In this document: piece after piece, positions 1-64,000 of the stretch
Layout: the number at the start of each line of letters is the position of its first letter
How positions within the stretch are numbered: position 1 is the stretch's first letter
Origin: Streptomyces poriferorum
Lineage (GTDB): Bacteria; Actinomycetota; Actinomycetes; Streptomycetales; Streptomycetaceae
Assembly: GCF_019399235.1 (NCBI RefSeq)
Contig: NZ_JAELVH010000016.1
Span: forward strand, 1 to 64,000
Direction of reading: 5' to 3'
DNA length: 64,000 nt
Made by a program: the position numbers and the translations under genes
The notes under the pieces: generated by a model
Seen by the model: only the letters and a program-made list of their open reading frames with translations
The model's database searches: none
Told to the model about the DNA's origin: nothing

Positions 1-510
1 CACGAGTTAAATCTCAGTAGAACCGACTATAAGGTCGTCTCCTATGTGAGTTCGGCTCGTCAAGTCAGTCGTGGGGTGAACATGGATTGCTCCAGACGAC
101 TGTGGGAGACCGTAAAGCCGGTGATCCCGCCGTCGATGGCGCTGCCACCGCAGACCCAACCACTGCTACGCCCCCGCCCGCGACTGCCTGGCCTCCCCCG
201 GTCTCGCAGCCCTTCACTGGCCCGGAAGTGCGCGGAATACGCCCCATGTATGCGGCGGTCGATTGTTCCAGGAAATTGCCCGGCGGTCAGGGACTCATCG
301 ACCCGACGGCCTCATCCCTTATCGGCACCGTCTGAACTCCCACCAACCGGCCGCTGGTGGTGGCGGTGCCCGCCGCCAACGGCGAGACCAAAGCCGACAT
401 TTGAGCCACCACCTCCACCGGGCAACTTATGCTCCACTCCGACCTCGCCGGCCGAGCCATGGTAAGAACAGGCGGCTGGAGTGATCTCGGATCTCTGAGC
501 TGACCTGACC
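1..510. other. Gene-poor left edge
   Basis: No convincing gene. Several overlapping proline-rich frames run here on the plus strand. The frame at about 87-335 has the most natural composition, but it has no clear ribosome binding site or recognisable domain. A decayed gene is possible. Confidence 0.3.
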
Positions 511-548
511 TCGTGTTGTCAGGCCCTGGGCAGGGCCTGACAACACGA
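511..548. repeat. Perfect 18-bp inverted repeat
   Basis: Left arm TCGTGTTGTCAGGCCCTG (511-528), a 2-nt spacer, and its exact reverse complement at 531-548. It lies about 110 bp upstream of the secreted repeat protein. It could be a terminator for whatever lies to the left, or an operator. There is no T-run on the plus strand. Confidence 0.75.
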
Positions 549-659
549 CGGCTCGTCGCTGCCTTCCACCAGTTACCTCTCCCACACGGCCCGACTGAAC
601 GACACAGCTACTCCGCTACCTGGCCACCGACGGGCCAGCTGGCTCCGAAAGGGTTCGTC

Positions 660-2360
660 ATGCGTCTCACCAAGCGGCACCGCGCCGCTCTCACCGGGGC
701 ACTCCTCGGCACAGCACTCGGCCTGACTCCGCTGACGACCGCCAACGCCGCCGCAGTCGCCATGACTCTCCACACCTCGGACACCATCGACACGGTCGGT
801 ACCCCTGAGGACATCGACATCACCCTCACCACGCCGCCCTCCGCCGACAGCTTCGTCGAGCTCAATGTAGGTACCGACAACGCGGCCCACCTGACCGTCA
901 CCGATGACACCGGGACCGTCCTGGCCCATGAGCCCGTTTACGCCTCCGACTCCCTGGCCACCTTCCGCTTCGGCAAGGAGGACAGCGACCACGACGGCAT
1001 ACCCGGCGCCACCCTCGAACCCGGTTCGCTGCACGTCCAGGTCACCGCGGACGGATACGTGGGCGATGGACTCAATATCAACGCCTACTACATCGACGGC
1101 GCCACCGGCAGCCGCATACCGATCAATCCCGCGCACGCCAGCATCCACATAAGGAAGCCGAGCGTGATCCCGTACTGGCAGTCGCCGGGCAGGTACACAG
1201 TCGCGGCCGGAACGGAAAGAGCTGCGGAGGTCCGTCTGGACACCCTCATGCAGCTGAGCACCCCGCCGGCTTCTACCTGGCTCCGGCTGCTGTTCACCGC
1301 GCAGCAGATCGCCAAGGCCGGCTACACCCCCGCCCAGTTGGCCCGCGACGTGCACGTCCAGTACTCCAGTGACGGAAACACCTACAGCACCCGCCCCTGG
1401 ACCCTCGGCGCCGACGGCTCCGTGTACCTGGAGATATCCGAGCAGACCTGGCCCGCCGGCACGCTCAAGACCAGCGACTACCTGCGCTTCACAGCATCCT
1501 GGGGCCTGCCCGCCGGACACCTCGCCGGCATCTTCCAGACCCTCGATCCCGACGGAACCCAGCTCAGCAACAGGCCCCAGACCCTCGATTTCACCGCCGA
1601 CCGGGCCGCGTTCTACGGCCGCGACAGCTCCGGAGTGCTCTGGCAGTACCAGGCCAGCACGACCAGCGACCCCGCCCACTACACCCGGCGCGCCCAGGTC
1701 GGCGGCGGCTGGAACACGTACAACACCCTCACCAAGCTCTCCACCCTCAAGGCAGACGGAACCGGTGATCTCGTCGCCCGCGACAAAGCCGGAATCCTCT
1801 GGTTCTACAAAGCCACCGGCGACATCAGCCACCCGTTCGCCGCCCGCAGCAAGGTCGGTGGCGGCTGGAACACCTACACCCAGCTCACCGGCCCCGGCGA
1901 CATCACCGGCGACCACAAGCCGGACCTGATCGCACGCGACCACGACGGCGTCCTCTGGCTCTACCGTGGCACCGACAGCACCACCACCCCCTTCACCGCC
2001 CGCACCCGCATCGGCGGCGGCTGGAACACCTACAACCAGCTCGCAGGCGGAGCGGACCTCACCGGCGACGGCAAAGCGGACCTGCTCGCCCGCGACACCA
2101 CCGGCGTTCTCTGGCTCTACCGCGGCACCTCCAGCATCAAAACCCCCTACACCGCCCGCATCCGCGTCGGCGGCGGCTGGAACACGTACACCCGCCTCGT
2201 CAGCACCGGCGACGCGAACGGCGACGGCATCAACGACCTGCTCGCCACCGACAGCAGCGGCGCCCTGTGGCTCTACTCCGGCACCCGCAACGCCAACTCG
2301 CCCTTCCGGACCCGGACCCACATCGGCGTCGGCTGGACGATCTACAACACACTCACCTGA
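660..2360 (+). CDS. Secreted FG-GAP/VCBS-like repeat protein
   Basis: Predicted exported protein of 566 aa. The ATG at 660 is preferred over an upstream in-frame start because it opens a classic signal peptide: basic MRLTKRHR, hydrophobic core, then TANA/A-type cleavage around residue 29. The middle is unassigned beta-rich sequence. The C-terminal half has five repeats, each with a GGGWNTY-type motif, an aspartate-rich turn such as GDGKADLLARD, and GVLWLYRGT. The motif recurs every 156 bp exactly (about 1698, 1854, 2010, 2166, 2322), so each unit is 52 residues; the last is degenerate (GVGWTIY). FG-GAP/VCBS repeats normally build beta-propellers and the D-x-D-G turns suggest calcium binding. 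Role unknown; surface adhesion or polymer binding is an inference. A hairpin follows the stop. Confidence 0.85.
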   Translation: MRLTKRHRAALTGALLGTALGLTPLTTANAAAVAMTLHTSDTIDTVGTPEDIDITLTTPPSADSFVELNVGTDNAAHLTVTDDTGTVLAHEPVYASDSLATFRFGKEDSDHDGIPGATLEPGSLHVQVTADGYVGDGLNINAYYIDGATGSRIPINPAHASIHIRKPSVIPYWQSPGRYTVAAGTERAAEVRLDTLMQLSTPPASTWLRLLFTAQQIAKAGYTPAQLARDVHVQYSSDGNTYSTRPWTLGADGSVYLEISEQTWPAGTLKTSDYLRFTASWGLPAGHLAGIFQTLDPDGTQLSNRPQTLDFTADRAAFYGRDSSGVLWQYQASTTSDPAHYTRRAQVGGGWNTYNTLTKLSTLKADGTGDLVARDKAGILWFYKATGDISHPFAARSKVGGGWNTYTQLTGPGDITGDHKPDLIARDHDGVLWLYRGTDSTTTPFTARTRIGGGWNTYNQLAGGADLTGDGKADLLARDTTGVLWLYRGTSSIKTPYTARIRVGGGWNTYTRLVSTGDANGDGINDLLATDSSGALWLYSGTRNANSPFRTRTHIGVGWTIYNTLT

Positions 2361-2382
2361 CCTGCTCTCCGCACACCCGAAA

Positions 2383-2410
2383 GGTCGGCGCTTCCCACGA
2401 AGCGCCGACC
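2383..2410 (+). terminator. Hairpin terminator after the repeat protein
   Basis: An 11-bp perfect stem (GGTCGGCGCTT and its complement) with a 6-nt loop, starting 22 nt after the stop. GC-rich and without a U-tract, as is common in actinobacteria. Confidence 0.75.
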
Positions 2411-2568
2411 GCCACCATTCGTCCTGGAGCCACTCCCAGGATGTCGTGCTGGGGTAACTGCAAGGCCCTTCGTCCTTCCGTGGTGATCAAGCCTGCCCAA
2501 CAATCTCCACCTCGGACCTCACCGAGCGCTACTTGCCACTTCGGCGGAGAATGCAGGGCGCAGACCGA

Positions 2569-2598
2569 AGGCTCGACCAGATGGCGCAGGTCGAGCCT
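2569..2598. terminator. Hairpin between convergent genes
   Basis: Arms AGGCTCGACC and GGTCGAGCCT with a 10-nt loop. It sits between the plus-strand repeat protein and the minus-strand cysteine-synthase fragment, so it may terminate either. Nothing else is recognised between 2411 and 2701. Confidence 0.5.
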
Positions 2599-2701
2599 AC
2601 GTGCGCATGAGGATCAGGCTCTCAGTGGCGGCGGGGGGCCCTGCTCACTCTCCCGCGCTATCGCGCACGCGAGGGCGCCCAACGGCCGGTTCTAGGATCG
2701 T

Positions 2702-3340
2702 TCACGCCACCTGGGCGGCGACAACGCCGTCTACGGTTGCCCGGTACTCCCGCGGAGCGCTTCGCCCACCTTCTGGTAGGAGTCGATTCGGTGCTGTGCG
2801 CGGCAGTTGCGTTCCTCCGGGTCTCGCACGAAGAGAGCCTGCCGACCGGGGGCACTGGTCCGGGCAGTAGGCGCCAGGCGTACGGGCAAGGAGCTCGGCA
2901 ACCTTGTCCCGGCGGGCCTGCTGCCAGCCGCCCTCAGGATGCGGCGCGACCACTTGCTCGACGCGCGCACCGTAGGCAAGCAGCAGGCGGACCACCGCCG
3001 GCTCCATGCCGGGGTCGGAGACGATGGTCACCGGATGGCCGTGGGTCAGCCCGACCAGAGCGAGACCCAGGCCGAGCGTGCCGCTGGAGGACTCGATGAC
3101 CGGGGCGCCCGAGGCGAGGTCGCCGCGGCGCCGCGCCTCGCGGACCATGTGCAGACCGGGGTGGTCCTTGATGCCTCCCGGGTTGCCGCCCTCCAGCTTG
3201 GCGTGAAAGCCGAGGCCGTCCGGGGCGAAGGGTTCATCGATCCACAGCACCGGCGTGTTGCCGACCAGTTGGGCGGCACGGCGGGCTGAGAACGGCGCCG
3301 GGGCGAATGCTCCGACGGGGTTGAGCAGGGACAATTCCAT
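2702..3340 (-). pseudogene. Truncated cysteine-synthase-like PLP enzyme
   Basis: The ATG at 3340 is preceded by GGAGGAG at a good distance. The protein begins as a fold-type II PLP enzyme of the cysteine synthase/cystathionine beta-synthase family: LVGNTPVLWIDEP, then KLEGGNPGGIKD with the expected PLP lysine, and the ESSSGTLGLGLALVG substrate/phosphate loop. Similarity stops near residue 160 at GAYCPDQ, where intact enzymes continue for about 130 more residues including the second glycine loop. The remaining about 50 residues are arginine-rich and non-homologous, so a frameshift or deletion has probably inactivated it. Confidence 0.7.
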
Positions 3341-3599
3341 GAAGGCACAGCTCCTCCGCGCCCGGCGCGCACGAAGGCGCCGGGCGTCGGGGCGATCCTG
3401 GTGTGGTGGTGGCGCGGGCACGCGGTGAGGCGTGGGGATCGACTACTGACGCCAGACGCAGAGAAGCGAGAGGGCCACCGCGCTACGTGAAATACGAGGC
3501 CGGTCTAGCATGTTACGGCCCGGCTGGTTCGAGCCGGGCGTGACGGCCAGGGCAGCCGGCGTGAGAGGGAGCGCCTCGAACCCGGGCACCGAAGCCCCA
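3341..3599. other. Non-coding stretch with a small hairpin
   Basis: No gene seen. An 8-bp perfect hairpin (GCCCGGCT at 3518-3525, complement at 3532-3539) lies just downstream of the possible small minus-strand gene at 3600-3944 and could be its terminator. Confidence 0.4.
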
Positions 3600-3944
3600 T
3601 CAGGTCTTGTCACGCGAGGCCGGTCGGCCAGATGTTCTACATGCCCCTGCGGAATGGTCGTGCGCGGGGAGCGGGGCAGCGGATCGATTCAACGGCTGCT
3701 GAACCTCATGACTGCATGCCGTGACCGTGAGATCCAGATGGCTGCCGGCGGGCGTCGAGGCATGCACCGTGCCCGCGAGATGCGCAACGACCAGCACGGC
3801 AAGGCAGATCACGGGCACCAGTCGACCCCACCGCACGGAAGGGGTGAAGAAGCCGACACGGAAACCGATCAGAGAGCCTGAGCCTCCCCCGGCGCGGACC
3901 CCAGCACCAGCACCGTTAACTGCTGCAGCGGGCCACCGCGCCAT
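3600..3944 (-). CDS. Possible small membrane or secreted protein
   Basis: An open frame of 114 codons; shorter versions from internal GTG codons are plausible. It contains one hydrophobic stretch, LVPVICLAVLVVAHLAG, followed by a His/Cys-containing tail (TACSHEV, HDHSAGACRTSG). The layout resembles small actinobacterial proteins with one membrane segment and a histidine-rich tail (DUF6153-like), but I cannot confirm the family. No strong ribosome binding site is visible. Confidence 0.3.
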   Translation of the reverse strand: MARWPAAAVNGAGAGVRAGGGSGSLIGFRVGFFTPSVRWGRLVPVICLAVLVVAHLAGTVHASTPAGSHLDLTVTACSHEVQQPLNRSAAPLPAHDHSAGACRTSGRPASRDKT

Positions 3945-3970
3945 GCAGGAACAAACCCTCCCGGCCGGGG

Positions 3971-4191
3971 TCAGGCGGTCGTGCCCAGACCGTCCATCGC
4001 ATGGCCCGAGTTGGCACCGCAGGCGCGGTAGCCGTAGACCAGCGGTGCAGCCGCGCGGGAGTCGGCCGAGGTGCCGGTGCCGATCAGGAGCAGGTGGTCG
4101 CTGCCTTCCACTGCGCGGTCCAGGTCACAGACCAGCCATTTCCGGAACGGCAGGGAGTCGCGATAGCCCCCCGGTCGAGCTCTGGAAGTCC
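3971..4191 (-). pseudogene. Unidentified 3' gene fragment
   Basis: The minus strand reads open from the response-regulator stop down to a TGA at 3971-3973. The translation has natural composition: YRDSLPFRKWLVCDLDRAV, then DHLLLIGTGTSADSRAAAP, then YGYRACGANSGHAMDG. No start codon or ribosome binding site precedes it. It looks like the C-terminal 65-70 residues of a lost gene. Family not recognised. Confidence 0.35.
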
Positions 4192-4926
4192 CTACCGTGA
4201 CTGTCCCTCGCCCTGTCGCGAGGCGCCTTCGACGCCTGCTCCGGCCGAGACGAGACCTGTCTCGTACGCCATCACCACCGCCTGAACGCGGTCGCGGAGT
4301 TGGAGCTTGGCGAGGATTCGGGACACGTGCGTCTTGACGGTGGTCTCGGAGAGGTGAAGGCGGGCGGCGAGTTCGGTGTTACTCAGGCCCTGGGCGAGCA
4401 GGCGCAGAACTTCGAGTTCGCGTGGGGTCAGTGCGGCCATGCCGGGATGCGGAGCGGACGACCCGGTGGTCGGCGGCTCAGGAGGTTGGCGTGCGTGGCG
4501 TTCGACGAGGCGGCGGGTGATTGCCGGGGCGAGCAGGGCGTCCCCGGTACGGACGAGGCGGATGGCAGCGACGAGGTGTTCGGGTGTGACGTCCTTGAGG
4601 AGGAATCCGCTGGCGCCGGCCGACAGCGCTTCGTAGACGAGGTCGTCGAGGTCGAAGGTGGTCAGCATGATCACGCGGGGCGCTGCGTCATCGTCCGGGA
4701 ACTCGCGCAGGATGCGGCGGGTGGCTTCCAGTCCGTCGAGGTCGGGCATGCGGATGTCCATGAGGACCACGTCGGGGCGGGTGCGGAGCACGGCGTCCAC
4801 GGCTTCGGCCCCGTCGGCCGCCTCGGCGACCACGTCGATCCCGTCGGCCATGAGGATCATGCGGAAGCCGGTGCGGACGAGTGCCTGATCGTCCGCGACC
4901 ACGACACGCAGCGGGTGACTGGTCAC
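4192..4926 (-). CDS. NarL/LuxR-family response regulator
   Basis: Cytoplasmic two-component response regulator, 244 aa. The N-terminal receiver domain (about 6-125) has the acidic pair in VVVADDQ and the phospho-acceptor Asp57 in PDVVLMDIRMPDLDG, followed by the switch region (MLTTFD) and conserved lysine (LLKDVTPEH). A linker leads to a LuxR-type helix-turn-helix (about 175-235: LTPRELEVLRLLAQGLSN, then SETTVKTHVSRILAKL). Its start overlaps the end of the histidine kinase gene by 4 nt, so the two are translationally coupled. The likely target is the divergent ABC exporter starting at 6411. Confidence 0.95.
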   Translation of the reverse strand: MTSHPLRVVVADDQALVRTGFRMILMADGIDVVAEAADGAEAVDAVLRTRPDVVLMDIRMPDLDGLEATRRILREFPDDDAAPRVIMLTTFDLDDLVYEALSAGASGFLLKDVTPEHLVAAIRLVRTGDALLAPAITRRLVERHARQPPEPPTTGSSAPHPGMAALTPRELEVLRLLAQGLSNTELAARLHLSETTVKTHVSRILAKLQLRDRVQAVVMAYETGLVSAGAGVEGASRQGEGQSR

Positions 4927-6218
4927 GACGCCTCCAGGGGGATCAGGGCGCGGACCCGGTAGCCGCCGTCAGGTGTCGGCCCGGTGTCGAGTGTTCCGCC
5001 GTAGACCGCGATTCTCTCCCGCAGACCCATCAGCCCGTGGCCACCACCACCGACCGCGCCGATACCTGGCGTGCCGCCGGTGTCGGTGACATCTATGCGC
5101 AGGGCATCGGGCTCGTAGGCGAGGGTCACGGTCGCACGTGCGCCGCGCGCGTGCTTCGTGGTGTTGGTCAGCGCTTCCTGGACCACGCGGTAGACGGCAA
5201 GGCCGATGCCGGACGAAACCTGGCAGGGAGTGCCTGTCACCGTCAGCTCGACGCTCAGCCCCGACTCGCGTACCCGGCCGACGAGAGCGCCCAGCCGGTC
5301 CAGGTCGGGCTGCGGAGCGAGGACGCCTGCGGCGCCGGTGGGATCGTCATCGGTGTGCATCGTGAGGAGTCCCATGGTGTGCCGAAGTTCCGCCATCGCC
5401 GAGCGGCCGCCCGCCTCCACGGCCAGGAGCGCCTCTCGGGCCATCGCGGGCTCCATGTCCATGACTTTCCGTGCGGCGCCGGCCTGGATGACCATCATGC
5501 TGACGTTGTGGGTGACCACGTCGTGCAGTTCCCGGGCGATACGAGCCCGCTCCCGCTCGGCTGCGCGGCGCAGTTCCTCGGCCTGTTGCTGTTCCAGGGC
5601 GGCCATACGTTCCTGGCGGGCGTCGGCGCGCAGCCGCCACTGGCGCATGCCGTCCGCGACGACGGCGAGCGGCAGCACGATGAGCAGCGGCACGTACTCG
5701 TTCTGGATGGTGGGCACGTCCGGGGTCCTGGCCCCGTTCAGGACGAGCAGGGCCACGGCCACGCTCGCGAGCGTGGGAATCCGGTACGGGCTGTGCATGA
5801 CGGCGGAGTACGTCGCGACCAGGGCCGTGTAGAGGATCATCCGCGCCTCACTGCCCGGCGCTGTGAGTCCCGCGACGATGACGGCCCAGAGCACTGCAAG
5901 TGGGTAGCGGCGGCGAAGAGCCAGGGGCAGCGAGCACAGGAGCATCGGTGCCAGCGCGCCGACGTAGTTGCCGGATCCCTCGACCACGCGCACCGTGCCG
6001 TCGACGATCTTGTACGTGCGGTCCATGCCGACACTCAGGCCGGAGTTGACCGCGGCAACCAGGGCGAACAGGGCAAGGACTGCGTCGAGGATCAGGTCGC
6101 GCCGGGCAGGCCGGGGCAAGGTGCCCGTAGGCCGCATCAGCGCCGCGTACCCGTGTCGCAGGCGGTCCGCCGCCGATTCGTTCGTCACCCGTCGATTGTC
6201 ACAGGCAGCAGCGGCCAC
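4923..6218 (-). CDS. HisKA_3-type sensor histidine kinase
   Basis: Membrane sensor kinase of the NarX/DesK-like class, 431 aa. The GTG at 6218 follows an AGGGA box. Several hydrophobic segments (about 40-65, 88-120, 125-145, 150-165, 175-192) form the membrane part; no large extracellular domain is present. The dimerisation region carries the phospho-accepting His232 in ARIARELHDVVTH. The ATPase domain shows the N-box (LTNTTKHARGA), the G1 box (IDVTDTGG) and GHGLMGLRERI. Such membrane-embedded kinases often detect cell-envelope or drug stress together with an adjacent ABC exporter, which fits here. Confidence 0.95.
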   Translation of the reverse strand: MAAAACDNRRVTNESAADRLRHGYAALMRPTGTLPRPARRDLILDAVLALFALVAAVNSGLSVGMDRTYKIVDGTVRVVEGSGNYVGALAPMLLCSLPLALRRRYPLAVLWAVIVAGLTAPGSEARMILYTALVATYSAVMHSPYRIPTLASVAVALLVLNGARTPDVPTIQNEYVPLLIVLPLAVVADGMRQWRLRADARQERMAALEQQQAEELRRAAERERARIARELHDVVTHNVSMMVIQAGAARKVMDMEPAMAREALLAVEAGGRSAMAELRHTMGLLTMHTDDDPTGAAGVLAPQPDLDRLGALVGRVRESGLSVELTVTGTPCQVSSGIGLAVYRVVQEALTNTTKHARGARATVTLAYEPDALRIDVTDTGGTPGIGAVGGGGHGLMGLRERIAVYGGTLDTGPTPDGGYRVRALIPLEAS

Positions 6219-6274
6219 GGCGTCGTCCCTTCAGCCCGTGGTCACGCGCCCGAGTACTTCGCTCGTCTACATCT

Positions 6275-6305
6275 CATGGAGGACCCCGGGAGGGGGTCCT
6301 CCATG
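6275..6305. promoter_or_regulatory. 13-bp perfect inverted repeat in the divergent region
   Basis: Arms CATGGAGGACCCC and GGGGTCCTCCATG with a 5-nt spacer. It lies between the histidine kinase start (6218, minus) and the ABC ATPase start (6411, plus). Because both genes start away from it, an operator or 5'-leader hairpin is more likely than a terminator. Confidence 0.6.
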
Positions 6306-6410
6306 CGCAGGAGCAGAAGGGGTCCGGGCGCCGGATGCGCCCGCCCGCTGCCCGCTCATAGCGTCCATCAGTGCCGGTCACAGGGACTGGCACCGCCGAG
6401 AGGACGACGC

Positions 6411-7328
6411 GTGACAGCCGCGACTGCCGTACTGAGAGCCCAGGGTCTGGGCAAGAAATACCGACAGCGCTGGGCGCTCTCGGACTGCACCCTCGATGTC
6501 CCCGCCGGCCGCGTCGTCGGCCTGGTCGGCCCCAACGGAGCCGGGAAGTCCACCCTGCTGAACCTCGCCTCCGGCATGCTCGCCCCGACCACGGGCACCA
6601 TCGAGGTCTGCGGCGGCCGCCCGGCCACCGGCCCGGCCCAGCTCGCCAAGGTCGGGTACGTCTCCCAGGACACCCCCACGTACGCCGCCCTGACCGTCGC
6701 CGACCACCTCACGCTCGGAGCCCGCCTCAACCCACGCTGGGACGCCTCCCTGGCCCGCGACCGGATCCGCCGCATCGGCCTCGATCCCTCCCAGCGGGCC
6801 GGACAGCTGTCCGGCGGGCAGCGCGCCCAGCTCGCGCTCACCCTGGGCCTCGCCAAGCGCCCGGAACTCCTCGTCCTGGACGAGCCCGTCGCCGCCCTGG
6901 ATCCGTTGGCCCGCCGCGAGTTCCTGGACGACCTCACGGACGCGATCAGCGGGCAGAAGATGACCGTTCTCCTCTCTTCACACCTCATCTCCGACGTCGA
7001 GCGGGTGTGCGATCACGTCATCGTCCTCGTCGACTCCCGTGTCCAAGTAAGCTTCGCCGCCGCCGAATTGATCGCTGGACACCATCGCCTCACCGGCCCG
7101 GACGGCGCCTCGGCAGACTTGCCCGCCGGGCATCAGGTGATCTCGACATCCCGCGCCCACGGGCGGACCACCCTCGTCGTGCGCGCCGATGCCCCGGCCA
7201 CCGGCTCTGCTTCGTGGACGGTGGAGCCGGTCTCCCTCGAAGACATTGTCCTGGCCTATATCGGTCGCCAGACGGCCGACCGCTCCTCGGACTCCCGTCC
7301 TGCAGCCGGGCTGGGGGCCCACCGATGA
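6411..7328 (+). CDS. ABC transporter ATP-binding protein
   Basis: ATPase subunit of an exporter, 305 aa. The GTG at 6411 is chosen for the GAGAGGA box just upstream; the frame stays open far upstream but that part lies antisense to the histidine kinase. Walker A is GPNGAGKST, the Q-loop is YVSQDTP, the signature LSGGQRAQ, Walker B LLVLDEPVAALDP and the H-loop SSHLISD. The C-terminal 90 residues are the divergent tail usual in two-gene drug or lantibiotic-type exporters. The stop overlaps the permease start (ATGA). Confidence 0.93.
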   Translation: MTAATAVLRAQGLGKKYRQRWALSDCTLDVPAGRVVGLVGPNGAGKSTLLNLASGMLAPTTGTIEVCGGRPATGPAQLAKVGYVSQDTPTYAALTVADHLTLGARLNPRWDASLARDRIRRIGLDPSQRAGQLSGGQRAQLALTLGLAKRPELLVLDEPVAALDPLARREFLDDLTDAISGQKMTVLLSSHLISDVERVCDHVIVLVDSRVQVSFAAAELIAGHHRLTGPDGASADLPAGHQVISTSRAHGRTTLVVRADAPATGSASWTVEPVSLEDIVLAYIGRQTADRSSDSRPAAGLGAHR

Positions 7329-8305
7329 TCTGGCTTGCCTGGCGCCAACTGCGCACGCAGGCGACGGTGGCCATCGCCGCACTGGCAGTCGTCGCCGCCC
7401 TCCTCGCCATGACCGGCCCTCATCTGGCCGACCTTCACTCCACCGCCGGACGCGGCCTCATCCAGCAGCTCTCCCCCACCGACACCACCCTGTACTTCGT
7501 CGGCGGCGTGGCCGTTCTCCTTGTGCCGGCCCTCATCGGCATGTTCTGGGGCGCCCCGCTGGTCGCGAATGAGCTGGAAGCCGGTACCCACCGTCTCGCC
7601 TGGAACCAGGGCGTCACGCGCACCCGGTGGCTGGCCACCAAACTCGCCCTCACCGGCCTGACCGCCATGGTCGCCACCGGGCTGATCAGCATCGCGGTCA
7701 CCTGGTGGAGCAGCCCTGTCGACCAAGCGGTCGCCGCGGGTGGGTCCGACAACACGGACAACTTCGTCCCGCGCATCGCCCCGGCCATCTTCAGCGCCCG
7801 CGGCATCGTCCCGATCGGATACGCCGCCTTCGCCTTCGTCCTGGGCGTCACCTGCGGCATCGTCATCCGCCGCGCGCTCCCGGCCATGGCCGCCACACTC
7901 GCGACGTACACCGCCGCCCTTCTGGCCCTGCCGCTGTGGCTCCGCGAACACCTGGCCCCTCCCAGCACCGCCACCGTCCCGTTCACCCACGACCGCATGG
8001 CGAACTACCTCCTCGACTCCGTCACCCATGTCGACATCGGGAAGCCCGACGTCTGGGTCACCGCCGAGCAGACCCTCGACAGCACTGGACACCCGGCCCA
8101 CGCCATGCCGTCCGCGTACACCAACTGCGACGCCATCAAGTCCTGCATCGATGCCCTCGCGCAGGCCGGCTACCAGCAACGCGTCACCTACCAGCCCGCT
8201 GGCAACTTCTGGACGCTGCAATGGGCGGAGACCGGCATCTTTCTCGGACTCGCCATCGGGCTCGGCGCGCTGTGCGTCTGGTGGACCCGGAGCAGGCTTA
8301 CCTGA
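7325..8305 (+). CDS. ABC transporter permease
   Basis: Integral membrane partner of the preceding ATPase, 326 aa. Hydrophobic segments lie at about 15-35, 58-80, 105-127, 160-180, 190-210 and 300-318, with an extracytoplasmic loop of about 80 residues before the last. It begins MIWLAWRQLRTQ, typical of single-permease ABC-2-like exporters of actinobacteria. Substrate unknown; the neighbouring two-component system suggests an induced detoxification or envelope-stress exporter. Confidence 0.9.
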   Translation: MIWLAWRQLRTQATVAIAALAVVAALLAMTGPHLADLHSTAGRGLIQQLSPTDTTLYFVGGVAVLLVPALIGMFWGAPLVANELEAGTHRLAWNQGVTRTRWLATKLALTGLTAMVATGLISIAVTWWSSPVDQAVAAGGSDNTDNFVPRIAPAIFSARGIVPIGYAAFAFVLGVTCGIVIRRALPAMAATLATYTAALLALPLWLREHLAPPSTATVPFTHDRMANYLLDSVTHVDIGKPDVWVTAEQTLDSTGHPAHAMPSAYTNCDAIKSCIDALAQAGYQQRVTYQPAGNFWTLQWAETGIFLGLAIGLGALCVWWTRSRLT

Positions 8306-8622
8306 CGGGTCGGCCGGGCTATCGGTGGCGGCGGGTCCCCGCCCGCTCACCGCTGGGAGCGACCTCGGTCGCTCTTCACTCGGCCAGCCCGCCGTGTCGC
8401 CGCCTCGGGCCCCTGCAGCAATGGTAAAAGCACAGCAAAACCTGCTCGTCAAGCGCCTGCTCAGGCCGTCGGTCGATCCTTTTCGGACGTTCACGCCGCC
8501 ACCCCGCCAGGAGCCCACGGTGACGCCTCCGCCACCCATATGCTTCTATCCGCCCGTAGGACGAGGGAAGCCGTCACTGTTCCCTCACGACTTTCGTACG
8601 CACAAAGGGAGTGAACGCCTCG
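8306..8622. other. Intergenic region upstream of spo0M
   Basis: No gene, clear hairpin or consensus promoter was identified. It probably contains the promoter for the spo0M-like gene. Confidence 0.4.
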
Positions 8623-9654
8623 ATGGTGTTCAAACGACTGCTCGGCTCACTCGGCGTGGGCGGCCCGACCGTCGACACCGTCCTCACCGCGGGGGCCACC
8701 GTCCCCGGTGGTTCCCTGTCCGGCCAGGTCCATCTCCTGGGCGGAACCGATGACTTCGACATCGAACACATCACACTGGAGCTCGTCGCCAGGGTCGAGG
8801 CCGAGCACGAGGACGGCGAGAGCCACGGCGCCGTCGTCTTCGAACGGTTCGTGGTCGGCGGCGGTTTCCGGCTACCGGCGGGCGCGGAGCACAGCTTGCC
8901 GTTCACGGTGACGCTGCCCTGGGAGACTCCGGTCACCGAGCTGTACGGGCAGGGGCTCGGCATCGTCCTGGGCGTGCGCACCGAGCTGTCGGTGGCCGGC
9001 GCCAAGGACAAGGGTGACCTGGATCCGCTCGTCGTCGGCCCACTCCCGGTACAGGAGGCGATCCTCGAAGCCTTCGGGCAGCTCGGCTTCGGTTTCCGGT
9101 CCGCCGACCTCGAATACGGCCGCATCGCGGGCTCCGGCCAGCAGCTGCCCTTCTACCAGGAGATCGAGCTTTCTCCGTCCCCGCAGTACTCACACACGGT
9201 CAATGAGATCGAGGTGACCTTCCTCGCCATGCCCGGTGACGTGGAGGTGATCCTGGAGGCCGACAAGCGCGGCAGCCTGTTCTCCGAAGGGCACGACGCG
9301 GTCACCCGCTTCACCGTCAGCCAAGGCGGCGTCCACCACCAGGACTGGAACGCCCTGGTCGACGGCTGGATGCGGCAGCTCGTCGAGCACCGGGCGGCGT
9401 ACGGTACGCATGCCGCGTACGGGCAGGACCACGGCCAGGGGCACGGCTATGGCCACCACGAGGATCACCATCACCACGACAGCGGCCACCGCTCCGGGCC
9501 CGGCATGGGCACGGTCGTCGCGGCGGGCGCGGCCGGGGTCGCCGTCGGCGTAGTCGGCGGCATGGTGGCTGCCGAAGTCGTCGACGAGATCGGGGACTTC
9601 TTCGAGGGTGACGACGAGGATGAGGGCGGAGAAGACGAGGGCGGCGAGGACTGA
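8623..9654 (+). CDS. spo0M: Spo0M-family sporulation-control protein
   Basis: Soluble arrestin-like protein, 343 aa. The ATG at 8623 sits about 11 nt after GGGAG; a GTG 12 nt earlier is too close to that box. The Spo0M domain covers about 1-245: MVFKRLLGSLGVGGPTVDTVL, GGSLSGQVHLLGG, and a beta-sandwich with the DDFDIEHITLELVARVE strand. The tail is unusual: a His-rich patch (HHEDHHHHDSGH), a Gly/Ala hydrophobic stretch (about 298-325) and a very acidic end (EGDDEDEGGEDEGGED). Spo0M proteins influence development and cytoskeletal function in Bacillus; the role in actinomycetes is not established. A TatA-like gene follows after 2 nt. Confidence 0.88.
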   Translation: MVFKRLLGSLGVGGPTVDTVLTAGATVPGGSLSGQVHLLGGTDDFDIEHITLELVARVEAEHEDGESHGAVVFERFVVGGGFRLPAGAEHSLPFTVTLPWETPVTELYGQGLGIVLGVRTELSVAGAKDKGDLDPLVVGPLPVQEAILEAFGQLGFGFRSADLEYGRIAGSGQQLPFYQEIELSPSPQYSHTVNEIEVTFLAMPGDVEVILEADKRGSLFSEGHDAVTRFTVSQGGVHHQDWNALVDGWMRQLVEHRAAYGTHAAYGQDHGQGHGYGHHEDHHHHDSGHRSGPGMGTVVAAGAAGVAVGVVGGMVAAEVVDEIGDFFEGDDEDEGGEDEGGED

Positions 9655-9656
9655 CC

Positions 9657-9884
9657 ATGTTCGGGATCAGCGAGATAGGCGTCATCCTGGTCGTGGTCGT
9701 GGCAGTGCTCTGCGTGAAAAAGCTGCCCGAATTGGTGCGCAGCGCAGGCAAGTCGGCACGCATCCTGAAGGCCGAAGCCAGGGCCTTCAAAGATCAGGAC
9801 GCCGACGCCCCAGCGTCCCGCGTCATCCTTGGGGAGACGACGGCCCCGCCACGGGACGATGACCAGGGGACACGGCGCCAGTGA
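9657..9884 (+). CDS. TatA/MttA-like small membrane protein
   Basis: 75 aa. One N-terminal membrane helix (FGISEIGVILVVVVAVLCVKK), then the hinge and amphipathic helix KLPELVRSAGKSARILKAEARAF, matching the TatA/B architecture. It lacks the usual FG after the helix (VKKLPEL instead of FGPKKLPEL), so a dedicated or divergent role is possible. It starts 2 nt after the spo0M stop and is probably co-transcribed. Confidence 0.8.
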   Translation: MFGISEIGVILVVVVAVLCVKKLPELVRSAGKSARILKAEARAFKDQDADAPASRVILGETTAPPRDDDQGTRRQ

Positions 9885-9909
9885 CACCGTCCTCCTGACG
9901 GCCGCACGC

Positions 9910-9935
9910 CCGGGGTGGTGTTGTTACCACCCCGG
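9910..9935 (+). terminator. Terminator of spo0M-tatA pair
   Basis: A 10-bp perfect stem (CCGGGGTGGT and its complement) with loop GTTGTT, 25 nt after the tatA-like stop. The remaining sequence to 10261 shows no gene. Confidence 0.75.
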
Positions 9936-10261
9936 AGGCGGTAAATACCCAGCTGCCCGAGACGGTCTGGACTTCGCACGTTCGTACGCATGCACGGCCA
10001 CCAGCATTGCCCTGCCCGTGAAAGCGATCGCTGTCGAGACCTCAGCAATCGGCTCTGGGGCGGCCGGTCCTGCCGCCCCGGCCTCTCAGGTGTGGGACCC
10101 GCACCTGGCTCGTACTCGGGACTGCTACCGCACCACCCTTTACGGAGTACAAAGGAGGGCCGAGTCCTCCACCGTTTGCCGGGCGATGCGTCTGCGGTGC
10201 CTCGCGGGTTGGACCGGTGCGATGTGGGAACCTGCCAAGAGGTACTCGGGAGGTAGCCCCT

Positions 10262-10807
10262 ATGAAGCACGCGCTCCGTGGTCCGGCAGGCGCACTCGCT
10301 GCCACGCTCCTACTGTCTGCCGCTTGCACCAACGGCGACACCGAGCAAAACCGGCGCCACCCACCACTCCCTCGTCCTCACACGCGCGACCGACAGCGCC
10401 CAGCCAGATCACGCAGTCCCCTACACCGACAGCAACCGCACCGGAGGACCCGGCGCAGGCAACGCGGGACATCCGGGAATCCTGGGCGCAGTTCCTCTCC
10501 CCTCACGCGTCGGTCGACGAACGAACGAACGGACGTGGCGGAGAACGGCATCCAGTACCAGCTGATGATCGAGGCACTGGCGACGGACCCGAAGGCCCGG
10601 CTGCTACGTGTGCGCGTCGACAGGATCCGCTTCTCCTCCGACGTGGTCGCGACAACCGACTACACGCTCTTCATCAATGGACGGCGGGTCGGGCCCGACG
10701 GCCCGGGTCAGTCCGTCAAGCAGGGCGACACCTGGAAGGTGTCGTTCAAGACGGTGTGCTCGCTTGCCCCATACGGAAACGATGTCCCACAGGCCGCGAC
10801 CTGCTGA
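10262..10807 (+). pseudogene. MTB12-like lipoprotein with two compensating frameshifts
   Basis: The ATG at 10262 opens a lipoprotein signal ending LLLSAAC (lipobox). The frame then breaks. After a run of four A (10347-10350), a -1 shift gives a sensible spacer rich in P/T/S and then ATRDIRESWAQFLSPHASVDER. Near a (CGAA)x3 tract (10518-10529) a +1 shift returns to the first frame: VAENGIQYQLMIEALATDP, a beta-sheet region ending GDTWKVSFKTVCSLA. Joined, this matches the low-molecular-weight antigen MTB12 C-terminal domain (NTF2-like fold) behind a lipid anchor. Read literally, the middle is arginine-rich nonsense. Either the gene is a young pseudogene or the sequence has two homopolymer/tandem-repeat errors. 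Confidence 0.8.
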
Positions 10808-10912
10808 ACCTGCGCACACCCCGAAGACGAGCCCACACCGGGCGACGTCTACCAACCTGACGGGCCCGCCGCAGGAGGGGGCCTGCTCGACTGCCCCTCC
10901 TCAACTCAGTCC

Positions 10913-11050
10913 ATGCTGCTGCACGCCACCGCGGCCGTGGCCGTCGCACTGCTGCTCGCAACCCTCCGACGGAACAGAACGGACGCGCGGGACGAACCCG
11001 TGGACTCAGGGCGCTCACACGATCGGTACCCCCAGCCCCCTGGACGCTGA
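10913..11050 (+). CDS. Possible small membrane peptide
   Basis: A 45-codon frame starting MLLHATAAVAVALLLATLRR, giving one membrane helix followed by a charged tail (NRTDARDEPVDS). No purine-rich ribosome binding site is present, and it continues the frame that is open after the lipoprotein stop. Weak candidate; otherwise 10808-11081 holds nothing recognised. Confidence 0.2.
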   Translation: MLLHATAAVAVALLLATLRRNRTDARDEPVDSGRSHDRYPQPPGR

Positions 11051-11081
11051 TCTGCTGCTTCCCGGCTCAGGCAGGGGCCGG

Positions 11082-11984
11082 TCAGGTGCGGGCACCCGTC
11101 GACTCGCTGTCTTGCTGGCGGTCTTCTCCAGGGCCGCTGCGCGCGAGCACTGCTTCGATGTCGTCGAGAGCGCGGCGTGCGGCAGCCAGCTGTTCACGAA
11201 GTTCGGCCTCCGCACTCGGCGGAGTGCGCGGGGCCGGGATGTCGTCGTTCTGCTCGGCCTCCAGCTCCCGCGCCTCCTGGAGGGAGTTGATGACCACTCC
11301 GATCAGCAGGTTCACCAGGACGAACGAGCCGAGCAGAACGAAGGAGGCGAAATAGACGATCGTCCAGCGGGAGATCTCCAGACCGGCCCGGACCGCGTCA
11401 CCAAGGCCGTCGAGGGTGATCAGCAGGAAGAGCGTGAGGGCTGCCCGCCCGAGCGAACCGTAGTGCTCAGGGTCGGCCGCGGCGAAGAAGACCCAGCCCA
11501 CCATGGCGTAGATGTAGAGAAGGAGCGCCCCGACAAGGACGAAACTCACGGTGCCGGGCAGGCTCTTGCCCACGGCCACGATGACGATCCTCAGCTGAGG
11601 CAGGAAGCGGGCCGCTCGCACGACCCGGGCCAGCCGCAACAGGCGCAGGACTGTGGCGTTCTCGCGGGCGAAGGGCATGAAGGCCAGAGCCACCACCGCG
11701 AGGTCGAAGACGTTCCATGGGTCACGGAAGAAGTGTCCCGGCCGGTCCGCGTACGCCGCGGCGCGCAGGAGTATTTCTGCGGTGAAGGCCGCGAGGAACA
11801 GGTGCTCCGCCATCTTGAGCGGAGTGTGCCATTCGTGCACGGCGCCGGCGTAGGTCTCGATGCCGAGCAGGGCGGCGTTGCCCAGGATGAGGCAGAAGAC
11901 AACAGCGGTGAATGCGGCTGAGTCCACGAGGGCACGACTGCGCGCCGCCAAGGCACTTCGTAACTGACCGGTCCGGTCGGACAT
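11082..11984 (-). CDS. Voltage-gated cation channel (bacterial NaV-like, one domain)
   Basis: Ion transporter of about 300 aa with six predicted helices. S4 carries regularly spaced arginines (RLLRLARVVRAARFLPQLR), S5 follows (VSFVLVGALLLYIYAMVGWVFF), and the pore loop reads LTLFLLITLDGLGD before S6 (IVYFASFVLLGSFVLVNLLIGVVI). The C-terminus is an acidic, Ala/Leu-rich predicted coiled coil (EAELREQLAAARRALDDIEAV) that would support tetramer assembly, as in NaChBac-type channels. In NaChBac the filter is TLESW; here it is TLDGL, so ion selectivity may differ. The start at 11984 is preferred; an in-frame ATG lies 12 nt upstream. Confidence 0.88.
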   Translation of the reverse strand: MSDRTGQLRSALAARSRALVDSAAFTAVVFCLILGNAALLGIETYAGAVHEWHTPLKMAEHLFLAAFTAEILLRAAAYADRPGHFFRDPWNVFDLAVVALAFMPFARENATVLRLLRLARVVRAARFLPQLRIVIVAVGKSLPGTVSFVLVGALLLYIYAMVGWVFFAAADPEHYGSLGRAALTLFLLITLDGLGDAVRAGLEISRWTIVYFASFVLLGSFVLVNLLIGVVINSLQEARELEAEQNDDIPAPRTPPSAEAELREQLAAARRALDDIEAVLARSGPGEDRQQDSESTGART

Positions 11985-12141
11985 TCCTGATCCCATCCCT
12001 CGCAGACCCTTCCGGTCAGCAGCTGAAGTGGATCTTAAGACGTGCCGGGACCGGTATCGAGATGCGCCGCCGTTTCAGCCGGCAGGCCCGCTCTCGGTCG
12101 GCCGGCGCCCCGTTCGCCCGGGTGGCGGCCGACCATGCGCA

Positions 12142-13167
12142 TCAGGCTCTGCCGCTGGCCGCGGGGCCCACCAGCTCCGCGAGAACGTCTTCCATCGTGA
12201 CGAATCCGATGACCGTTCCCTTGTCGCCCGCGACCGCCGCAAGGTGAGTGCCTGCGGCCCGCATGGCGGTCATCGTGTCGTCGAGCGGTGTATCGATCTC
12301 GACCCGGATGACCGGATGAAACGCATTGGGCGGCATGGGACGTGCCCGGTCCGCACGACCGAGGGCGTCCTTGATGTGCAGGTAGCCGAGAATCTCGTCG
12401 CCCGGCCCGGTCACCGGGAGGCGTGAGAAGCCGGAAGCCGCCGCCGCACGCTCCAGTTGTTGCGGAGTGACGTCGTGCGCGACGGTGACCGTCCTGTTCA
12501 GAGGAACCATCACCTCGCCCACCGGCCGCGTGCCCAGCTCCAGGGCATCCCGTAGCCGCTCACCGTCGGCCGGATCCAGGAGGCCGGCCTCGCTGGAGTC
12601 CTTCACGAGGCGCACGAGTTCGTCGTCGGTGAAGACGGAGGAGACCTCGTCCTTCGGTTCGACCTTCAGCAGGCGCAGCAGCGCGTTCGCGAAGGCGTTG
12701 ATGCCGAAGATCACCGGCCTCAGCGCCCGGGTCAGGGACACCAGGGGCGGCGCGAGGGCGAGCGCGGTCCTGGCCGGAGCGGCCAGGGCGATGTTCTTCG
12801 GCACCATCTCGCCGATCAGCATGTGGAGATACGTCGCCAGCGTCAGCGCGATGACGAAGGCGATGGGGTGGATCAGCGCCTCGGGAACCCCGACCGCCTC
12901 GAAGGGCGGTTCCAGGAGGTGGGCGATGGCGGGTTCGGCCACCGCACCCAGCACCAGAGAGGAGATAGTGATACCGAGTTGCGCCGTGGCCATGACGGCC
13001 GACAGGTGCTGGAGCCCCCACAGTGTGCTGGCGGCACGGGCGCTCCCCTTGACCGCATGAGGCTCAATCTGGCTGCGTCGTACGGAGATGAGGGCGAACT
13101 CGGCTCCGACGAAGAAGGCGTTGGTGAGGAGGGTGAGCGCACCGATGGCCAGTTGGAGAACGGTCAT
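12142..13167 (-). CDS. CNNM/CorC-type hemolysin-family protein (short form)
   Basis: 341 aa. An N-terminal DUF21/CNNM membrane domain (about 1-185) with the LIGEMVPKNIAL signature, followed by a CBS pair (about 200-335: PVGEVMVPLNRTVTV, DEILGYLHIKDALG, VIGFVTMEDVLAELVG). The C-terminal CorC_HlyC domain present in the upstream paralogue is absent. Such proteins are linked to Mg2+ or other divalent-cation efflux. Its ATG overlaps the TGA of the upstream paralogue, so the pair is coupled and may form a hetero-oligomer. Confidence 0.92.
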   Translation of the reverse strand: MTVLQLAIGALTLLTNAFFVGAEFALISVRRSQIEPHAVKGSARAASTLWGLQHLSAVMATAQLGITISSLVLGAVAEPAIAHLLEPPFEAVGVPEALIHPIAFVIALTLATYLHMLIGEMVPKNIALAAPARTALALAPPLVSLTRALRPVIFGINAFANALLRLLKVEPKDEVSSVFTDDELVRLVKDSSEAGLLDPADGERLRDALELGTRPVGEVMVPLNRTVTVAHDVTPQQLERAAAASGFSRLPVTGPGDEILGYLHIKDALGRADRARPMPPNAFHPVIRVEIDTPLDDTMTAMRAAGTHLAAVAGDKGTVIGFVTMEDVLAELVGPAASGRA

Positions 13168-14504
13168 CGTGCTTCCCCCTCGGTCTGCGCGGCGGATGCC
13201 TGCGCCGGTGCGGTGACGCGGACGCGATCCGCACGGTGATGCTCAACATGGAGGACGGCCAGCTGCCACCCGCCTACGTCGATCCGGTCCGTGAGCCGGG
13301 GAATGCGCTCCAGCCGGGTCGCGATCAGCCCGGCGACGGTCTCGTAGGGGCCTTCCGGGACCTCGAAGCCAAGGCTTGCAAGCTGGTCCAGGCGGATACT
13401 CCCGTCCGCTTCCCAGACCGCACGGCCGTCCGCGGCCGGCTCGACCAACACGAGATCCGGGCGCTCCACCGGGTCGTGCTCGTCCCGGACCTCGCCCACA
13501 ACCTCTTCGACGATGTCCTCGACCGTGGCGACACCCGCCGTACCGCCGTACTCGTCGATCACCACAGCCATGGTCCGGTTCTCCCTCAGCCGGCCCAGCA
13601 GCCGGTCCACAGGGAGCGAATCGGGTACGAGCAGGGGGTCGGCAGCGAGTGCGGTGACCGGCGTCCGGTCCCGCTCGGACTCGTCGAGGGCGAGAACATC
13701 GCGGATGTGCACGCTGCCGATGACCTCGTCGAGGCTGTCGCGGTAGACGGGGAACCGGGACAGCCCGGTGGCGAGTGAGAGGTTGGCAGCGTCCGCCGCC
13801 GTGGCGTGTGCCTCCAGGGCCCGCACGTCCACGCGCGGCGTCATGACGTTCTCCGCCGTCAGGTCGGCCAAGTGCAGCGTGCGGACGAACAGCTCCGCCG
13901 AGTCCTTCTCCAGGGCGCCTTCACGCGCTGAGTGCCGGGCGAGGGCGACGAGCTCCTCCGGCGTGCGAGCGGAAGCCAATTCCTCGGCCGGCTCGAGCCC
14001 GAAGCGGCGAACCAGACGGTTCGCGGTGTTGTTCAGGTGTCGGATCAGGGGGGCGAAGCAAGCGGTGAACGCGCGCTGGGGCCCCGCTACCACCTTGGCG
14101 ACGGCCAGCGGGCTGGAGATCGCCCAGTTCTTCGGGACGAGCTCGCCGATCACCATCAGCATCACGGTGGAAACGGCGACGCCCAGGAGGGTGGCGACGG
14201 TCGACACCGCTCCCGAGGGCAGGCCGATGGCTTCGAGAGGTGCCCGCAGGAGTACGGCCAGGGACGGCTCGGCAAGCATGCCGATGACCAGGGATGTGAC
14301 CGTGATGCCCAGCTGGGCCCCGGACAGCTGGAAGGTGAGCCGCTTCGCCGCCTTGAGCGCGCTCTCGGCACCGCGTTCACCGGCTTGCGCGGCTCGTTCG
14401 AGTTCGCCGCGCTCGATCGTGGTCAGGGAGAACTCCGCCGCGACGAATACCGCACACGCCAGCATCAGCCCGACGGCGAGCAGGAGAAGGAGAACTTCAC
14501 TCAC
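13164..14504 (-). CDS. CNNM/CorC-type hemolysin-family protein (long form)
   Basis: 446 aa. The GTG at 14504 is chosen because GGAGGAGG lies 7 nt upstream and the protein then begins directly with a membrane helix (VSEVLLLLLAVGLMLACAVFVAAEFSL). Order: DUF21/CNNM membrane domain with VIGELVPKNWAI, a CBS pair (ENVMTPRVDVRAL, EVIGSVHIRDVLAL, MAVVIDEYGGTAGVATVEDIVEEVVGE), then a CorC_HlyC domain (about 355-430, GPYETVAGLIATRLERIP). Likely cation transport or its regulation at the membrane. Tandem long and short paralogues recur in actinobacteria. Confidence 0.93.
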   Translation of the reverse strand: MSEVLLLLLAVGLMLACAVFVAAEFSLTTIERGELERAAQAGERGAESALKAAKRLTFQLSGAQLGITVTSLVIGMLAEPSLAVLLRAPLEAIGLPSGAVSTVATLLGVAVSTVMLMVIGELVPKNWAISSPLAVAKVVAGPQRAFTACFAPLIRHLNNTANRLVRRFGLEPAEELASARTPEELVALARHSAREGALEKDSAELFVRTLHLADLTAENVMTPRVDVRALEAHATAADAANLSLATGLSRFPVYRDSLDEVIGSVHIRDVLALDESERDRTPVTALAADPLLVPDSLPVDRLLGRLRENRTMAVVIDEYGGTAGVATVEDIVEEVVGEVRDEHDPVERPDLVLVEPAADGRAVWEADGSIRLDQLASLGFEVPEGPYETVAGLIATRLERIPRLTDRIDVGGWQLAVLHVEHHRADRVRVTAPAQASAAQTEGEAR

Positions 14505-14779
14505 CGTGCCACCTCCTCCCCACGGGACAGCAGGGGCGAAATGGCACGGTACGGACTGGGAGGCTCGCCCATTACGGGACCGCGGCTCCTTCTCTGTTCG
14601 AATGCTCGGGACGGGGAGGAATCCCCGGCCCCAATAGTAAACGGAAAGCAAAACGCGCACCCGTGACCGCGATCACATCTCGCGCACCGGTGTCTGCTCC
14701 GGTTTCCGCACCCCGGTGTGGCACTGGAGTCGATGTCCGTGCGCGAACGTCGCCCGAACGCCTCGGCTAGCCTCCCGGA
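14505..14779. promoter_or_regulatory. Divergent intergenic region
   Basis: It separates the CNNM pair (minus) from a TetR gene (plus). It contains a 6-bp hairpin CGGGGA/TCCCCG at 14612-14627 that would lie in the CNNM leader. A cation-sensing leader would be a reasonable expectation, but I see no match to a known riboswitch consensus. Confidence 0.35.
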
Positions 14780-15412
14780 ATGGACAACGTGACTCCCGAG
14801 GATCTGACAGGCAGGGCCCGGCTGCGGCGGTGCGCACTGGAACTCTTCGCCGAGCGCGGCTTCGAAGCCACATCAACGCGGGCGGTCGCGGCAGCGGCGG
14901 GGCTTTCGCCCGCGCTCGTCACTCGGCACTTCGGCTCCAAACAGGGGTTGCGAACCGCCGTGGACGAGGAAGTGATGGGCCGGATCGGGCAAGCGCTCGC
15001 GCAGGTCGATCCGGAATCCGGTGATCTGATGAGGTCGCTCGGGGATGTTTCGGCCCAGCTGTTCGGCGCCGATCCGGTCCTTCGCGGGTACCTCCGGCAC
15101 GTCCTGCTGGAGGACAGCGAAGCGAGTGCGGGCCTCTTCGCCCGCCTCCTGCGTGGCGCGCAGGCCGAAGTCGAACGGCTCGCAGCAGAGAGTGGCACCC
15201 CGAACGCAGGCCCCGGCGCAATGCCCTGGGCGCCGTTCCAGATGCTCTGCCTCATCCTTGGCCCCCTGCTCCTGGAGCGTGTGATGCAGCCCGGCCTCGA
15301 CCGGCCGATGTTCGCGCCCGAGGTGCTGGCGCAGCGCAGCGCGGCCAACCAGGCGCTGCTTCGACACGGGCTCTTCGGTGGCGGAGCCGACCGGATCACC
15401 GAGGCCGAGTAG
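14780..15412 (+). CDS. TetR-family regulator
   Basis: 210 aa. The N-terminal TetR helix-turn-helix reads RRCALELFAERGFEATSTRAVAAAAGLSPALVTRHFGSKQGL; the C-terminal ligand/dimer domain is divergent, as usual. It lies 91 nt upstream of an acyltransferase-3 gene on the same strand, which it probably controls with itself. Confidence 0.9.
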   Translation: MDNVTPEDLTGRARLRRCALELFAERGFEATSTRAVAAAAGLSPALVTRHFGSKQGLRTAVDEEVMGRIGQALAQVDPESGDLMRSLGDVSAQLFGADPVLRGYLRHVLLEDSEASAGLFARLLRGAQAEVERLAAESGTPNAGPGAMPWAPFQMLCLILGPLLLERVMQPGLDRPMFAPEVLAQRSAANQALLRHGLFGGGADRITEAE

Positions 15413-15475
15413 CAGCCGGGCCGCCTGCTCGGCACCGACATCCCTACACCCTTCAGGGACATCCCTGATGTGAAG

Positions 15476-15483
15476 GTGTACAC
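15476..15483. promoter_or_regulatory. Possible operator upstream of acyltransferase
   Basis: A perfect 8-bp palindrome GTGTACAC about 20 nt before the acyltransferase start, followed by a TAGTGA-like -10 region. A plausible but unproven TetR half-site pair. Confidence 0.3.
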
Positions 15484-15503
15484 ATGTTGAGGATAGTGAA
15501 CGC

Positions 15504-16718
15504 ATGGAAACATGCCTCAGCGAATCCTCCGTCTCGCCCCCGCATGCCGGCGACTCTCGTCTCTGCTGGCTCGACAATCTCCGCATCGCCCTGATCGTCG
15601 TCGTGGTGGCCCACCACGCAGCCCAGGCGTACGGCCCGGCCGACTGGTGGTACGTGGAGGGCGAGCCGCGCTCCGGCGCCCTGGCCACGCTCTCCGCACT
15701 CGACGGCACGTTCTTCATGAGCCTCTTCTTCTTCATCTCCGCCTACTTCGTCCCCGCGTCCCACGATCGCCGCAGCGGATGGTCGTTCGTCGGCGGCCGC
15801 CTCCTCAGGCTCGGCGTGCCCGTGCTGGTAGGCGCGCTCACCCTGGTACCGGGACTGATGTACGCGTACTACGTGCACTACCGCGGGTACCCGGACATCT
15901 CGTTCGCCCGCTACTTCACCGATGTCTACCTGGGAGTGGGTGAGCGGCCCGGTGACTGGAGCGGGCCGTCCTGGCCCGATCTGCAGTTCGGGCACCTCTG
16001 GTTCATCCAGAACCTCCTGGCCTACAGCCTGTTGTACGCGCTGTGCCGGCAGGCCGCCCGCCTGGTCGGCTCACGGCATGCCGCCCCCGGCACACCCCCG
16101 CGTCCCACCCGGGTGCCCGGGCACAGCGCACTCGCCGGCCTCACGGTGGCACTGGCGGGCGTGACATTCCTCGTCCGAGTGCGGTATCCCCTCGACACCT
16201 GGGTGCCCTTCCTCGACTTCCTCCAGGTCGAACCGGCCCGCATACCGCAGTACGCGGCGTTCTTCACGCTGGGGATCCTCGCCCGCCACGGCGACTGGCT
16301 GAACCGCCTCCCCGTACAGGTCGGTCGGATCTGGCTGGCGGCCGGTCTGCTGGGGGCAGCCTTCCTGTTCACGGTCGGCGCCGACGCCCCGTTCTTCGGG
16401 ACGGGCGGCTCGAACGGCGCGTCGCTGCTCTGGTCCGCCGTCGACAGCTTCCTCTGCGTCGCCCTGTGCACCGGACTGCTCGTCCTCTTCCGCGAGAAGG
16501 CACGGTGGACCAGCCGGCTCACCCAGGCCCTTGCCGCCGATTCCTTCGCGGTCTACGTGATCCATGTGCCGATCGTGGTCGCCCTGCAGTTCGCCCTCGC
16601 CCACCGCGGCCTGACGGCGCTCGAATCCTTCGCGCTCGTGACCGCGATCGCGGTACCCGTCAGTTTCGGGGCCGCCGGCCTACTGCGCCGGATACCGGGT
16701 TTCCGTCGGGTTCTGTGA
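15504..16718 (+). CDS. Acyltransferase-3 family membrane protein
   Basis: 404 aa, integral membrane, about ten predicted helices. It opens SRLCWLDNLRIALIVVVVAHHAAQAYG: the R/H-x10-H signature of acyltransferase-3 (OafA/NodX/MdoC-like) enzymes, which transfer acyl groups to surface carbohydrates or lipids. Other family features are FFMSLFFFISAYFV and HLWFIQNLLAYSLLYAL. Substrate unknown. The nearby TetR gene suggests induced envelope modification. Confidence 0.85.
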   Translation: METCLSESSVSPPHAGDSRLCWLDNLRIALIVVVVAHHAAQAYGPADWWYVEGEPRSGALATLSALDGTFFMSLFFFISAYFVPASHDRRSGWSFVGGRLLRLGVPVLVGALTLVPGLMYAYYVHYRGYPDISFARYFTDVYLGVGERPGDWSGPSWPDLQFGHLWFIQNLLAYSLLYALCRQAARLVGSRHAAPGTPPRPTRVPGHSALAGLTVALAGVTFLVRVRYPLDTWVPFLDFLQVEPARIPQYAAFFTLGILARHGDWLNRLPVQVGRIWLAAGLLGAAFLFTVGADAPFFGTGGSNGASLLWSAVDSFLCVALCTGLLVLFREKARWTSRLTQALAADSFAVYVIHVPIVVALQFALAHRGLTALESFALVTAIAVPVSFGAAGLLRRIPGFRRVL

Positions 16719-16734
16719 CTCAGGCCCCCGCGCC

Positions 16735-17667
16735 CTACAGCGGCGTCGCCGCTTCGAGTACGACGAAGAGCGCGAAGGCCGCGTTCAGCGACGAGAGGGT
16801 GGACACGGCTGTTCCCGCGGCGGCGACGAACGCCGCGATCCCTGTCGAGGTGAGTGCCGGTGGCCAGCCGCGCTCCGGCGGCACCGGCCCCAGCAACGCG
16901 GCAACGCGTCGCGGGACGGGCCCGGCCGCGGCAAAGGCCGCGAACGCCGGGGCGGCGGCCCGGTGCGAAACGAGTGCCGCCTTCCCGACGGCGCGGGCAG
17001 TGAGCCGCCGGTCACCGGTGTGGAGGGCGGCCTCCTCGTCCGCCCAACGTTCAGTGCTGTACGAGATGGCCGTGCGGAGAGGCCGCAGAAGTGGATTCGC
17101 GCAGCCGGCCAACTGGGCTGCCAGCAGCAGGCGGTGGTGTCGCCCGGCCAGGTGCGCCCGCTCGTGCGCGAGGAGCGCCTGCTGCTCCGCCGCGGTCAGA
17201 CAGGCAAGCATGGATGAGGAGACCATGATCCTGCCCGGCGAGCCGGGTAAGGCGTAGGCGTAGGGCACCTCGTCGGGCAGAAGAGCGACCTCGCCCGTCG
17301 TGGACAGCGGGGCAAGCGTCCTGTGCGCACGGGCACGAAAGCGATAGTGACCCCATAGCGTCGACGCACAGCCCAGCGCCACAGCCGCGAGGGCGACTAT
17401 CGCCGCCTTGCCCGCGATGCGGTCGTGCGGGACAGCCTCCCGGACCTCGTCGTCGGACCAGCCGTCCGGAAGCGGGTTTCCCGGAAGCTGAGCGGTCCCG
17501 ACCACGACCAACAGGCCAAGGCAAAGGGTGCTGCACCCCGCCAGGATCACGGCTATGGCGGTCAGCAGACGGGCGGCGCTGCGCGGATGCAGGTGCTGCT
17601 CAGCCAGGCGCGCCATGGGCAGCGCCGTGAGCGGCAGAACGAGGGGCAGATAGACGAAGACGCCCAT
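16735..17667 (-). CDS. M56-family membrane metallopeptidase (BlaR1/MecR1-like)
   Basis: 310 aa. Hydrophobic segments at the N-terminus (about 1-20 and 35-60), around 90-112, and at the C-terminus enclose a cytoplasmic zinc protease domain with the HExxH-type motif LLAHERAHLAGRHH. There is no C-terminal penicillin-binding sensor domain, which is usual for actinobacterial members. In the Bla/Mec systems the activated protease causes cleavage of the BlaI repressor; the BlaI-type gene lies directly upstream, its stop 4 nt before this start. Confidence 0.92.
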   Translation of the reverse strand: MGVFVYLPLVLPLTALPMARLAEQHLHPRSAARLLTAIAVILAGCSTLCLGLLVVVGTAQLPGNPLPDGWSDDEVREAVPHDRIAGKAAIVALAAVALGCASTLWGHYRFRARAHRTLAPLSTTGEVALLPDEVPYAYALPGSPGRIMVSSSMLACLTAAEQQALLAHERAHLAGRHHRLLLAAQLAGCANPLLRPLRTAISYSTERWADEEAALHTGDRRLTARAVGKAALVSHRAAAPAFAAFAAAGPVPRRVAALLGPVPPERGWPPALTSTGIAAFVAAAGTAVSTLSSLNAAFALFVVLEAATPL

Positions 17668-17670
17668 CGG

Positions 17671-18102
17671 TCAACTCTCCGATGCATCCGTAGACGAGTC
17701 GCGGAATTCAGGGCCGCTCTCGTTGAGCAGCGACCGCAGCAGATCCTCGTCATGCGGCGACAGCGCGGAGACGAAGCTGGACAGCACGGCATCCCGATCG
17801 TGCCGCTGATCGAGGAGACGCCGCATGCGAATGGCCGTGAGACCTGCCCCGTTCGCCATCGGCTGCCAGAGAACCGGACGCCCCGAACCGGACCGCGTGA
17901 CCGCCTTCTTGTCGAGCAGACGGGTCAGAATCGTGATCACCGTGCTGTACGACAGGCCGGCGTCGAGGCGCTCTTGCACCCACGTCGCGGGAACAGGCTC
18001 GGTCGCCTCTCCCAGCACGGACAGCACCTGGGCCTCCAATTCGCCCTGCCCGCGCCGACGCGGGCGCGACCGCCCGGGCCGACCGTCTTCCTCTGCACCC
18101 AC
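17671..18102 (-). CDS. BlaI/MecI/CopY-family repressor
   Basis: 143 aa. The GTG at 18102 is preceded by GAGGGG. The winged-helix domain covers about 20-95: GELEAQVLSVLGEATEPVPATWVQERL, SYSTVITILTRLLDKKAV. The C-terminal dimerisation part (RRLLDQRHDRDAVLSSFVSALSPHDEDLLRSLL) is where M56-dependent cleavage would be expected. It forms an operon with the downstream M56 protease. A BlaI-type palindrome lies in the shared region with the divergent terD gene. Confidence 0.93.
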   Translation of the reverse strand: MGAEEDGRPGRSRPRRRGQGELEAQVLSVLGEATEPVPATWVQERLDAGLSYSTVITILTRLLDKKAVTRSGSGRPVLWQPMANGAGLTAIRMRRLLDQRHDRDAVLSSFVSALSPHDEDLLRSLLNESGPEFRDSSTDASES

Positions 18103-18229
18103 GACGCCACCCCTCGCACGACGGCCCGAATCCGCTCTTCAACTGACAAGCGCCGGGGCATAGTACCGAGCCTCGCGGGCAGCTCATGAGATCGACGAAA
18201 CCTGACGCTCACACTTCCGCAAATGAACT

Positions 18230-18243
18230 CTACAGTGCTGTAG
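18230..18243. promoter_or_regulatory. BlaI-type operator
   Basis: A perfect 14-bp interrupted palindrome, CTACAG-TG-CTGTAG, close to the TACA-N4-TGTA core of BlaI/MecI operators. It lies 128 nt upstream of the BlaI start and 74 nt upstream of the first terD start, so it could govern both directions. Confidence 0.7.
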
Positions 18244-18316
18244 ATTTCAGTTGCTGTCGCTCGGTGCCCGCGCGGTCACGCGCGGGCACACGGATGGACC
18301 GAGAAGGAGATGGAAC

Positions 18317-18892
18317 ATGGGCGTGAGCCTCGCCAAGGGCGGAAATGTCTCGCTGAGCAAGGAGGCCCCCGGGCTGACCGCAGTTCTGGTGGGCCTGGGC
18401 TGGGATGTCCGCACGACCACCGGTACGGACTACGACCTGGACGCCAGCGCTCTGCTGTGCGACGCGGCGGGCAAGGCGCTGTCAAACGAGAACTTCGTCT
18501 TCTACAACAACCTGAAGAGCCCCGACGGTTCGGTCGAGCACACCGGCGACAACCTCACGGGAGAGGGCGAGGGCGACGACGAGATCGTCAAGGTCGATCT
18601 CGCCGCCGTACCGGCCACCGTCGACAAGATCGTGTTCCCGGTCTCCATTCACGACGCGGAGAGCCGGGGTCAGAGCTTCGGCCAGGTCCGCAACGCCTAC
18701 ATCCGCGTGGTCAACCAGGCCGGCGGAGCCGAGATCGCCCGCTACGACCTCAGCGAGGACGCCTCCACCGAGACCGCCATGGTCTTCGGCGAGTTGTACC
18801 GCAACGGCGCCGAGTGGAAGTTCCGCGCTGTCGGCCAGGGGTACGCCTCCGGGCTCAGCGGCATCGTCGCGGACTTCGGCATCAGTCTCTGA
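18317..18892 (+). CDS. terD: TerD-family protein
   Basis: 191 aa. The ATG at 18317 follows GAAGGAGA. Full-length TerD fold: [113 protein letters not shown]. The acidic residues that bind two Ca2+ ions in TerD proteins are present. These cytoplasmic proteins are tied to tellurite and general stress resistance and, in Streptomyces, to development. First gene of the terD-terD-terB group. Confidence 0.95.
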
Positions 18893-18938
18893 CCGGACTT
18901 CGACTCACCCCGTACCGCCCCCTGCCGAGAGTGGAGCC

Positions 18939-19520
18939 ATGACCGTCAACCTGTCCAAAGGCCAGCAGATCAGCCTCACCAAGTCCGGGGGCGGGGAACT
19001 GACGGTCGTACGTATGGGACTGGGCTGGAAGTCGGCGCCTCGCCGGGGGTTCCTGGCCCGCCTGACCGCCCGCGAGATCGACCTCGACGCCTCTGCCCTG
19101 CTCTTCGCCGACGGATCTCCCCTGGATGTCGTCTTCTTCCAGCACCTGACCAGCGATGACGGTTCGGTCCAGCACACCGGCGACAACCGGGTGGGCGGCG
19201 CCGGCCAGGGTGGCGATGACGAGTCGATCGTCGTCGACCTGCAGCGCGTCCCGGCCCACGTCGACCAGATCGTCTTCACCGTGAACTCGTTCACGGGTCA
19301 GACCTTCGAAGAGGTGGACAACGCCTTCTGCCGCCTGGTCGACGAGACCACGGGACAGGAACTGGCGCGCTACACACTGACCGGTGGCGGGCGCCACACC
19401 GCGCAGATCATGGCCAAGGTCCAGCGGTCCGGTGCGGGCTGGCAGATGACAGCCATCGGTGTGCCGAGCGACGGGCGCACCTTCCAGGACCTGATGCCGG
19501 CCGTCATGGCGCACCTCTAG
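18939..19520 (+). CDS. TerD-family protein, second paralogue
   Basis: 193 aa, 46 nt after the first terD. Same architecture ([75 protein letters not shown]), with a short insertion after GLGW (PRRGFLARLTARE) where the first copy has TTTGTDY. The Ca2+-site acidic residues are largely kept. Probably a distinct partner in a Ter assembly. Confidence 0.93.
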   Translation: MTVNLSKGQQISLTKSGGGELTVVRMGLGWKSAPRRGFLARLTAREIDLDASALLFADGSPLDVVFFQHLTSDDGSVQHTGDNRVGGAGQGGDDESIVVDLQRVPAHVDQIVFTVNSFTGQTFEEVDNAFCRLVDETTGQELARYTLTGGGRHTAQIMAKVQRSGAGWQMTAIGVPSDGRTFQDLMPAVMAHL

Positions 19521-19579
19521 ACCTTCTTCCTTCACATCTCGCACAGCACTCACACTCCGACCGATCCTGGAGCATTCGC

Positions 19580-20035
19580 ATGGCACTGTGGGACCGCATC
19601 AAGGAATCGGCGTCGACGATGCAGACGCAGCTCAACGCCAAGAAGAACGACCTCAAGAGCGGTGGCTTCCGCGACGCCAGCATGGCCATGTGCGCCTTGG
19701 TCGCCGCCGCCGACGGTTCCATCGATCCCGCCGAACGGCAACGGGTCGCGTCACTGATCGCGGGGAACGACGTACTGCAGAACTTCCCCGCTGAAGATCT
19801 GCAGCGCCGGTTCAACGACAACTGCCAGCAGCTGACGTCCGACTTCGAATTCGGCAAGGTCGGCATGCTGCAGACCATCGGCAAGGTCGCCAAAAAGCCC
19901 ACCGAGGCCCGCGCGGTCATCCAGATCGGCATCGTCATCGGCGGCGCCGACGGCAACTTCGACAACACCGAGCGCGCGGTGGTCCGCGAAGCCTGCTTCG
20001 CGGTCGGCATCTCGCCGAACGAATTCGACCTGTAG
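19580..20035 (+). CDS. terB: TerB-family protein
   Basis: 151 aa, all-helical TerB fold: MALWDRIKESASTMQTQL, FRDASMAMCALVAAADGSIDPAERQRVASLI, and a second metal-site half GIVIGGADGNFDNTERAVVREACFAVGI. The paired AADGS/GADGN acidic loops are the expected metal-binding sites. TerB is thought to link TerD/TerC to membranes. Last recognisable Ter gene before a strong hairpin. Confidence 0.94.
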   Translation: MALWDRIKESASTMQTQLNAKKNDLKSGGFRDASMAMCALVAAADGSIDPAERQRVASLIAGNDVLQNFPAEDLQRRFNDNCQQLTSDFEFGKVGMLQTIGKVAKKPTEARAVIQIGIVIGGADGNFDNTERAVVREACFAVGISPNEFDL

Positions 20036-20044
20036 GTTCGCAGA

Positions 20045-20084
20045 GGCGCGGTGCGTGCCGTACACACGCGGTACGCACCGCGCC
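20045..20084 (+). terminator. Strong hairpin after terB
   Basis: Arms GGCGCGGTGCGT and ACGCACCGCGCC (12 bp, perfect); the stem extends through a G-U pair and CCG/CGG. It begins 10 nt after the terB stop and closes the Ter transcription unit. Confidence 0.8.
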
Positions 20085-20118
20085 AACGGCGCGCCGCATA
20101 GGGAAGCCGGGGGATGGC

Positions 20119-20874
20119 GTGAGCAGGACATACAGACTTCAGGACGAAGACAGACCCGACTACGCACTGGTGCTGGACGACGCCATACGGGCCGCCGAGA
20201 TTCGCGGGCTGCTGGAGCATTCACTCATCAACCCGGGCCAGCTACGCGTCCGCGGGCTCGGTGCCAGACCACGGATCGCGGCCGCTGCCGATGCCGAGTA
20301 CCGAACCTATCTGTCCTTGCGGCAGCGGACGCGTGACGCCGCACCGGCAGATCAGGTCGGCCCCTTGTCCGGTGCCGGAGATCAGGAAGTACACGGGGTA
20401 GGTCTACTGCCCGCTCTGGCGGTCCTCACTCCGGTCCTCGCTGCCGTCGCCACCGTCGCGTTCCTGCCAATCGGATATGGGCTGGCTCTCGCAGGTGGCC
20501 GGACACCCATGGCCAACGCGCTGATCACAGCTGGGTGGACCAGCTTCGGCATCGGCGTGCTGTCCGCTGCGGTCGGTCTCTTCTCTCTGTACCGCACTGC
20601 TGTAGAACACAGGGCCTCGGCGGCAGGGCGCGGAAGCGGCCCGTCACCCGAGGTGAATCGGGCACGGGAGGCGTGGTTGACGAGTCTTCGCGACAAGGCC
20701 ATTCTCCCCTTTCTCCGCAATCAGCTCCACAGCCCTGACGCGCCCGCCACAGGTATCAGCCGCGGATCCGACTCTGGCCGCGGCACTGCGGACTTCCCCA
20801 GCCCAGGCTTCGGAAGCCCCGACTATTCGGGCCCTGGCCTCGGCAGCGCGCATGCGCCTTTCGAGGGCCGCTGA
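20119..20874 (+). CDS. Hypothetical membrane protein
   Basis: 251 aa, GTG start. N-terminal soluble part of about 90 residues (DEDRPDYALVLDDAIRAAEIRGLLEHS), two hydrophobic stretches (about 94-118 and 132-160), then a Gly/Ser/Pro-rich tail (FPSPGFGSPDYSGPGLG). No family recognised. It follows the Ter group on the same strand, but the terB terminator intervenes. Confidence 0.6.
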   Translation: MSRTYRLQDEDRPDYALVLDDAIRAAEIRGLLEHSLINPGQLRVRGLGARPRIAAAADAEYRTYLSLRQRTRDAAPADQVGPLSGAGDQEVHGVGLLPALAVLTPVLAAVATVAFLPIGYGLALAGGRTPMANALITAGWTSFGIGVLSAAVGLFSLYRTAVEHRASAAGRGSGPSPEVNRAREAWLTSLRDKAILPFLRNQLHSPDAPATGISRGSDSGRGTADFPSPGFGSPDYSGPGLGSAHAPFEGR

Positions 20875-21318
20875 GTGTCAGTTCCTCGTCCGAAGCGCCC
20901 ATGGGGTTAACGAATTCCGTCACCGACTCCTCGGTCGGCTGGCATCGATGCACGCACAGCCACGCCCGGAGCTTGCGCGCTAACAGAAAGAACCGTAGAG
21001 GCCACCAGTGACAACCGGACTCGGCACAGCGGACGACCAGACGGGCCCCGATGACCACAGAGAAGAGAAACAGCAGGCAGGAACCCAGAGAAATCCAGAT
21101 TCGGGATCGTTTCCGATCCTCGCCTCCCGCAGTCACTTACGAACATAATTTCGAGCGAGTCAAAGGCTTTGCCCAATCCACCCACTTCGATGCCCAGCGT
21201 CACGGCTTGCGGATGAGCCGGCATCGGTCGCTCCTTCGAGCGAATGCAGCCCGAACAGCCCACCCCATTCCGCTGCCGCTGGCAGCATCCGGCCCGTCAG
21301 TGAAAGCCAGGATCAAAG
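20875..21318. other. Intergenic region, no gene seen
   Basis: Neither strand gives a frame with natural composition or a recognised domain. It is somewhat less GC-rich than its neighbours between about 21060 and 21170. Confidence 0.4.
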
Positions 21319-22734
21319 GTGGTCCCCTTGAAACGGCCGGTCAATGAGGGGCAGCTCTCGGTGCTGCAGTGGGTGGGAGCGGGATGTCCTGAGGACGTGT
21401 GGGAGACAAGCTCCTACAAGACCACCTGTCAGGCATTACAGAACCGGGGCCTGGTCACGGTCTCCCGGAAAGGCGGGCAGTGGAGCGTCGTCCTGACGAG
21501 TGCAGGCCAGCACTACCTCTCCCACGGCGCGTACCCTCCCCCGGGATCGCACCCGCGCATGACCAAAGCCACCGCTCCGCAACGCCCGTCACCCCGGACA
21601 CATGACGCCCCGGCCGTCGAGCGAAAGCCAAGCCCTCCCCAGCAGAATCGCCTGACATTCACGGAACAACTGCTGCAGGAACTCGCGGACGCCGGTGGCC
21701 GGATCGTCAAGACCACCACCGGCCGGGACTCTGCGAACTGGCCGTCCCGGATCGCGGCCGCTCGCAGATCGACAAAGCTCCCGAAGACAAAGGAGCTGCA
21801 CGGAGGCTGGTGCCGTGACGGATACGAGATCAAGCTCGTCGACACCCCTGCCTGGCGCTTTGCCGTCCTCGCCCCTGTCTCTGTCCCCTCCCGGCTCACT
21901 CGGCCGCACAGCGTGGTCCGGGCCATGCAAAACGAACCCCGATCGCTGGGCCTGACCAAGCCCGTCCATGCACGTGCCCTACGACTCATCCAGGCGCTCA
22001 TCACCGCCACCGAGTCCGACGGACACGCCTGCTCGGTGGGAAGGCCGGGCTCTGCACCCCCGTCTCACCACCGCCGCAGTGCCTCTGCCCACTTCACCAT
22101 CACCGCGCAAAGGCTCACGTTGGGGTTCGTCGTCCAGCAGGAACAGGACCGGACCGAGCATGTCGCGACCGAGAAGGAACTCGCCGAAGCCCGGAAGCAC
22201 TCCTGGATCAGAATCCCCCGCTTCGACTACACCCCGTCCGAACGCCTCCGCTTGGTCCTGAGCGGCGGCCGGCCGCACCGGGCGAGCGAATGGGCCGACA
22301 CCCCCGGCCGCCCCCTCGACGAGCAACTTGCCGAGATCGCCCAAGAAGTCACACTCCGCGGCGACGCCGCCGAACGCCAACGCCAGGAGGAACTCGAGGC
22401 AGCACGCCAAAAGCGCCTCCGCTGGCAAGCCGCCATGGAGAAGGCCCGCGTCCAGTACGCCGAGACGTACCGCGTCAGGCACTTCGAGGCGCAGGAGGCG
22501 GCATGGCGCCACGCGACCCGACTGGCCGAGTACGTGACCGCTATGCGCACGCGAGTCGAGACCATGCGTCCAGGCGAAACCAGAACCGAAGCCGAGGCAT
22601 GGATCATCTGGGCAGAAGCCACCACAGAACGCATCGACCCGCTGAACGCGCCACTCCGGATGCCCACCATCCCCGAACCACAAGCCAACGACTTGAAGCC
22701 GTTCCTCGGGGAATGGAACCCCTACGGCCCCTGA
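21319..22734 (+). CDS. Hypothetical protein with an N-terminal winged-helix-like region
   Basis: 471 aa from a GTG; an alternative TTG start 9 nt on (MKRPVNEG) is equally placed. Residues 8-70 look like a small winged helix (LSVLQWVGAG, SYKTTCQALQNRGLVTVSRKGGQWSVVLTSAGQHYL). A Pro-rich linker follows, then a second region with a basic helix (LTFTEQLLQELADAGGRIVKT), and a long charged helical section (about 355-435, ERQRQEELEAARQKRLRWQ) predicted coiled coil. No catalytic motif seen. It may be part of an integrated-element cargo given the integrase tail nearby. Function unknown. Confidence 0.65.
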   Translation: MVPLKRPVNEGQLSVLQWVGAGCPEDVWETSSYKTTCQALQNRGLVTVSRKGGQWSVVLTSAGQHYLSHGAYPPPGSHPRMTKATAPQRPSPRTHDAPAVERKPSPPQQNRLTFTEQLLQELADAGGRIVKTTTGRDSANWPSRIAAARRSTKLPKTKELHGGWCRDGYEIKLVDTPAWRFAVLAPVSVPSRLTRPHSVVRAMQNEPRSLGLTKPVHARALRLIQALITATESDGHACSVGRPGSAPPSHHRRSASAHFTITAQRLTLGFVVQQEQDRTEHVATEKELAEARKHSWIRIPRFDYTPSERLRLVLSGGRPHRASEWADTPGRPLDEQLAEIAQEVTLRGDAAERQRQEELEAARQKRLRWQAAMEKARVQYAETYRVRHFEAQEAAWRHATRLAEYVTAMRTRVETMRPGETRTEAEAWIIWAEATTERIDPLNAPLRMPTIPEPQANDLKPFLGEWNPYGP

Positions 22735-23133
22735 AACGAAACCCTCGTGGTGCCGGCCCCCAGCACAGTCGAACTCACCGCGAAGCCCAACCAGAGCACT
22801 CCAGTGGGGCCTCGCCTCATGGTTTCAGGAGAGGCCCCGCCTGGCCCATCGGCAAGTCCTTCGCCCTATCACCGATGCCGTCACACACGTCCTGTCACGC
22901 GCCTGTCACCAACACCGTCGACGCACCTGGAGCACCAAGTCCAAACCCGCGTGAACAGCGTCGAATTGGACCACGTGGACGTCAGAAGACGGTTCTGCCT
23001 ACGTATGCCATGTGGTACCGAGGCTTGGTCCGAGCACCAGCACGGGTGCGTCCTCTGGCCCATCTACCTGGTACTTCAACGTTTTGTTGTCTGTCTGGCT
23101 CACAGTCCTACGCTCCCACGTCTCACAGCCGTC
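22735..23133. other. Gene-free stretch next to the integrase tail
   Basis: No gene recognised. The sequence at about 22897-22930 resembles 37401-37433 (both contain TCACCAACA and end CCTGGA), a possible short dispersed repeat. Confidence 0.35.
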
Positions 23134-23325
23134 TCACACACCCCCCTCCTGAGCACTGTGAAGACCGCCCCACGTCGTAGCGGCTCCACGAAGATCCTCT
23201 ACGTCCGGCTTCACGTACCAACGCTTGGTGGTCTTGACGTTGGTGTGCCCCGCCCATCGTGCCAGCAAGTGATCCGGCACCCCATGAGCCTCTTCCGACC
23301 TCATGCTGACGCGCGGTGAAGGACG
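23134..23325 (-). pseudogene. C-terminal tail of a tyrosine integrase
   Basis: The minus-strand frame reads EEAHGVPDHLLARWAGHTN, then VKTTKRWYVKPDVEDLRGAA. This is the end of a phage/ICE-type tyrosine recombinase: the conserved GH box and the catalytic Tyr in KRWYVKP are present, but the catalytic R-H-x-x-R region and N-terminal domains are missing. The upstream side is interrupted by an IS3-like end at about 23372. Marks a lost integrated element. Confidence 0.7.
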
Positions 23326-23371
23326 AGGACGGCCTTCACGATGTCGGTGATGCGGTTGGTGCTGCAGCGGA

Positions 23372-23480
23372 GTGGAGTGACCCCCGAAATTCTGACACCT
23401 GGACGCTGGATGTTTCGTCATCCAGGGGCAGTGATCCAAGGTGGCAAAGCGGAAGAACTACCCCGAAGAATGGTCAGGCT
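23372..23480 (+). mobile_element. IS3-family left end with start of orfA
   Basis: The terminal-repeat-like sequence TGGAGTGACCCCCGAAATTC begins at about 23372. A 7-bp hairpin follows (23406-23425) and then a GTG at 23441 reading MAKRKNYPEEW, the usual beginning of an IS3-group orfA helix-turn-helix protein. The frame stops being meaningful about 12 codons later, where it meets a piece from the opposite transposon end. Confidence 0.6.
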
Positions 23481-23610
23481 GCGAGTGCGGTCTCATACTC
23501 GCAGCCTGGCTGAGGTAGCCGAGGCTGCTGTGCAGTCGGTGCAAGTTGTACCAGCCTGCGATGAAATCGAAGATCGCGGTGTCGGCGGCGGCCCGGCTGG
23601 GCCAGGCGGA
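23478..23610 (-). mobile_element. IS3-family transposase orfB C-terminal remnant, inverted
   Basis: The minus strand reads AWPSRAAADTAIFDFIAG, then WYNLHRLHSSLGYLSQAAS, the signature end of an IS3-group DDE integrase (rve_3 region). It is inverted relative to the adjacent orfA start. A 10-bp inverted repeat (GGCTGCGAGT and complement, flanking about 23480-23508) sits at the junction, suggesting deletion or recombination between two IS copies. Confidence 0.7.
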
Positions 23611-23687
23611 GGTCAGGGCCCCGGGGAGAGTCCTGTTCGCCCGGCTTGATCACGCGTCGGTGTGGCCCGGTCAGGTCAGGTTCAGGA

Positions 23688-24410
23688 TCAGAGTTCAGCT
23701 GGTGGCAGGCCGAGGTGGTCGTGCAGTGCCCGGCGGCCGGCGGGTGTCACGAGGAGGGCGCGGGTGGTGCCGATGCGCGTCATCCACCCGGTGGCGAGTG
23801 CGTGGGCGGACAGGGCGGCGCCCACAGCGCCGGCCAGGTGGGGACGGCGCTCGGTCCAGTCGAGGCAGGCGCGCACCGGTGGCCGGCGTGAGCCGGCGGG
23901 TACCGTGATGCCGACCTCGGCAAGCCAGAGGGCGCCCTTGCCGGTCAGGCCCGGCTCAGGTCCCCACTCCAGGAGTTGGCGTTCGACCATCGCGTCGGTG
24001 ATGGCCAGAGCGGTGGTTCCGGCCAAATGGTCGTAGCACAGCCGGGCGCGGGCCAGTGCCTGCTGCCGGCCGGAGGCCGACAGCGAGCGTGGCCGGGGGC
24101 TGTGCTTCGGGGCCAGCGCGGCAAGGCTCTCGATCAGTTCGACCACTCTGCGGTCGGCCACCCGTACGTAGCGGTGGCGTCCGTGCCGCTCCTCGACGAG
24201 GAGCCCGCCGTTTACGAGCAGGTTCAGGTGCGAGGTCGCGGTGGACGGCGCGACTCCGGCATAGCGCGCGAGCTCGTTCGCCGTCCAGGCCCTGCCGTCG
24301 AGCAGTGCGAGGCAGAAGGCGGCCCGGGTGCCGTCGGCCACCAGTCTGGCCACGCCCGCCAGGTCCACACCCACATCCTGGTCTGCGCGCTGAATGTCCA
24401 CGGTGCCCAT
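23688..24410 (-). CDS. ArsR-family regulator with C-terminal extension
   Basis: 240 aa. Winged-helix DNA-binding domain at about 15-90 (ARLVADGTRAAFCLALLDG, TANELARYAGVAPSTATSHLNLLVNGGLLVEERHGRHRYVRVAD). The remaining 150 residues are an additional domain found in many actinobacterial ArsR-like regulators; no metal-binding cysteine cluster of the ArsR/SmtB type is present, so an organic or other ligand is more likely. Divergent from a GNAT acetyltransferase with a palindrome between. Confidence 0.9.
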   Translation of the reverse strand: MGTVDIQRADQDVGVDLAGVARLVADGTRAAFCLALLDGRAWTANELARYAGVAPSTATSHLNLLVNGGLLVEERHGRHRYVRVADRRVVELIESLAALAPKHSPRPRSLSASGRQQALARARLCYDHLAGTTALAITDAMVERQLLEWGPEPGLTGKGALWLAEVGITVPAGSRRPPVRACLDWTERRPHLAGAVGAALSAHALATGWMTRIGTTRALLVTPAGRRALHDHLGLPPAEL

Positions 24411-24425
24411 TGTCGCCGACGTCCC

Positions 24426-24441
24426 TTCGACGTCCGTCGAA
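24426..24441. promoter_or_regulatory. Candidate ArsR-family operator
   Basis: Inverted half-sites TTCGACG and CGTCGAA separated by 2 bp, 16 nt upstream of the ArsR start and 79 nt upstream of the GNAT start. A likely autoregulatory and divergent operator. Confidence 0.65.
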
Positions 24442-24519
24442 GCGTCCGGGTCCTAGCGTCGGCCCGTGCGCCGGGCTCACCGGCCCCACACCCGCATCCG
24501 CTCACGTACTGGAGCAACC

Positions 24520-25020
24520 ATGCCTGCGTCCGACACTGCCGTCACCGCCTCCCACCAGCCCGCCCCCCAGCCGGACTGCATGCTCACCGACACCCCCAAC
24601 CCGGAGGACGCCGCGACAATCTCCGACGCGCTGGACCGCTTCAACATCGAACACACGGGAATCGCCGACCGCAGACCTCTGGCTGTCCTGGTCCGTGATC
24701 CCGATACCCACCAGGTGGTCGGCGGACTGACCGGGCGTACCTCGCTCGGGCTGTTCTTCCTCGACCTCTTCTACCTGCCGACCCGGCTGCGTGGTAGCGG
24801 GCTGGGAACAGAGATCCTCCGGCAGGCCGAGGACGAGGCTCGTGCCCGTGGCTGCCGCACGGCCGTGCTCTACACCATCACCTTCCAGGCCCCCGGCTTC
24901 TACCAGAAACAGGGGTGGAAGCGGCTGGGAGAGGTGCCCTGCGATCCGCCGGGCACCAGCCGCGTCTTCATGACCAAAGAACTCACCGCATCGACCGGTG
25001 AACCAGTCCAGTCCCGGTAA
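24520..25020 (+). CDS. GNAT-family N-acetyltransferase
   Basis: 166 aa; ATG at 24520 after GGAGC. Acetyl-CoA-binding core: FLDLFYLPTRLRGSGLGTEILRQAEDEARARGC (the RGSGLG pyrophosphate loop), then VLYTITFQAPGFYQKQGWKRLGEVP. N-terminal half typical of small-molecule or aminoglycoside-like GNATs, but the substrate cannot be read from sequence. Probably controlled by the divergent ArsR-type regulator. Confidence 0.9.
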   Translation: MPASDTAVTASHQPAPQPDCMLTDTPNPEDAATISDALDRFNIEHTGIADRRPLAVLVRDPDTHQVVGGLTGRTSLGLFFLDLFYLPTRLRGSGLGTEILRQAEDEARARGCRTAVLYTITFQAPGFYQKQGWKRLGEVPCDPPGTSRVFMTKELTASTGEPVQSR

Positions 25021-25027
25021 GGCCGCC

Positions 25028-25299
25028 GTGCTCGTTGCACCATCATCTGATCCGTCCGCTATGCATCTGCCACAGGCCGCGTCCGGGGCGTCACGGCCCG
25101 AGGCGGTGATGCCGTCCGGTCTGCTCGCCGCACTGTCCCTGGTGCCCGATCCGAGGAATCCGCGCGGCGTGCGGTTCCGGCCGGCAACGCTGCTCGCGGT
25201 CGGCGTGTGTGCACTCACCAGCGCCGGACACAACTCCCTGACCGCCATTGCCGAGTGGGTACGCCGCTGCGACCACATGTTGGCGGGCGGCACACTACC
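25028..25299 (+). mobile_element. ISAs1-family transposase N-terminal remnant
   Basis: The frame contains SGLLAALSLVPDPRNPRGV, then TLLAVGVCALTSAGHNSLTAIAEWVRR, which is the DDE_Tnp_1-associated N-terminal domain of ISAs1/H-repeat transposases. The catalytic DDE part is absent; the frame runs into an alcohol dehydrogenase piece. Confidence 0.75.
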
Positions 25300-25304
25300 C
25301 GTCC

Positions 25305-25400
25305 CGGCCGCGCCCGGCTGCAGACCGGGGCCGGCGCGGTGCTGAACGAACTGCGACCCGAAGCGGGCACCTCACTCATCGTCTTCGGCGTCGGCGCCGT
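25305..25400 (+). pseudogene. Zinc alcohol dehydrogenase fragment
   Basis: About 30 codons reading LQTGAGAVLNELRPEAG, then TSLIVFGVGAVG. This matches the start of the cofactor-binding domain (GxGxxG) of class-III-like zinc alcohol dehydrogenases. Nothing before or after in the same frame continues the enzyme. Confidence 0.65.
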
Positions 25401-25880
25401 CGGCTCGACCGTCCAGGACCGTGAGGCCGCCGCGGGCCTGGTGACGGGCGACGATCCCGTGCTGTACGTGGCCGGGGCGAACGGTGCGGTGCTCTCCCAG
25501 AAGCTGGGCACGATCTTCACCGCCCTCGCCGACGAGCACGGCCGGACGCTGACCGTCGAGGAGGTCACCACTTCGGGGAACGGGAACCGGACCTCGTCGG
25601 GACGGTGTACCTCGCCGGCCGCGGTCCGGTCCCGGTCCGTCACGCGGCTGTGGTCGTCATCGACGGTCACGGGCGCCAGCTCGTGCGGGCCGCGACCGAC
25701 GAGCATGGTCACTACGCGGTGACCGGTCTGCCCGAGGGACACCTGAACGTCGTCGCGACGGCAGCCGGGCAGGCCCCTTCGGTCCAGCGGAAACACCTGC
25801 GGCCCGGGACAGTGGTCCGGGCCGACTTCGCCCTGCTCACACCTCCGGAACTCTCCGCCCCCTCCAGCCCCCGCACGTAG
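25401..25880 (+). pseudogene. C-terminal fragment with carboxypeptidase-regulatory-like domain
   Basis: Frame one reads DREAAAGLVTGDDPVLYVAG, then VLSQKLGTIFTALADEHGRTL, and after a shift at about 25575-25590 the next frame continues DLVGTVYLAGRGPVPVRHAAV, then TDEHGHYAVTGLPEGHLNVVATAAGQ. The latter is a carboxypeptidase regulatory-like/SdrB-like beta-sandwich, often found at protein C-termini. The N-terminal part is missing and its family is unclear. Confidence 0.5.
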
Positions 25881-25929
25881 CGCACACCTTCCGAGGACCG
25901 TCGCGCCAGTGGCTCGCCGCCGGCGGGCG

Positions 25930-26910
25930 TCAGTCGGGGACGTGGACCAGTACCCGCCCCCGGCCTCCGGCGTCGACCCGGTCGTGGGCGTCGGCGATCA
26001 TCTGCAACGGGTATCGGTCACCGACGTCGACGGTGAGCGCGCCCACCGCTGCGGCCGAGGTCAAGTCCCGGGCGGCCTGCCGCTTCGCCCCGGCCGGGAA
26101 ATCGTCACTGCCCAGGAGCCGCAGGGTGACGTTGTTGAACAGCATCGGCCAGAACGGGATCCCGGTGCGGTCGGTCCGGGTGGCGTAGGCCGCCACGACC
26201 GCGCCGACCGCGGTCACCGCGTTGTCGAGATCGGCGTTGTCGGACAGGGAGACCTCGATGACGCGGTCGACGCCCTGAGGCGCGTACGAGCGGATCGCTC
26301 CGGCCGGGTCGTCGGTGTCCAGGGCGACCGCGTGAGAGACGACGGCCGGGTCGACGAGGCCCAGGTCGGCCGTGCGGCGGACCGTGGCCAGGACGGTGGC
26401 ACCGGCCCAGTGGGCGAGCTGCGCGGCCATGGAACCGACGCCGCCGAGCACCCCGTGCACCAGGACCAGACTGCCGTCGACCGGCCCGTCGGCGAACACC
26501 GCCCGGTGCGCGGTGATCCCAGGGATGCCCAGCCCCGCGCCGACCTCGTCACCGACATGATCCGGAAGGCGGACGGCCAGGTCCGCCGGGACCACGGTGT
26601 ACTGCGCGGCCGTCCCGAACGGACGGTAGGACTGGGCCCCGTAGACCCACACCCGCTCCCCGACACGGCGCGCGTCGACCCCGGCGCCGGTCATGTCGAT
26701 CACACCGGCCGCATCACTGTGCGGTACCACCCTTGGGTACGGCATCGACGAGCCGAGCCAGCCGAGCCGCTTCTTGGTGTCCCCCGGGTTGACGCCCGAC
26801 ACCCGCACACGCACCCGCACCTCGCCGGCGCCGGGCCGCGGATCGGGCAGTTCACCGACCCGCAGGACATCCCCCGCCGCACCCTGTTCGTCGTACCACG
26901 ACGCGATCAT
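25930..26910 (-). CDS. Zinc-independent NADPH:quinone oxidoreductase (MDR family)
   Basis: 326 aa. Start at 26910: its ATG shares one base with the PadR stop (TGATG) and GGGAGG lies just upstream. Medium-chain reductase fold: N-terminal GroES-like domain (GEVRVRVRVSGVNPGDTKKRLG, VVPHSDAAGVI) and a Rossmann domain with LVLVHGVLGGVGSMAAQLAHWAGATVLATV. No zinc-binding Cys set. Likely reduces quinones or electrophilic enones with NADPH. Coupled to the upstream PadR regulator, which probably controls it. Confidence 0.9.
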   Translation of the reverse strand: MIASWYDEQGAAGDVLRVGELPDPRPGAGEVRVRVRVSGVNPGDTKKRLGWLGSSMPYPRVVPHSDAAGVIDMTGAGVDARRVGERVWVYGAQSYRPFGTAAQYTVVPADLAVRLPDHVGDEVGAGLGIPGITAHRAVFADGPVDGSLVLVHGVLGGVGSMAAQLAHWAGATVLATVRRTADLGLVDPAVVSHAVALDTDDPAGAIRSYAPQGVDRVIEVSLSDNADLDNAVTAVGAVVAAYATRTDRTGIPFWPMLFNNVTLRLLGSDDFPAGAKRQAARDLTSAAAVGALTVDVGDRYPLQMIADAHDRVDAGGRGRVLVHVPD

Positions 26911-27482
26911 CACGACCTCCCTGCCGGCGGCTGTTCTTCGAGTGTGGAGCGGACCACACCACTCGGCGCGTCGTCGCCCAGGACCTCCCGCAGCCAAGTC
27001 CTTTCCGCGCGGCTGGTGGCTCTGGCCGTGAGCATCATGCCCCGACGGTAGGGATCCTCGACTTCCGCCGCCCGCAACGGGCGGTCACCCGCGTAGAAGA
27101 AGCTCGCCGGCTGTTCCAGGAACTCCAGACGCCGGCGCAGGACCGCGTGCTGGTCGGCGACGGACGGCAGCCGGGAGAGGAACGCGAGAATCGTCAGGAA
27201 GCGCGTGAAATCGGTGATCTCGTGGTCGGCGGGTTCCCGCAGCCGGTCCAGCATCTCCGCGTGCCCGGCCTCGGTCAGGCTCAGTACGTAGCGGGCCGGG
27301 CCGGCACCCGGTGCGGGGCTCCGCTCCAGCAGCCCCGCCTTGGAAAGCCGGTTGATCGCCGGGTAGAGGCTGCCGTCGCTGACCGGCCGGGAGAACCCGG
27401 TGAGACGTGCGACGCGGCTCCGCAGTTCATGTCCGGGCAGGGGGCCTTCCGCCAGAAAACCCAGGATCGCTAGTTCAAGCAT
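26910..27482 (-). CDS. PadR-family regulator
   Basis: 190 aa from the ATG at 27482 (MLELAILGFLAEGPLPGHEL), the conserved PadR beginning; an ATG 24 nt upstream would add unrelated residues and overlap the operator. Winged helix at about 1-85 (VSDGSLYPAINRLSKAGLLERS), then the C-terminal helical dimerisation domain (about 95-180). A very long palindrome lies directly upstream. Forms an operon with the quinone oxidoreductase and faces an MFS gene. Confidence 0.92.
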   Translation of the reverse strand: MLELAILGFLAEGPLPGHELRSRVARLTGFSRPVSDGSLYPAINRLSKAGLLERSPAPGAGPARYVLSLTEAGHAEMLDRLREPADHEITDFTRFLTILAFLSRLPSVADQHAVLRRRLEFLEQPASFFYAGDRPLRAAEVEDPYRRGMMLTARATSRAERTWLREVLGDDAPSGVVRSTLEEQPPAGRS

Positions 27483-27501
27483 GCCCACAGTCTCGCACGT
27501 G

Positions 27502-27535
27502 AACATCGAAACGATGCATACATCGTTTCGATGTT
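27502..27535. promoter_or_regulatory. PadR operator, 15-bp perfect half-sites
   Basis: AACATCGAAACGATG and its exact reverse complement separated by CATA. It begins 20 nt upstream of the PadR start and lies about 86 nt upstream of the MFS start; GTTAGCTT just to the right could be part of the MFS promoter. PadR operators commonly carry ATGT/ACAT ends, as here. Confidence 0.85.
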
Positions 27536-27620
27536 AGCTTGGATGGCCGCCTCCCCTCCCGAGGCTCCGCCGCCCCCCTTCCCGGGAACCGGCCCTTCAC
27601 CTTTCGAGAGAAGACCCCGC

Positions 27621-28952
27621 ATGTCCCCCGTCTCCGGAATCCTCACGACCCCGCCGGCCGGCACACCCGTAGGCGTGGCGCCGCTGCCACGGTCATCGAT
27701 GGCCGTTGCGGCCTTCTCGACCGTGGTCGAGTGGTACGACTTCACGCTCTACCTGTTCATGACCGCCGTGATGTCCCGGGTCTTCTTCGGGACGGGCCCC
27801 TCCTCCGTTATCACCACGCTCGCCGTGTTCGCGCTGGCCTACGTGATGCGGCCGCTCGGCGCCCTGGCCTTCGCCCACCTGGGCGACCGCTTCGGACGGC
27901 GCCGGGTCCTGCTCGCCTCGATGACCTGGATGACCGCGGCGATGACGGCCACTGCCGCCCTGCCCACCCGCGACCAGATCGGCCCGGCGGCCGGAGCACT
28001 GCTGCTGCTCCTGCGCTGCGTGATGGGCTTCTCCGTGGGCGGCGAATACGCAGGCGTCATGACCTACCTGGTGGAAGGAGCACCGCCCGCCCACCGCGGC
28101 CTGGTGGGCTCCCTTGCCTCCGCCGCGAGCGAGATCGGCGCCCTGCTCGCCGTCGGCGCGGCCGCCGTCACCACAGCGTCGATGAGCCGGCCCGCGCTCG
28201 ACACCTGGGGCTGGCGCATCCCGTTCCTCCTCGGCGCACTGCTCGCCGCCGGCACCCTGGCCGCACGCGCGACGATGCGCGAGTCCCCTGCCTTCGAACA
28301 ACTACGACAGACCGGCTCCGCATCCCCCAGCCCGCTGCGCCGGACCCTGCGGCACCACCGCCCGGCCCTCTACCGGACGTTCACCATCTCCGCCCTGGGC
28401 TCCATCACGTACTACGTCGGCATTACCTACGTCCCGACCTACCTCTCCACGACCGGTGGTTTCAGTGAAGGAGACGCCCTGTGGCTGTCGACCATCGCCT
28501 CGGCCGCGGTCATCACCATCACGCCCCTGGCCGGCATGCTGGCCGACCGCGTCGGACGACGCCCCGCTCTCCTGCTTTTCGGCGGCCTCGCCCTCACCCT
28601 GCCGGTCGCGATGTTCGCCCTCATGGACGACGCCCACCACGCCCGGGCCCTGACCGGTGCCGTCGTCCTCGCTCTCGTCGCGGGAGGAGTGAGCGCTGTC
28701 GGCGCTTCCGCCACACCCGAACAGTTCCCGGTGACCGGACGGCTCAGCGGACTGGCAGTGGGCACCGTGGCCACCACCGTCTTCGGAGGGCTCACCCCCC
28801 ACCTGTCACAGACCCTGATAGACGCCACCGGCTGGAGTCTGGTACCCGGAGCCATGGTTACCCTCGTCGCACTCACCGCCCTCCCCGTCCTGTGGTACCT
28901 CCCCGAGACAGCACCCCACCAGCAAACCGAGCGGGCACTACACCACCCCTGA
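27621..28952 (+). CDS. MFS transporter, metabolite:H+ symporter-like
   Basis: 443 aa, twelve predicted helices. The ATG at 27621 (MSPVSGILT) is preferred. Signature of the MHS/ProP-like branch: VVEWYDFTLYLFMTAVM in helix 1 and YVMRPLGALAFAHLGDRFGRRRVLL in the loop 2-3 motif. Related carriers import shikimate, alpha-ketoglutarate, proline/betaine or other organic acids. The substrate is probably the same compound that the divergent PadR/oxidoreductase pair handles. Confidence 0.9.
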   Translation: MSPVSGILTTPPAGTPVGVAPLPRSSMAVAAFSTVVEWYDFTLYLFMTAVMSRVFFGTGPSSVITTLAVFALAYVMRPLGALAFAHLGDRFGRRRVLLASMTWMTAAMTATAALPTRDQIGPAAGALLLLLRCVMGFSVGGEYAGVMTYLVEGAPPAHRGLVGSLASAASEIGALLAVGAAAVTTASMSRPALDTWGWRIPFLLGALLAAGTLAARATMRESPAFEQLRQTGSASPSPLRRTLRHHRPALYRTFTISALGSITYYVGITYVPTYLSTTGGFSEGDALWLSTIASAAVITITPLAGMLADRVGRRPALLLFGGLALTLPVAMFALMDDAHHARALTGAVVLALVAGGVSAVGASATPEQFPVTGRLSGLAVGTVATTVFGGLTPHLSQTLIDATGWSLVPGAMVTLVALTALPVLWYLPETAPHQQTERALHHP

Positions 28953-29301
28953 CGCCTCCCCCTCAACTCGTCACGAAGGCCCGGAAACTACCACGGACGA
29001 TCACGCTGATCATCTGGGCTTCGGGCCGACGGCACTTACCGCGGGAACCTGGCGAACGCGCCAGGCGATGCCGAACGCATGGCGCCGTGCCTGTCTCAAC
29101 GATGCCGCTACACGTCACTCAATCCAGTCCACACAGGTCAGCGGCTCCTGGACGAATAGGGCCTGTCTCCCTGATGAGTTGAGTGGGCCGGGCGGGTAGG
29201 TCCGGCGGACGGCTCCGTCTGCCGGTGGCCCGCACGGAAAGACGTCCTGCTGAGGCTGAACCCGTGGCCCCAGGGTTTTCCCACGTTCGGGTGGCAGCGC
29301 C
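28953..29301. other. Gene-free stretch before IS30 tail
   Basis: No gene recognised. Contains an imperfect stem-loop around 29202-29225 (CCGGCGGACGG against CCGTCTGCCGG, one mismatch). Probably transposon-derived debris. Confidence 0.35.
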
Positions 29302-29396
29302 CACGCAAAACGCTCGACTGGGAAACCCCAGCCGAGCGCCTCGCTAAGCTACTTGACCTGGCCAGTTGACCAGCAGTGTTGCAACGACCCCTCGAA
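29302..29396 (+). mobile_element. IS30-family transposase C-terminal remnant
   Basis: The plus strand reads PRKTLDWETPAERLAKLL, then DLAS and a stop: the conserved end of IS30 transposases. It is followed by TGTTGCAACGACC, which resembles an IS30 terminal repeat. Only about 22 codons remain. It abuts the downstream end of the prenyltransferase-tryptophanase gene. Confidence 0.65.
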
Positions 29397-29482
29397 TTCG
29401 CCCACCGGGGTGGGGCCTTCCCGTGGCCGCCGCACTGTCACTGGACCGGTACAGCCGAAAGATCTGCACTGCTACAGGATTT

Positions 29483-32131
29483 TCATGGCTGGGCTCGCGT
29501 CGTAACGAACGAAGAGTGCTGATCAGTCGCCGGACTCACGGGCTCCAGTTTGATGCTGAAGTGTCGGAGGATCGGGGACTGGCCCGTAACCCGGTAGCCA
29601 CGGACCGATTCAGGATTCTTCGCGATATCTGCCAGGGTGGCGGCAACGTGGTCGTAGTGGCTGCGGGTGTAGACCCGTCGGGGGAGAGCCAGCCGTACAA
29701 GTTCGTAGGGCGCCGTCTTGACAGGGTTGCCGTGCTCGTCCTCTTCACCGAGGTACAGCGACCCCAGCTCCGCCGAGCGGATGCCTCCGCGCAGGTAGAG
29801 CTCGCAGACGAGTGCGGTGCCGGGGTACTGGTGCGGGGGGATGTGGGGCAGGAGGCGCCCGGCGTTGACGTAGAGGGCGTGCAGACCGGCGGGTTCCACG
29901 ATGTCGACGCCGGCCTCGCGGATACGTGCGGCGAGATAGGCGGCTATGTCGGCACGCTCGGCGAGGTAGGCCGGCTCGGTCACTTCGAGGAGGCCGCGGG
30001 CCATCATGTCGAGGTCACGTCCGGACAGACCGCCGTAGGTGGTGAATCCTTCGGTGGCGATGAGCAGACCCCCGCACCGCTCGGCGAGTTCGGCGTCCTT
30101 CAGGCCGATGAAGCCGCCGATGTGGACGATCCCGTCCTTCTTCGCGCTCATGACGCAGCCGTCGGCGAGGCGGAAGGCTTCCTCGGCGACCTGGCGCGGG
30201 GTGCGGTCGGCGTAGCCGGGTTCGCGCTGGGTCACCAGCCAGGCGTTCTCCGCGAACCGGGCCGCGTCGAGGATCATCGGCACGTTGTGACGGCGGCACA
30301 GTTCGGCGGTGCGGTGCAGGTTGTCCATGCTGACCGGCTGGCCCCCGCCACCGTTGTTGGTGATGGTCATCAGCACGGCCCCAACGGGCGTCCGGTCCGC
30401 ATTCTCCAGGGCCTGTTCGAGGGCGATCAGGTCGATGTTGCCCTTGAACGGAAAGTCGCTGTCGAGGTCCTTCGCCTCGGCGCAGGGCAGGTCGTACGCC
30501 GTGCAGCCAGTCAGTTCGACGTTGGCGCGGGTGGTGTCGAAGTGCGTGTTGGACAGCACACTCGTGCCAGGCCGCAACAGCGAGGAGAAGAGGATGCGCT
30601 CGGCCGCGCGGCCTTGGTGGGCCGGCAGGATGTGGGGGTAGCCGGTGAGCTCGGAGACGACCTCGTGCCACCGGTAGAAGGAGCGGCTGCCGGCGTACGA
30701 CTCGTCGCCCTGCATTCCTGCGGCGAGCTGGTCTGCGGAGATGGCACCGGTCCCGGAGTCGCTCAACAGGTCGATGGTGACTTCGTCGGCCCGCAGATCG
30801 AAGGGGTTGTAGGCGACCCGCTTCAGCGCGGCCTCGCGCTCCTCCCGGGTGGTGAAAGCAAGAGGTTCTACGACCTTGATGCGGTAGGGCTCCACGTGAC
30901 TTCCTTCTGTGCGGTGTGCGGTGTGCGGGCTGACGTGGCCGACGGCCTGGTGCCCGAGGTCCAGGACGCTCCGGGTGAGTTGCGCAGGCATCCAGGTGCC
31001 CCGCGGGTACTGCTCCTGCGGCGGCCGGACGCGGTGGGCCTCGGAACTCAGGTAGGCGGTGAGCCGGGGCGGCCGGTTGCGCTCGTACACCAGGGCCAGG
31101 TAGGCGATCAGCCCCACGCCGTCGGCGAGGTTTCGCTGTGTAAGCGCTCCCAGACTTCGGTTCAGGACGGTGGGGTCCATGCCGGCCCGGGTCAGCAGGG
31201 CTGTGGCGCGGGCGAGGGCCTCTTCGTCATCGCGCACGTAGTCGCGAACGGGAATGTGGAGCGTGAAGCCGCTCGGGTTGCTGTCGCCTTCGGTGAAGGA
31301 GTGGCAGGTGAGCACCGGCCGCCGCACCAGTCGCAGGGTGTCGTTTCCGCCGCGCTCGGACGGCGCGAGGGAGCCCGCGGCCGCGTGGAAGAAGTAGCGG
31401 ATGTCGGCCGCTGCGGCTCCGGAGGCACGGCTGAGCGCGCAGGCGTCATCGGCTGACATCCGCGGGTGTCTCACGTAGACCTTGACGCGGGGGGACGTCC
31501 AGGCGCCCAGGTCCAGAGCGAGGAACGGGTAGCCGGCCGCCGGGGGCAGTTGCTCGAAGGCCTGGCCGTAGCCGAGCCGCCGCAGAGCCTCCTGCACGGT
31601 GCGGGCCGCGCCTTCCGGGCCGGAGGCGGAGGGGTTCAGGTAGACCTTGACCCCTGGGACCCCTCCGGCGCGCAGATCGAGCGCGTACCACAGGGCCAGG
31701 GGGCCCTGGGCTGCAGCGGGGAAGAACAGGTCGGCGAGGGCGTCGAGTCGGTCGGTGGCGAAGCCCCAGCGGGCGCCCATCGCGCGGATGACCGCAAGCC
31801 CGGCGCGGCCGCTGTCAGCCATGTCGCTGTGGACCCACCCGGGCTCCACGAGCACTCGCAGGGCCGGGGCGGCGTCCGGAGAGCTGGCGAGGGAGAACTC
31901 GACGGGGCTGTGGTCATCGGAGAGGAAGGTGGGCGAGGCCGGCGGCAGGGACAGCGGCCGGTGGGCGGCGCCTGCGAGGGAGGCGATCAGGACCTGACCG
32001 TACAGCTCGGTGTCCGCCTCGCTCAGGCCCACCGTGGCGCCCAGGCGCCGCAGTTGACCGAGTACGTGGTCGCCGAGCGTCGTCTCACCGGGGCTGGTTG
32101 CCGGTATGCCGGGGCCCGGGCGGGAGGTCAT
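29483..32131 (-). CDS. Indole prenyltransferase-tryptophanase fusion
   Basis: 882 codons without a stop; ATG at 32131 after GAGG. Residues 1-412 are a bacterial DMATS/ABBA-type indole prenyltransferase (FSLASSPDAAPALRVLVEPG, GVKVYLNPSASG, PRVKVYVRHPRM, GFTLHIPVRDYVRDDEEAL). Residues 413-882 are a complete tryptophanase/tyrosine phenol-lyase-type PLP enzyme (VEPYRIKVVEPLAFTTREER, TITNNGGGGQPVSM, PMILDAARFAENAW, MSAKKDG with the PLP lysine near residue 252 of this part). In Streptomyces these are known as separate neighbouring genes that make 6-dimethylallyl-Trp and cleave it to prenylated indole, pyruvate and ammonia. The linker contains a ribosome binding site and GTG, so the second enzyme may also be made alone. 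No flavin monooxygenase is adjacent. Confidence 0.88.
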   Translation of the reverse strand: MTSRPGPGIPATSPGETTLGDHVLGQLRRLGATVGLSEADTELYGQVLIASLAGAAHRPLSLPPASPTFLSDDHSPVEFSLASSPDAAPALRVLVEPGWVHSDMADSGRAGLAVIRAMGARWGFATDRLDALADLFFPAAAQGPLALWYALDLRAGGVPGVKVYLNPSASGPEGAARTVQEALRRLGYGQAFEQLPPAAGYPFLALDLGAWTSPRVKVYVRHPRMSADDACALSRASGAAAADIRYFFHAAAGSLAPSERGGNDTLRLVRRPVLTCHSFTEGDSNPSGFTLHIPVRDYVRDDEEALARATALLTRAGMDPTVLNRSLGALTQRNLADGVGLIAYLALVYERNRPPRLTAYLSSEAHRVRPPQEQYPRGTWMPAQLTRSVLDLGHQAVGHVSPHTAHRTEGSHVEPYRIKVVEPLAFTTREEREAALKRVAYNPFDLRADEVTIDLLSDSGTGAISADQLAAGMQGDESYAGSRSFYRWHEVVSELTGYPHILPAHQGRAAERILFSSLLRPGTSVLSNTHFDTTRANVELTGCTAYDLPCAEAKDLDSDFPFKGNIDLIALEQALENADRTPVGAVLMTITNNGGGGQPVSMDNLHRTAELCRRHNVPMILDAARFAENAWLVTQREPGYADRTPRQVAEEAFRLADGCVMSAKKDGIVHIGGFIGLKDAELAERCGGLLIATEGFTTYGGLSGRDLDMMARGLLEVTEPAYLAERADIAAYLAARIREAGVDIVEPAGLHALYVNAGRLLPHIPPHQYPGTALVCELYLRGGIRSAELGSLYLGEEDEHGNPVKTAPYELVRLALPRRVYTRSHYDHVAATLADIAKNPESVRGYRVTGQSPILRHFSIKLEPVSPATDQHSSFVTTRAQP
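30893..30910 (-). promoter_or_regulatory. Embedded ribosome binding site and GTG of the tryptophanase part
   Basis: On the minus strand GAAGGAAG lies 4 nt before a GTG (first base 30895) that begins the conserved tryptophanase N-terminus VEPYRIKVVEP. From here the enzyme is 470 aa, the normal family length. This is either a relic of a separate gene or an active internal start. Confidence 0.75.
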
Positions 32132-32483
32132 CGTATGCCTCGCACGTCGTGGCGCGTAACGCGTCTGGACGGTACGGGAGTACGGGGACGCGCTCCGCCG
32201 ACAAGGGAGGAGACGAGGGCCGATCCGCTGCCGGGAGCAGCGGGTATTCGGTCCTGCGGCTGGTCGGGGTCGCCGCCCCCGCACAGGTTCCGTCTGCTGG
32301 GGGTGGTGCGCCGTGGGCCCGGTCGGGCGCTCGCGGATGGTGGCGCGGAGATGCTTGCGAGGTCCACTGCCTCTCCTTCATCTTGTGTCACTCCAGACAC
32401 TCCGCGCCGTCCTACCCAGGAAGTTGATCTTTCATGCAGGCTACGTCAACTGCCTGTGTCACATGCATCACAGGGGGTGTGGG
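32132..32483 (-). promoter_or_regulatory. Leader between conservon and prenyltransferase
   Basis: About 350 nt. It contains a TTGACG box (minus strand, near 32447), short inverted repeats (GTGTC/GACAC near 32385-32400; CAGGC/GCCTG near 32436-32455), and ATGAAGGAGAGGCAG opening a frame of unclear worth. A separate promoter for the fusion gene is likely here. Confidence 0.4.
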
Positions 32484-33830
32484 CTACTGGCCCGTCAGCC
32501 ACTTCATGAAGCCGCTCCAGCGCCCCGCTTTGCCGTTGGGCTGCGGCGCCGCCGGCGCGGGTGCGGCCGCGACGGGGGGTGCCTGGTAGCGGGGCACGGC
32601 CGTCGGCTGCGGAGCGGCCGCGGCGCGCGGGGTGACTGCGCTGAACCGGACGGGCAGGGAGGCCAGGGCCCGGTTGAAGGGGCCGGGCCGCCAGGCGAGG
32701 CTGTCCGCGGGGACGGCGAGTTCAACGTCGGGCAGGGCGTTGAACAGCGTCTCCAGGCCCGTCAGGGCGATCAGCCTGGCCGGCTCCTTCGACGGGCAGG
32801 CGTGCGGGCCCGCGCTCCAGGCGAGGTGACCGCGGGTGTCGGCACCGCGGTCCGCGAGCGCCGTGTTGGCGGCGCCGAAGGACACCAGCACCAGGTCACC
32901 GGCGCGCACCTTGTCGCCGGCCACGTCCGCGTCGACCACCGGGTAATGGGGCGCATAGTTGGACATCGGCGCATTGCGCCACAGAGTGTCGTCCACAGCC
33001 TTGTCGAACTGTCCCAGGCGCGCGAACTCCTCGTTGGTCAGCATCGTGTAGAAGGCGTTGCCGATCAGGTTGCCCTCCGGCTCGCCGCCCGCACCGAGGA
33101 GCAGCACCAGCGTGTGCGCCAGTTCCTCGTCGTTCAGCTGCGCCGGATGCTGCATCAGGTAGGACGTGATGTCCTCCCCGGGCTGGGCGCGCTTGAGCGC
33201 CACCAGCTCGCTGACCGCTCCGAGCAGGACCTGGCTGGCCGCCTCGGCGTTGGCTCCGTCGAACATGCCGGAGATGCCGAACAGCACCCGGTCACCGATC
33301 TCTGCCGGGCAGCCGAACAGCTCGTTGAACACGTACAGCGGGAGCTGCTGGGCGTAGTCGCGGAGCAGGTCGGCGCTGCCGCGGGCGCTGAACTGGTTGA
33401 TCAAGAACTGGGCCGCCTGGCTGACGATCCGGCTCAGCCGCTTGTTGCTGACGCGGGCGAAGGAGTCGGTGATGGCCTGCCGCAGCCGCACATGCTCGGC
33501 GCCGTCGGTGAACATCGCGTTCGGCCGGTAGGCCAGCAGCGGCAGGACCGGGCTGTCGGGGCGGACGCAGCCCTCAGCCAGTGCACGCCAGCGGCGTGAG
33601 TCCTTGCGAAAGGTCGTCGAATCCTGCAGCAGTTCCAGAGCCGCGTTGTAATCGGTCACCAGCGTCGCCTCCACGCCGGGGGCGATGGTGACCGGAGCAG
33701 TGGGGCCGAGCTCGCGCATGTAGCGGTAGTACGCGTGCGGATTGGCAGCGAACTCCGCGCTGTCCAGGGGTATGCGCTGCCCGCTGCCGTGTGCGGGGCA
33801 GCCGGGCGGAGGTACAGAGGGGGTTGTCAT
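32484..33830 (-). CDS. cvnE: Conservon cytochrome P450, CYP157-like
   Basis: 448 aa; its ATG overlaps the CvnD stop. Heme-ligand region WSAGPHACPSKEPARLIAL supplies the cysteine (about residue 344). The K-helix, where P450s carry ExxR, reads VDDTLWRNAPMSNYAPHYP and has no ExxR in register. The I-helix (LLLGAGGEPEGNLIG) lacks the usual acid-threonine pair. The CYP157 family of Streptomyces conservons is documented as lacking the ExxR motif, and position and sequence fit that family. The C-terminus has a Pro/Ala-rich tail ending FMKWLTGQ. Role probably redox chemistry or signalling within the conservon; the adjacent prenylated-indole genes suggest a substrate. Confidence 0.88.
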   Translation of the reverse strand: MTTPSVPPPGCPAHGSGQRIPLDSAEFAANPHAYYRYMRELGPTAPVTIAPGVEATLVTDYNAALELLQDSTTFRKDSRRWRALAEGCVRPDSPVLPLLAYRPNAMFTDGAEHVRLRQAITDSFARVSNKRLSRIVSQAAQFLINQFSARGSADLLRDYAQQLPLYVFNELFGCPAEIGDRVLFGISGMFDGANAEAASQVLLGAVSELVALKRAQPGEDITSYLMQHPAQLNDEELAHTLVLLLGAGGEPEGNLIGNAFYTMLTNEEFARLGQFDKAVDDTLWRNAPMSNYAPHYPVVDADVAGDKVRAGDLVLVSFGAANTALADRGADTRGHLAWSAGPHACPSKEPARLIALTGLETLFNALPDVELAVPADSLAWRPGPFNRALASLPVRFSAVTPRAAAAPQPTAVPRYQAPPVAAAPAPAAPQPNGKAGRWSGFMKWLTGQ

Positions 33831-34432
33831 GTGTGCTCCAGGTCGGCGCGCTCGTGCAGATAGCGGACCAAGGTGATCAGGGCGTCGACGGACGACTTCT
33901 CGTCGCGTGCGTCGATGGTGACGACGGGGGTGTCGGGCAGCAGGTCGAGTGCCTCCCGGACTTCCTCCGGGGTGTGGACCGTACTGCCGTCGAAGTGATT
34001 GATGGCCACGGCGAAATCGAGGCCGTAGCTCTCGACCAGATCCATGACGTCGAAGGAGTCGGCGAGGCGCTCGGGGTCCACCAGGACCAGGGCGCCCAGC
34101 GCTCCGCGGGCCGTGTCGTCCCACAGACTCACGAAGCGCTGCTGTCCGGGGGAGCCGAACAGATACAGAACGATGCGCTCGCTCAGCGTCAGCCGGCCGA
34201 AGTCCAGGGCGACGGTGGTGGTGGTCTTCCCCTGAACCCCTTTGAGGTCGTCGACGCGCTCCGAGAGCGTTGTCATCCGCTCCTCGGTGGACAACGGCGT
34301 GATCTCGGAGAGTGAGCTGATCAGGGTGGTCTTGCCGACGGCGAAGTGTCCGACGACCAGGATTTTCACTGCAGTCTGCTGTGCGCCGCTGGGCACGTAG
34401 GCATCCTCAGACAGAGAGAGCCTTGAGGCCAT
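33827..34432 (-). CDS. cvnD: Conservon GTP-binding protein
   Basis: 201 aa small GTPase-like protein. Walker A/G1 is VVGHFAVGKTTLISSLSE, switch II/G3 is LFGSPGQQRF, G4 is AINHFD (NKxD variant). Related to MglA/Ras-like conservon GTPases thought to cycle nucleotides in a membrane complex with CvnA, B and C. Its start overlaps the end of cvnC by 26 nt and its stop overlaps cvnE by 4 nt, so expression is tightly coupled. Confidence 0.93.
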   Translation of the reverse strand: MASRLSLSEDAYVPSGAQQTAVKILVVGHFAVGKTTLISSLSEITPLSTEERMTTLSERVDDLKGVQGKTTTTVALDFGRLTLSERIVLYLFGSPGQQRFVSLWDDTARGALGALVLVDPERLADSFDVMDLVESYGLDFAVAINHFDGSTVHTPEEVREALDLLPDTPVVTIDARDEKSSVDALITLVRYLHERADLEHT

Positions 34433-34796
34433 CGAGCACCTCCTTAAGCAAGGCCTTGTTGGTGGGACGGGCCGAGGGCACCGGCGCCCGGGTCACGAGA
34501 TAGCCCCCCTCGGCGAGGGAACTGAGCAGCGCCTTGACCACCCCGAGCGGCAGCTGGGAGTGCGCGGCGATCTCAGCGACCGAGAGGTAGCCACTGGAGC
34601 ACATCTCCAGGATCTGTTCCTCTTCGGGCGAGAGCCGTTGGGGGCGCTGCTGCTCGTCGGTGGCTGTCGTAACGAGAGTGATGAGGGCGAACTCGCTCTC
34701 ATCGGGCAGGTCACGGCCACGGGTGATGACGTAGGGACGGACTAATTCTCCGGCCTCGGACACGAACTCGGGCTCGGGACGGCCGGGTTCCGTCAT
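34407..34796 (-). CDS. cvnC: Conservon DUF742 protein
   Basis: 129 aa, DUF742 family: VRPYVITRGRDLPDESEFALITLV, then a winged-helix-like segment RLSPEEEQILEMCSSGYLSVAEIAAHSQLPLGVVKALLSSLAEGGYL (split here by motif, about 55-105). Known conservon component; proposed adaptor between the kinase-like CvnA and the GTPase CvnD. Confidence 0.93.
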   Translation of the reverse strand: MTEPGRPEPEFVSEAGELVRPYVITRGRDLPDESEFALITLVTTATDEQQRPQRLSPEEEQILEMCSSGYLSVAEIAAHSQLPLGVVKALLSSLAEGGYLVTRAPVPSARPTNKALLKEVLDGLKALSV

Positions 34797-35191
34797 GAGG
34801 TGACCGTGTCGCCGCGAAGGCCGGTCGACATCGCCTTGCCCAACCGGCTGACCAGCTGCTGCATCCGGTACGTGATGTCCTGCATGTCGACCTCGGCCGA
34901 CGCCGCCACGGCGAGGTAGCTGCCGCCGCCCGCAGCGTTCAGGAACACCCAGCCCCCGTCGAACTCGATGAGGGTCTGGCGCCAGTTCGCTCCGTGCTCA
35001 CCGCAGAAGAAGCTGACGGCCCGGCTGAGCGACTGCAGGCCGGAGACGGCGGCGGCCACCTTGTCGGCATCGCCCCTGTCGAACTCCGCAGTACGGGACA
35101 TCTGGAGGCCGTCGGCAGAAATCAGGACCGCGTGGAGAGCATGCGGAATCTGCAGCGCGTCCTCAAGCATCCAGGACAGGTCGTCGCTCAC
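34793..35191 (-). CDS. cvnB: Conservon Roadblock/LC7 protein
   Basis: 132 aa Roadblock/LC7 domain (LSWMLEDALQIPHALHAVLISADGLQMSRT, VAAAVSGLQSLSRAV, YLAVAASAEVDMQDITYRMQQLVSRLG, about 4-122). Such proteins act as GTPase regulators, fitting a partnership with CvnD. Overlaps cvnA and cvnC by 4 nt on either side. Confidence 0.94.
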   Translation of the reverse strand: MSDDLSWMLEDALQIPHALHAVLISADGLQMSRTAEFDRGDADKVAAAVSGLQSLSRAVSFFCGEHGANWRQTLIEFDGGWVFLNAAGGGSYLAVAASAEVDMQDITYRMQQLVSRLGKAMSTGLRGDTVTS

Positions 35192-36387
35192 GGGGCATCG
35201 AATCCTTCGTGTGAATCGGCAGTGGTATCGCCTTCGGCGGCCGGTACCCCCGCACCTCGGCCGCTGAGAGTGCCGCGCTGAAACGCGCCCATGGCCGCCA
35301 CCCGTGCCTCTGCTGACCGGGCCGGCGGCGCTTCATCAGATCTGCGGCCGCCATCCGGCACGAGCGCCATACCGCGCTTGTTCCGTCGCCGGGGCAGCCC
35401 GCCCTCTGTCGCCGCAGGAGCCGAAGCGCGGCTCTCGGCAGCGGCATTGACTTCTTGCGTGGTAGTGGGCGTCTTGGGCTCGGGCATCTCGGTCAACAAC
35501 TCCTTCGGCACCATCACCACCGCGCGGACGCCGCCGTAGGGAGAGGTGCTGTCGATGGCGACCGTGAACCCGAACCGCGCACACAGGGCACCGACCACCG
35601 CGAAACCGAACGCGGGAGGGTTGCCGAGCTCCGAAACGCTCACCGCAGACCCGCTGGACAGCAGAGCGGTGGCGTTCGTCCGTTCTTCCTCGCTCATGCC
35701 GACACCGGCGTCGTCGATCACGATGCAGATGCCCCGGGGCACCGTCCGCACCTCGACCTCGACCATGGTGGACGGCTCGGAATAGCTGGTCGCGTTGTCG
35801 AGCAGCTCGGCCACCGTCAGCGCGATCGGTTCGACGGCACGGCTGGTCACCGCGAAATCGACCCGTGAGGCGATCTCGATGCGCTCGTAGTGCCGGATAC
35901 GGCCCTGCGCTCCGCGGATCACGTCATAGACCGATGCAGCCTCCCGCTGCCGGCCGAGCCACCCGCCGCACAGCACAGCAATGGACTGCGCACGCCGGTT
36001 GAATTGCGAGTTCATGTGGTCGATGTCCAGCATGTCCCGCAACACGGCCGAGTCGCCGTACTTCTTCTGCAGCCCGGAGATGGCCCGCTGCTGCTCCGCG
36101 GCGAGGCCTTGAAGGGTCCGCATGGCCGACTTCAGTACGGTGTTTGTGGCCTCCTCCGCCTCTTCCTTGGCCTGGCGGACCACCTCGTCGTAGCCGCTGC
36201 GCAGCTCGGTGACGGTGGACTCGAGGCCGACGGCCCTGCCCTGCGATGCGGTCAGCTCACCCTGAAGGCCCTGCTTTTGACGACGTAGCGCCTTGATCGT
36301 TTTTCGCTGGCGAGTGATTACCGTGGCGGCGACAGCGACGCCGACGGCAAGCGCCCAGACTGTCGGATCCTGCCAAAAATTCGTCAT
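35188..36387 (-). CDS. cvnA: Conservon sensor kinase-like membrane protein
   Basis: 399 aa from the ATG at 36387 (MTNFWQDPTVWALAVGVAVAATV), which places one membrane helix at residues 8-26; a longer open frame upstream would bury this helix. A coiled coil follows (about 28-75), then a helical region (about 80-160) and a HATPase_c domain: VAELLDNATSYS (N-box), IVIDDAGVGMSEEE (G1), FGFAVVGALCARFGF (G2). No obvious phospho-accepting histidine in the usual H-box. The Pro/Arg-rich tail is disordered. First gene of the conservon. Confidence 0.92.
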   Translation of the reverse strand: MTNFWQDPTVWALAVGVAVAATVITRQRKTIKALRRQKQGLQGELTASQGRAVGLESTVTELRSGYDEVVRQAKEEAEEATNTVLKSAMRTLQGLAAEQQRAISGLQKKYGDSAVLRDMLDIDHMNSQFNRRAQSIAVLCGGWLGRQREAASVYDVIRGAQGRIRHYERIEIASRVDFAVTSRAVEPIALTVAELLDNATSYSEPSTMVEVEVRTVPRGICIVIDDAGVGMSEEERTNATALLSSGSAVSVSELGNPPAFGFAVVGALCARFGFTVAIDSTSPYGGVRAVVMVPKELLTEMPEPKTPTTTQEVNAAAESRASAPAATEGGLPRRRNKRGMALVPDGGRRSDEAPPARSAEARVAAMGAFQRGTLSGRGAGVPAAEGDTTADSHEGFDAP

Positions 36388-37124
36388 GTGACTCTCTATT
36401 GAGCGGCTGGATTCCAGCTCTCGAAATCTGTCCAAGCGGACCCTCGGCTGTGGGCAGACGTCACCGCCCGGAGAGCCCCCTGGCTGTAGCCATGCCAAGG
36501 TGAATGCTCACATGGCATGTGCACGCGAGCGTATCACCGGACGATCATGAGACTCCGTCAAGTCCGCCACGCCGTTGTCCCGTTGGCCAAAAACGCATGT
36601 TCATGTCAGTGAGGAAGGTGTGCCTGCAGGGTGGAGGCCCAGTGGCGGAGCGCGCAGCATGCCGCTCAGTAGTGTGGCACCTGGGTTCTTGCAGCTCTGC
36701 GCCGCATCTCGCCTCGTAGCGGGCTGACGCAGCGATACAGAGCAGGGCGAGTGCCATCCGGCCAGCAAGCGTTCCAGGGCGCAAGATGGCCGATTCGAGA
36801 GCGGGCTACTGACAGCGACGCGAGCTGCGACTCAGGGCATGTGACCGCAGTCTCACGGTCTGGGCTTCCTTGCCGCCGGCAGCATGTCCAGAACGCGGCG
36901 ACGCGAACGACGGAGGCGGCCCAGCCCGTATTCAGGTGCGCCCGTACTGGAAGGACCTGCGGGAAGCGCCCCATGAAGACCGCGTCGCCCCGTGATCGCT
37001 GACCCGCCCGACTGCGATCTGCACGGACGCCCAGCCTGGTCGCTACGGATATCGACCGCACCAGTCAGCAACCCGCCGACGCCGGCTATGCATGCAGGTT
37101 CTATGCGTCCGGCCCGACCGGCAG

Positions 37125-37190
37125 CCCAGGCGAAGTCCAGGTGCGATGCTCTTGGCACCCAGGCGAAGTCCAGGTGCGATGCTCTTGCCA
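37125..37190. repeat. Tandem 33-bp direct repeat, two copies
   Basis: Two adjacent units beginning CCCAGGCGAAGTCCAGGTGC (37125-37157 and 37158-37190), differing by one base, with the first bases of a third unit (CCCGGGC). On the minus strand it would encode an 11-residue repeat (ASHLDFAW core), but no gene is supported. Confidence 0.8.
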
Positions 37191-37330
37191 CCCGGGCAGG
37201 AGACTGGCTCAGTACAGGGCAGACCACGACGACTGCGAGGCCCGGCGACGCCGCTTCCGACACCTGTCCAGGAACCTCTTGCAGGTGCCCGGACGCTGAT
37301 CCTCATGCTGGCCGAACCGGAGATCCATCG

Positions 37331-37370
37331 TGATGAGCCCCCGCTGACAAAGGCCGGCGGGGGTTCATCA
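37331..37370. terminator. 14-bp stem-loop
   Basis: TGATGAGCCCCCGC pairs with GCGGGGGTTCATCA except one G-U position, loop of 12 nt. Looks like a strong terminator, but no intact gene precedes it on either strand; probably the remnant of a lost gene. Confidence 0.6.
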
Positions 37371-37610
37371 CGTCTCACGCGAGGGGGCGTTTCCTCTCAC
37401 ACGCGTCTCACCAACAGCGCCGACGCGCCTGGACAGAACGAGCTGACCTGGCCATTCCTAGCCGCCCGTGACCACCCCGGACCCCACAAGACACGATCTA
37501 CCACCTGTGCCATGCAGCACCGAGGGAGGTGCCCATAACGAGGACCGGGGCGTCCGGCGGAAGCTGCCTCACTGCCGCGAAGGTCTCCCGTGACCGAAGG
37601 CTTAGATATT

Positions 37611-37647
37611 TTGACATAGCTATGTCTGCATACCTAGAATCGTAGTC
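37611..37647 (+). promoter_or_regulatory. Leaderless promoter and MarR operator
   Basis: TTGACA (37611-37616) and TAGAAT (37635-37640) are spaced by 18 bp. The ATG of the MarR gene starts 8 nt after the -10 box, so transcription should begin at or next to the start codon and give a leaderless mRNA. The perfect palindrome GACATAGCTATGTC (37613-37626) overlaps the -35 box, an ideal place for autorepression. Confidence 0.82.
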
Positions 37648-38121
37648 ATGCCCCGCCCCACCAGGTTCGTCCAGGACGTCGACCACGTAGCCGCCGAGCT
37701 CGTGTCGTGCCTGCCCGCGCTGGCCCGGGCCGTGGAGCGGCAGATCGGTCCGCACGTCGAGCACCCCAAGCCGTCCGAGGCGCAGATCGCCCTGCTCCGT
37801 CACGTCGAGGCCAACGACGGAGCGACGGTGCGCAGGGCGGCCGAAGCCCTGCTGATGAAGCCGAACAACGTGAGCGCGCTGGTGACCCAGCTGACCGAGC
37901 AGGGCCTGCTGGAGCGCCGGCCGGACCCTGCCGACAAGCGCATCGCGCACCTGCACCTCACCTCGACCTCGCGGCAGCAGCTCACCGAGGTCCAGAACCT
38001 GATGAGCGGCCTGGTCGCCGGGGCGCTCCAGACCATGACCGAAGGTGAACTGGACGCTCTCGGCTCGGCACTGGGCGCGCTGCACGCGCTCAACGACCGC
38101 CTGCATCCCCTCAGTCACTGA
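37648..38121 (+). CDS. MarR-family regulator
   Basis: 157 aa. Winged-helix MarR core: SEAQIALLRHVEANDGATVRRAAEALLMKPNNVSALVTQL, then the wing with ERRPDPADKRIAHLHLTSTSRQQL (about 40-115). N- and C-terminal helices form the dimer. No ribosome binding site precedes the ATG, consistent with the leaderless promoter. The following efflux pump gene, 204 nt downstream on the same strand, is the obvious target. Confidence 0.93.
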   Translation: MPRPTRFVQDVDHVAAELVSCLPALARAVERQIGPHVEHPKPSEAQIALLRHVEANDGATVRRAAEALLMKPNNVSALVTQLTEQGLLERRPDPADKRIAHLHLTSTSRQQLTEVQNLMSGLVAGALQTMTEGELDALGSALGALHALNDRLHPLSH

Positions 38122-38325
38122 CACGCGCAGCCTCTCCGGGCTGTCGCGCCCGTAGCCGCACGCGTCGCACGGGCCTTTTCCGCGTGCGACGGGATGACAC
38201 CTCTCCTCCACCGCGTCCGGCCTTCCCCAGGCCCCGGATGCCGCTTCGTCATGCGCGGACTCCTGGCCCCGCCCACGCACGACACCCGACGCACACCCCA
38301 TATCTCACGAAGGACAGACACCTTC

Positions 38326-39918
38326 ATGCCCTCCGACGTCCTGAACTCCCCGGCTCCGCCTGCGCGTCCGGTCCATGAGGACCAGCCGCGCGGCCGCCGC
38401 GCGAACCCGTGGCTGACACTCGTCGCCGTCGCCTTCGGTCTCTTCATGGTCGGCCTCGACGGCTCGGTCGTCTCGATCGCCAACCCGGAGATCGGCCGGG
38501 ACCTCAACGCCTCCACGGCCGACCTCCAGTGGGTCACCAACAGCTACCTGCTCGCCCTCGCCGCCGCACTGATCCTCGGCGGCAAGCTCGGCGACCGTTT
38601 CGGCCGCCGCACCTTCTATCTCGTAGGAGTCGCGGGATTCACCGTCGCCTCCGTGGCCATCGGCCTCTCCGGATCCATCGAAGGAGTCATCGCGTTCCGC
38701 GCGCTCCAGGGCTTCTTCGGCGCACTGCTGATGCCCAACACCCTGGGCATGCTCAGGGCGGTCTTCCCACCGAAGAAGTTCGGCATGGCGGTCGGCATCT
38801 GGGCCATGGTGTCCAGCGTCTCCACCGCTCTCGGTCCGATCGTGGGCGGCCTGCTCGTCGAGCACGTCAACTGGGAGTCCGTCTTCTACATCAACGCGCC
38901 CATCGGCGTCATCGCGCTCGTCTTCAGCATCATCGTGCTGCCGCAGAGCAGGAACACCAGCGCCGCAGATGAGAAGTTCGACATCCCGGGCGTCGTCCTG
39001 CTGGCGCTCGGCCTTCTCGCGGTTGTCTTCGGCGTCGTCAAGGGCGAGACCTGGGGCTGGACTTCGGCCGGCACGCTGGGCACCATCATCGCCGGCGTAC
39101 TGATCCTGCTGCTGTTCGGCCGGTACGAGACACGAATCGCGCACCCCCTGCTGCCCATGCGTCTGTTCCGGAACCCGGCGCTGACCATCGGCACCGTCAT
39201 CACCGCGCTGAACTTCTTCGTCCTGCTCGGCATGATCTTCTTCGTGATGCTGTACCTGCAGAACGTGCGGGGCTTCACTCCTGTCCAGGCCGGTATCCGC
39301 ACCCTGCCGCTGAGCCTCGCTTCGGTCGTGGCCTCCCCCCTGGGCGCCGCGCTCACCCAGAAGTTCGGCCCCCGGCTCACGATGCCGCTGGGTATGGCGC
39401 TCCAGGCCGCCGCCTGCTTCGCCATGCTCGGGTGGGGTGCGGACTCCTCCTACACCGCGATGTGGCCCCCCTTCATCGCGCTCGGCCTGGGCGTCGGCAT
39501 GGTGATGGCGTCGTCCTCCGACGCGATCGTCGGGAACGCACCCGTCAAGGACGGCGGAGTCGCCGGCGGCCTCCAGGCGACGGCGCTGCAGATAGGCGGC
39601 GCGCTGGGCACGTCCGTCCTGATCTCCCTGATCAGCAGCCGCGTCGGCTCGACCCTGACCGGCGAGCTGACCTCGTCCGGGGTGCCCGCCGATGCGGCCC
39701 ACGGGCTGAGCGAGGCGAAGGACGCCGTGGCAATGGGCGTCGCACCGGTCTCCGACGGGATGCCGGCACAGCTCAGGTCCGCGGTCGTCGAGGGAAGCCA
39801 CCACGCCTTCATGAACGGCGTACACACCGCCGTGCTCGTCTCGGGCCTGCTGTGCCTGCTGGGTGCCCTGCTCGCCGTGGTCGGTGTACGGCGCAGCCCC
39901 GAGGCGACCGGTCACTGA
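38326..39918 (+). CDS. DHA2/EmrB-type MFS efflux transporter
   Basis: 530 aa, fourteen predicted helices. The ATG at 38326 follows GAAGGA. Signature motifs: LFMVGLDGSVVSIANPEIG (helix 1), GGKLGDRFGRRTFYLVG (motif A), and motif C in ALGPIVGGLLVEHVNWESVFYIN. Proton-driven drug or toxin exporter. Adjacent MarR gene suggests induction by its substrate. Confidence 0.94.
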   Translation: MPSDVLNSPAPPARPVHEDQPRGRRANPWLTLVAVAFGLFMVGLDGSVVSIANPEIGRDLNASTADLQWVTNSYLLALAAALILGGKLGDRFGRRTFYLVGVAGFTVASVAIGLSGSIEGVIAFRALQGFFGALLMPNTLGMLRAVFPPKKFGMAVGIWAMVSSVSTALGPIVGGLLVEHVNWESVFYINAPIGVIALVFSIIVLPQSRNTSAADEKFDIPGVVLLALGLLAVVFGVVKGETWGWTSAGTLGTIIAGVLILLLFGRYETRIAHPLLPMRLFRNPALTIGTVITALNFFVLLGMIFFVMLYLQNVRGFTPVQAGIRTLPLSLASVVASPLGAALTQKFGPRLTMPLGMALQAAACFAMLGWGADSSYTAMWPPFIALGLGVGMVMASSSDAIVGNAPVKDGGVAGGLQATALQIGGALGTSVLISLISSRVGSTLTGELTSSGVPADAAHGLSEAKDAVAMGVAPVSDGMPAQLRSAVVEGSHHAFMNGVHTAVLVSGLLCLLGALLAVVGVRRSPEATGH

Positions 39919-40112
39919 GAGGCAGGACCGAGCAGCCCGGCCGGGTGACGCAGTAGGGAGACACGCCTCCTCGCACCCGGCCGGGCCCGCCCCCGGGCGC
40001 CGTCTCGAGCCGCGCATCGGCGACGGTTCTGCCATCACGCTCTTCGAGCTTCCGGGGCGGCTGCCGATGTATCCGGCGTCGCGCTGCCCTTCCGGTCGTC
40101 ACGCTCAGGGCT

Positions 40113-40148
40113 TCGGTCTGCTGTCGACCACAACCGGCAGCAGACCGA
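40113..40148. terminator. Hairpin between convergent genes
   Basis: An 11-bp perfect stem TCGGTCTGCTG/CAGCAGACCGA with a 14-nt loop, between the MFS stop (39918) and the GH3 tail stop (40194). May end transcription from either side. Confidence 0.65.
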
Positions 40149-40193
40149 GGGCCGAAATGCGGCTCACGTGGAATCCGACGAGCTCAAGGGGCC

Positions 40194-40690
40194 TCAGCTG
40201 ATGGTGACAACCCGCTGTACAGCCGGGCTTCGCGAGGACCGGCCGGCGTGGACTGTGTAGGAGCCGGGGGTGAGTTTCCAGACGCCGGCAGTCCACACCG
40301 ACAGGTCGCGGGCAGAAACGCTGAAGGTGATCCGAGTGCTGGCACCGGGAGCGAGCGTGACCTTGCGAAAGCCGATCAGTCGCCGTGGCTCGGCCTGGGC
40401 GCCGGCAGGCAGCCCCGTGTAGAGCTGCACGACTTCGGTACCTGCGCGGGAACCTGAGTTGGTGAGGGTGACGGCGGCAGTGAGCGTCTTGGTCGCTGTG
40501 TTGTAGGACGTTTCCAGGGAGCCGAGGTTGAAGGTGGTGCAGGAGAGGCCATGGCCGAAAGGGAACAGCGGGCTCTGGTTCTTCGCGTCGTAGTAGCGGT
40601 AGCCGACCAGGTGCCCCTCGCAGTATGCGCCGGCTATGAGGCGCTGGTGGCGGCCCCGGTACAGCTTCGGCGTACCGGGGCCGTCGCGTA
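40194..40690 (-). pseudogene. GH3 beta-glucosidase C-terminal fragment
   Basis: About 150 residues match the end of a glycoside hydrolase family 3 enzyme: YCEGHLVGYRYYDAKNQSPLFPFGHGLS (surface loop and C-domain end) and then a fibronectin III-like domain (LTNSGSRAGTEVVQLYTG, IGFRKVTLAPGASTRITFSVSARDLSVW). The catalytic barrel and nucleophile region are missing, and upstream residues are non-homologous. Remnant of a larger gene cut off at about 40690. Confidence 0.75.
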
Positions 40691-40821
40691 CCGCGAGGGG
40701 AACGGTCGGCCTGCCCGGCCGGGGCAGGGCAGACAGACCACTTCCGTGTCCGTCCCGAAAGCCCCCGATCGGCGCTGCGGTGCGCAACGGGAGTGCGGCC
40801 TCAGCAGGCTAAGAATTGACC

Positions 40822-43554
40822 ATGCCTGTGACTCGTGCTGCCCGGTCGGCCCGGAAGTCCTTCCCCTCTCCGCCGCGGACCCTTGCCGGACAGGTGTTCC
40901 TGCTGCAGTTGCTGGTGGTCGTGCTGCTGGCCGGAATGATCGCCGCCGCCTTCGTGTTCGAGGCGCACCGGTGGGCGGTGCGGGAGGCGTACGACCGCTC
41001 GCTCGCGGTGTCCGAGACCTTCGCCCACGCGCCCGGTACCCGCGCGGCCATGGAGTCCCGCGACCCCAGTGCGATTCTCCAGCCGAGTGCCGAAGCGACC
41101 CGCCGGACGGCAAACGTGACGTACGTGGTCGCGTTCGATCCGAACGGCATCCGCTGGAGTCACCCCGACGCTTCGCTCATCGGCGGACATGTGTCAGGCG
41201 GGTTCGCGCCTGCGTTCTCCGGCGAGCCGTTCCAGGAGACCTTCGACAGCACCTTGTTCGGTCAGGCGGTGGACACGACGGTCGCCGTGTTCGGCGAACG
41301 GGGCGAGGTTGTCGGGCTCGTCTCCGTGGGCATCACGGTGCAGAGCGTGAACGAAGTCGTCCTGGGACAACTTCCGCTGCTGCTGGGGCTGGTCGCCATC
41401 GCGCTCGCCCTTGCCGCTGGCGGATCGGCGCTCATCAGCCGTCGGCTGCGCGCGCAGACGCACGGACTGGGCCCAGTGGAGATGACCCGCATGTACGAGC
41501 ATCATGACGCGGTCCTCCATGCCGTCAGGGAGGGAGTCGTCATCGTCAGCTCGGACGGCCGGCTGGTCCTCGCGAACGATGAAGCACGGCGGCTGCTCGA
41601 CTTGTCTGCCGACGGGATCATGGACCGTTCCGTCTCCGGGCTTGGCGTGTCACGGCAGATCGCGGACCTGCTGGCCTCGGGCAGAACGGCGAACGACGAC
41701 GTCCACCTCGTCGGGGGCCGGCTCGTCTCCGTCAACCAGAGGGCCGTGGGCGGTGCGGGCCAGCGCTCGGGCAGCGTGGCCACCCTCCGTGACACCACGG
41801 AGCTGCGCACCCTCGCCACGCGGGCCGACGTCGCCCATGACCGGCTGCAGTTGCTCTACGACGCCGGGCTGACGATCGGAACCACCCTCGACGTGACCCG
41901 TACCGCGGAGGAGTTGGCGGCGGTGGCGGTCCCGCGGTTCGCCGACTTCGTCACCGTTGAACTGTTCGGACCGGTCTTCCAGGGCGACGAACCGACGGCT
42001 GCTGTCACCGAGATGCGCCGCGCCGTAGCATCGGGCATCCGTGACGATCACCCGTTCCTGCCTGCCGGAAGGATCATCAGTCTCGTGCCGGGGAACCCTC
42101 TGGCCGCCGGCACCGTCACGGGGCGTCCGCACATTGAGGCGGACCTCGACGGGACCGAGGCGTGGCGGACCGTGGATCCGGACAGAGCGCGACGGATCCT
42201 GGAGTTCGGTATCCACTCCCTGGTCTCGGTCCCGTTGCGGGCCCGCGGCGTCGTGCTGGGAACGGCCGACTTCTGGCGCTCCGATCAGCGGTCCTTCGAC
42301 GCCGACGACCTGTCCTTCGCGGAGGAGCTCGGAGCACGGGCGGCCGTCGCCGTGGACAACGCGCGCCGCTACACCCGCGAACACTCGGCGGCCGTCACTC
42401 TCCAGCGCAGTCTGCTTCCGCGTGCCCTGCCCGAGCAGCCCGCGCTGGAGACGGCTTACCGATATCTGCCGGCCAAGGCCGGGGTGGGCGGCGACTGGTT
42501 CGACGTCATCGGGCTGTCCGGGGCCCGTTTCGCCCTGGTCGTCGGTGACGTGGTCGGCCACGGGGTCCACGCCGCGGCCACCATGGGCAGGCTGCGTACC
42601 GCCGTGCTCAACTTCTCGGCGCTCGACCTTCCGCCCGACGAGCTCCTCGCGCATCTGGACGAGCTCGTCACCCGCATCGACGCCGGCTGGGGCGCCGATG
42701 ACGAAGATGCCGCCGTGACCGGCGCGACCTGTCTGTACGCCGTCTACGACCAGGTCACAGGAGCGTGCACCGTCGCCCGTGCGGGACATCCGGGCCCCGC
42801 TGTGGTCGCCCCGGACGGCAGGACCACGTTCCCTGACATCCCGGGCTCCCCACCGCTGGGGCTGGGAGGCAACATGCCTTTCGAGACGGCCGAACTGCAG
42901 CTGGCCCCAGGCAGCCTGCTGGTCATGTTCACCGACGGCCTGGTCCAGGGCCGGGAGCGCGACATCGGCGCCGGTCTCGCCCTGCTCCGGGACGTCCTGG
43001 CCGTTCCCGGGCGCAGTCCTGAGGATGCCTGTCAAGCGGTGCTGGAGCAGGTGCTGGGCTCACTGCCCAGTGACGACGTCACATTGCTCATCACCCGTAC
43101 CAGCCTCATGGACCAGGGGCGCGTGGCGGAATGGGACGTGCCGCAGGACACCGCCGCCGTCTCCCGCATCCGCACAGAGGTGCAGCAGACGCTGGAGCGG
43201 TGGGACCTCGACGAGCTCGCCCACACCACCGCCCTGATCATCAGCGAGCTCGTCACCAACGCCATCCGCTACGGCGCCCCGCCACTTCGGCTACGGCTCC
43301 TGCACGATCAGGCGAGTCTCATCTGCGAGGTCGCCGACGACAGCAGCACAGCGCCCCACCTGCGCCGGGCGGAGATCAGCGACGAAGGCGGGCGGGGCCT
43401 GTTCCTGGTCGCCCAGTTCGCCGACCGCTGGGGCACCCGGTACCTGCCCCACGGCAAGATCATCTGGACCGAGCAACTCCTCGCCCGCCCTGACCTCGAC
43501 GCCGGCACTCCGGATGAGGAGACCCTCCTGGCCCAGTGGGCCGACGACGAGTGA
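40822..43554 (+). CDS. Sensor-PAS-GAF-PP2C phosphatase-ATPase protein
   Basis: 910 aa, membrane-anchored. Order: helix 1 (about 24-46), extracytoplasmic single-Cache-like domain (about 47-178, VVAFDPNGIRWSHPD), helix 2 (about 180-203), PAS (about 215-330), GAF (about 345-515), SpoIIE/PP2C phosphatase (about 545-755, GVGGDWFDVIGLSGARFALVVGDVVGHG with the metal-binding aspartates), and a C-terminal RsbW-like HATPase (about 770-890, LIISELVTNAIRYGAPP, GGRGLFLVAQFADRWG). Such proteins combine anti-sigma-factor kinase and anti-anti-sigma phosphatase activities in partner switching. The Cache-like domain suggests control by a small external ligand. No anti-anti-sigma gene adjoins. Confidence 0.93.
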   Translation: MPVTRAARSARKSFPSPPRTLAGQVFLLQLLVVVLLAGMIAAAFVFEAHRWAVREAYDRSLAVSETFAHAPGTRAAMESRDPSAILQPSAEATRRTANVTYVVAFDPNGIRWSHPDASLIGGHVSGGFAPAFSGEPFQETFDSTLFGQAVDTTVAVFGERGEVVGLVSVGITVQSVNEVVLGQLPLLLGLVAIALALAAGGSALISRRLRAQTHGLGPVEMTRMYEHHDAVLHAVREGVVIVSSDGRLVLANDEARRLLDLSADGIMDRSVSGLGVSRQIADLLASGRTANDDVHLVGGRLVSVNQRAVGGAGQRSGSVATLRDTTELRTLATRADVAHDRLQLLYDAGLTIGTTLDVTRTAEELAAVAVPRFADFVTVELFGPVFQGDEPTAAVTEMRRAVASGIRDDHPFLPAGRIISLVPGNPLAAGTVTGRPHIEADLDGTEAWRTVDPDRARRILEFGIHSLVSVPLRARGVVLGTADFWRSDQRSFDADDLSFAEELGARAAVAVDNARRYTREHSAAVTLQRSLLPRALPEQPALETAYRYLPAKAGVGGDWFDVIGLSGARFALVVGDVVGHGVHAAATMGRLRTAVLNFSALDLPPDELLAHLDELVTRIDAGWGADDEDAAVTGATCLYAVYDQVTGACTVARAGHPGPAVVAPDGRTTFPDIPGSPPLGLGGNMPFETAELQLAPGSLLVMFTDGLVQGRERDIGAGLALLRDVLAVPGRSPEDACQAVLEQVLGSLPSDDVTLLITRTSLMDQGRVAEWDVPQDTAAVSRIRTEVQQTLERWDLDELAHTTALIISELVTNAIRYGAPPLRLRLLHDQASLICEVADDSSTAPHLRRAEISDEGGRGLFLVAQFADRWGTRYLPHGKIIWTEQLLARPDLDAGTPDEETLLAQWADDE

Positions 43555-43663
43555 AGCGGGCTGAACGCGCCAGGAGCAGCCCGCCCACTGCCCCGGCGGC
43601 CGGACCGCGCTGGACGCCGGACAGGGCGGCTCCCCTCCTCCGAGGGGGGCTCACGAGATCCGG

Positions 43664-43701
43664 TGTCCGGCCTGAATCCCTGACCGGGAAGGGGCCGGAC
43701 A
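43664..43701. terminator. Hairpin between convergent genes
   Basis: A 9-bp perfect stem TGTCCGGCC/GGCCGGACA with a 20-nt loop, midway between the PP2C stop and the FAD oxidase stop. Confidence 0.55.
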
Positions 43702-43750
43702 GCCGGTCTGTGCCGATGGCGGCCCGACGGCCGCACGCGGCACGCCGGGT

Positions 43751-45691
43751 TCAGAGGAGGTGGGCTACGGCGCGGATTGCGGCGTCGAAGGCAGCGTGGG
43801 TGTAGCCGAACGCCTCGGCGTCGGAGTTGGCGATGGTGATGCGTCCGACGGGGCGGCGGGCCTTGGCGTAGGGCCGTTGTGATTCGGGCTGGTACAGGGA
43901 CGGGTCGTCGAGGGAGTTGTACTCGTAGGCGTATCCGTGGGCCCAGCGGTTGACGGTGATGGCCGTGATGTCTCGGGCGGGGTCGAACCCGTGGTCGCCG
44001 AGGGAGCGGGTCATCGAGTCGCGGATCTCGCGCTCGAAGTCCTCGAACGGCATCCTGATCAGTGTGCGGCGGCCGGCCTTGTGCTGTTCGCGGCAGACCA
44101 GGCCGGGAGATCCGGGGGTCGCCGACAGGGAGACCACAGTGGGGAGTTCGGGTCGGTGCGGCATGGCGAAGTCACCGATCTCGGTGACCGTGGGCAGGCC
44201 GAAGCTGGAGAAGAACATCGAAGGTGTACTGACCCGGGAGACGCGGGCGCGGGCGAAGGCCCTCCAGTCGCGGAGCGCGACCCGTGCGTACACCAGTGGC
44301 ACCTTCGTGCCGTAGCGCATCGCGGTGACCTGCTCCGTCGGCAGTTCGGGTACGACGTACGAGGAGACGGAGTTCCAGCAGGCCATGACCACGCCCTTGG
44401 CGCGGACCCGATAGCTTTGCCCGCCCTTGGAGTAGTCGACCACTGCGCCGTGCCGGCCTTCGTTGCGGACGTGGAAGGCTGTGCTCCCGAGGCGGATGCG
44501 GACGTGGTTGTCCCGGTCGTCGAGGCGTGAGTAGTCCGCCTTCGCGGTGACGATCCTCTGCCAGTCGGGCCGGCGCTCGTCGAAGGCATCCGGGACCAGC
44601 TTGCTGACCAGCAGTCGGGCTAGGGAAGCGTTGCCCTCGGGGAAGTAGAAGTTGCCGTCCTCCTCGGTCTCGGCAAGGTGCATCAGCGGCGTCAGGCCGG
44701 CGCCCGGCCACGGCGTGTGTTCGAGCCCCAGGCCGCCGAAGCCCGGCTGTCCGGTCGCCCACGCGTCGGCCGCTGCGACGTGGTCGACGTTCACACCCCA
44801 CAGGCCGTTGGTGCCGCGCTTGACCATCTCCAAAGCGTCGGCGTCCAGGCCGAGCTTCTCGCGCAGGTAGGTCTCGTACGGCGTGCGGGCCAGGATCTCC
44901 TTCTTCTGCGCGTCCGTCAGCCCGGGATAGAAGTCCTCGGTCGTCGTGTACAGACGGACCAGTGCGGCCCGGCTCGCCTCGCTCATCGGCAGCTTGGTCG
45001 CGTACGACGCCCAGGACTCACCGGATTCACGGATGACCAGCTGGTCCTTGCCCCAGCGCTCGGAGTTGAACAGGGTGCCGCTGCGCAGAGAGTACGGCGC
45101 GTACGCGTCGCCCTTGACCGTGGCTTCCAGTGCCTTCAGATCGACGCCGAGGTCCTTGGTGAGAAGGTCGCGGGCTCCGCGCGACCAGGTACTCGGGGTG
45201 TCGATGTTGACGGTGCCGCCGTTGGACAGGAGCTGAGTGCGGCCGACGTGGAACTCGTTGCGCCGGGCGTGTCCGCCGAAATCGTCGAGGGCGTCGAGAA
45301 TGAGCACACGAGCCTTCGGGCCGGCGTGCTTGCGGTAGAGGTACGCTGCGGCAAGCCCGCTCAGCCCGCCGCCGACCACGACCAGGTCGTAGGTCTCACG
45401 GGTATCCGATATACGCCCGGGTGCGAACGCACCGTCACGTACGGCGTGCGCCACGTCGTACGCTCCCGGCTGCTGGCCCCGCAGACCGGTCGCGGTGGGC
45501 GGGTAGGGAGCCTTGGGCCTGCCGTGCCCGTGGGGCGTGGGGCCGGGGTGCGCGCTCGGAGCCGCCTGCGCCGCCCCTGGTAGCGCCACGGCCGCGGCCG
45601 CGCCCATGGCCGTGACAGCCACCCCGTCGAGGAAGTCACGACGCGTGACCTTTCGGTTCATACCAAGCTCGTGATCACTGAATCTGGGCAT
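43751..45691 (-). CDS. Tat-exported FAD oxidoreductase (spermidine dehydrogenase-like)
   Basis: 646 aa; ATG at 45691, six bases after GAGGGG. Twin-arginine signal VTRRDFLDGVAVTAMGAAAAVALPGAAQA. FAD-binding Rossmann motif YDLVVVGGGLSGLAAAYLYRKHAG, then ARVLILDALDDFGGHARRNEF. A long substrate domain (GTNGLWGVNVDHVAAADAWA) and a C-terminal FAD-binding part ending GRITIANSDAEAFGYTHAAFDAAI. The layout fits periplasmic/secreted spermidine-dehydrogenase-like amine oxidases. Exported folded with cofactor; exact substrate unknown. Confidence 0.88.
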   Translation of the reverse strand: MPRFSDHELGMNRKVTRRDFLDGVAVTAMGAAAAVALPGAAQAAPSAHPGPTPHGHGRPKAPYPPTATGLRGQQPGAYDVAHAVRDGAFAPGRISDTRETYDLVVVGGGLSGLAAAYLYRKHAGPKARVLILDALDDFGGHARRNEFHVGRTQLLSNGGTVNIDTPSTWSRGARDLLTKDLGVDLKALEATVKGDAYAPYSLRSGTLFNSERWGKDQLVIRESGESWASYATKLPMSEASRAALVRLYTTTEDFYPGLTDAQKKEILARTPYETYLREKLGLDADALEMVKRGTNGLWGVNVDHVAAADAWATGQPGFGGLGLEHTPWPGAGLTPLMHLAETEEDGNFYFPEGNASLARLLVSKLVPDAFDERRPDWQRIVTAKADYSRLDDRDNHVRIRLGSTAFHVRNEGRHGAVVDYSKGGQSYRVRAKGVVMACWNSVSSYVVPELPTEQVTAMRYGTKVPLVYARVALRDWRAFARARVSRVSTPSMFFSSFGLPTVTEIGDFAMPHRPELPTVVSLSATPGSPGLVCREQHKAGRRTLIRMPFEDFEREIRDSMTRSLGDHGFDPARDITAITVNRWAHGYAYEYNSLDDPSLYQPESQRPYAKARRPVGRITIANSDAEAFGYTHAAFDAAIRAVAHLL

Positions 45692-46000
45692 ACGAGACCC
45701 CTCACGTGGATCTTCGGATTTCGGATCAGAACTACCTGGCGGGAATGCTATACAGTCGTCTCGCCTTTTATGAAGCGCGAATTTCGTTGCGTATGAGGCT
45801 TGTTGCTGCGAAATCAGTAGCCAGCGAGGAGAAGTGGCGACCCCGCGTGGCCACGGCGGTTCCGTGCGAGCCGGGACGTGGTCCGCCGGGCGGATCAGCG
45901 CTAGACCGTTCCGGCGGAGCTGTCGAGGTCGGCCCGGGTGGCCACCCCTTCCCGGTCGACCCGCGTGCCGACGATGACGGCGCTGGTGGTGACGGCGCGG
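45692..46000. other. Intergenic region upstream of FAD oxidase
   Basis: Contains a relatively AT-rich segment (about 45730-45820) that probably includes the FAD oxidase promoter. No gene seen. Confidence 0.4.
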
Positions 46001-46150
46001 GGTCTTCATCAGGTCGAGCAGCGGGCGAGTCCGGCCGGGGAGCAGGTGAAGTCGTCGGCGCAAGGCGAACTCGAACCGGCCAGGGCGCTCCTCGCAGGGG
46101 GTGGCAAGGCGGACAATGCCAGGCCCGCCCGGGCGGGCCCTGTGACGACC
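46001..46150 (-). pseudogene. Degraded duplicate of an internal GH3 segment
   Basis: 46001-46116 aligns with 46541-46660 inside the intact GH3 gene: both begin GGTCTTCATCAGGTCGA and share long matched blocks with small indels. In translation it gives VRLATPCEERPGRFEF where the gene has VRLATPYEERPNRFES. The copy is frame-disrupted and lies just beyond the gene end. Confidence 0.8.
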
Positions 46151-46198
46151 CTCGCGGCCCTCAACCGCCGGCCGCCGCCTTCGGGCCACATACCAAAT

Positions 46199-46244
46199 GG
46201 CGCCCGGGCCCGGAGCCACCGCAGGGGTTCCGGGCCCGGGCGCC
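46199..46244 (-). terminator. 16-bp perfect terminator hairpin
   Basis: Arms GGCGCCCGGGCCCGGA and exact complement with a 14-nt loop, 39 nt beyond the GH3 stop. Each arm itself contains the palindrome GCCCGGGC. Very stable terminator for the GH3-MFS unit. Confidence 0.85.
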
Positions 46245-46282
46245 TTCGGTCGCAGAACCCCGCGGGGCCGTCGGCTTGGGGA

Positions 46283-48058
46283 TCAGAGGGTGAGGCCGTG
46301 GCCGGCCGGGAAGACCGGGTTCTCGGTGTCATTGGGGACGTCTTCGCGGGAGGCGGCGACGGCGGCCATGGAACGGGGAAGCTCGAAGGGGAGCCGACCC
46401 TGGGGCGTGACGTGGCCGAAGGCTACGTCGAGGAGAGCCGTGTCGGAGGCACCGAAGTCGGCGAGCAGCGCTGCGGCGTGCTCGGCGATCTCGGGGAGTA
46501 CGGCCGCGCGCTCCAGGTTGACGCAGACGAGAGTGGGGACGGTCTTCATCAGGTCGAACAGCGGGGCGAGTTCGGCCGGGGAGAAGGCGAGGTCGCCGGA
46601 GTGGAAGAAGGACTCGAACCGGTTGGGGCGCTCTTCGTAGGGGGTGGCGAGACGGACGACGGCGAGGTCCGCCTCGGCAGGGTCGCTGACGATCTGCCCG
46701 TACGGTACGGCTGCTTCCTGGCGCACGCCTTGGAGGTAGAGCTTGGGGGTGCCGGTGAGCGGGAGCAGCGCGTCGTGGTTGGTCAGCACGGTGATGGCGC
46801 GGCGCTGGGCGTCTTCGCCGGCGGCGGTGAACTCGGCGTTGCCGACGATGCGTTCGGCGGCGTCGACGTCGACGTAGGGGTTGTCGAAGAGGCCGAGGAC
46901 GAACTTCTCCCGCAGCAGGCGGCGTACGGAGGTGTCGATGCGTGCTTCGGTGATGCGGCCGGAGCGGACGAGTTCGACGATGAGTTCTGGGCACTGTTCG
47001 CCGCCGAACTGGTCGGCGCCCGCGTCCAGGGACTTGGCGGCCCGTTCGGCGGGGGTGAGGTGCTCGACGCCCCAGGCTCGGGCGACGTGGGTCTCGCCGA
47101 AGATCTCGGCGTCGGTGAGCAGGCCCCAGTCGGTGCAGACGATGCCGGTGAAGCCGAGTTCGTCGCGGAGCAGGCCGGTGAGGACGTCCTTGTTGAAGCC
47201 GAAGGCGACTTCTTCCCAGTCGGTACCGGTGGGCTGGCCGTAGTAGGGCATCATCTGCGAGGCGCCGGCGGCGATGGCGGCCTTGAACGGGGCGAGGTGG
47301 TAGTCGCGCATGCCGCCCGGGTAGACCTGTTCCTTGCCGTGGGGGAAGTGCGGGTCCTCGCCGTCCTTCTGCGGGCCGCCGCCTGGAAAGTGCTTGACCA
47401 TGGTGGCCACGGACTGGGTGCCGAGCGTGTCGCCCTGGAGGCCGCGGATGTAGGCTGCCGCGAGTTCGCCGGTGAGGCGGGCGTCGTTGCCGAAAGTGCC
47501 GTTCTGCCGCGACCAGCGGGGGTCGGTCGCGAGATCGATCTGCGGGTGCAGGGCGACCCGGAATCCGACGGCCAGGTACTCACGGCGGATCGTGTCGGCG
47601 AAGCGGTGAACGAGTTCGGCGTCGCCGATCGCGCCGAGGCCGATGGGCTCGGGCCACTGGGAGAACGCGCCGGCGTTCAGCGCGGCACCGGGGTTGTCGG
47701 TGAAGGCGTTGCGGGGGTCGGTGGAGAGGGTGACGGGAACACCGAGACGGGTGGCGGCCGCCCGCTCCTGAAGAGCGTTCTGCCACAGAGCCATCTCGCG
47801 GACGCCATAGCTGCCGAGGAGGTTGAAGTGGCTGAGGTTCTTCTTCTCCAACAGGTCCGTGGTGCTCATGGGGACCATGGCAGGGTCCCCGGCCTCGACG
47901 GGAGTGCCGTCCGCGTTCATGGTGAGCATGGTGTGGAAGAGCTGGCCCGCCTTCTCCTCCAGCGTCATCCGGGCGAGCAGGTCCTCGGTGCGCTCGTCCG
48001 GGGTGAGGGCGGGGTCCTGGTAGGGGTGGCCTTCGTTGCGGGGTGTCCGGGTGGTCAT
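46283..48058 (-). CDS. Glycoside hydrolase family 3, cytoplasmic
   Basis: 591 aa, no signal peptide; ATG at 48058 after AGGAGCACC. Catalytic barrel (about 1-370): DLLARMTLEEKAGQLFHTM, HPQIDLATDPRWSRQNGTFG, MVKHFPGGGPQKDG and the nucleophile Asp in GIVCTDWGLL (about residue 309). The following alpha/beta sandwich domain (about 390-590) ends FELPRSMAAVAASREDVPND; no fibronectin III domain. Probable beta-glucosidase or related exo-enzyme that cleaves an imported oligosaccharide. Lies downstream of an MFS sugar-type carrier on the same strand (53 nt apart). Confidence 0.92.
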   Translation of the reverse strand: MTTRTPRNEGHPYQDPALTPDERTEDLLARMTLEEKAGQLFHTMLTMNADGTPVEAGDPAMVPMSTTDLLEKKNLSHFNLLGSYGVREMALWQNALQERAAATRLGVPVTLSTDPRNAFTDNPGAALNAGAFSQWPEPIGLGAIGDAELVHRFADTIRREYLAVGFRVALHPQIDLATDPRWSRQNGTFGNDARLTGELAAAYIRGLQGDTLGTQSVATMVKHFPGGGPQKDGEDPHFPHGKEQVYPGGMRDYHLAPFKAAIAAGASQMMPYYGQPTGTDWEEVAFGFNKDVLTGLLRDELGFTGIVCTDWGLLTDAEIFGETHVARAWGVEHLTPAERAAKSLDAGADQFGGEQCPELIVELVRSGRITEARIDTSVRRLLREKFVLGLFDNPYVDVDAAERIVGNAEFTAAGEDAQRRAITVLTNHDALLPLTGTPKLYLQGVRQEAAVPYGQIVSDPAEADLAVVRLATPYEERPNRFESFFHSGDLAFSPAELAPLFDLMKTVPTLVCVNLERAAVLPEIAEHAAALLADFGASDTALLDVAFGHVTPQGRLPFELPRSMAAVAASREDVPNDTENPVFPAGHGLTL

Positions 48059-48111
48059 GGTGGTGCTCCTGTGGTACGGAGCGGGTCTTGCGGCCCGCGG
48101 GGTGGGGGTGG

Positions 48112-49467
48112 TCAGCGGACGGTGCGCACGCACTGGATCGCGGTGGCGCCCAGTGCGGCGCAGATCCCGCCGAGGAGGAAGAGCGCGGTGTAGTTCTCGC
48201 CGCCCGCACCGATCGCGAGGACAGCCGGGGCGATGACGGGGACGAGGGACTGCGGAAGGGCGTTGGCGACGTTGAGGACGCCCATGTCCTTGGCCGAGGT
48301 CGCCGGGTCGGGCAGCACCGCGGCGGCGAGTGCCAGGTCGACGGCCATGTAGAGGCCCTGGCCGGCGCCGAAGACGAGCAGTGCGACGAGGAACAGGCTG
48401 TAGCTGTGGGCGAAGGCGAGAAGTGCCAGCCCGACGCCGACGAGGAGGGCCGCGAAGAGCACGAAGGGCTTGCGGCGGCCGATGCGGTCGGAGAGGAAGC
48501 CACCGGTCACCGACGCGGCGACGCTCATCAGGACCATGACGATGGTGCCGAGGAACATCTTCCCGGTGACGTCGTCCTCGCTGTACCCGAGGCGGTCCTC
48601 GAGGAAGTAGACCTGGTACGTGGTCACCGCCGACATGGCGATGAAGACCAGGAAGCGGCTGGCGAAGTTCCAGCCGAAGTCGGGGTGCTTGCGCGGGTTC
48701 ACCCAGAAGCTCCGCCCGAATTCCCTGATCCCGTAAGCAGGGAAGCTTCCCTTCACGGCGGGCCGGTCCGGCATCACCGTACAGAGGTAGCCGACACCCG
48801 CCAGGCCGAGCACGGCGGGGACGATGAAGGCGAAGGCGAGGGTGTCCTTGAAGACGTTGGCGAGCATGGACCCGAGGATCATCGACAGGGCGCTGCTCAT
48901 GCCGACGAGTCCGGAGACGCGGGCGCGCTGATCCTCAGGTATCAGGTCGGGAATGGTCGCGGTCAGTGCGGCCAGTGCGGCGTTGCACCCGAGCTGCGCC
49001 AGGGACCAGCCCAGGGTGAGGAGCAGGACGCTGTCGCCGAAGGCGATGACCGACAGGCCGGCGAGACCTACGCTCATGCCGCCCAGCAGCCACGGGCGGC
49101 GGCGGCCGAAGCGGCCGGTGGTGCGGTCGGAGAGGGCACCGAAGAGCGGGTTGGCGATCAGTGCGAGGACTGCGCCGACCGCCATGACGGTGCCGAGCTT
49201 CGCGCCCCGCTGTTCCTTGGGGACGATCTCGTCGACCCTGAGCGCGAGGGTCACGATCACCGGCGTCAGGGTCGCCAGGAAGATGCCCAGCTGCGCCAGC
49301 ACGATGCCTGCGACCAGGCGTCCGGGTGCCTTCGGCGGCGCGGAGGAGGCTGGAGTCGGAGCGTCCTGCCCCGCCGGGGTGGACGAGGCACCGGGCAGCA
49401 CCAGGCCGCCTGCCCGGTCCGTACCTGCTGGGGCGGCCAGTGCCGGGGGTCGGCTGTCGAAGGCCAT
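48112..49467 (-). CDS. MFS transporter (sugar/GPH-like)
   Basis: 451 aa, twelve predicted helices after a Pro/Ala-rich N-terminus of about 50 residues. Motifs: ALIANPLFGALSDRTTGRFGRRRPWLLGG (motif A of the GPH/SUC-like branch), GGFLSDRIGRRKPFVLFAALL. These carriers typically move glycosides or disaccharides with a cation. Coupled with the GH3 gene as an import-and-hydrolyse pair; divergent TetR gene probably controls it. Confidence 0.9.
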   Translation of the reverse strand: MAFDSRPPALAAPAGTDRAGGLVLPGASSTPAGQDAPTPASSAPPKAPGRLVAGIVLAQLGIFLATLTPVIVTLALRVDEIVPKEQRGAKLGTVMAVGAVLALIANPLFGALSDRTTGRFGRRRPWLLGGMSVGLAGLSVIAFGDSVLLLTLGWSLAQLGCNAALAALTATIPDLIPEDQRARVSGLVGMSSALSMILGSMLANVFKDTLAFAFIVPAVLGLAGVGYLCTVMPDRPAVKGSFPAYGIREFGRSFWVNPRKHPDFGWNFASRFLVFIAMSAVTTYQVYFLEDRLGYSEDDVTGKMFLGTIVMVLMSVAASVTGGFLSDRIGRRKPFVLFAALLVGVGLALLAFAHSYSLFLVALLVFGAGQGLYMAVDLALAAAVLPDPATSAKDMGVLNVANALPQSLVPVIAPAVLAIGAGGENYTALFLLGGICAALGATAIQCVRTVR

Positions 49468-49508
49468 GAGGGCTCCTTGCGGCTCTCGACCGGCTCCATC
49501 GCCGGTTC

Positions 49509-49530
49509 GTTTCGCAAGATTAAGCGAAAC
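49509..49530. promoter_or_regulatory. Candidate TetR operator
   Basis: GTTTCGC-N8-GCGAAAC, 7-bp perfect half-sites. Centred about 52 nt upstream of the MFS start and about 113 nt upstream of the divergent TetR start. Confidence 0.65.
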
Positions 49531-49631
49531 CCGAGTGGTTGCTAGGTTTTCATGGCGTGGCGTGGATCACACCCAAATCGGACGCTGGGCCCATAGGAAA
49601 GGGCGGTACGTCGGCCCGTAGGCTGGGGCGC

Positions 49632-50264
49632 ATGCCTCCCCGAAACCCCCGCGGCAGCTACGCCGTGGGCGACGAACGCCGCCAGCGCATCCTGGACGCA
49701 GCAGTCGAGCACTTCGCCCGCAACGGCTACCACGCCAGTTCACTCGCACGGATCGCCCACGACGTGGGCATCACCCAGGGCGGCCTGCTTCACCACTTCC
49801 GCAGCAAGGAAGACCTGCTGCTCTCGGTCCTGGGCGAGAGCGAAGAACGTGACCGCGTCTGGGCCTTCGGCGCGAAGGTCATGACCGCCACCCAGCACGC
49901 GACCGCCCTTCTGGAACTTGCCGCCCTCAACGCCACCCGCCCGGGCCTGGTGCGCATGTTCACCGTCCTGTCCGCCGAAGCCGCGGAACCGGGGCATCCC
50001 GCCCACGCCTACTTCACCGAGCGGTACGCACGGCTGGTGGCGCACATCTCCGCCGTCTACCGGCGCGGAATCGACACGGGCGAGATCCGGCCCGGCGTCG
50101 ACCCCCTCGCCGTTGCCGAGGAAGGCCTTGCCGTCATGGACGGACTGCAGATCCAGTGGTCACTGAAACCCGCCACGTTCGACATGGTCGGCCGGCTGCG
50201 CGCCTACCACGACCGCCTCCTGCGCGACATCACCACGGCGGGAACGGGCCTGCCCACGGCCTGA
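49632..50264 (+). CDS. TetR-family regulator
   Basis: 210 aa from the ATG at 49632. Helix-turn-helix: RRQRILDAAVEHFARNGYHASSLARIAHDVGITQGGLLHHFRSKEDLL (about 15-62). C-terminal ligand domain with MFTVLSAEAAEPGHPAHAYFTERYARL, a TetR_C_6-like pattern. Divergent from MFS-GH3, likely a repressor relieved by a sugar or glycoside. Confidence 0.92.
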   Translation: MPPRNPRGSYAVGDERRQRILDAAVEHFARNGYHASSLARIAHDVGITQGGLLHHFRSKEDLLLSVLGESEERDRVWAFGAKVMTATQHATALLELAALNATRPGLVRMFTVLSAEAAEPGHPAHAYFTERYARLVAHISAVYRRGIDTGEIRPGVDPLAVAEEGLAVMDGLQIQWSLKPATFDMVGRLRAYHDRLLRDITTAGTGLPTA

Positions 50265-50310
50265 AACGGTCCGCTGCGCGGGCCCACCCGGCCCCTGTGG
50301 CAGTACACGG

Positions 50311-51465
50311 TCAGTTCGTGGCCAGTGTCGTCGCCAGCCGGAGGGCGCCCAGGAGTTCGGCCTGCGCGCCGAGGCCGGCAGGCAGGATGTCGAGGCCGGC
50401 GGCGATGGCAGGCTGAGCATGCCGGGTGACCGTCGTGGTGATGCCTTGGACGAGCGCCCCGGTAGAGGCACCCAGTTCACCGCCCACGATCAGCGCCTGG
50501 GGGTTGAGCAGGTTGCAGAAGGCGGCGAGAACGCGGCCGAGCGTCCGGCCGGCGTCGTCCAGGATGCGGTCGGTGACGGGGTCGTTCTCCTGGAGCGGGA
50601 ATCGAAGACCGCTCTCCCCGGGACGGGTGTGGGCGATCTGCGCCGCGATGGCCGACACGGACACGACAGTCTCCAGGCAGCCCCGGTTGCCGCAGCGGCA
50701 CATCTCGGTGTGCCCCGGCAACGGGGTGTGGCCGATCTCGCCGGCGAAGCCCCGTGAGCCCCGGTAGGGCAGGCCCCCGACGACAAGCCCTGCCCCGATG
50801 CCGTGCGAGACCTTGACGTAGAGGAAGTCCGAGTAGCGGCTGCCTGCGCCGAGGTGCAGTTCTCCGTACGCGCCGAGCAGGGCGTCGTTCTCGGCGTGCA
50901 CAGGTACGCCGAGGCGGCGTTGGAGCTCCTTCCGCGGGTCGAGCCCCACCCAGCTCGACAGGATCGTCGGGGAGCGTACGAGCCCCGAGTCGGTGTCGAG
51001 CGGCCCGGGGACACCTGCCACGACGGCGGCGACGCTGTCGATGCCCGCTGATGCGCGCAGTCCGTCCAGCAGCCCCGCAGCATGGTCCATCGCGTCGGTG
51101 GCCCGCAGATCGACGTCGAGTTCCACCCGCTCCTCGGCGATGGGGCGGCCGAGCGGGTCGCCGAGGGCGACGTTGATGTGGTTGTGGCCGAAGTCGATCG
51201 CCGCCACGGGAGCATCCCGGGGCACCACCCGGAGTATCGCCGCGGGCCGCCCGCTGCCGGAGCCGGGGCCCCCTCCCTCGGCCTGCGTCTCCGTCACTCG
51301 TTCGTCCGCCAGAAGCCGGGACACAGCGTGGTTCACAGTGCTGCGGGACAGCCCGCTGAGTTCGATGATCCGGGCCCGGGTCGCCTGGCCGGCGGACTGA
51401 ATGAGCCGGAAGACGTCCTCGCGTGTCCGGTCCCGGGGCGAAGAGTCTCCTGGCATCTGGGGCAT
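50311..51465 (-). CDS. ROK-family transcriptional regulator
   Basis: 384 aa (start at 51465 or the ATG 9 nt downstream). N-terminal winged helix (FRLIQSAGQATRARIIELSGLSRSTVNHAVSRLLADERV, about 20-60). ROK kinase-like domain: AAIDFGHNHINVALGD, then IGHTPLPGHTEMCRCGNRGCLETVVS with the zinc-binding Cys/His set. NagC/XylR-like sugar-responsive regulator; lies upstream of, and on the same strand as, nothing coupled, but flanked by two GH3 loci that it may regulate. Confidence 0.92.
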   Translation of the reverse strand: MPQMPGDSSPRDRTREDVFRLIQSAGQATRARIIELSGLSRSTVNHAVSRLLADERVTETQAEGGGPGSGSGRPAAILRVVPRDAPVAAIDFGHNHINVALGDPLGRPIAEERVELDVDLRATDAMDHAAGLLDGLRASAGIDSVAAVVAGVPGPLDTDSGLVRSPTILSSWVGLDPRKELQRRLGVPVHAENDALLGAYGELHLGAGSRYSDFLYVKVSHGIGAGLVVGGLPYRGSRGFAGEIGHTPLPGHTEMCRCGNRGCLETVVSVSAIAAQIAHTRPGESGLRFPLQENDPVTDRILDDAGRTLGRVLAAFCNLLNPQALIVGGELGASTGALVQGITTTVTRHAQPAIAAGLDILPAGLGAQAELLGALRLATTLATN

Positions 51466-51536
51466 GCACAGATCCTAAGGGCTTACCGGCCGCTCGCGTC
51501 CGGCGCACGGCCATGCCCGTTACGGCGGACGCGTGA

Positions 51537-51571
51537 CCGCCCCCGGCCTGACGAAGACAGGCCGGGGGCGG
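51537..51571 (-). terminator. 14-bp perfect terminator hairpin
   Basis: CCGCCCCCGGCCTG and exact complement around a 7-nt loop, 44 nt beyond the stop of the secreted GH3 gene. It separates that gene from the ROK gene. Confidence 0.85.
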
Positions 51572-51614
51572 CAGGGGACGGGTGACGACTGGGGAGCGCC
51601 GTCACTGCGCGAGG

Positions 51615-54600
51615 TCAGCGACCCTGGTGACTCCCGTCATGGCCATGACCCGATTGGTGCTGGTCCTCGGGCGCCTTCGAGACCCTTCCCAGGGTTGTGG
51701 TGACCGCGGGCTCCAGGTTCCTGAACTGAGCGGTGTACGGGCCGACCTTGATGCCCTTCACTCCCTTGAGACCGGCGAGCTCCTGGAACGACGAGCTCTG
51801 CGACGCGGTGGTGAGGACGCGGATCGCGCTGCGCTGGAGATCGCCCAGCCGGAGCGGGTAGCCCTGGGTGGGGTAGTCGCCCTTCAGCGCGACGGTGTAG
51901 GCGACCACCGGGGTGCTGTCGTCGCCGGCCGTGGCGTGCTGGACACCGGTGATGCCGATGGCGGCCTTCTGCGCCGCACTCAGTGCCGTGCTGCTGGGGT
52001 CCAGCAGGGCGGTCACCGTGCGATAGGCCTCGTCGACCGAGGTGAACTTGGCGTTCGGCGTGAACACTTGGTTGTTGATCGCGTCCGTGACGGTCTCACC
52101 GGACTGCGGCGCCCGGGACAGGTCCGTGTTCTTGTCGACGGTCGTGCTCACGACTGTGCCACCGGTGGACGACGGGGTGAAGCCGCCGAACTGCCAGGTG
52201 TAGCTGACCCGCCCGTTGGAGCGGGTCGCCTTGTTGTAGGCGGGCAGGCCCGAGATGTCGATGGCCGGCGCCACCTGCTTGATGGCGTTGATGATCTCGG
52301 CCGGGTTGCCGCCGGGCTCGATGAGGTCGTTACCGGCGTACATAGAGGTCAGTGCGCCGTGGCTGCCACCCCAGTCCGACATGACCGTGCCCTTGTAGCC
52401 CCACTCGCCGCGCAGCAGATCGGTGAGCAGGTCGTAGTTGCTGGCGGCCCAGGTGCCGTTGACCTTGTTGTACGAGCTCATGACGGACATCGGCTGCGCG
52501 GCCTTGACCGCGATCTCGAATCCCTTGAGCTCGATCTCGCGCAGGGCGCGCTCGCCGACCACCGAGTTGCTGGTGTTGCGGCTGGTCTCCTGTGAGTTGG
52601 CGGCGAAGTGCTTGATGGTGACGCCGACCCCGGGAATGCTCTGGACGCCCTCGGTGGTGGCCGCGGCGGTCAGGCCGGAGACCAGCGGGTCCTCGGAGTA
52701 GTACTCGAAGTTGCGTCCGTTGAGCGGGTCGCGGTGGATGTTCATGCCCGGGGCGAGCCAGAGCTGGACGCCGTACTCCTGCATCTCCTCACCGACGGCC
52801 TCGCCGACCCGCGAGACCAGGCCGCGGTCCCAGCTCTGGGCGAGCATCGTGCCGATGGGCCAGGCGGTGCCCCACTGGTACGTGGGCTCGGTCGTGCCGA
52901 TCTGCTGCGTGAGACGCAGCCCGGCCGGGCCGTCCGCCAGTGCCATGCCGGGGATGCCGAGCTTCTCGTAGTTCGGTGTGGTGTAGCCGGCGGCACCCTT
53001 GGCGGTGAGCGTACTGCCCGCGGCGCTGGAGCCTTCGACGATGTCGGCGAGTTGCGAGACGTTCAGGCCTGCGACGAACTGCTCGATGGACGCCTTGCCC
53101 TTGGCGACGTCGTACAGGGTGGTCGACGAGTTCGTCGACACATGCTTGACCTTCTCACCGGTCTTCGGGCTGTAGGCCGCGCCGGTGCCCTCCCAGTCCT
53201 TCTGCTTCGGGTCGAGGTACGTCGTGGTCGACGCGATCCTGTCGCCGTCGAGCGCGTAGTACGGGGAGGACGAGTCGACCGCGGTGTCCTGCTGGTACGG
53301 CGACGCCTTCTTCTCGGTACGGAAGGAGCGGGCATCGAGGCCGATCCTGCGGGCCCGCGCGATCTCGGTCCGCTCGCCCGGGTAGGTGTAGAAGTCCTTC
53401 GGGGAGCTGGTGAGTTCCGAGTCGGGGGCCTGGTCGTCGAGTTCGGTGTGGTCCTGCTCGGTGACGACGGTCTTCGCGAGGTTGAGACGGGCCGCGACGT
53501 GGGTGTCACGGGACGAGTTGCCGACCCGCACGACGTAGTCGCCCGCGTCCAGCACGTAGGCCGCGCGGGACTCGTCGTAGGCGGCGAGCGACGTGGTGTC
53601 GAAGCTGATGGTCACCGTCTGGGACTGGCCCGGCGCGAGGTTGTCGGTCTTCGCGTAGCCGGTGAGCTGCTGGTACGCCTTGTCCAGGCCGGTCTGCGGA
53701 GCCGACACGTAGACCTGCACGACCTCCTTGCCACTGTGGCTGCGGCCGGTGTTGGTCACCTTCGCGGTCACCTTCACCGTGCGGGCGTCGGCCTTGACCT
53801 GCTGCGCCTTGATGTCGAAGGAGGTGTACGACCGGCCGTAACCGAAGGGGTAGTTGACCACACCGGCCGGCCTTGCGGGGTCGATCTTCCCGTAGAACGA
53901 GTCGAAGTAGCGGTAGCCGACGTAGATGCCCTCGGAGTACTGCTCCAGCAGGGAGTCACCGTCGTTCTTGGCGAACGTCGAGGCGGCCGGGTAGTACGAG
54001 TAGGCGGACGCCCAGGTGTCGGTGAGCTTGCCCGACGGGGTGACGGTGCCGTTCAGCACCTCGGCGAGCGCGCTGCCGCTCTCCTGGCCGGCCTGACTCA
54101 TCAGCAACAGCGCGTCGAGCGCCTGGCCGCCCGGGGCGTTCTTGACCTCGTCGTTGATCTGCGGGAAGAACGACGTGTCCACGACACTGCCCGTGTTCAG
54201 GACCACGACGACACGCTTGTACGTCTGGCCGAGCAGCTTCAGGTTGGCGCGCTCGGTCGGGGTGAGCTGGTAGTCGCCCGGGCCGGAGGAACGGTCCGCG
54301 CCTTCACCGGAGTTCCTGGCCAGGACGAAGACCGCGGTGTCCGTGGGGGCCGCGGGCGCGGCGCCGGCGGCTGTCAGCGGCTGCTCGACGGAGGCGTAGT
54401 CGACGCTCGGGCCGAAGATGCCGCCGGTGGTGTCCGGGTACTTGGCGTCGTAAGCCTGCGTCATCGCGGACCAGTAGGCGTCGCTCGTAGTGACTCTGTA
54501 CCCGGCGTCGGTGAGCCCCTGTCGGGCCGAGATCGTGTACCGGTTGTTGACCGCACCCGAACCCGTGCCGCCCTTGACGGTCTTGTAGGCACCGACACCG

Positions 54601-54854
54601 AAGAGCGCCACGTTGCCCTTGCGGGAGATCGGCAGCGCTTGATCGTGGTTCTCGAGAAGCACCATCCCCTGGGTTGCCGCTTCACGCGAGAGTGCCGCGT
54701 TCTTCAGCTCCAGTGCGGCTGGGTTGGGGTCGGAGGTCGCCGCGGTCGCCGCAGGGGCTCCGGTGAGGACGAACGTCGCGACGACCGCGGTGGCCGCCGC
54801 GAGCGCCATCGCCCGGCCTCGACGGGCCCCTCTGACCGATCTCGTGGAGTACAT
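51615..54854 (-). CDS. Secreted domain-permuted GH3 enzyme
   Basis: 1079 aa. ATG at 54854 (MYSTRSVRGARRGRAM) opens a Sec-type signal peptide ending ATAAT. Domain order is inverted relative to classical GH3: the alpha/beta sandwich comes first (about 45-330, AALSREAATQGMVLLENHDQALPI), then a fibronectin III-like domain (about 345-450), a linker, and the catalytic barrel at the C-terminus (about 590-900) with KHFAANSQETSRNTSN and the nucleophile in GTVMSDWGGSH (near residue 825). Permuted GH3 enzymes are known. The end is His/Gly-rich (PEDQHQSGHGHDGSHQG). Probably an extracellular beta-glycosidase. Confidence 0.93.
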   Translation of the reverse strand: MYSTRSVRGARRGRAMALAAATAVVATFVLTGAPAATAATSDPNPAALELKNAALSREAATQGMVLLENHDQALPISRKGNVALFGVGAYKTVKGGTGSGAVNNRYTISARQGLTDAGYRVTTSDAYWSAMTQAYDAKYPDTTGGIFGPSVDYASVEQPLTAAGAAPAAPTDTAVFVLARNSGEGADRSSGPGDYQLTPTERANLKLLGQTYKRVVVVLNTGSVVDTSFFPQINDEVKNAPGGQALDALLLMSQAGQESGSALAEVLNGTVTPSGKLTDTWASAYSYYPAASTFAKNDGDSLLEQYSEGIYVGYRYFDSFYGKIDPARPAGVVNYPFGYGRSYTSFDIKAQQVKADARTVKVTAKVTNTGRSHSGKEVVQVYVSAPQTGLDKAYQQLTGYAKTDNLAPGQSQTVTISFDTTSLAAYDESRAAYVLDAGDYVVRVGNSSRDTHVAARLNLAKTVVTEQDHTELDDQAPDSELTSSPKDFYTYPGERTEIARARRIGLDARSFRTEKKASPYQQDTAVDSSSPYYALDGDRIASTTTYLDPKQKDWEGTGAAYSPKTGEKVKHVSTNSSTTLYDVAKGKASIEQFVAGLNVSQLADIVEGSSAAGSTLTAKGAAGYTTPNYEKLGIPGMALADGPAGLRLTQQIGTTEPTYQWGTAWPIGTMLAQSWDRGLVSRVGEAVGEEMQEYGVQLWLAPGMNIHRDPLNGRNFEYYSEDPLVSGLTAAATTEGVQSIPGVGVTIKHFAANSQETSRNTSNSVVGERALREIELKGFEIAVKAAQPMSVMSSYNKVNGTWAASNYDLLTDLLRGEWGYKGTVMSDWGGSHGALTSMYAGNDLIEPGGNPAEIINAIKQVAPAIDISGLPAYNKATRSNGRVSYTWQFGGFTPSSTGGTVVSTTVDKNTDLSRAPQSGETVTDAINNQVFTPNAKFTSVDEAYRTVTALLDPSSTALSAAQKAAIGITGVQHATAGDDSTPVVAYTVALKGDYPTQGYPLRLGDLQRSAIRVLTTASQSSSFQELAGLKGVKGIKVGPYTAQFRNLEPAVTTTLGRVSKAPEDQHQSGHGHDGSHQGR

Positions 54855-55139
54855 ATCAGTAAGTCCTCTCGCAACCACATTGTCCGCAAAGGAAGTTCAT
54901 GCAGAGCGGGCAGGCCTCCGACCCTGACGTTCATGGAGGGTGTCCGCTCGGCGCGAATGAAGCTGACCCTAAGAGCCGCCTTTTCTGTGGTCAATGGCCA
55001 AAACATGATGGACTTAGCGAATGTTTCAGCCCATCCTTGGCTAAATGATCGATTGGCTCCTCGCGCGGACCGGGCCGGTGACAGCCGGGCCTCAATCTGA
55101 TATACGGTCATACAGGGGTAGTCACATGTGATTCGCTGT
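54855..55139 (-). promoter_or_regulatory. Upstream region of secreted GH3 gene
   Basis: About 285 nt, relatively AT-rich around 54980-55050, without a gene; presumably the GH3 promoter and leader. Confidence 0.4.
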
Positions 55140-55153
55140 CGGAACCGGTTCCG
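55140..55153. promoter_or_regulatory. LacI-like palindromic operator
   Basis: CGGAACCGGTTCCG, a perfect 14-bp palindrome with the central CG/GC symmetry of LacI/GalR-type sites. It lies upstream of the secreted GH3 gene; no LacI gene is in the window. Confidence 0.55.
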
Positions 55154-55255
55154 GAAGCCCCTATTCGAAGGGGCCTGTCGACACATCAGTGGCACTGGTG
55201 AACCCTGAGATCGTTAAAAAGTTGGAGGCGGGGTACGTGTGCGGGCCGGTGCGGC

Positions 55256-55278
55256 GAGCCGAGACGTCACCTCGGCTC
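55256..55278 (-). terminator. Terminator of the liv-type operon
   Basis: An 8-bp perfect stem GAGCCGAG/CTCGGCTC with a 7-nt loop, directly after the livF stop (9 nt). A TTTTT run follows about 40 nt later on the minus strand. Confidence 0.65.
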
Positions 55279-55286
55279 CCGCCCCC

Positions 55287-56035
<749 letters not shown>

Positions 56036-56036
<1 letters not shown>

Positions 56037-57868
56037 CACGGAACCTCCGGTGCGGCGTGAACGGGTATGTCGGCCGGCGCCGAGTCGCCGAGGTATGCCT
56101 CTATGACTTCGGGGGTCGCCGCCACTTCGGCGGGCGACCCTTCCGCGATGACGCTGCCGGCCGCGAGGACGGTGATCCGTTCGCACAGGGACATGACCAG
56201 GCCCATGTTGTGCTCGATGAGGACAACGGTGACGCCCTGGTCGCGGATGGACCGGACGATCGAGGAGAGCTGTCCGACCTCCTCACCGTTCAGACCGGCC
56301 GCCGGCTCGTCCAGGAGGAGCAAGCTGGGCCGTCCCGCCATGGCCCGTGCGATCTCGATCCGTCGCTGGATGCCGTACGGGAGGGACTGCGGGTGTGCGT
56401 CGGCGAAGGCGGTGAGTCCGTACTCCTTCAGGACGCGGTCCGCCTCCGCCTGGAGCCGGTGTTCGTTGGAGAGGACACCGACGGGCCACACGGCGTACTG
56501 CCAGACCGTGCTGGTGCGGGACCGGTCGAGGACGACGAGGATGTTCTCGCGGACCGTCATCTGGGAGAAGAGGCGCAGGTTCTGAAACGTGCGCGCCATT
56601 CCCGCCAGGGACAACTGGTACGGGCGGGCCCGGCTGATGTCGCGGCCGACACCGGAGACCTGTCCCGCGGAGGGCCGGTACAGCCCGCTGATCACGTTGA
56701 ACAAGGTTGTTTTGCCGGACCCGTTGGGGCCGACGATGCCGCGGATCTCTCCCTGTCTCACTGTCAGGGTGACGTCGTCGAGCGCGGTCAACGCCCCGAA
56801 CCGCTTGGTGAGGTGGCTGATCTCCAGTGCCGGCCCGCTGTCGGCTCCGCTCTCGGGCACCTGCGCCGCAGGGGCGGGCCCGGGCAGGTAGGGGCCCAGC
56901 TCGGCGGAGCGTACGTCGTCGTTCTTCCTGCGGCGGCCGACGGCTTCCCGGACTCGTCGGGGGATGCCGGCGAGTCCGGTAGGAGCGAAGACGACCATGA
57001 GGACGACGACGATTCCGTAGCCGAGCTGCGCGTAGACAGCGAAGTCCACGAGGGCCTCACGGATCAGTACGAGGCCGACCGCGCCGACGACGCAGCCGAT
57101 CAGGCTTCGCCGGCCTCCGATGATGACCATGGCCAGCAGCAGGAACATGTTGCCGAGGCTGAAGGTCTCGGGGGCGACGTACCGGATGAGGCCCGCGTAC
57201 AGGATGCCCGCCGCCCCTCCGTAAACGCTGGCGAGCATGAACGCGGTCATCCGCAGCAGCGGGATCTCCGCACCCATGGCACCGGCCGCCAGGGCATCGT
57301 CCCGCATGGCACGGAGCCTGCGTCCGAGCCGGGTTCGCACGACGAAGGTGCCGAAGGCGAGGGCCAGCCCGAAGACCACGATCTCCAGGTAGTAGTAGAG
57401 GTACTCGTCGGCGAGATCGATCCCGAAGAACGGCGGCACCGGAATTCCGGAGATGCCGTCCGCTCCCCCGGTGATCTCCGCGTTGGTGATCCAGTTGACG
57501 AATCCCAGTGCGAGGCCGAGCGTGACGATGCCGAGGTAGTGGGACTGCATCCGCAGCGCCGGCAGGCCGACGAGGAGTCCCACCAGGACAGTGGCTGCCA
57601 GCCCGACGATCGCCGCGGTCCAGAAGCCGAAGCCGGAATGGGTGGTGAGGATGGCCGTCGTGTACGCGCCAACTCCGAAGAAGGCCACCTGGGCGAGATT
57701 GATCTGGCCCGCGACGCCCATGACGAGCCCCATGCCGATGGCGAGCAGCGCGAAGATGATCGCGATGTCCACCACGTGCATCGAGTAGCTGTTCAGGCCG
57801 TACGGGAGCAGGTAGGCGGCGACGCACCCCAGCAGGATGAGCGCCGGTTTGGATGTGAGGATGCTCAT
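56036..57868 (-). CDS. livM-livG: LivM-LivG fusion: permease plus ATPase
   Basis: 610 aa; ATG overlaps the livH stop. Residues 1-300 are the LivM-type permease (AIIFALLAIGMGLVMGVAGQINLAQVAFFGVGAYT, helices throughout). A linker of about 50 residues leads to the LivG-type ATPase (about 355-600): ISHLTKRFGALTALDDVTLTV, Walker A GPNGSGKTT, Q-loop ARTFQNLRLFSQMTV, Walker B LLLLDEPAAGLNGEE. The signature region reads QSLPYGIQRRIEIARAM, as in LivG. Such fused subunits occur in actinobacteria and fix a 1:1 ratio. Confidence 0.95.
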
Positions 57869-58734
57869 GCCCGGCTCACCGTCCTTTCGCCGAAGATGCC
57901 GGTGGGCCGGATCATGATGGCCACGGTGAAGACCAGGAAGGTGACCAGGACGGAGTAGCCCTGGAAGTGGTCGCCGGCGTAGGAGTCCAGGACTCCGATG
58001 GCCAGGCCGCCGACCACTGCTCCGGGGATGCTGCCGAAGCCGCCGAGCATGGCTGCGGCGAACCCCTTTACGCCGAGGGCGCTCCCGAGGGTGGCGTCGA
58101 CGTAGAGCATGGGTCCTGCGAGGCCGCCGGCGAGGGCCGCGATTCCGGCTCCGATCGCGAAGGCGAGGGCGTTGCTGCGGCCGACGTGGATGCCGACGGC
58201 GGTGGCCGCTTCGTGGTCCATGGCCACTGCCTGCATGGCGGCACCGGGTTTGGTGCGCTGGAGGAACAGGGTGAGCAGGACCACGCATGCCGCGGTGACG
58301 GCGATGACCATCAGGTCGTAGGTGCGGATGCGGATGCCCATGATGTCCAGGGGGCCGGAGGATATCGGCGAGGGCATGGCCCGTCCGGTGGTTCCCCAGA
58401 TCAGGGTGGCGGCTGCCTGGAGGACGGTGCCGAAGCCGATGGTGCCGATCAGCATCAGGTCGAAGTCCTTGTTCTCCAGCGGGCGCAGGACCCGCTCGAT
58501 GACCAGACCGATGATGCCCGTGACGACGATGGAGATGATGATGGCGAGGACGAAGGATACGTGCGTGGTGAGGTAGAACGTGGAGGCGGCGTAGGCGCCG
58601 ATCATCGCGACGTCGGCGTGCGCGAAGTTGACCAGGCCCATGGTGCGGTAGACGACGGAGAATCCGACAGCGATCAGGGCGTAGATCGCTCCGAGGCTGA
58701 GACCTCCGACGAGAGTTTGCAGGGTGACTTGCAT
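57865..58734 (-). CDS. livH: Branched-chain-type ABC permease LivH
   Basis: 289 aa with about eight helices: LVGGLSLGAIYALIAVGFSVVYRTMGLVNFAHADVAMIGAY is the LivH hallmark (about 8-48), and the EAA-like loop appears in AAAMLGGFGSIPGAVVGGLAIGVLDSY. Forms the membrane channel with LivM. 51 nt downstream of the binding-protein gene. Confidence 0.95.
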   Translation of the reverse strand: MQVTLQTLVGGLSLGAIYALIAVGFSVVYRTMGLVNFAHADVAMIGAYAASTFYLTTHVSFVLAIIISIVVTGIIGLVIERVLRPLENKDFDLMLIGTIGFGTVLQAAATLIWGTTGRAMPSPISSGPLDIMGIRIRTYDLMVIAVTAACVVLLTLFLQRTKPGAAMQAVAMDHEAATAVGIHVGRSNALAFAIGAGIAALAGGLAGPMLYVDATLGSALGVKGFAAAMLGGFGSIPGAVVGGLAIGVLDSYAGDHFQGYSVLVTFLVFTVAIMIRPTGIFGERTVSRA

Positions 58735-58785
58735 GGTGGCTCCCTGAAGCCGGTGCGGAGCCCGGCTCTCGGCTCGACGGGCTGG

Positions 58786-59940
58786 CTACTGAGCTGCGGA
58801 GAGCTTTCCGTTCTTGATGATGCCGATGGTGGTCCTGAAGATGCCGACGCCCGTCTCGTCGTAGGCGAAGTTGCCGAGCAGTCCGGCGTACTTGGTTGCC
58901 CGGATCTCGTCGGCGAGCTTCTTGCCGGTGGCGCCGCCGCTGTTCTTCAGTGCGGTGAGCACGATGTTGGTGCCGTCGTACGCCTTGGCTCCGTGGAGTT
59001 CGGCGTCCTTGCCGTACTTGGCCTTGTAGGCCGTGGCGAAGGCGCGGCTGGCGTCGCTGATCTCATTGCTCAGGTAGGGCGAGCTGACGATCGTGCCCTC
59101 GGCGTTCGTGGCGCCGGCGGTGTCGATGAAGACGGGGGTGCCTTGGGGGGCCGCTCCGGCGAACGGGGCGGTGATGCCGAGGTCGCGGGACTGCTTCACG
59201 ATGAGGCCGGCTTCGACTTCTTCCGAGCCGATGAAGATGGCGTCGGGCTTGGCCTGGCGGATCCGTGAGAGGGAGGCGCTGAAGTCCTTCTGGTCGGTGG
59301 TGACGACCTGGTCGGTGACCGGGGTGATGCCCGCTTCCTTGAGCGCGGCGGTGAAGGCGTCGTGCTCGCCCTTGCCGTAGGAGCCGTTGTTGGAGATCAT
59401 CGCGATCTTCTTGAACTTCTTGGTCGTGACCAGGTAGTCGGCCAGTGTGGAGTCGTAGGTGGTGCTGGTGGGGCCGTTGAGGAAGAGGAAGGGGCTCTTC
59501 ACGTCCACGAGCGCGGTGGCCTGGCCGGAGGTGATGTTGGGTATCTCCGCCTGCTTGAGGATGGGCGCCATGGCCACGGTGACGGCGCTCTCGGCGGTGC
59601 CGATCATCGCGACGTAGTTCCCGCTGTCCAGTTTGCGCGCGATGTTGGTACCGGTGGTCGGGTCGCCCTGGTCGTCGAAGACCGTCAGCTCGATCTTGCG
59701 GCCGTCGATGCCGCCTTTCTTGTTCCATTCCTCGACCGCGAGCTTGGCGCCCTTGGCCTCCCAGTCGCCCAGCGAGGCGAGCTGTCCGCTCTGCGCGTCC
59801 ACCACGGCGAGCTTGATGGGACCGCTGCTGTCCGCGTCGTCGGAGGAGGAGTCACCAGGGGCGCTGCACGCGGACGCGGCGAGGAGAACACCGAGGGCGA
59901 CGGCTGGAGCGGCGACGATGTGACGGCTTCTTGCACGCAT
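58786..59940 (-). CDS. HAAT-type substrate-binding lipoprotein
   Basis: 384 aa. ATG at 59940 chosen (GAAGGATG 8 nt upstream); an ATG 9 nt earlier overlaps the upstream stop. Lipoprotein signal ending VLLAASAC. Periplasmic binding fold type I (KLAVVDAQSGQLASLGDWEAKGAKLAVEEWNKKGGIDGRKIEL split here as the first lobe, about 45-90; later lobe ISNNGSYGKGEHDAF). Binds amino acids, aromatic acids or other small carboxylates outside the cell and delivers them to LivHM. Confidence 0.93.
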   Translation of the reverse strand: MRARSRHIVAAPAVALGVLLAASACSAPGDSSSDDADSSGPIKLAVVDAQSGQLASLGDWEAKGAKLAVEEWNKKGGIDGRKIELTVFDDQGDPTTGTNIARKLDSGNYVAMIGTAESAVTVAMAPILKQAEIPNITSGQATALVDVKSPFLFLNGPTSTTYDSTLADYLVTTKKFKKIAMISNNGSYGKGEHDAFTAALKEAGITPVTDQVVTTDQKDFSASLSRIRQAKPDAIFIGSEEVEAGLIVKQSRDLGITAPFAGAAPQGTPVFIDTAGATNAEGTIVSSPYLSNEISDASRAFATAYKAKYGKDAELHGAKAYDGTNIVLTALKNSGGATGKKLADEIRATKYAGLLGNFAYDETGVGIFRTTIGIIKNGKLSAAQ

Positions 59941-59945
59941 GGGAA

Positions 59946-61694
59946 TCATCCTTCGTCCTGAAACTTGCCCTGGTAGATGTCGTTGATGTTCCAGTGACCG
60001 GGTGTGGGGACCGGCTCGTTGACCATGGGGATGTCGATGACGGCAGGCCGTCGTCGCTCCACTGCCGTGGCCAGCGCCTTCGCCAGTTCCTCGGCGGTGG
60101 ACACCTCGTAGCCGTCGGCCCCGCAGGACCTGCCGTATGCCGCGAAGTCGGGGCTGTAGGGCGCACCGTCCGGGCCGGTGAAGTCGCATCCGTACCCGCG
60201 GCCGTAGTTGGAGCGCTGGAGGTCGGAGATAGTGCCGTGGGCACGGTTGTTCATTACGGCGAAGATCACGGGGAGGCCCTGCTCCACGGCCATCGGGACA
60301 GCCGGCAGCTGGGCGCTCATCCCGCCGTCGCCGATGAGGGCGACCACGGTGCGCTGCGGCTGTGCCATCTGCACGCCCACCGCGGCGGCGGGGCCGAAGC
60401 CCATGGTGGAGGCTCCGCCGGGGGTGATGAAGCGGCCCTCGGGCGGCAGGTCGTAGGACTGGGCGACACCGTTCTTGTTCCAGCCGACGTCGGTGACCAG
60501 GATCGCGTCGGCGGGGAGGTTCGCCCGAAGGTCGGCGAGGATGCGCTGGGGCCGCAGCGGAAAGTTGTCACTGGCCCCGTTCTCGTCCGCGGTGCTGAAG
60601 AGTTCGGCACGGCCGGCGGCGATGGTCTCCCGCAGTCCCGGCCTGCGCGTGGGCTCCGGCTGAAGAGCGCGCACGGCCGCTTCGATGGCGCGTACGGAGT
60701 GGCCGACGTCGGCCACCGCTCCGATCTCCACCGGGTAGTTGCGGCCGATCTCGGCCGGGTCGATGTCGATCTGGATGAGCTTGCTCGGTGGGAAGTTCCA
60801 GGTGTAGGCGGCTTCCCAGGAGCTGGCGTCGGTCTCCGCGAAGCGGGTGGCGAGGGCCAGCACCACATCGGCGTCCTTGGTGTGGGCGTGCGTCGAGTCC
60901 AGGCCCCAGAATCCGGGCATGCCCAGCAGCAGCGGGTGCCGGTCGGGGATGGCGCCCTTGCCCATGAGGGAGTGGGCGAGCGGGATGTCGAGGTGGTCGG
61001 CCAGCGCCAGCAGCGCCTGCTTGGCGTCGGGGGTGCGCAGTCCGCCGCCGAAGTAGATGAGCGGGCGTTCGGCGTCGATCAGAGCGCGGGCGATGCGCTC
61101 GGCGGTCTCCTCGGTGAGTCCGGGGAGCGCGCTGTCGGGGATGGCGTGCGATCCGGGGACGTACGGCTCGACCTGTCGCGAGAAGAGGTCCATGGGTACG
61201 TTGACCAGCACGGCCCCTGGCCGGCCGGATGTCGCGGTCCAGAAGGCGCGTTCCAGGGTCCGGGGCAGGTCGGCGGTGCGCTGGACGGGCCAGGCGCGCT
61301 TGCAGAAGGGCCGGTAGATCGCGGTCTGGTCGGCGTCCGCGTGGAGGTTGACCTCCTGGTGCGGGTGACGGCCGTAGTAGTAGGAGGGGATGTCTCCGGA
61401 GATGACGATGAGCGGGACGGAGTCCATGGCGGCCGTGGCGACGCCGGTGACCGCGTTCATCATGCCGGGGCCGACGTGGGTGAGCAGGACGCCGGGCTTT
61501 CCGGAGGCACGGGCGTAGCCGTCGGCGGCGTGGGCGGCGGCCTGTTCGTGCCTGGCGATCACGAAGTGGACGGTGCTGGGGCCGAGGGCGTCGAGGAGGG
61601 CGATGTTGGTGTGCCCGCAGGTGCCGAAGACGTATTCGACGCCGTACGACTCCAGTTGGGTGACGAACGCTTCAGCGGCGGTAACGGTGGTCAC
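59946..61694 (-). CDS. ThDP-dependent enzyme (acetolactate synthase/decarboxylase type)
   Basis: 582 aa, three-domain ThDP enzyme. Catalytic Glu in VHFVIARHEQAAAHAADGYAR (about residue 49), ThDP/Mg motif GDGGMSAQLPAVPMAVEQGLPVIFAVMNN (about 450-480, GDG-x-N). The middle domain (about 190-330) keeps a pyruvate-oxidase-like nucleotide fold (LIYFGGGLR). Candidates include acetolactate synthase-like enzymes, benzoylformate- or other 2-oxo-acid decarboxylases; context (importer plus aldehyde dehydrogenase) favours decarboxylation to an aldehyde. Overlaps the aldehyde dehydrogenase by 4 nt. Confidence 0.85.
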   Translation of the reverse strand: MTTVTAAEAFVTQLESYGVEYVFGTCGHTNIALLDALGPSTVHFVIARHEQAAAHAADGYARASGKPGVLLTHVGPGMMNAVTGVATAAMDSVPLIVISGDIPSYYYGRHPHQEVNLHADADQTAIYRPFCKRAWPVQRTADLPRTLERAFWTATSGRPGAVLVNVPMDLFSRQVEPYVPGSHAIPDSALPGLTEETAERIARALIDAERPLIYFGGGLRTPDAKQALLALADHLDIPLAHSLMGKGAIPDRHPLLLGMPGFWGLDSTHAHTKDADVVLALATRFAETDASSWEAAYTWNFPPSKLIQIDIDPAEIGRNYPVEIGAVADVGHSVRAIEAAVRALQPEPTRRPGLRETIAAGRAELFSTADENGASDNFPLRPQRILADLRANLPADAILVTDVGWNKNGVAQSYDLPPEGRFITPGGASTMGFGPAAAVGVQMAQPQRTVVALIGDGGMSAQLPAVPMAVEQGLPVIFAVMNNRAHGTISDLQRSNYGRGYGCDFTGPDGAPYSPDFAAYGRSCGADGYEVSTAEELAKALATAVERRRPAVIDIPMVNEPVPTPGHWNINDIYQGKFQDEG

Positions 61695-63193
61695 TGGTTC
61701 TCTTTCGTGAGGTCGTGCCGATCGCCCCAGATGGACAGGTCGCGGAGCATGAGGGTCTTGACGACGGTGTAGTCGTCGATCAGCCAGCGCGGCGATTCGC
61801 GTCCGAACCCGGAGTCCTTCACCCCGCCGAACGGGATGTGGTCCAGGCGGTAGTTCGACGTGCCGTTGACGATGAGTCCGCCCACCTCCAGACGGCGCCA
61901 GGCGGTGAAGATGCGTTTGATGTCATGGGTGTAGAGGCCGGCCTGGAGCCCGTAGCGGCTGGCGTTGCACTCGCCGATGACCGTGTCGAAGTCGTCGTAC
62001 GGCATCACGGCGACGAGTGCGCCGAAGACCTCGTGCACCACGACCGAGGCGTTCGCCGGCGGTCCGGCGATGATCGTCGGAACCGCGGTGGCTCCGTCAC
62101 GCGTACCACCACGCAGTACCGAGGCGCCGAGCTCCTTGGCTTCGGCCGACCAGCGGACCACTCGCTCCGCCGCTTCCTCGTCGACCATGGACCCGATGTC
62201 CGTCAACGGGTCCATCGGGTCACCGATGACCAGGGTGTCGACCGCGGCGGCGAAGGCGTCGAGGAAGTCGGCGTAGCGGCTGCGGTGCACGTAGACGCGC
62301 TGGACGGAGATGCAGCTCTGCCCGGAGTTGCTGTACCCGGTGCGCGCCGCGGTCCTGGCCGCCGCCTCGATGTCGGCGTCCTCGCACACGATGGTGGCGG
62401 CATTGCCGCCGAGTTCGAGGGCCAGTCGCTTGGCGCCTGCGGCGCGTGCGACGGCCGCTCCGGTGGCGGCGCTGCCGGTGAAGCTGATGACGTCGACCTC
62501 CGTGGCCGCGCACAACGCGGCGCCGACGTCTCCCCCGCCATGCAGCAACTGAACCGCCTGATGGGGCATACCGCTGTCCAGGAGCAGGGCCACCACGGCT
62601 GCCGAGATGGCGGGCGCCTGCGGCGGAGCCTTCACGAGGGTCGTGTTGCCCGCGGCGAACGAGGCGCCGAGCTTGTGCGCCAGCAGGTTCGCGGGAGCGT
62701 TGAAGGGCGTGATCGCCAGGGCGACCCCGGCAGGTGCGCGGTAGGTGAAGGCGCTGTTGCCGACGCCCGTGTTCCAGCCCGCGACCGGCAGGGTCTCTCC
62801 GTCGATGCGCCGGGCCTCGGCCGCGCAGACCTCGAAGGTCGAGGCGACCCGCTCGATCTCGACGCGGCTGTCCTTGACCGGCTTCCCCAGCTCCAGGGCG
62901 AGCAGCTGGGCCAGTTGGTCGCGGTGGGCCAGCGCGGCCACCGAGGCGCGTTGCAGGATGTCGGCCCGCGCCGCCGGGGCGAGCGTGGCGACTTGAGGAG
63001 CGTAGCGCCGGGCATCGTCGACGGCCCGGTCGATCTCGTCGGGCAGGGCCGTGGGAGCCCGGCTGACGGTGCGTCGCAGGTAGGGCCCGTTCCGTTCCGC
63101 GGCCGGTCCGTCACCGGACCATGCCCCCGCCAGGAAGGGCAGTGCGTCGACGACATCCGCATCGGCTACGGATTTGAGGATGACTTCCAGCAT
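61691..63193 (-). CDS. NAD(P)-dependent aldehyde dehydrogenase
   Basis: 500 aa; ATG at 63193 after GGAGAAG. Catalytic Cys in GYSNSGQSCISVQRVYV, general-base Glu in LALELGGNAATIV, cofactor site VISFTGSAATGAAVARAAG, and NYRLDHIPFGGVKDSGFGRE near the C-terminus. Expected to oxidise the aldehyde made by the ThDP enzyme to the acid. First gene of the operon (ALDH, ThDP enzyme, binding protein, livH, livMG, livF). Divergent from the IclR gene. Confidence 0.94.
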   Translation of the reverse strand: MLEVILKSVADADVVDALPFLAGAWSGDGPAAERNGPYLRRTVSRAPTALPDEIDRAVDDARRYAPQVATLAPAARADILQRASVAALAHRDQLAQLLALELGKPVKDSRVEIERVASTFEVCAAEARRIDGETLPVAGWNTGVGNSAFTYRAPAGVALAITPFNAPANLLAHKLGASFAAGNTTLVKAPPQAPAISAAVVALLLDSGMPHQAVQLLHGGGDVGAALCAATEVDVISFTGSAATGAAVARAAGAKRLALELGGNAATIVCEDADIEAAARTAARTGYSNSGQSCISVQRVYVHRSRYADFLDAFAAAVDTLVIGDPMDPLTDIGSMVDEEAAERVVRWSAEAKELGASVLRGGTRDGATAVPTIIAGPPANASVVVHEVFGALVAVMPYDDFDTVIGECNASRYGLQAGLYTHDIKRIFTAWRRLEVGGLIVNGTSNYRLDHIPFGGVKDSGFGRESPRWLIDDYTVVKTLMLRDLSIWGDRHDLTKENQ

Positions 63194-63315
63194 CACTTCT
63201 CCAGACAAGCCATCTAGCGGTTTGCGTAGACCGCCTTGTGGACTGGCGTGTAACGTACGGGCGCCGGTTGGGCTTGGCAATAGCCCGGACGAAAGAAGTT
63301 GAATTCTCAGGTTTC

Positions 63316-63330
63316 GCACCGAATCGGTGC
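63316..63330. promoter_or_regulatory. Candidate IclR operator
   Basis: GCACCG-AAT-CGGTGC, 6-bp perfect arms, in the divergent region between the aldehyde dehydrogenase (start 63193) and the IclR gene (start 63405). Confidence 0.45.
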
Positions 63331-63404
63331 CACCGAGTGGACATGCCGTCGTCCTGGTGTATCCCTGACAGGCACTCCGGAACAGACCCTACGAAGGAGG
63401 AATC

Positions 63405-64000
63405 ATGGATTCCGATCAAGGACCTGGCGGCGTACGCAGCGTTCGCAGAGCCCTGGACATCCTGTCCCTGCTGACCGAGGACCAGCCCGTCGTCTCGCTC
63501 AAGGCGATGGTGGAGGCAACCGGCCTGGCGAAGACCACGGTTGTCAGGCTGGTGCAGACGCTGGAGGGATACGGGTTGCTGTGGTCCACGGACGCGGGAT
63601 ACGCGGCGGGACCGGGCCTGTGGCGCTGGGCGCATCTCGCTCACCAGAGCTGGGAGCTGCCGCAGGAGACCATCAAGTTGCTGCGGGAGCTCGCGGACCG
63701 GCGCGGCGAGACAGCGAACGTGATGATCCGGCGCGACATCCACCGCGTCTGTGTGGCGCAGCAGGAGAGCCCCCAGCCACTGCGGCACGTGGTGCGGGTG
63801 GGCGATGAACTGCCGCTGTGGGCGGGCGCTTCGTCCAAGGTGCTGCTGAGCGGCGCGAGCGACGCGTTGCTGCAGCGGATCGCGCTGGCCTCCCCCCATG
63901 GCAAACCGCACGCCGAGCGCCTGCGGGAGTGGGCGGATCAGGTCGCCGAGCAGGGATACGCGGTGAGCCACGGCGAGCGGGACGTCGGCCTCACCGCCGT
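63405..64000 (+). CDS. IclR-family regulator, cut by the window end
   Basis: ATG at 63405 after a perfect GAAGGAGG. 198 codons are visible with no stop. Winged helix at about 10-75 (VRRALDILSLLTEDQPVVSL, VEATGLAKTTVVRLVQTLEGYGLLWSTDAGY), then the start of the effector-binding GAF-like domain (LLRELADRRGETANVMIRRD, WAGASSKVLLSG). IclR proteins control aromatic-acid and glyoxylate pathways. It most likely regulates the divergent aldehyde dehydrogenase/ThDP/ABC operon. Confidence 0.92.
   Translation, partial: MDSDQGPGGVRSVRRALDILSLLTEDQPVVSLKAMVEATGLAKTTVVRLVQTLEGYGLLWSTDAGYAAGPGLWRWAHLAHQSWELPQETIKLLRELADRRGETANVMIRRDIHRVCVAQQESPQPLRHVVRVGDELPLWAGASSKVLLSGASDALLQRIALASPHGKPHAERLREWADQVAEQGYAVSHGERDVGLTA

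Follow-up and report, generated by a model that had tools for sequence, protein, structure and literature searches.

In the closest described systems, a conservon is found together with an indole prenyltransferase gene (an IptA homologue) and a tryptophanase gene in so-called Type A clusters, some of which also carry a cytochrome P450 gene (Ozaki et al. 2013, PMC3617294). In that paper, the prenyltransferase (PT) and the tryptophanase (TNA) are consecutive steps of one proposed pathway, and Takahashi et al. are cited for 6-dimethylallylindole-3-carbaldehyde. The paper names a gene for each of the two enzymes, and the strings 'fus' and 'bifunctional' are absent from its text, whereas the locus analyzed here has both enzymes in one frame. 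A search of the open literature, which relied on listings and had most subscription papers outside it, found no report of a PT-tryptophanase fusion. The pieces and the pathway were already known, and the fused arrangement with two starts, together with its recurrence, is the new part.

The prenylindole cluster of S. poriferorum

We analyzed the first 64,000 nucleotides of contig NZ_JAELVH010000016.1 of Streptomyces poriferorum (assembly GCF_019399235.1), hereafter the window. The genes upstream of the fusion are as follows.

32484..33830, minus strand: cytochrome P450 gene, upstream in the cluster (86% identical to an annotated cytochrome P450; NCBIfam P450 matches below cut-off)
33827..34432, minus strand: conservon ATP/GTP-binding protein (Pfam ATP_bind_1; 86% to the annotated gene of a relative)
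34407..34796, minus strand: conservon DUF742 protein (80% to an annotated DUF742 protein)
34793..35191, minus strand: conservon roadblock/LC7 protein (85% to an annotated roadblock protein)
35188..36498, minus strand: conservon sensor-like histidine kinase, start uncertain (Pfam HATPase_c; 71% to an annotated ATP-binding protein)

Judged by sequence comparison, the window carries a Type A prenylindole cluster composed of a four-gene conservon, P450, PT and TNA. Its gene content is the same as that of the Type A clusters in PMC3617294, and its gene order is that of an annotated plasmid cluster. Each gene has its counterpart in the annotated NBC_00470 operon, and on a Streptomyces plasmid this operon has PT and TNA annotated separately. 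The frames of the cluster genes neighbouring the fusion are open. A conservon and a P450 gene were likewise present in 11/11 fused loci checked for flanks, a check that left out L004 and L009, whose flanks are short. Besides the sub-cut-off NCBIfam scores of the P450 at 32484-33830, a Pfam profile search gave no match for it; the protein is divergent and has WSAGPHACPS at what we take to be the place of the haem-cysteine motif. PT-TNA pairs of Lentzea and Saccharothrix (L061-L065 and others) show a different layout, in which a divergent conservon lies downstream, on the other strand, and not upstream.

One open frame contains two full-length enzymes

The fused gene and its parts are listed below.

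29483..32131, minus strand: fused open reading frame of 882 amino acids, a DMATS-type tryptophan prenyltransferase continuing in frame into a tryptophanase (open frame, family profiles, solved relatives)
31019..32131, minus strand: PT part, residues 1-371, ATG at 32131 (Pfam Trp_DMAT; PriB 5inj)
30866..31027, minus strand: linker, residues 369-422, predicted to be disordered (pLDDT below 50 over 369-422)
29483..30895, minus strand: TNA part, 470 amino acids, with its own retained GTG as residue 413 (NCBIfam NF009709; PDB tryptophanases)

A preliminary description of this DNA had placed an indole prenyltransferase and a tryptophanase in one stop-free frame of 882 codons at 29483-32131. Open reading frame analysis bore out these coordinates and located the frame, whose strand had not been named, on the minus strand (32131 to 29483), with its stop codon at 29485-29483; the plus-strand reading of the same interval is broken by an internal stop. 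The minus-strand frame extends upstream to a GTG at 32284 (933 amino acids), and the ATG at 32131, which gives 882 amino acids, lines up with the annotated PT start in the plasmid relative. A search of the source genome for PT-TNA returned a single match, the window locus.

Both proposed enzyme identities, as well as the completeness of both halves, agree with profile and structure matches, and Pfam Trp_DMAT and Beta_elim_lyase were both found within the one 882-residue protein. The PT half scores above the gathering cut-off of Trp_DMAT (33.4 bits; cut-off 25) and under the curated cut-off of NCBIfam TIGR03429 (129.6 bits; cut-off 163.85). Despite this shortfall, its full-length match to PriB (5inj, 430.6 bits, residues 27-397 of 405) assigns it, at the sequence level, to the wider bacterial DMATS-type family. 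Two further solved chains, 6zs0 and 7w8u, match the window PT core at 430.2 and 389.6 bits; among the three, only 7w8u is named 6-dimethylallyltryptophan synthase. These solved chains have 369-405 residues and no tryptophanase, whereas the window PT has one attached. The TNA half matches the NCBIfam tryptophanase profile NF009709 at 615.3 bits (cut-off 285) over positions 8-462 of 463, and it stays under the TnaA equivalog cut-offs (NF053783, 486 vs 750 bits; TIGR02617, 452.2 vs 825.8 bits). The PDB tryptophanases 8sij, 1ax4 and 2oqx match it over the full length at up to 418.8 bits and share with it the SAKKD stretch, whose lysine presumably holds PLP. Compared with them, the window TNA would bear an N-terminal PT and a linker if translated from the upstream start. 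An uninterrupted frame with two full-length enzymes is consistent with the suggested bifunctional protein. A chance antisense open reading frame was ruled out because both halves match solved enzymes over their full length, and programmed frameshifting because the frame is continuous.

An AlphaFold model of the fused protein (64 aligned rows) contains two folded domains with a mean pLDDT of 83.0, a 54-residue stretch (369-422) with pLDDT below 50, and a pTM of 0.55. With a linker of this length predicted to be disordered and such a pTM, no fixed domain arrangement is expected. The suggestion that the enzyme channels its product from PT to TNA found no support in this model, which is a monomer and does not reach a channel in an oligomer.

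Fused and split loci across Streptomyces

Relatives were compared in a wide survey (best 80 of 128 loci, with a ranking that favours in-frame pairs) and in a junction analysis that took in loci up to 113 and left out L114 onward. Among the 113 loci analyzed, 111 have PT upstream of TNA (L031 and L095, with no PT upstream, were dropped), and removal of 15 duplicates left 96 distinct loci. These comprise 14 fused loci, 33 in-frame pairs with a stop and 49 pairs in another frame; the value of 14/96 is no frequency, since the ranking favours in-frame pairs. Separate neighbours, as described earlier for relatives, therefore make up 82/96 distinct loci, and the search for fusions in relatives was also productive. 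Among 29 pairs in the best 30 loci from 392 Streptomyces genomes, 6 are fused (including the window), 4 have an in-frame stop and 19 are in another frame.

Fused loci were found in S. scabiei 87.22, S. europaeiscabiei, S. stelliscabiei, S. caniscabiei and S. ipomoeae, as well as in S. phyllanthi, S. tailanensis, S. diastatochromogenes and other strains, and four of them (L004, L007, L009 and L041) lie on contigs of at least 10 Mb. The single-frame fusion is thus present in the window and in independent genomes. Ten of the 14 fusions fall in one 16-row clade including S. scabiei, S. europaeiscabiei, S. stelliscabiei and S. ipomoeae (hereafter the scab clade); on the tree, an in-frame stop separates PT and TNA in its other 6 rows, and no row is in another frame, although an out-of-frame member could be missed through the locus rankings. 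Among the relatives of S. scabiei searched, no fused locus was found besides G296 and G108. The loci of S. scabiei 87.22 and its relatives (L069, L041, L039, L077 and others) resemble the window in order, stop-free junction and TNA start codon. They differ in that they stand elsewhere in the tree, with unfused rows between them and the window, and in linker sequence; moreover, their fusion is common to a clade, whereas in the window's clade it occurs in one genome only.

On the 96-locus tree, a quick tree with 26/93 inner branches weakly supported, the fewest fused/unfused changes number 6. One origin for all fusions was rejected on this tree, in which the window fusion is nested in an unfused clade. 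The PT-TNA join is recurrent, since other Streptomyces, including potato-scab species, have their own fused versions. It had been held that finding relatives always separate would speak against the fusion; this pattern holds within the window's clade, where the five other members are all unfused, and fails for the family, with 14/96 loci fused. In a plasmid search, the query was covered to at least 80% by 2/88 matching records, and PT and TNA are separate in both.

Several genomes have more than one locus. In the S. alfalfae XY25 record, identical PT-TNA proteins are encoded at three loci, each on a different contig (L055, L056 and L057), perhaps reflecting duplicated contigs or a mixed assembly. 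Two differing loci each were found in S. caniscabiei (L035, L100), MNU76 (L042, L058) and uw30 (L067, L097); in S. caniscabiei and strain MNU76, one locus is fused and the other unfused.

A 7-bp repeat unit at the junction

Two features mark the junction, which lies where it had been placed earlier (30880-30960).

30908..30928, minus strand: three perfect copies of the 7-bp unit CCGCACA (coding strand) (TRF; alignment with relatives)
30900..30908, minus strand: Shine-Dalgarno-like stretch AGAAGGAAG, just 5' of the TNA GTG (sequence; duplex energy -6.9)

The window's clade has six rows in the 96-locus tree, and its five other members are all unfused, with PT and TNA overlapping in different frames. 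These five share with the next relatives, L014 and L055, a PT frame that stops 28 nt inside the TNA gene and an anchored spacer of 131 nt; the window spacer measures 138 nt. The alignment shows two repeat units in all seven, with perfect units only in L050 and L055, so that among the five clade relatives L050 alone has a perfect two-unit repeat. The window PT and TNA share one frame because of one extra 7-bp unit, which is known from one draft assembly of 695 contigs. In the relatives PT runs into TNA without a prior stop, and therefore there was no PT stop to remove before fusion. A single slippage-like event would be the simplest completion of the window fusion.

Shuffling the spacers of the 14 fused loci gave a stop-free chance of 0.31 to 0.77, to be multiplied by about 1/3 for the frame; an in-frame, stop-free junction is not astronomically unlikely by chance. 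The unusual trait of the window junction is the missing PT stop: a PT-frame stop lies ahead of the TNA start in 73/82 unfused loci. In the other 9/82, the PT frame reaches the TNA start without meeting a stop and the genes overlap out of frame (L010, L011, L012, L014, L048, L050, L055, L086 and L110). Each of these nine could become a fusion through a short insertion or deletion of suitable length.

The internal tryptophanase start is retained

The TNA start codon of the window is a GTG at 30895-30893 on the minus strand, with AGAAGGAAG upstream. A start codon is kept at this place in 14/14 fused loci (ATG in 9, GTG in 5). The mean Shine-Dalgarno energy at the TNA start is -8.15 in fused loci and -7.85 and -8.53 in unfused loci, compared with -3.88 for a background of 370 in-frame internal ATG/GTG codons; these are duplex energies of pairing with the 16S tail. 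The window site itself is moderate, as 48/370 background sites score equal to or better than -6.9. In the fused scab-clade loci, GGAGCA ahead of the TNA start is invariant in 10/10, third codon positions included, and conservation is 0.87 in the 24 nt before the start vs 0.69 in the preceding 36 nt. An ATG or GTG with a Shine-Dalgarno-like stretch has been kept though the fusion needs neither, which points to free TNA alongside the fusion. These sequence features make it probable that TNA is still able to be produced separately from the internal start.

Selection on the fused frame

In the scab clade, 0/6 spacer-length changes shift the frame, compared with 32/54 elsewhere (Fisher p = 0.0075; the latter counts were obtained by subtraction from whole-tree minimum counts of 32/60). 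Since the clade was picked after fusions were seen there, this frame-keeping is suggestive only. Codon-level selection on the linker, as expected for a tuned fusion, was not found in nine fused pairs: amino-acid-changing codons exceed silent codons in 9/9, and third positions form a clear majority of linker changes in one pair only (9 changes in total). In each of five stop-separated pairs, third positions are equal or highest. Coding constraint, if anywhere, would appear in the stop-separated pairs rather than in the fused ones. GC by codon position is coding-like in the window linker (0.77, 0.51, 0.91) and in the same stretch of its unfused clade, where it is the PT tail (0.75, 0.51, 0.89), and less coding-like in the scab-clade linker (0.63, 0.65, 0.78). 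A neutral substitution simulation of the scab clade (500 runs) left a mean of 7.2/16 tips stop-free; the observed 10/16 is unremarkable because at least 10 were reached in 24% of runs (P = 0.24). Stops occur in the scab clade at two separate tree placements. Taken at the sequence level, the evidence that selection holds the fused frame in this clade is suggestive.

Interpretation of the fusion

Our preferred reading, to which we assign a probability of about 0.68, is that the window carries a Type A cluster whose PT and TNA were fused by an extra 7-bp unit and which gives two products, a fusion with a floppy linker and free TNA. Ribosomes starting at PT would make the former and those starting at the retained GTG the latter. 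Tryptophanase is a tetramer, and cells with both products could assemble mixed tetramers. Following the work of Ozaki et al., PT would convert tryptophan and DMAPP to dimethylallyltryptophan, TNA would cleave this to dimethylallylindole, and the P450 might oxidise dimethylallylindole afterwards. The pathway may tolerate the fusion or be mildly helped by it; the fusion is dispensable for the pathway, as the two genes are separate in most of the loci examined. A broader version, in which fusion recurs through stop loss and small indels, selection holds the fused frame in the scab clade while the internal start is kept as well, tetramers of the two products carry variable numbers of PT arms and the 7-bp repeat might act as a split/fused switch in the window lineage, appears doubtful to us.

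It is quite possible, at somewhat under even odds, that the fusion is neutral read-through, the PT stop having been lost by chance with the linker unselected and activity unchanged. The excess of amino-acid-changing codons in 9/9 fused pairs, the P of 0.24 for 10/16 stop-free rows and the two placements of scab-clade stops all favour this, against which stands the contrast of 0/6 with 32/54 frame shifts (p = 0.0075, suggestive only). Such neutrality would not conflict with the two products proposed in the preferred reading, and the odds of the two are not exclusive. A bifunctional enzyme under selection, with prenyltryptophan channelled from PT to TNA, would account for the frame kept in the scab clade and would join consecutive steps of the pathway proposed in PMC3617294; given the predicted 54-residue disordered linker with no fixed domain arrangement, the retained internal TNA start and the 82/96 unfused loci, we consider it unlikely.

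Very unlikely, in our view, is a sequencing or assembly error in a strain that truly has two units and overlapping separate genes. The extra unit is absent from all five other clade members and comes from a single draft genome; however, the 21-bp array is shorter than an ordinary read, a clean 7-bp tandem copy is generally atypical of read errors, and the neighbouring cluster genes are open. Fusions in finished genomes such as that of S. scabiei 87.22 demonstrate the existence of such genes, without vouching for this one.

The window fusion illustrates how readily consecutive enzymes of a specialised pathway can come to share one frame, given no PT stop and one 7-bp unit. Split, overlapping, stop-separated and fused versions form a natural series for direct tests of the value of enzyme fusion. 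If the internal start is used, annotation of such genes as single fused enzymes would miss a free tryptophanase.

Other genes of the window

Two further genes were noted. At 51615-54878 on the minus strand, a glycoside hydrolase family 3 enzyme of 1087 amino acids has a permuted domain order: C-terminal domain (72-322), Fn3-like domain (385-456) and N-terminal domain (668-846). At 40816-43554 on the plus strand, a 912-residue regulator combines sCache, PAS, GAF, SpoIIE phosphatase and HATPase domains.
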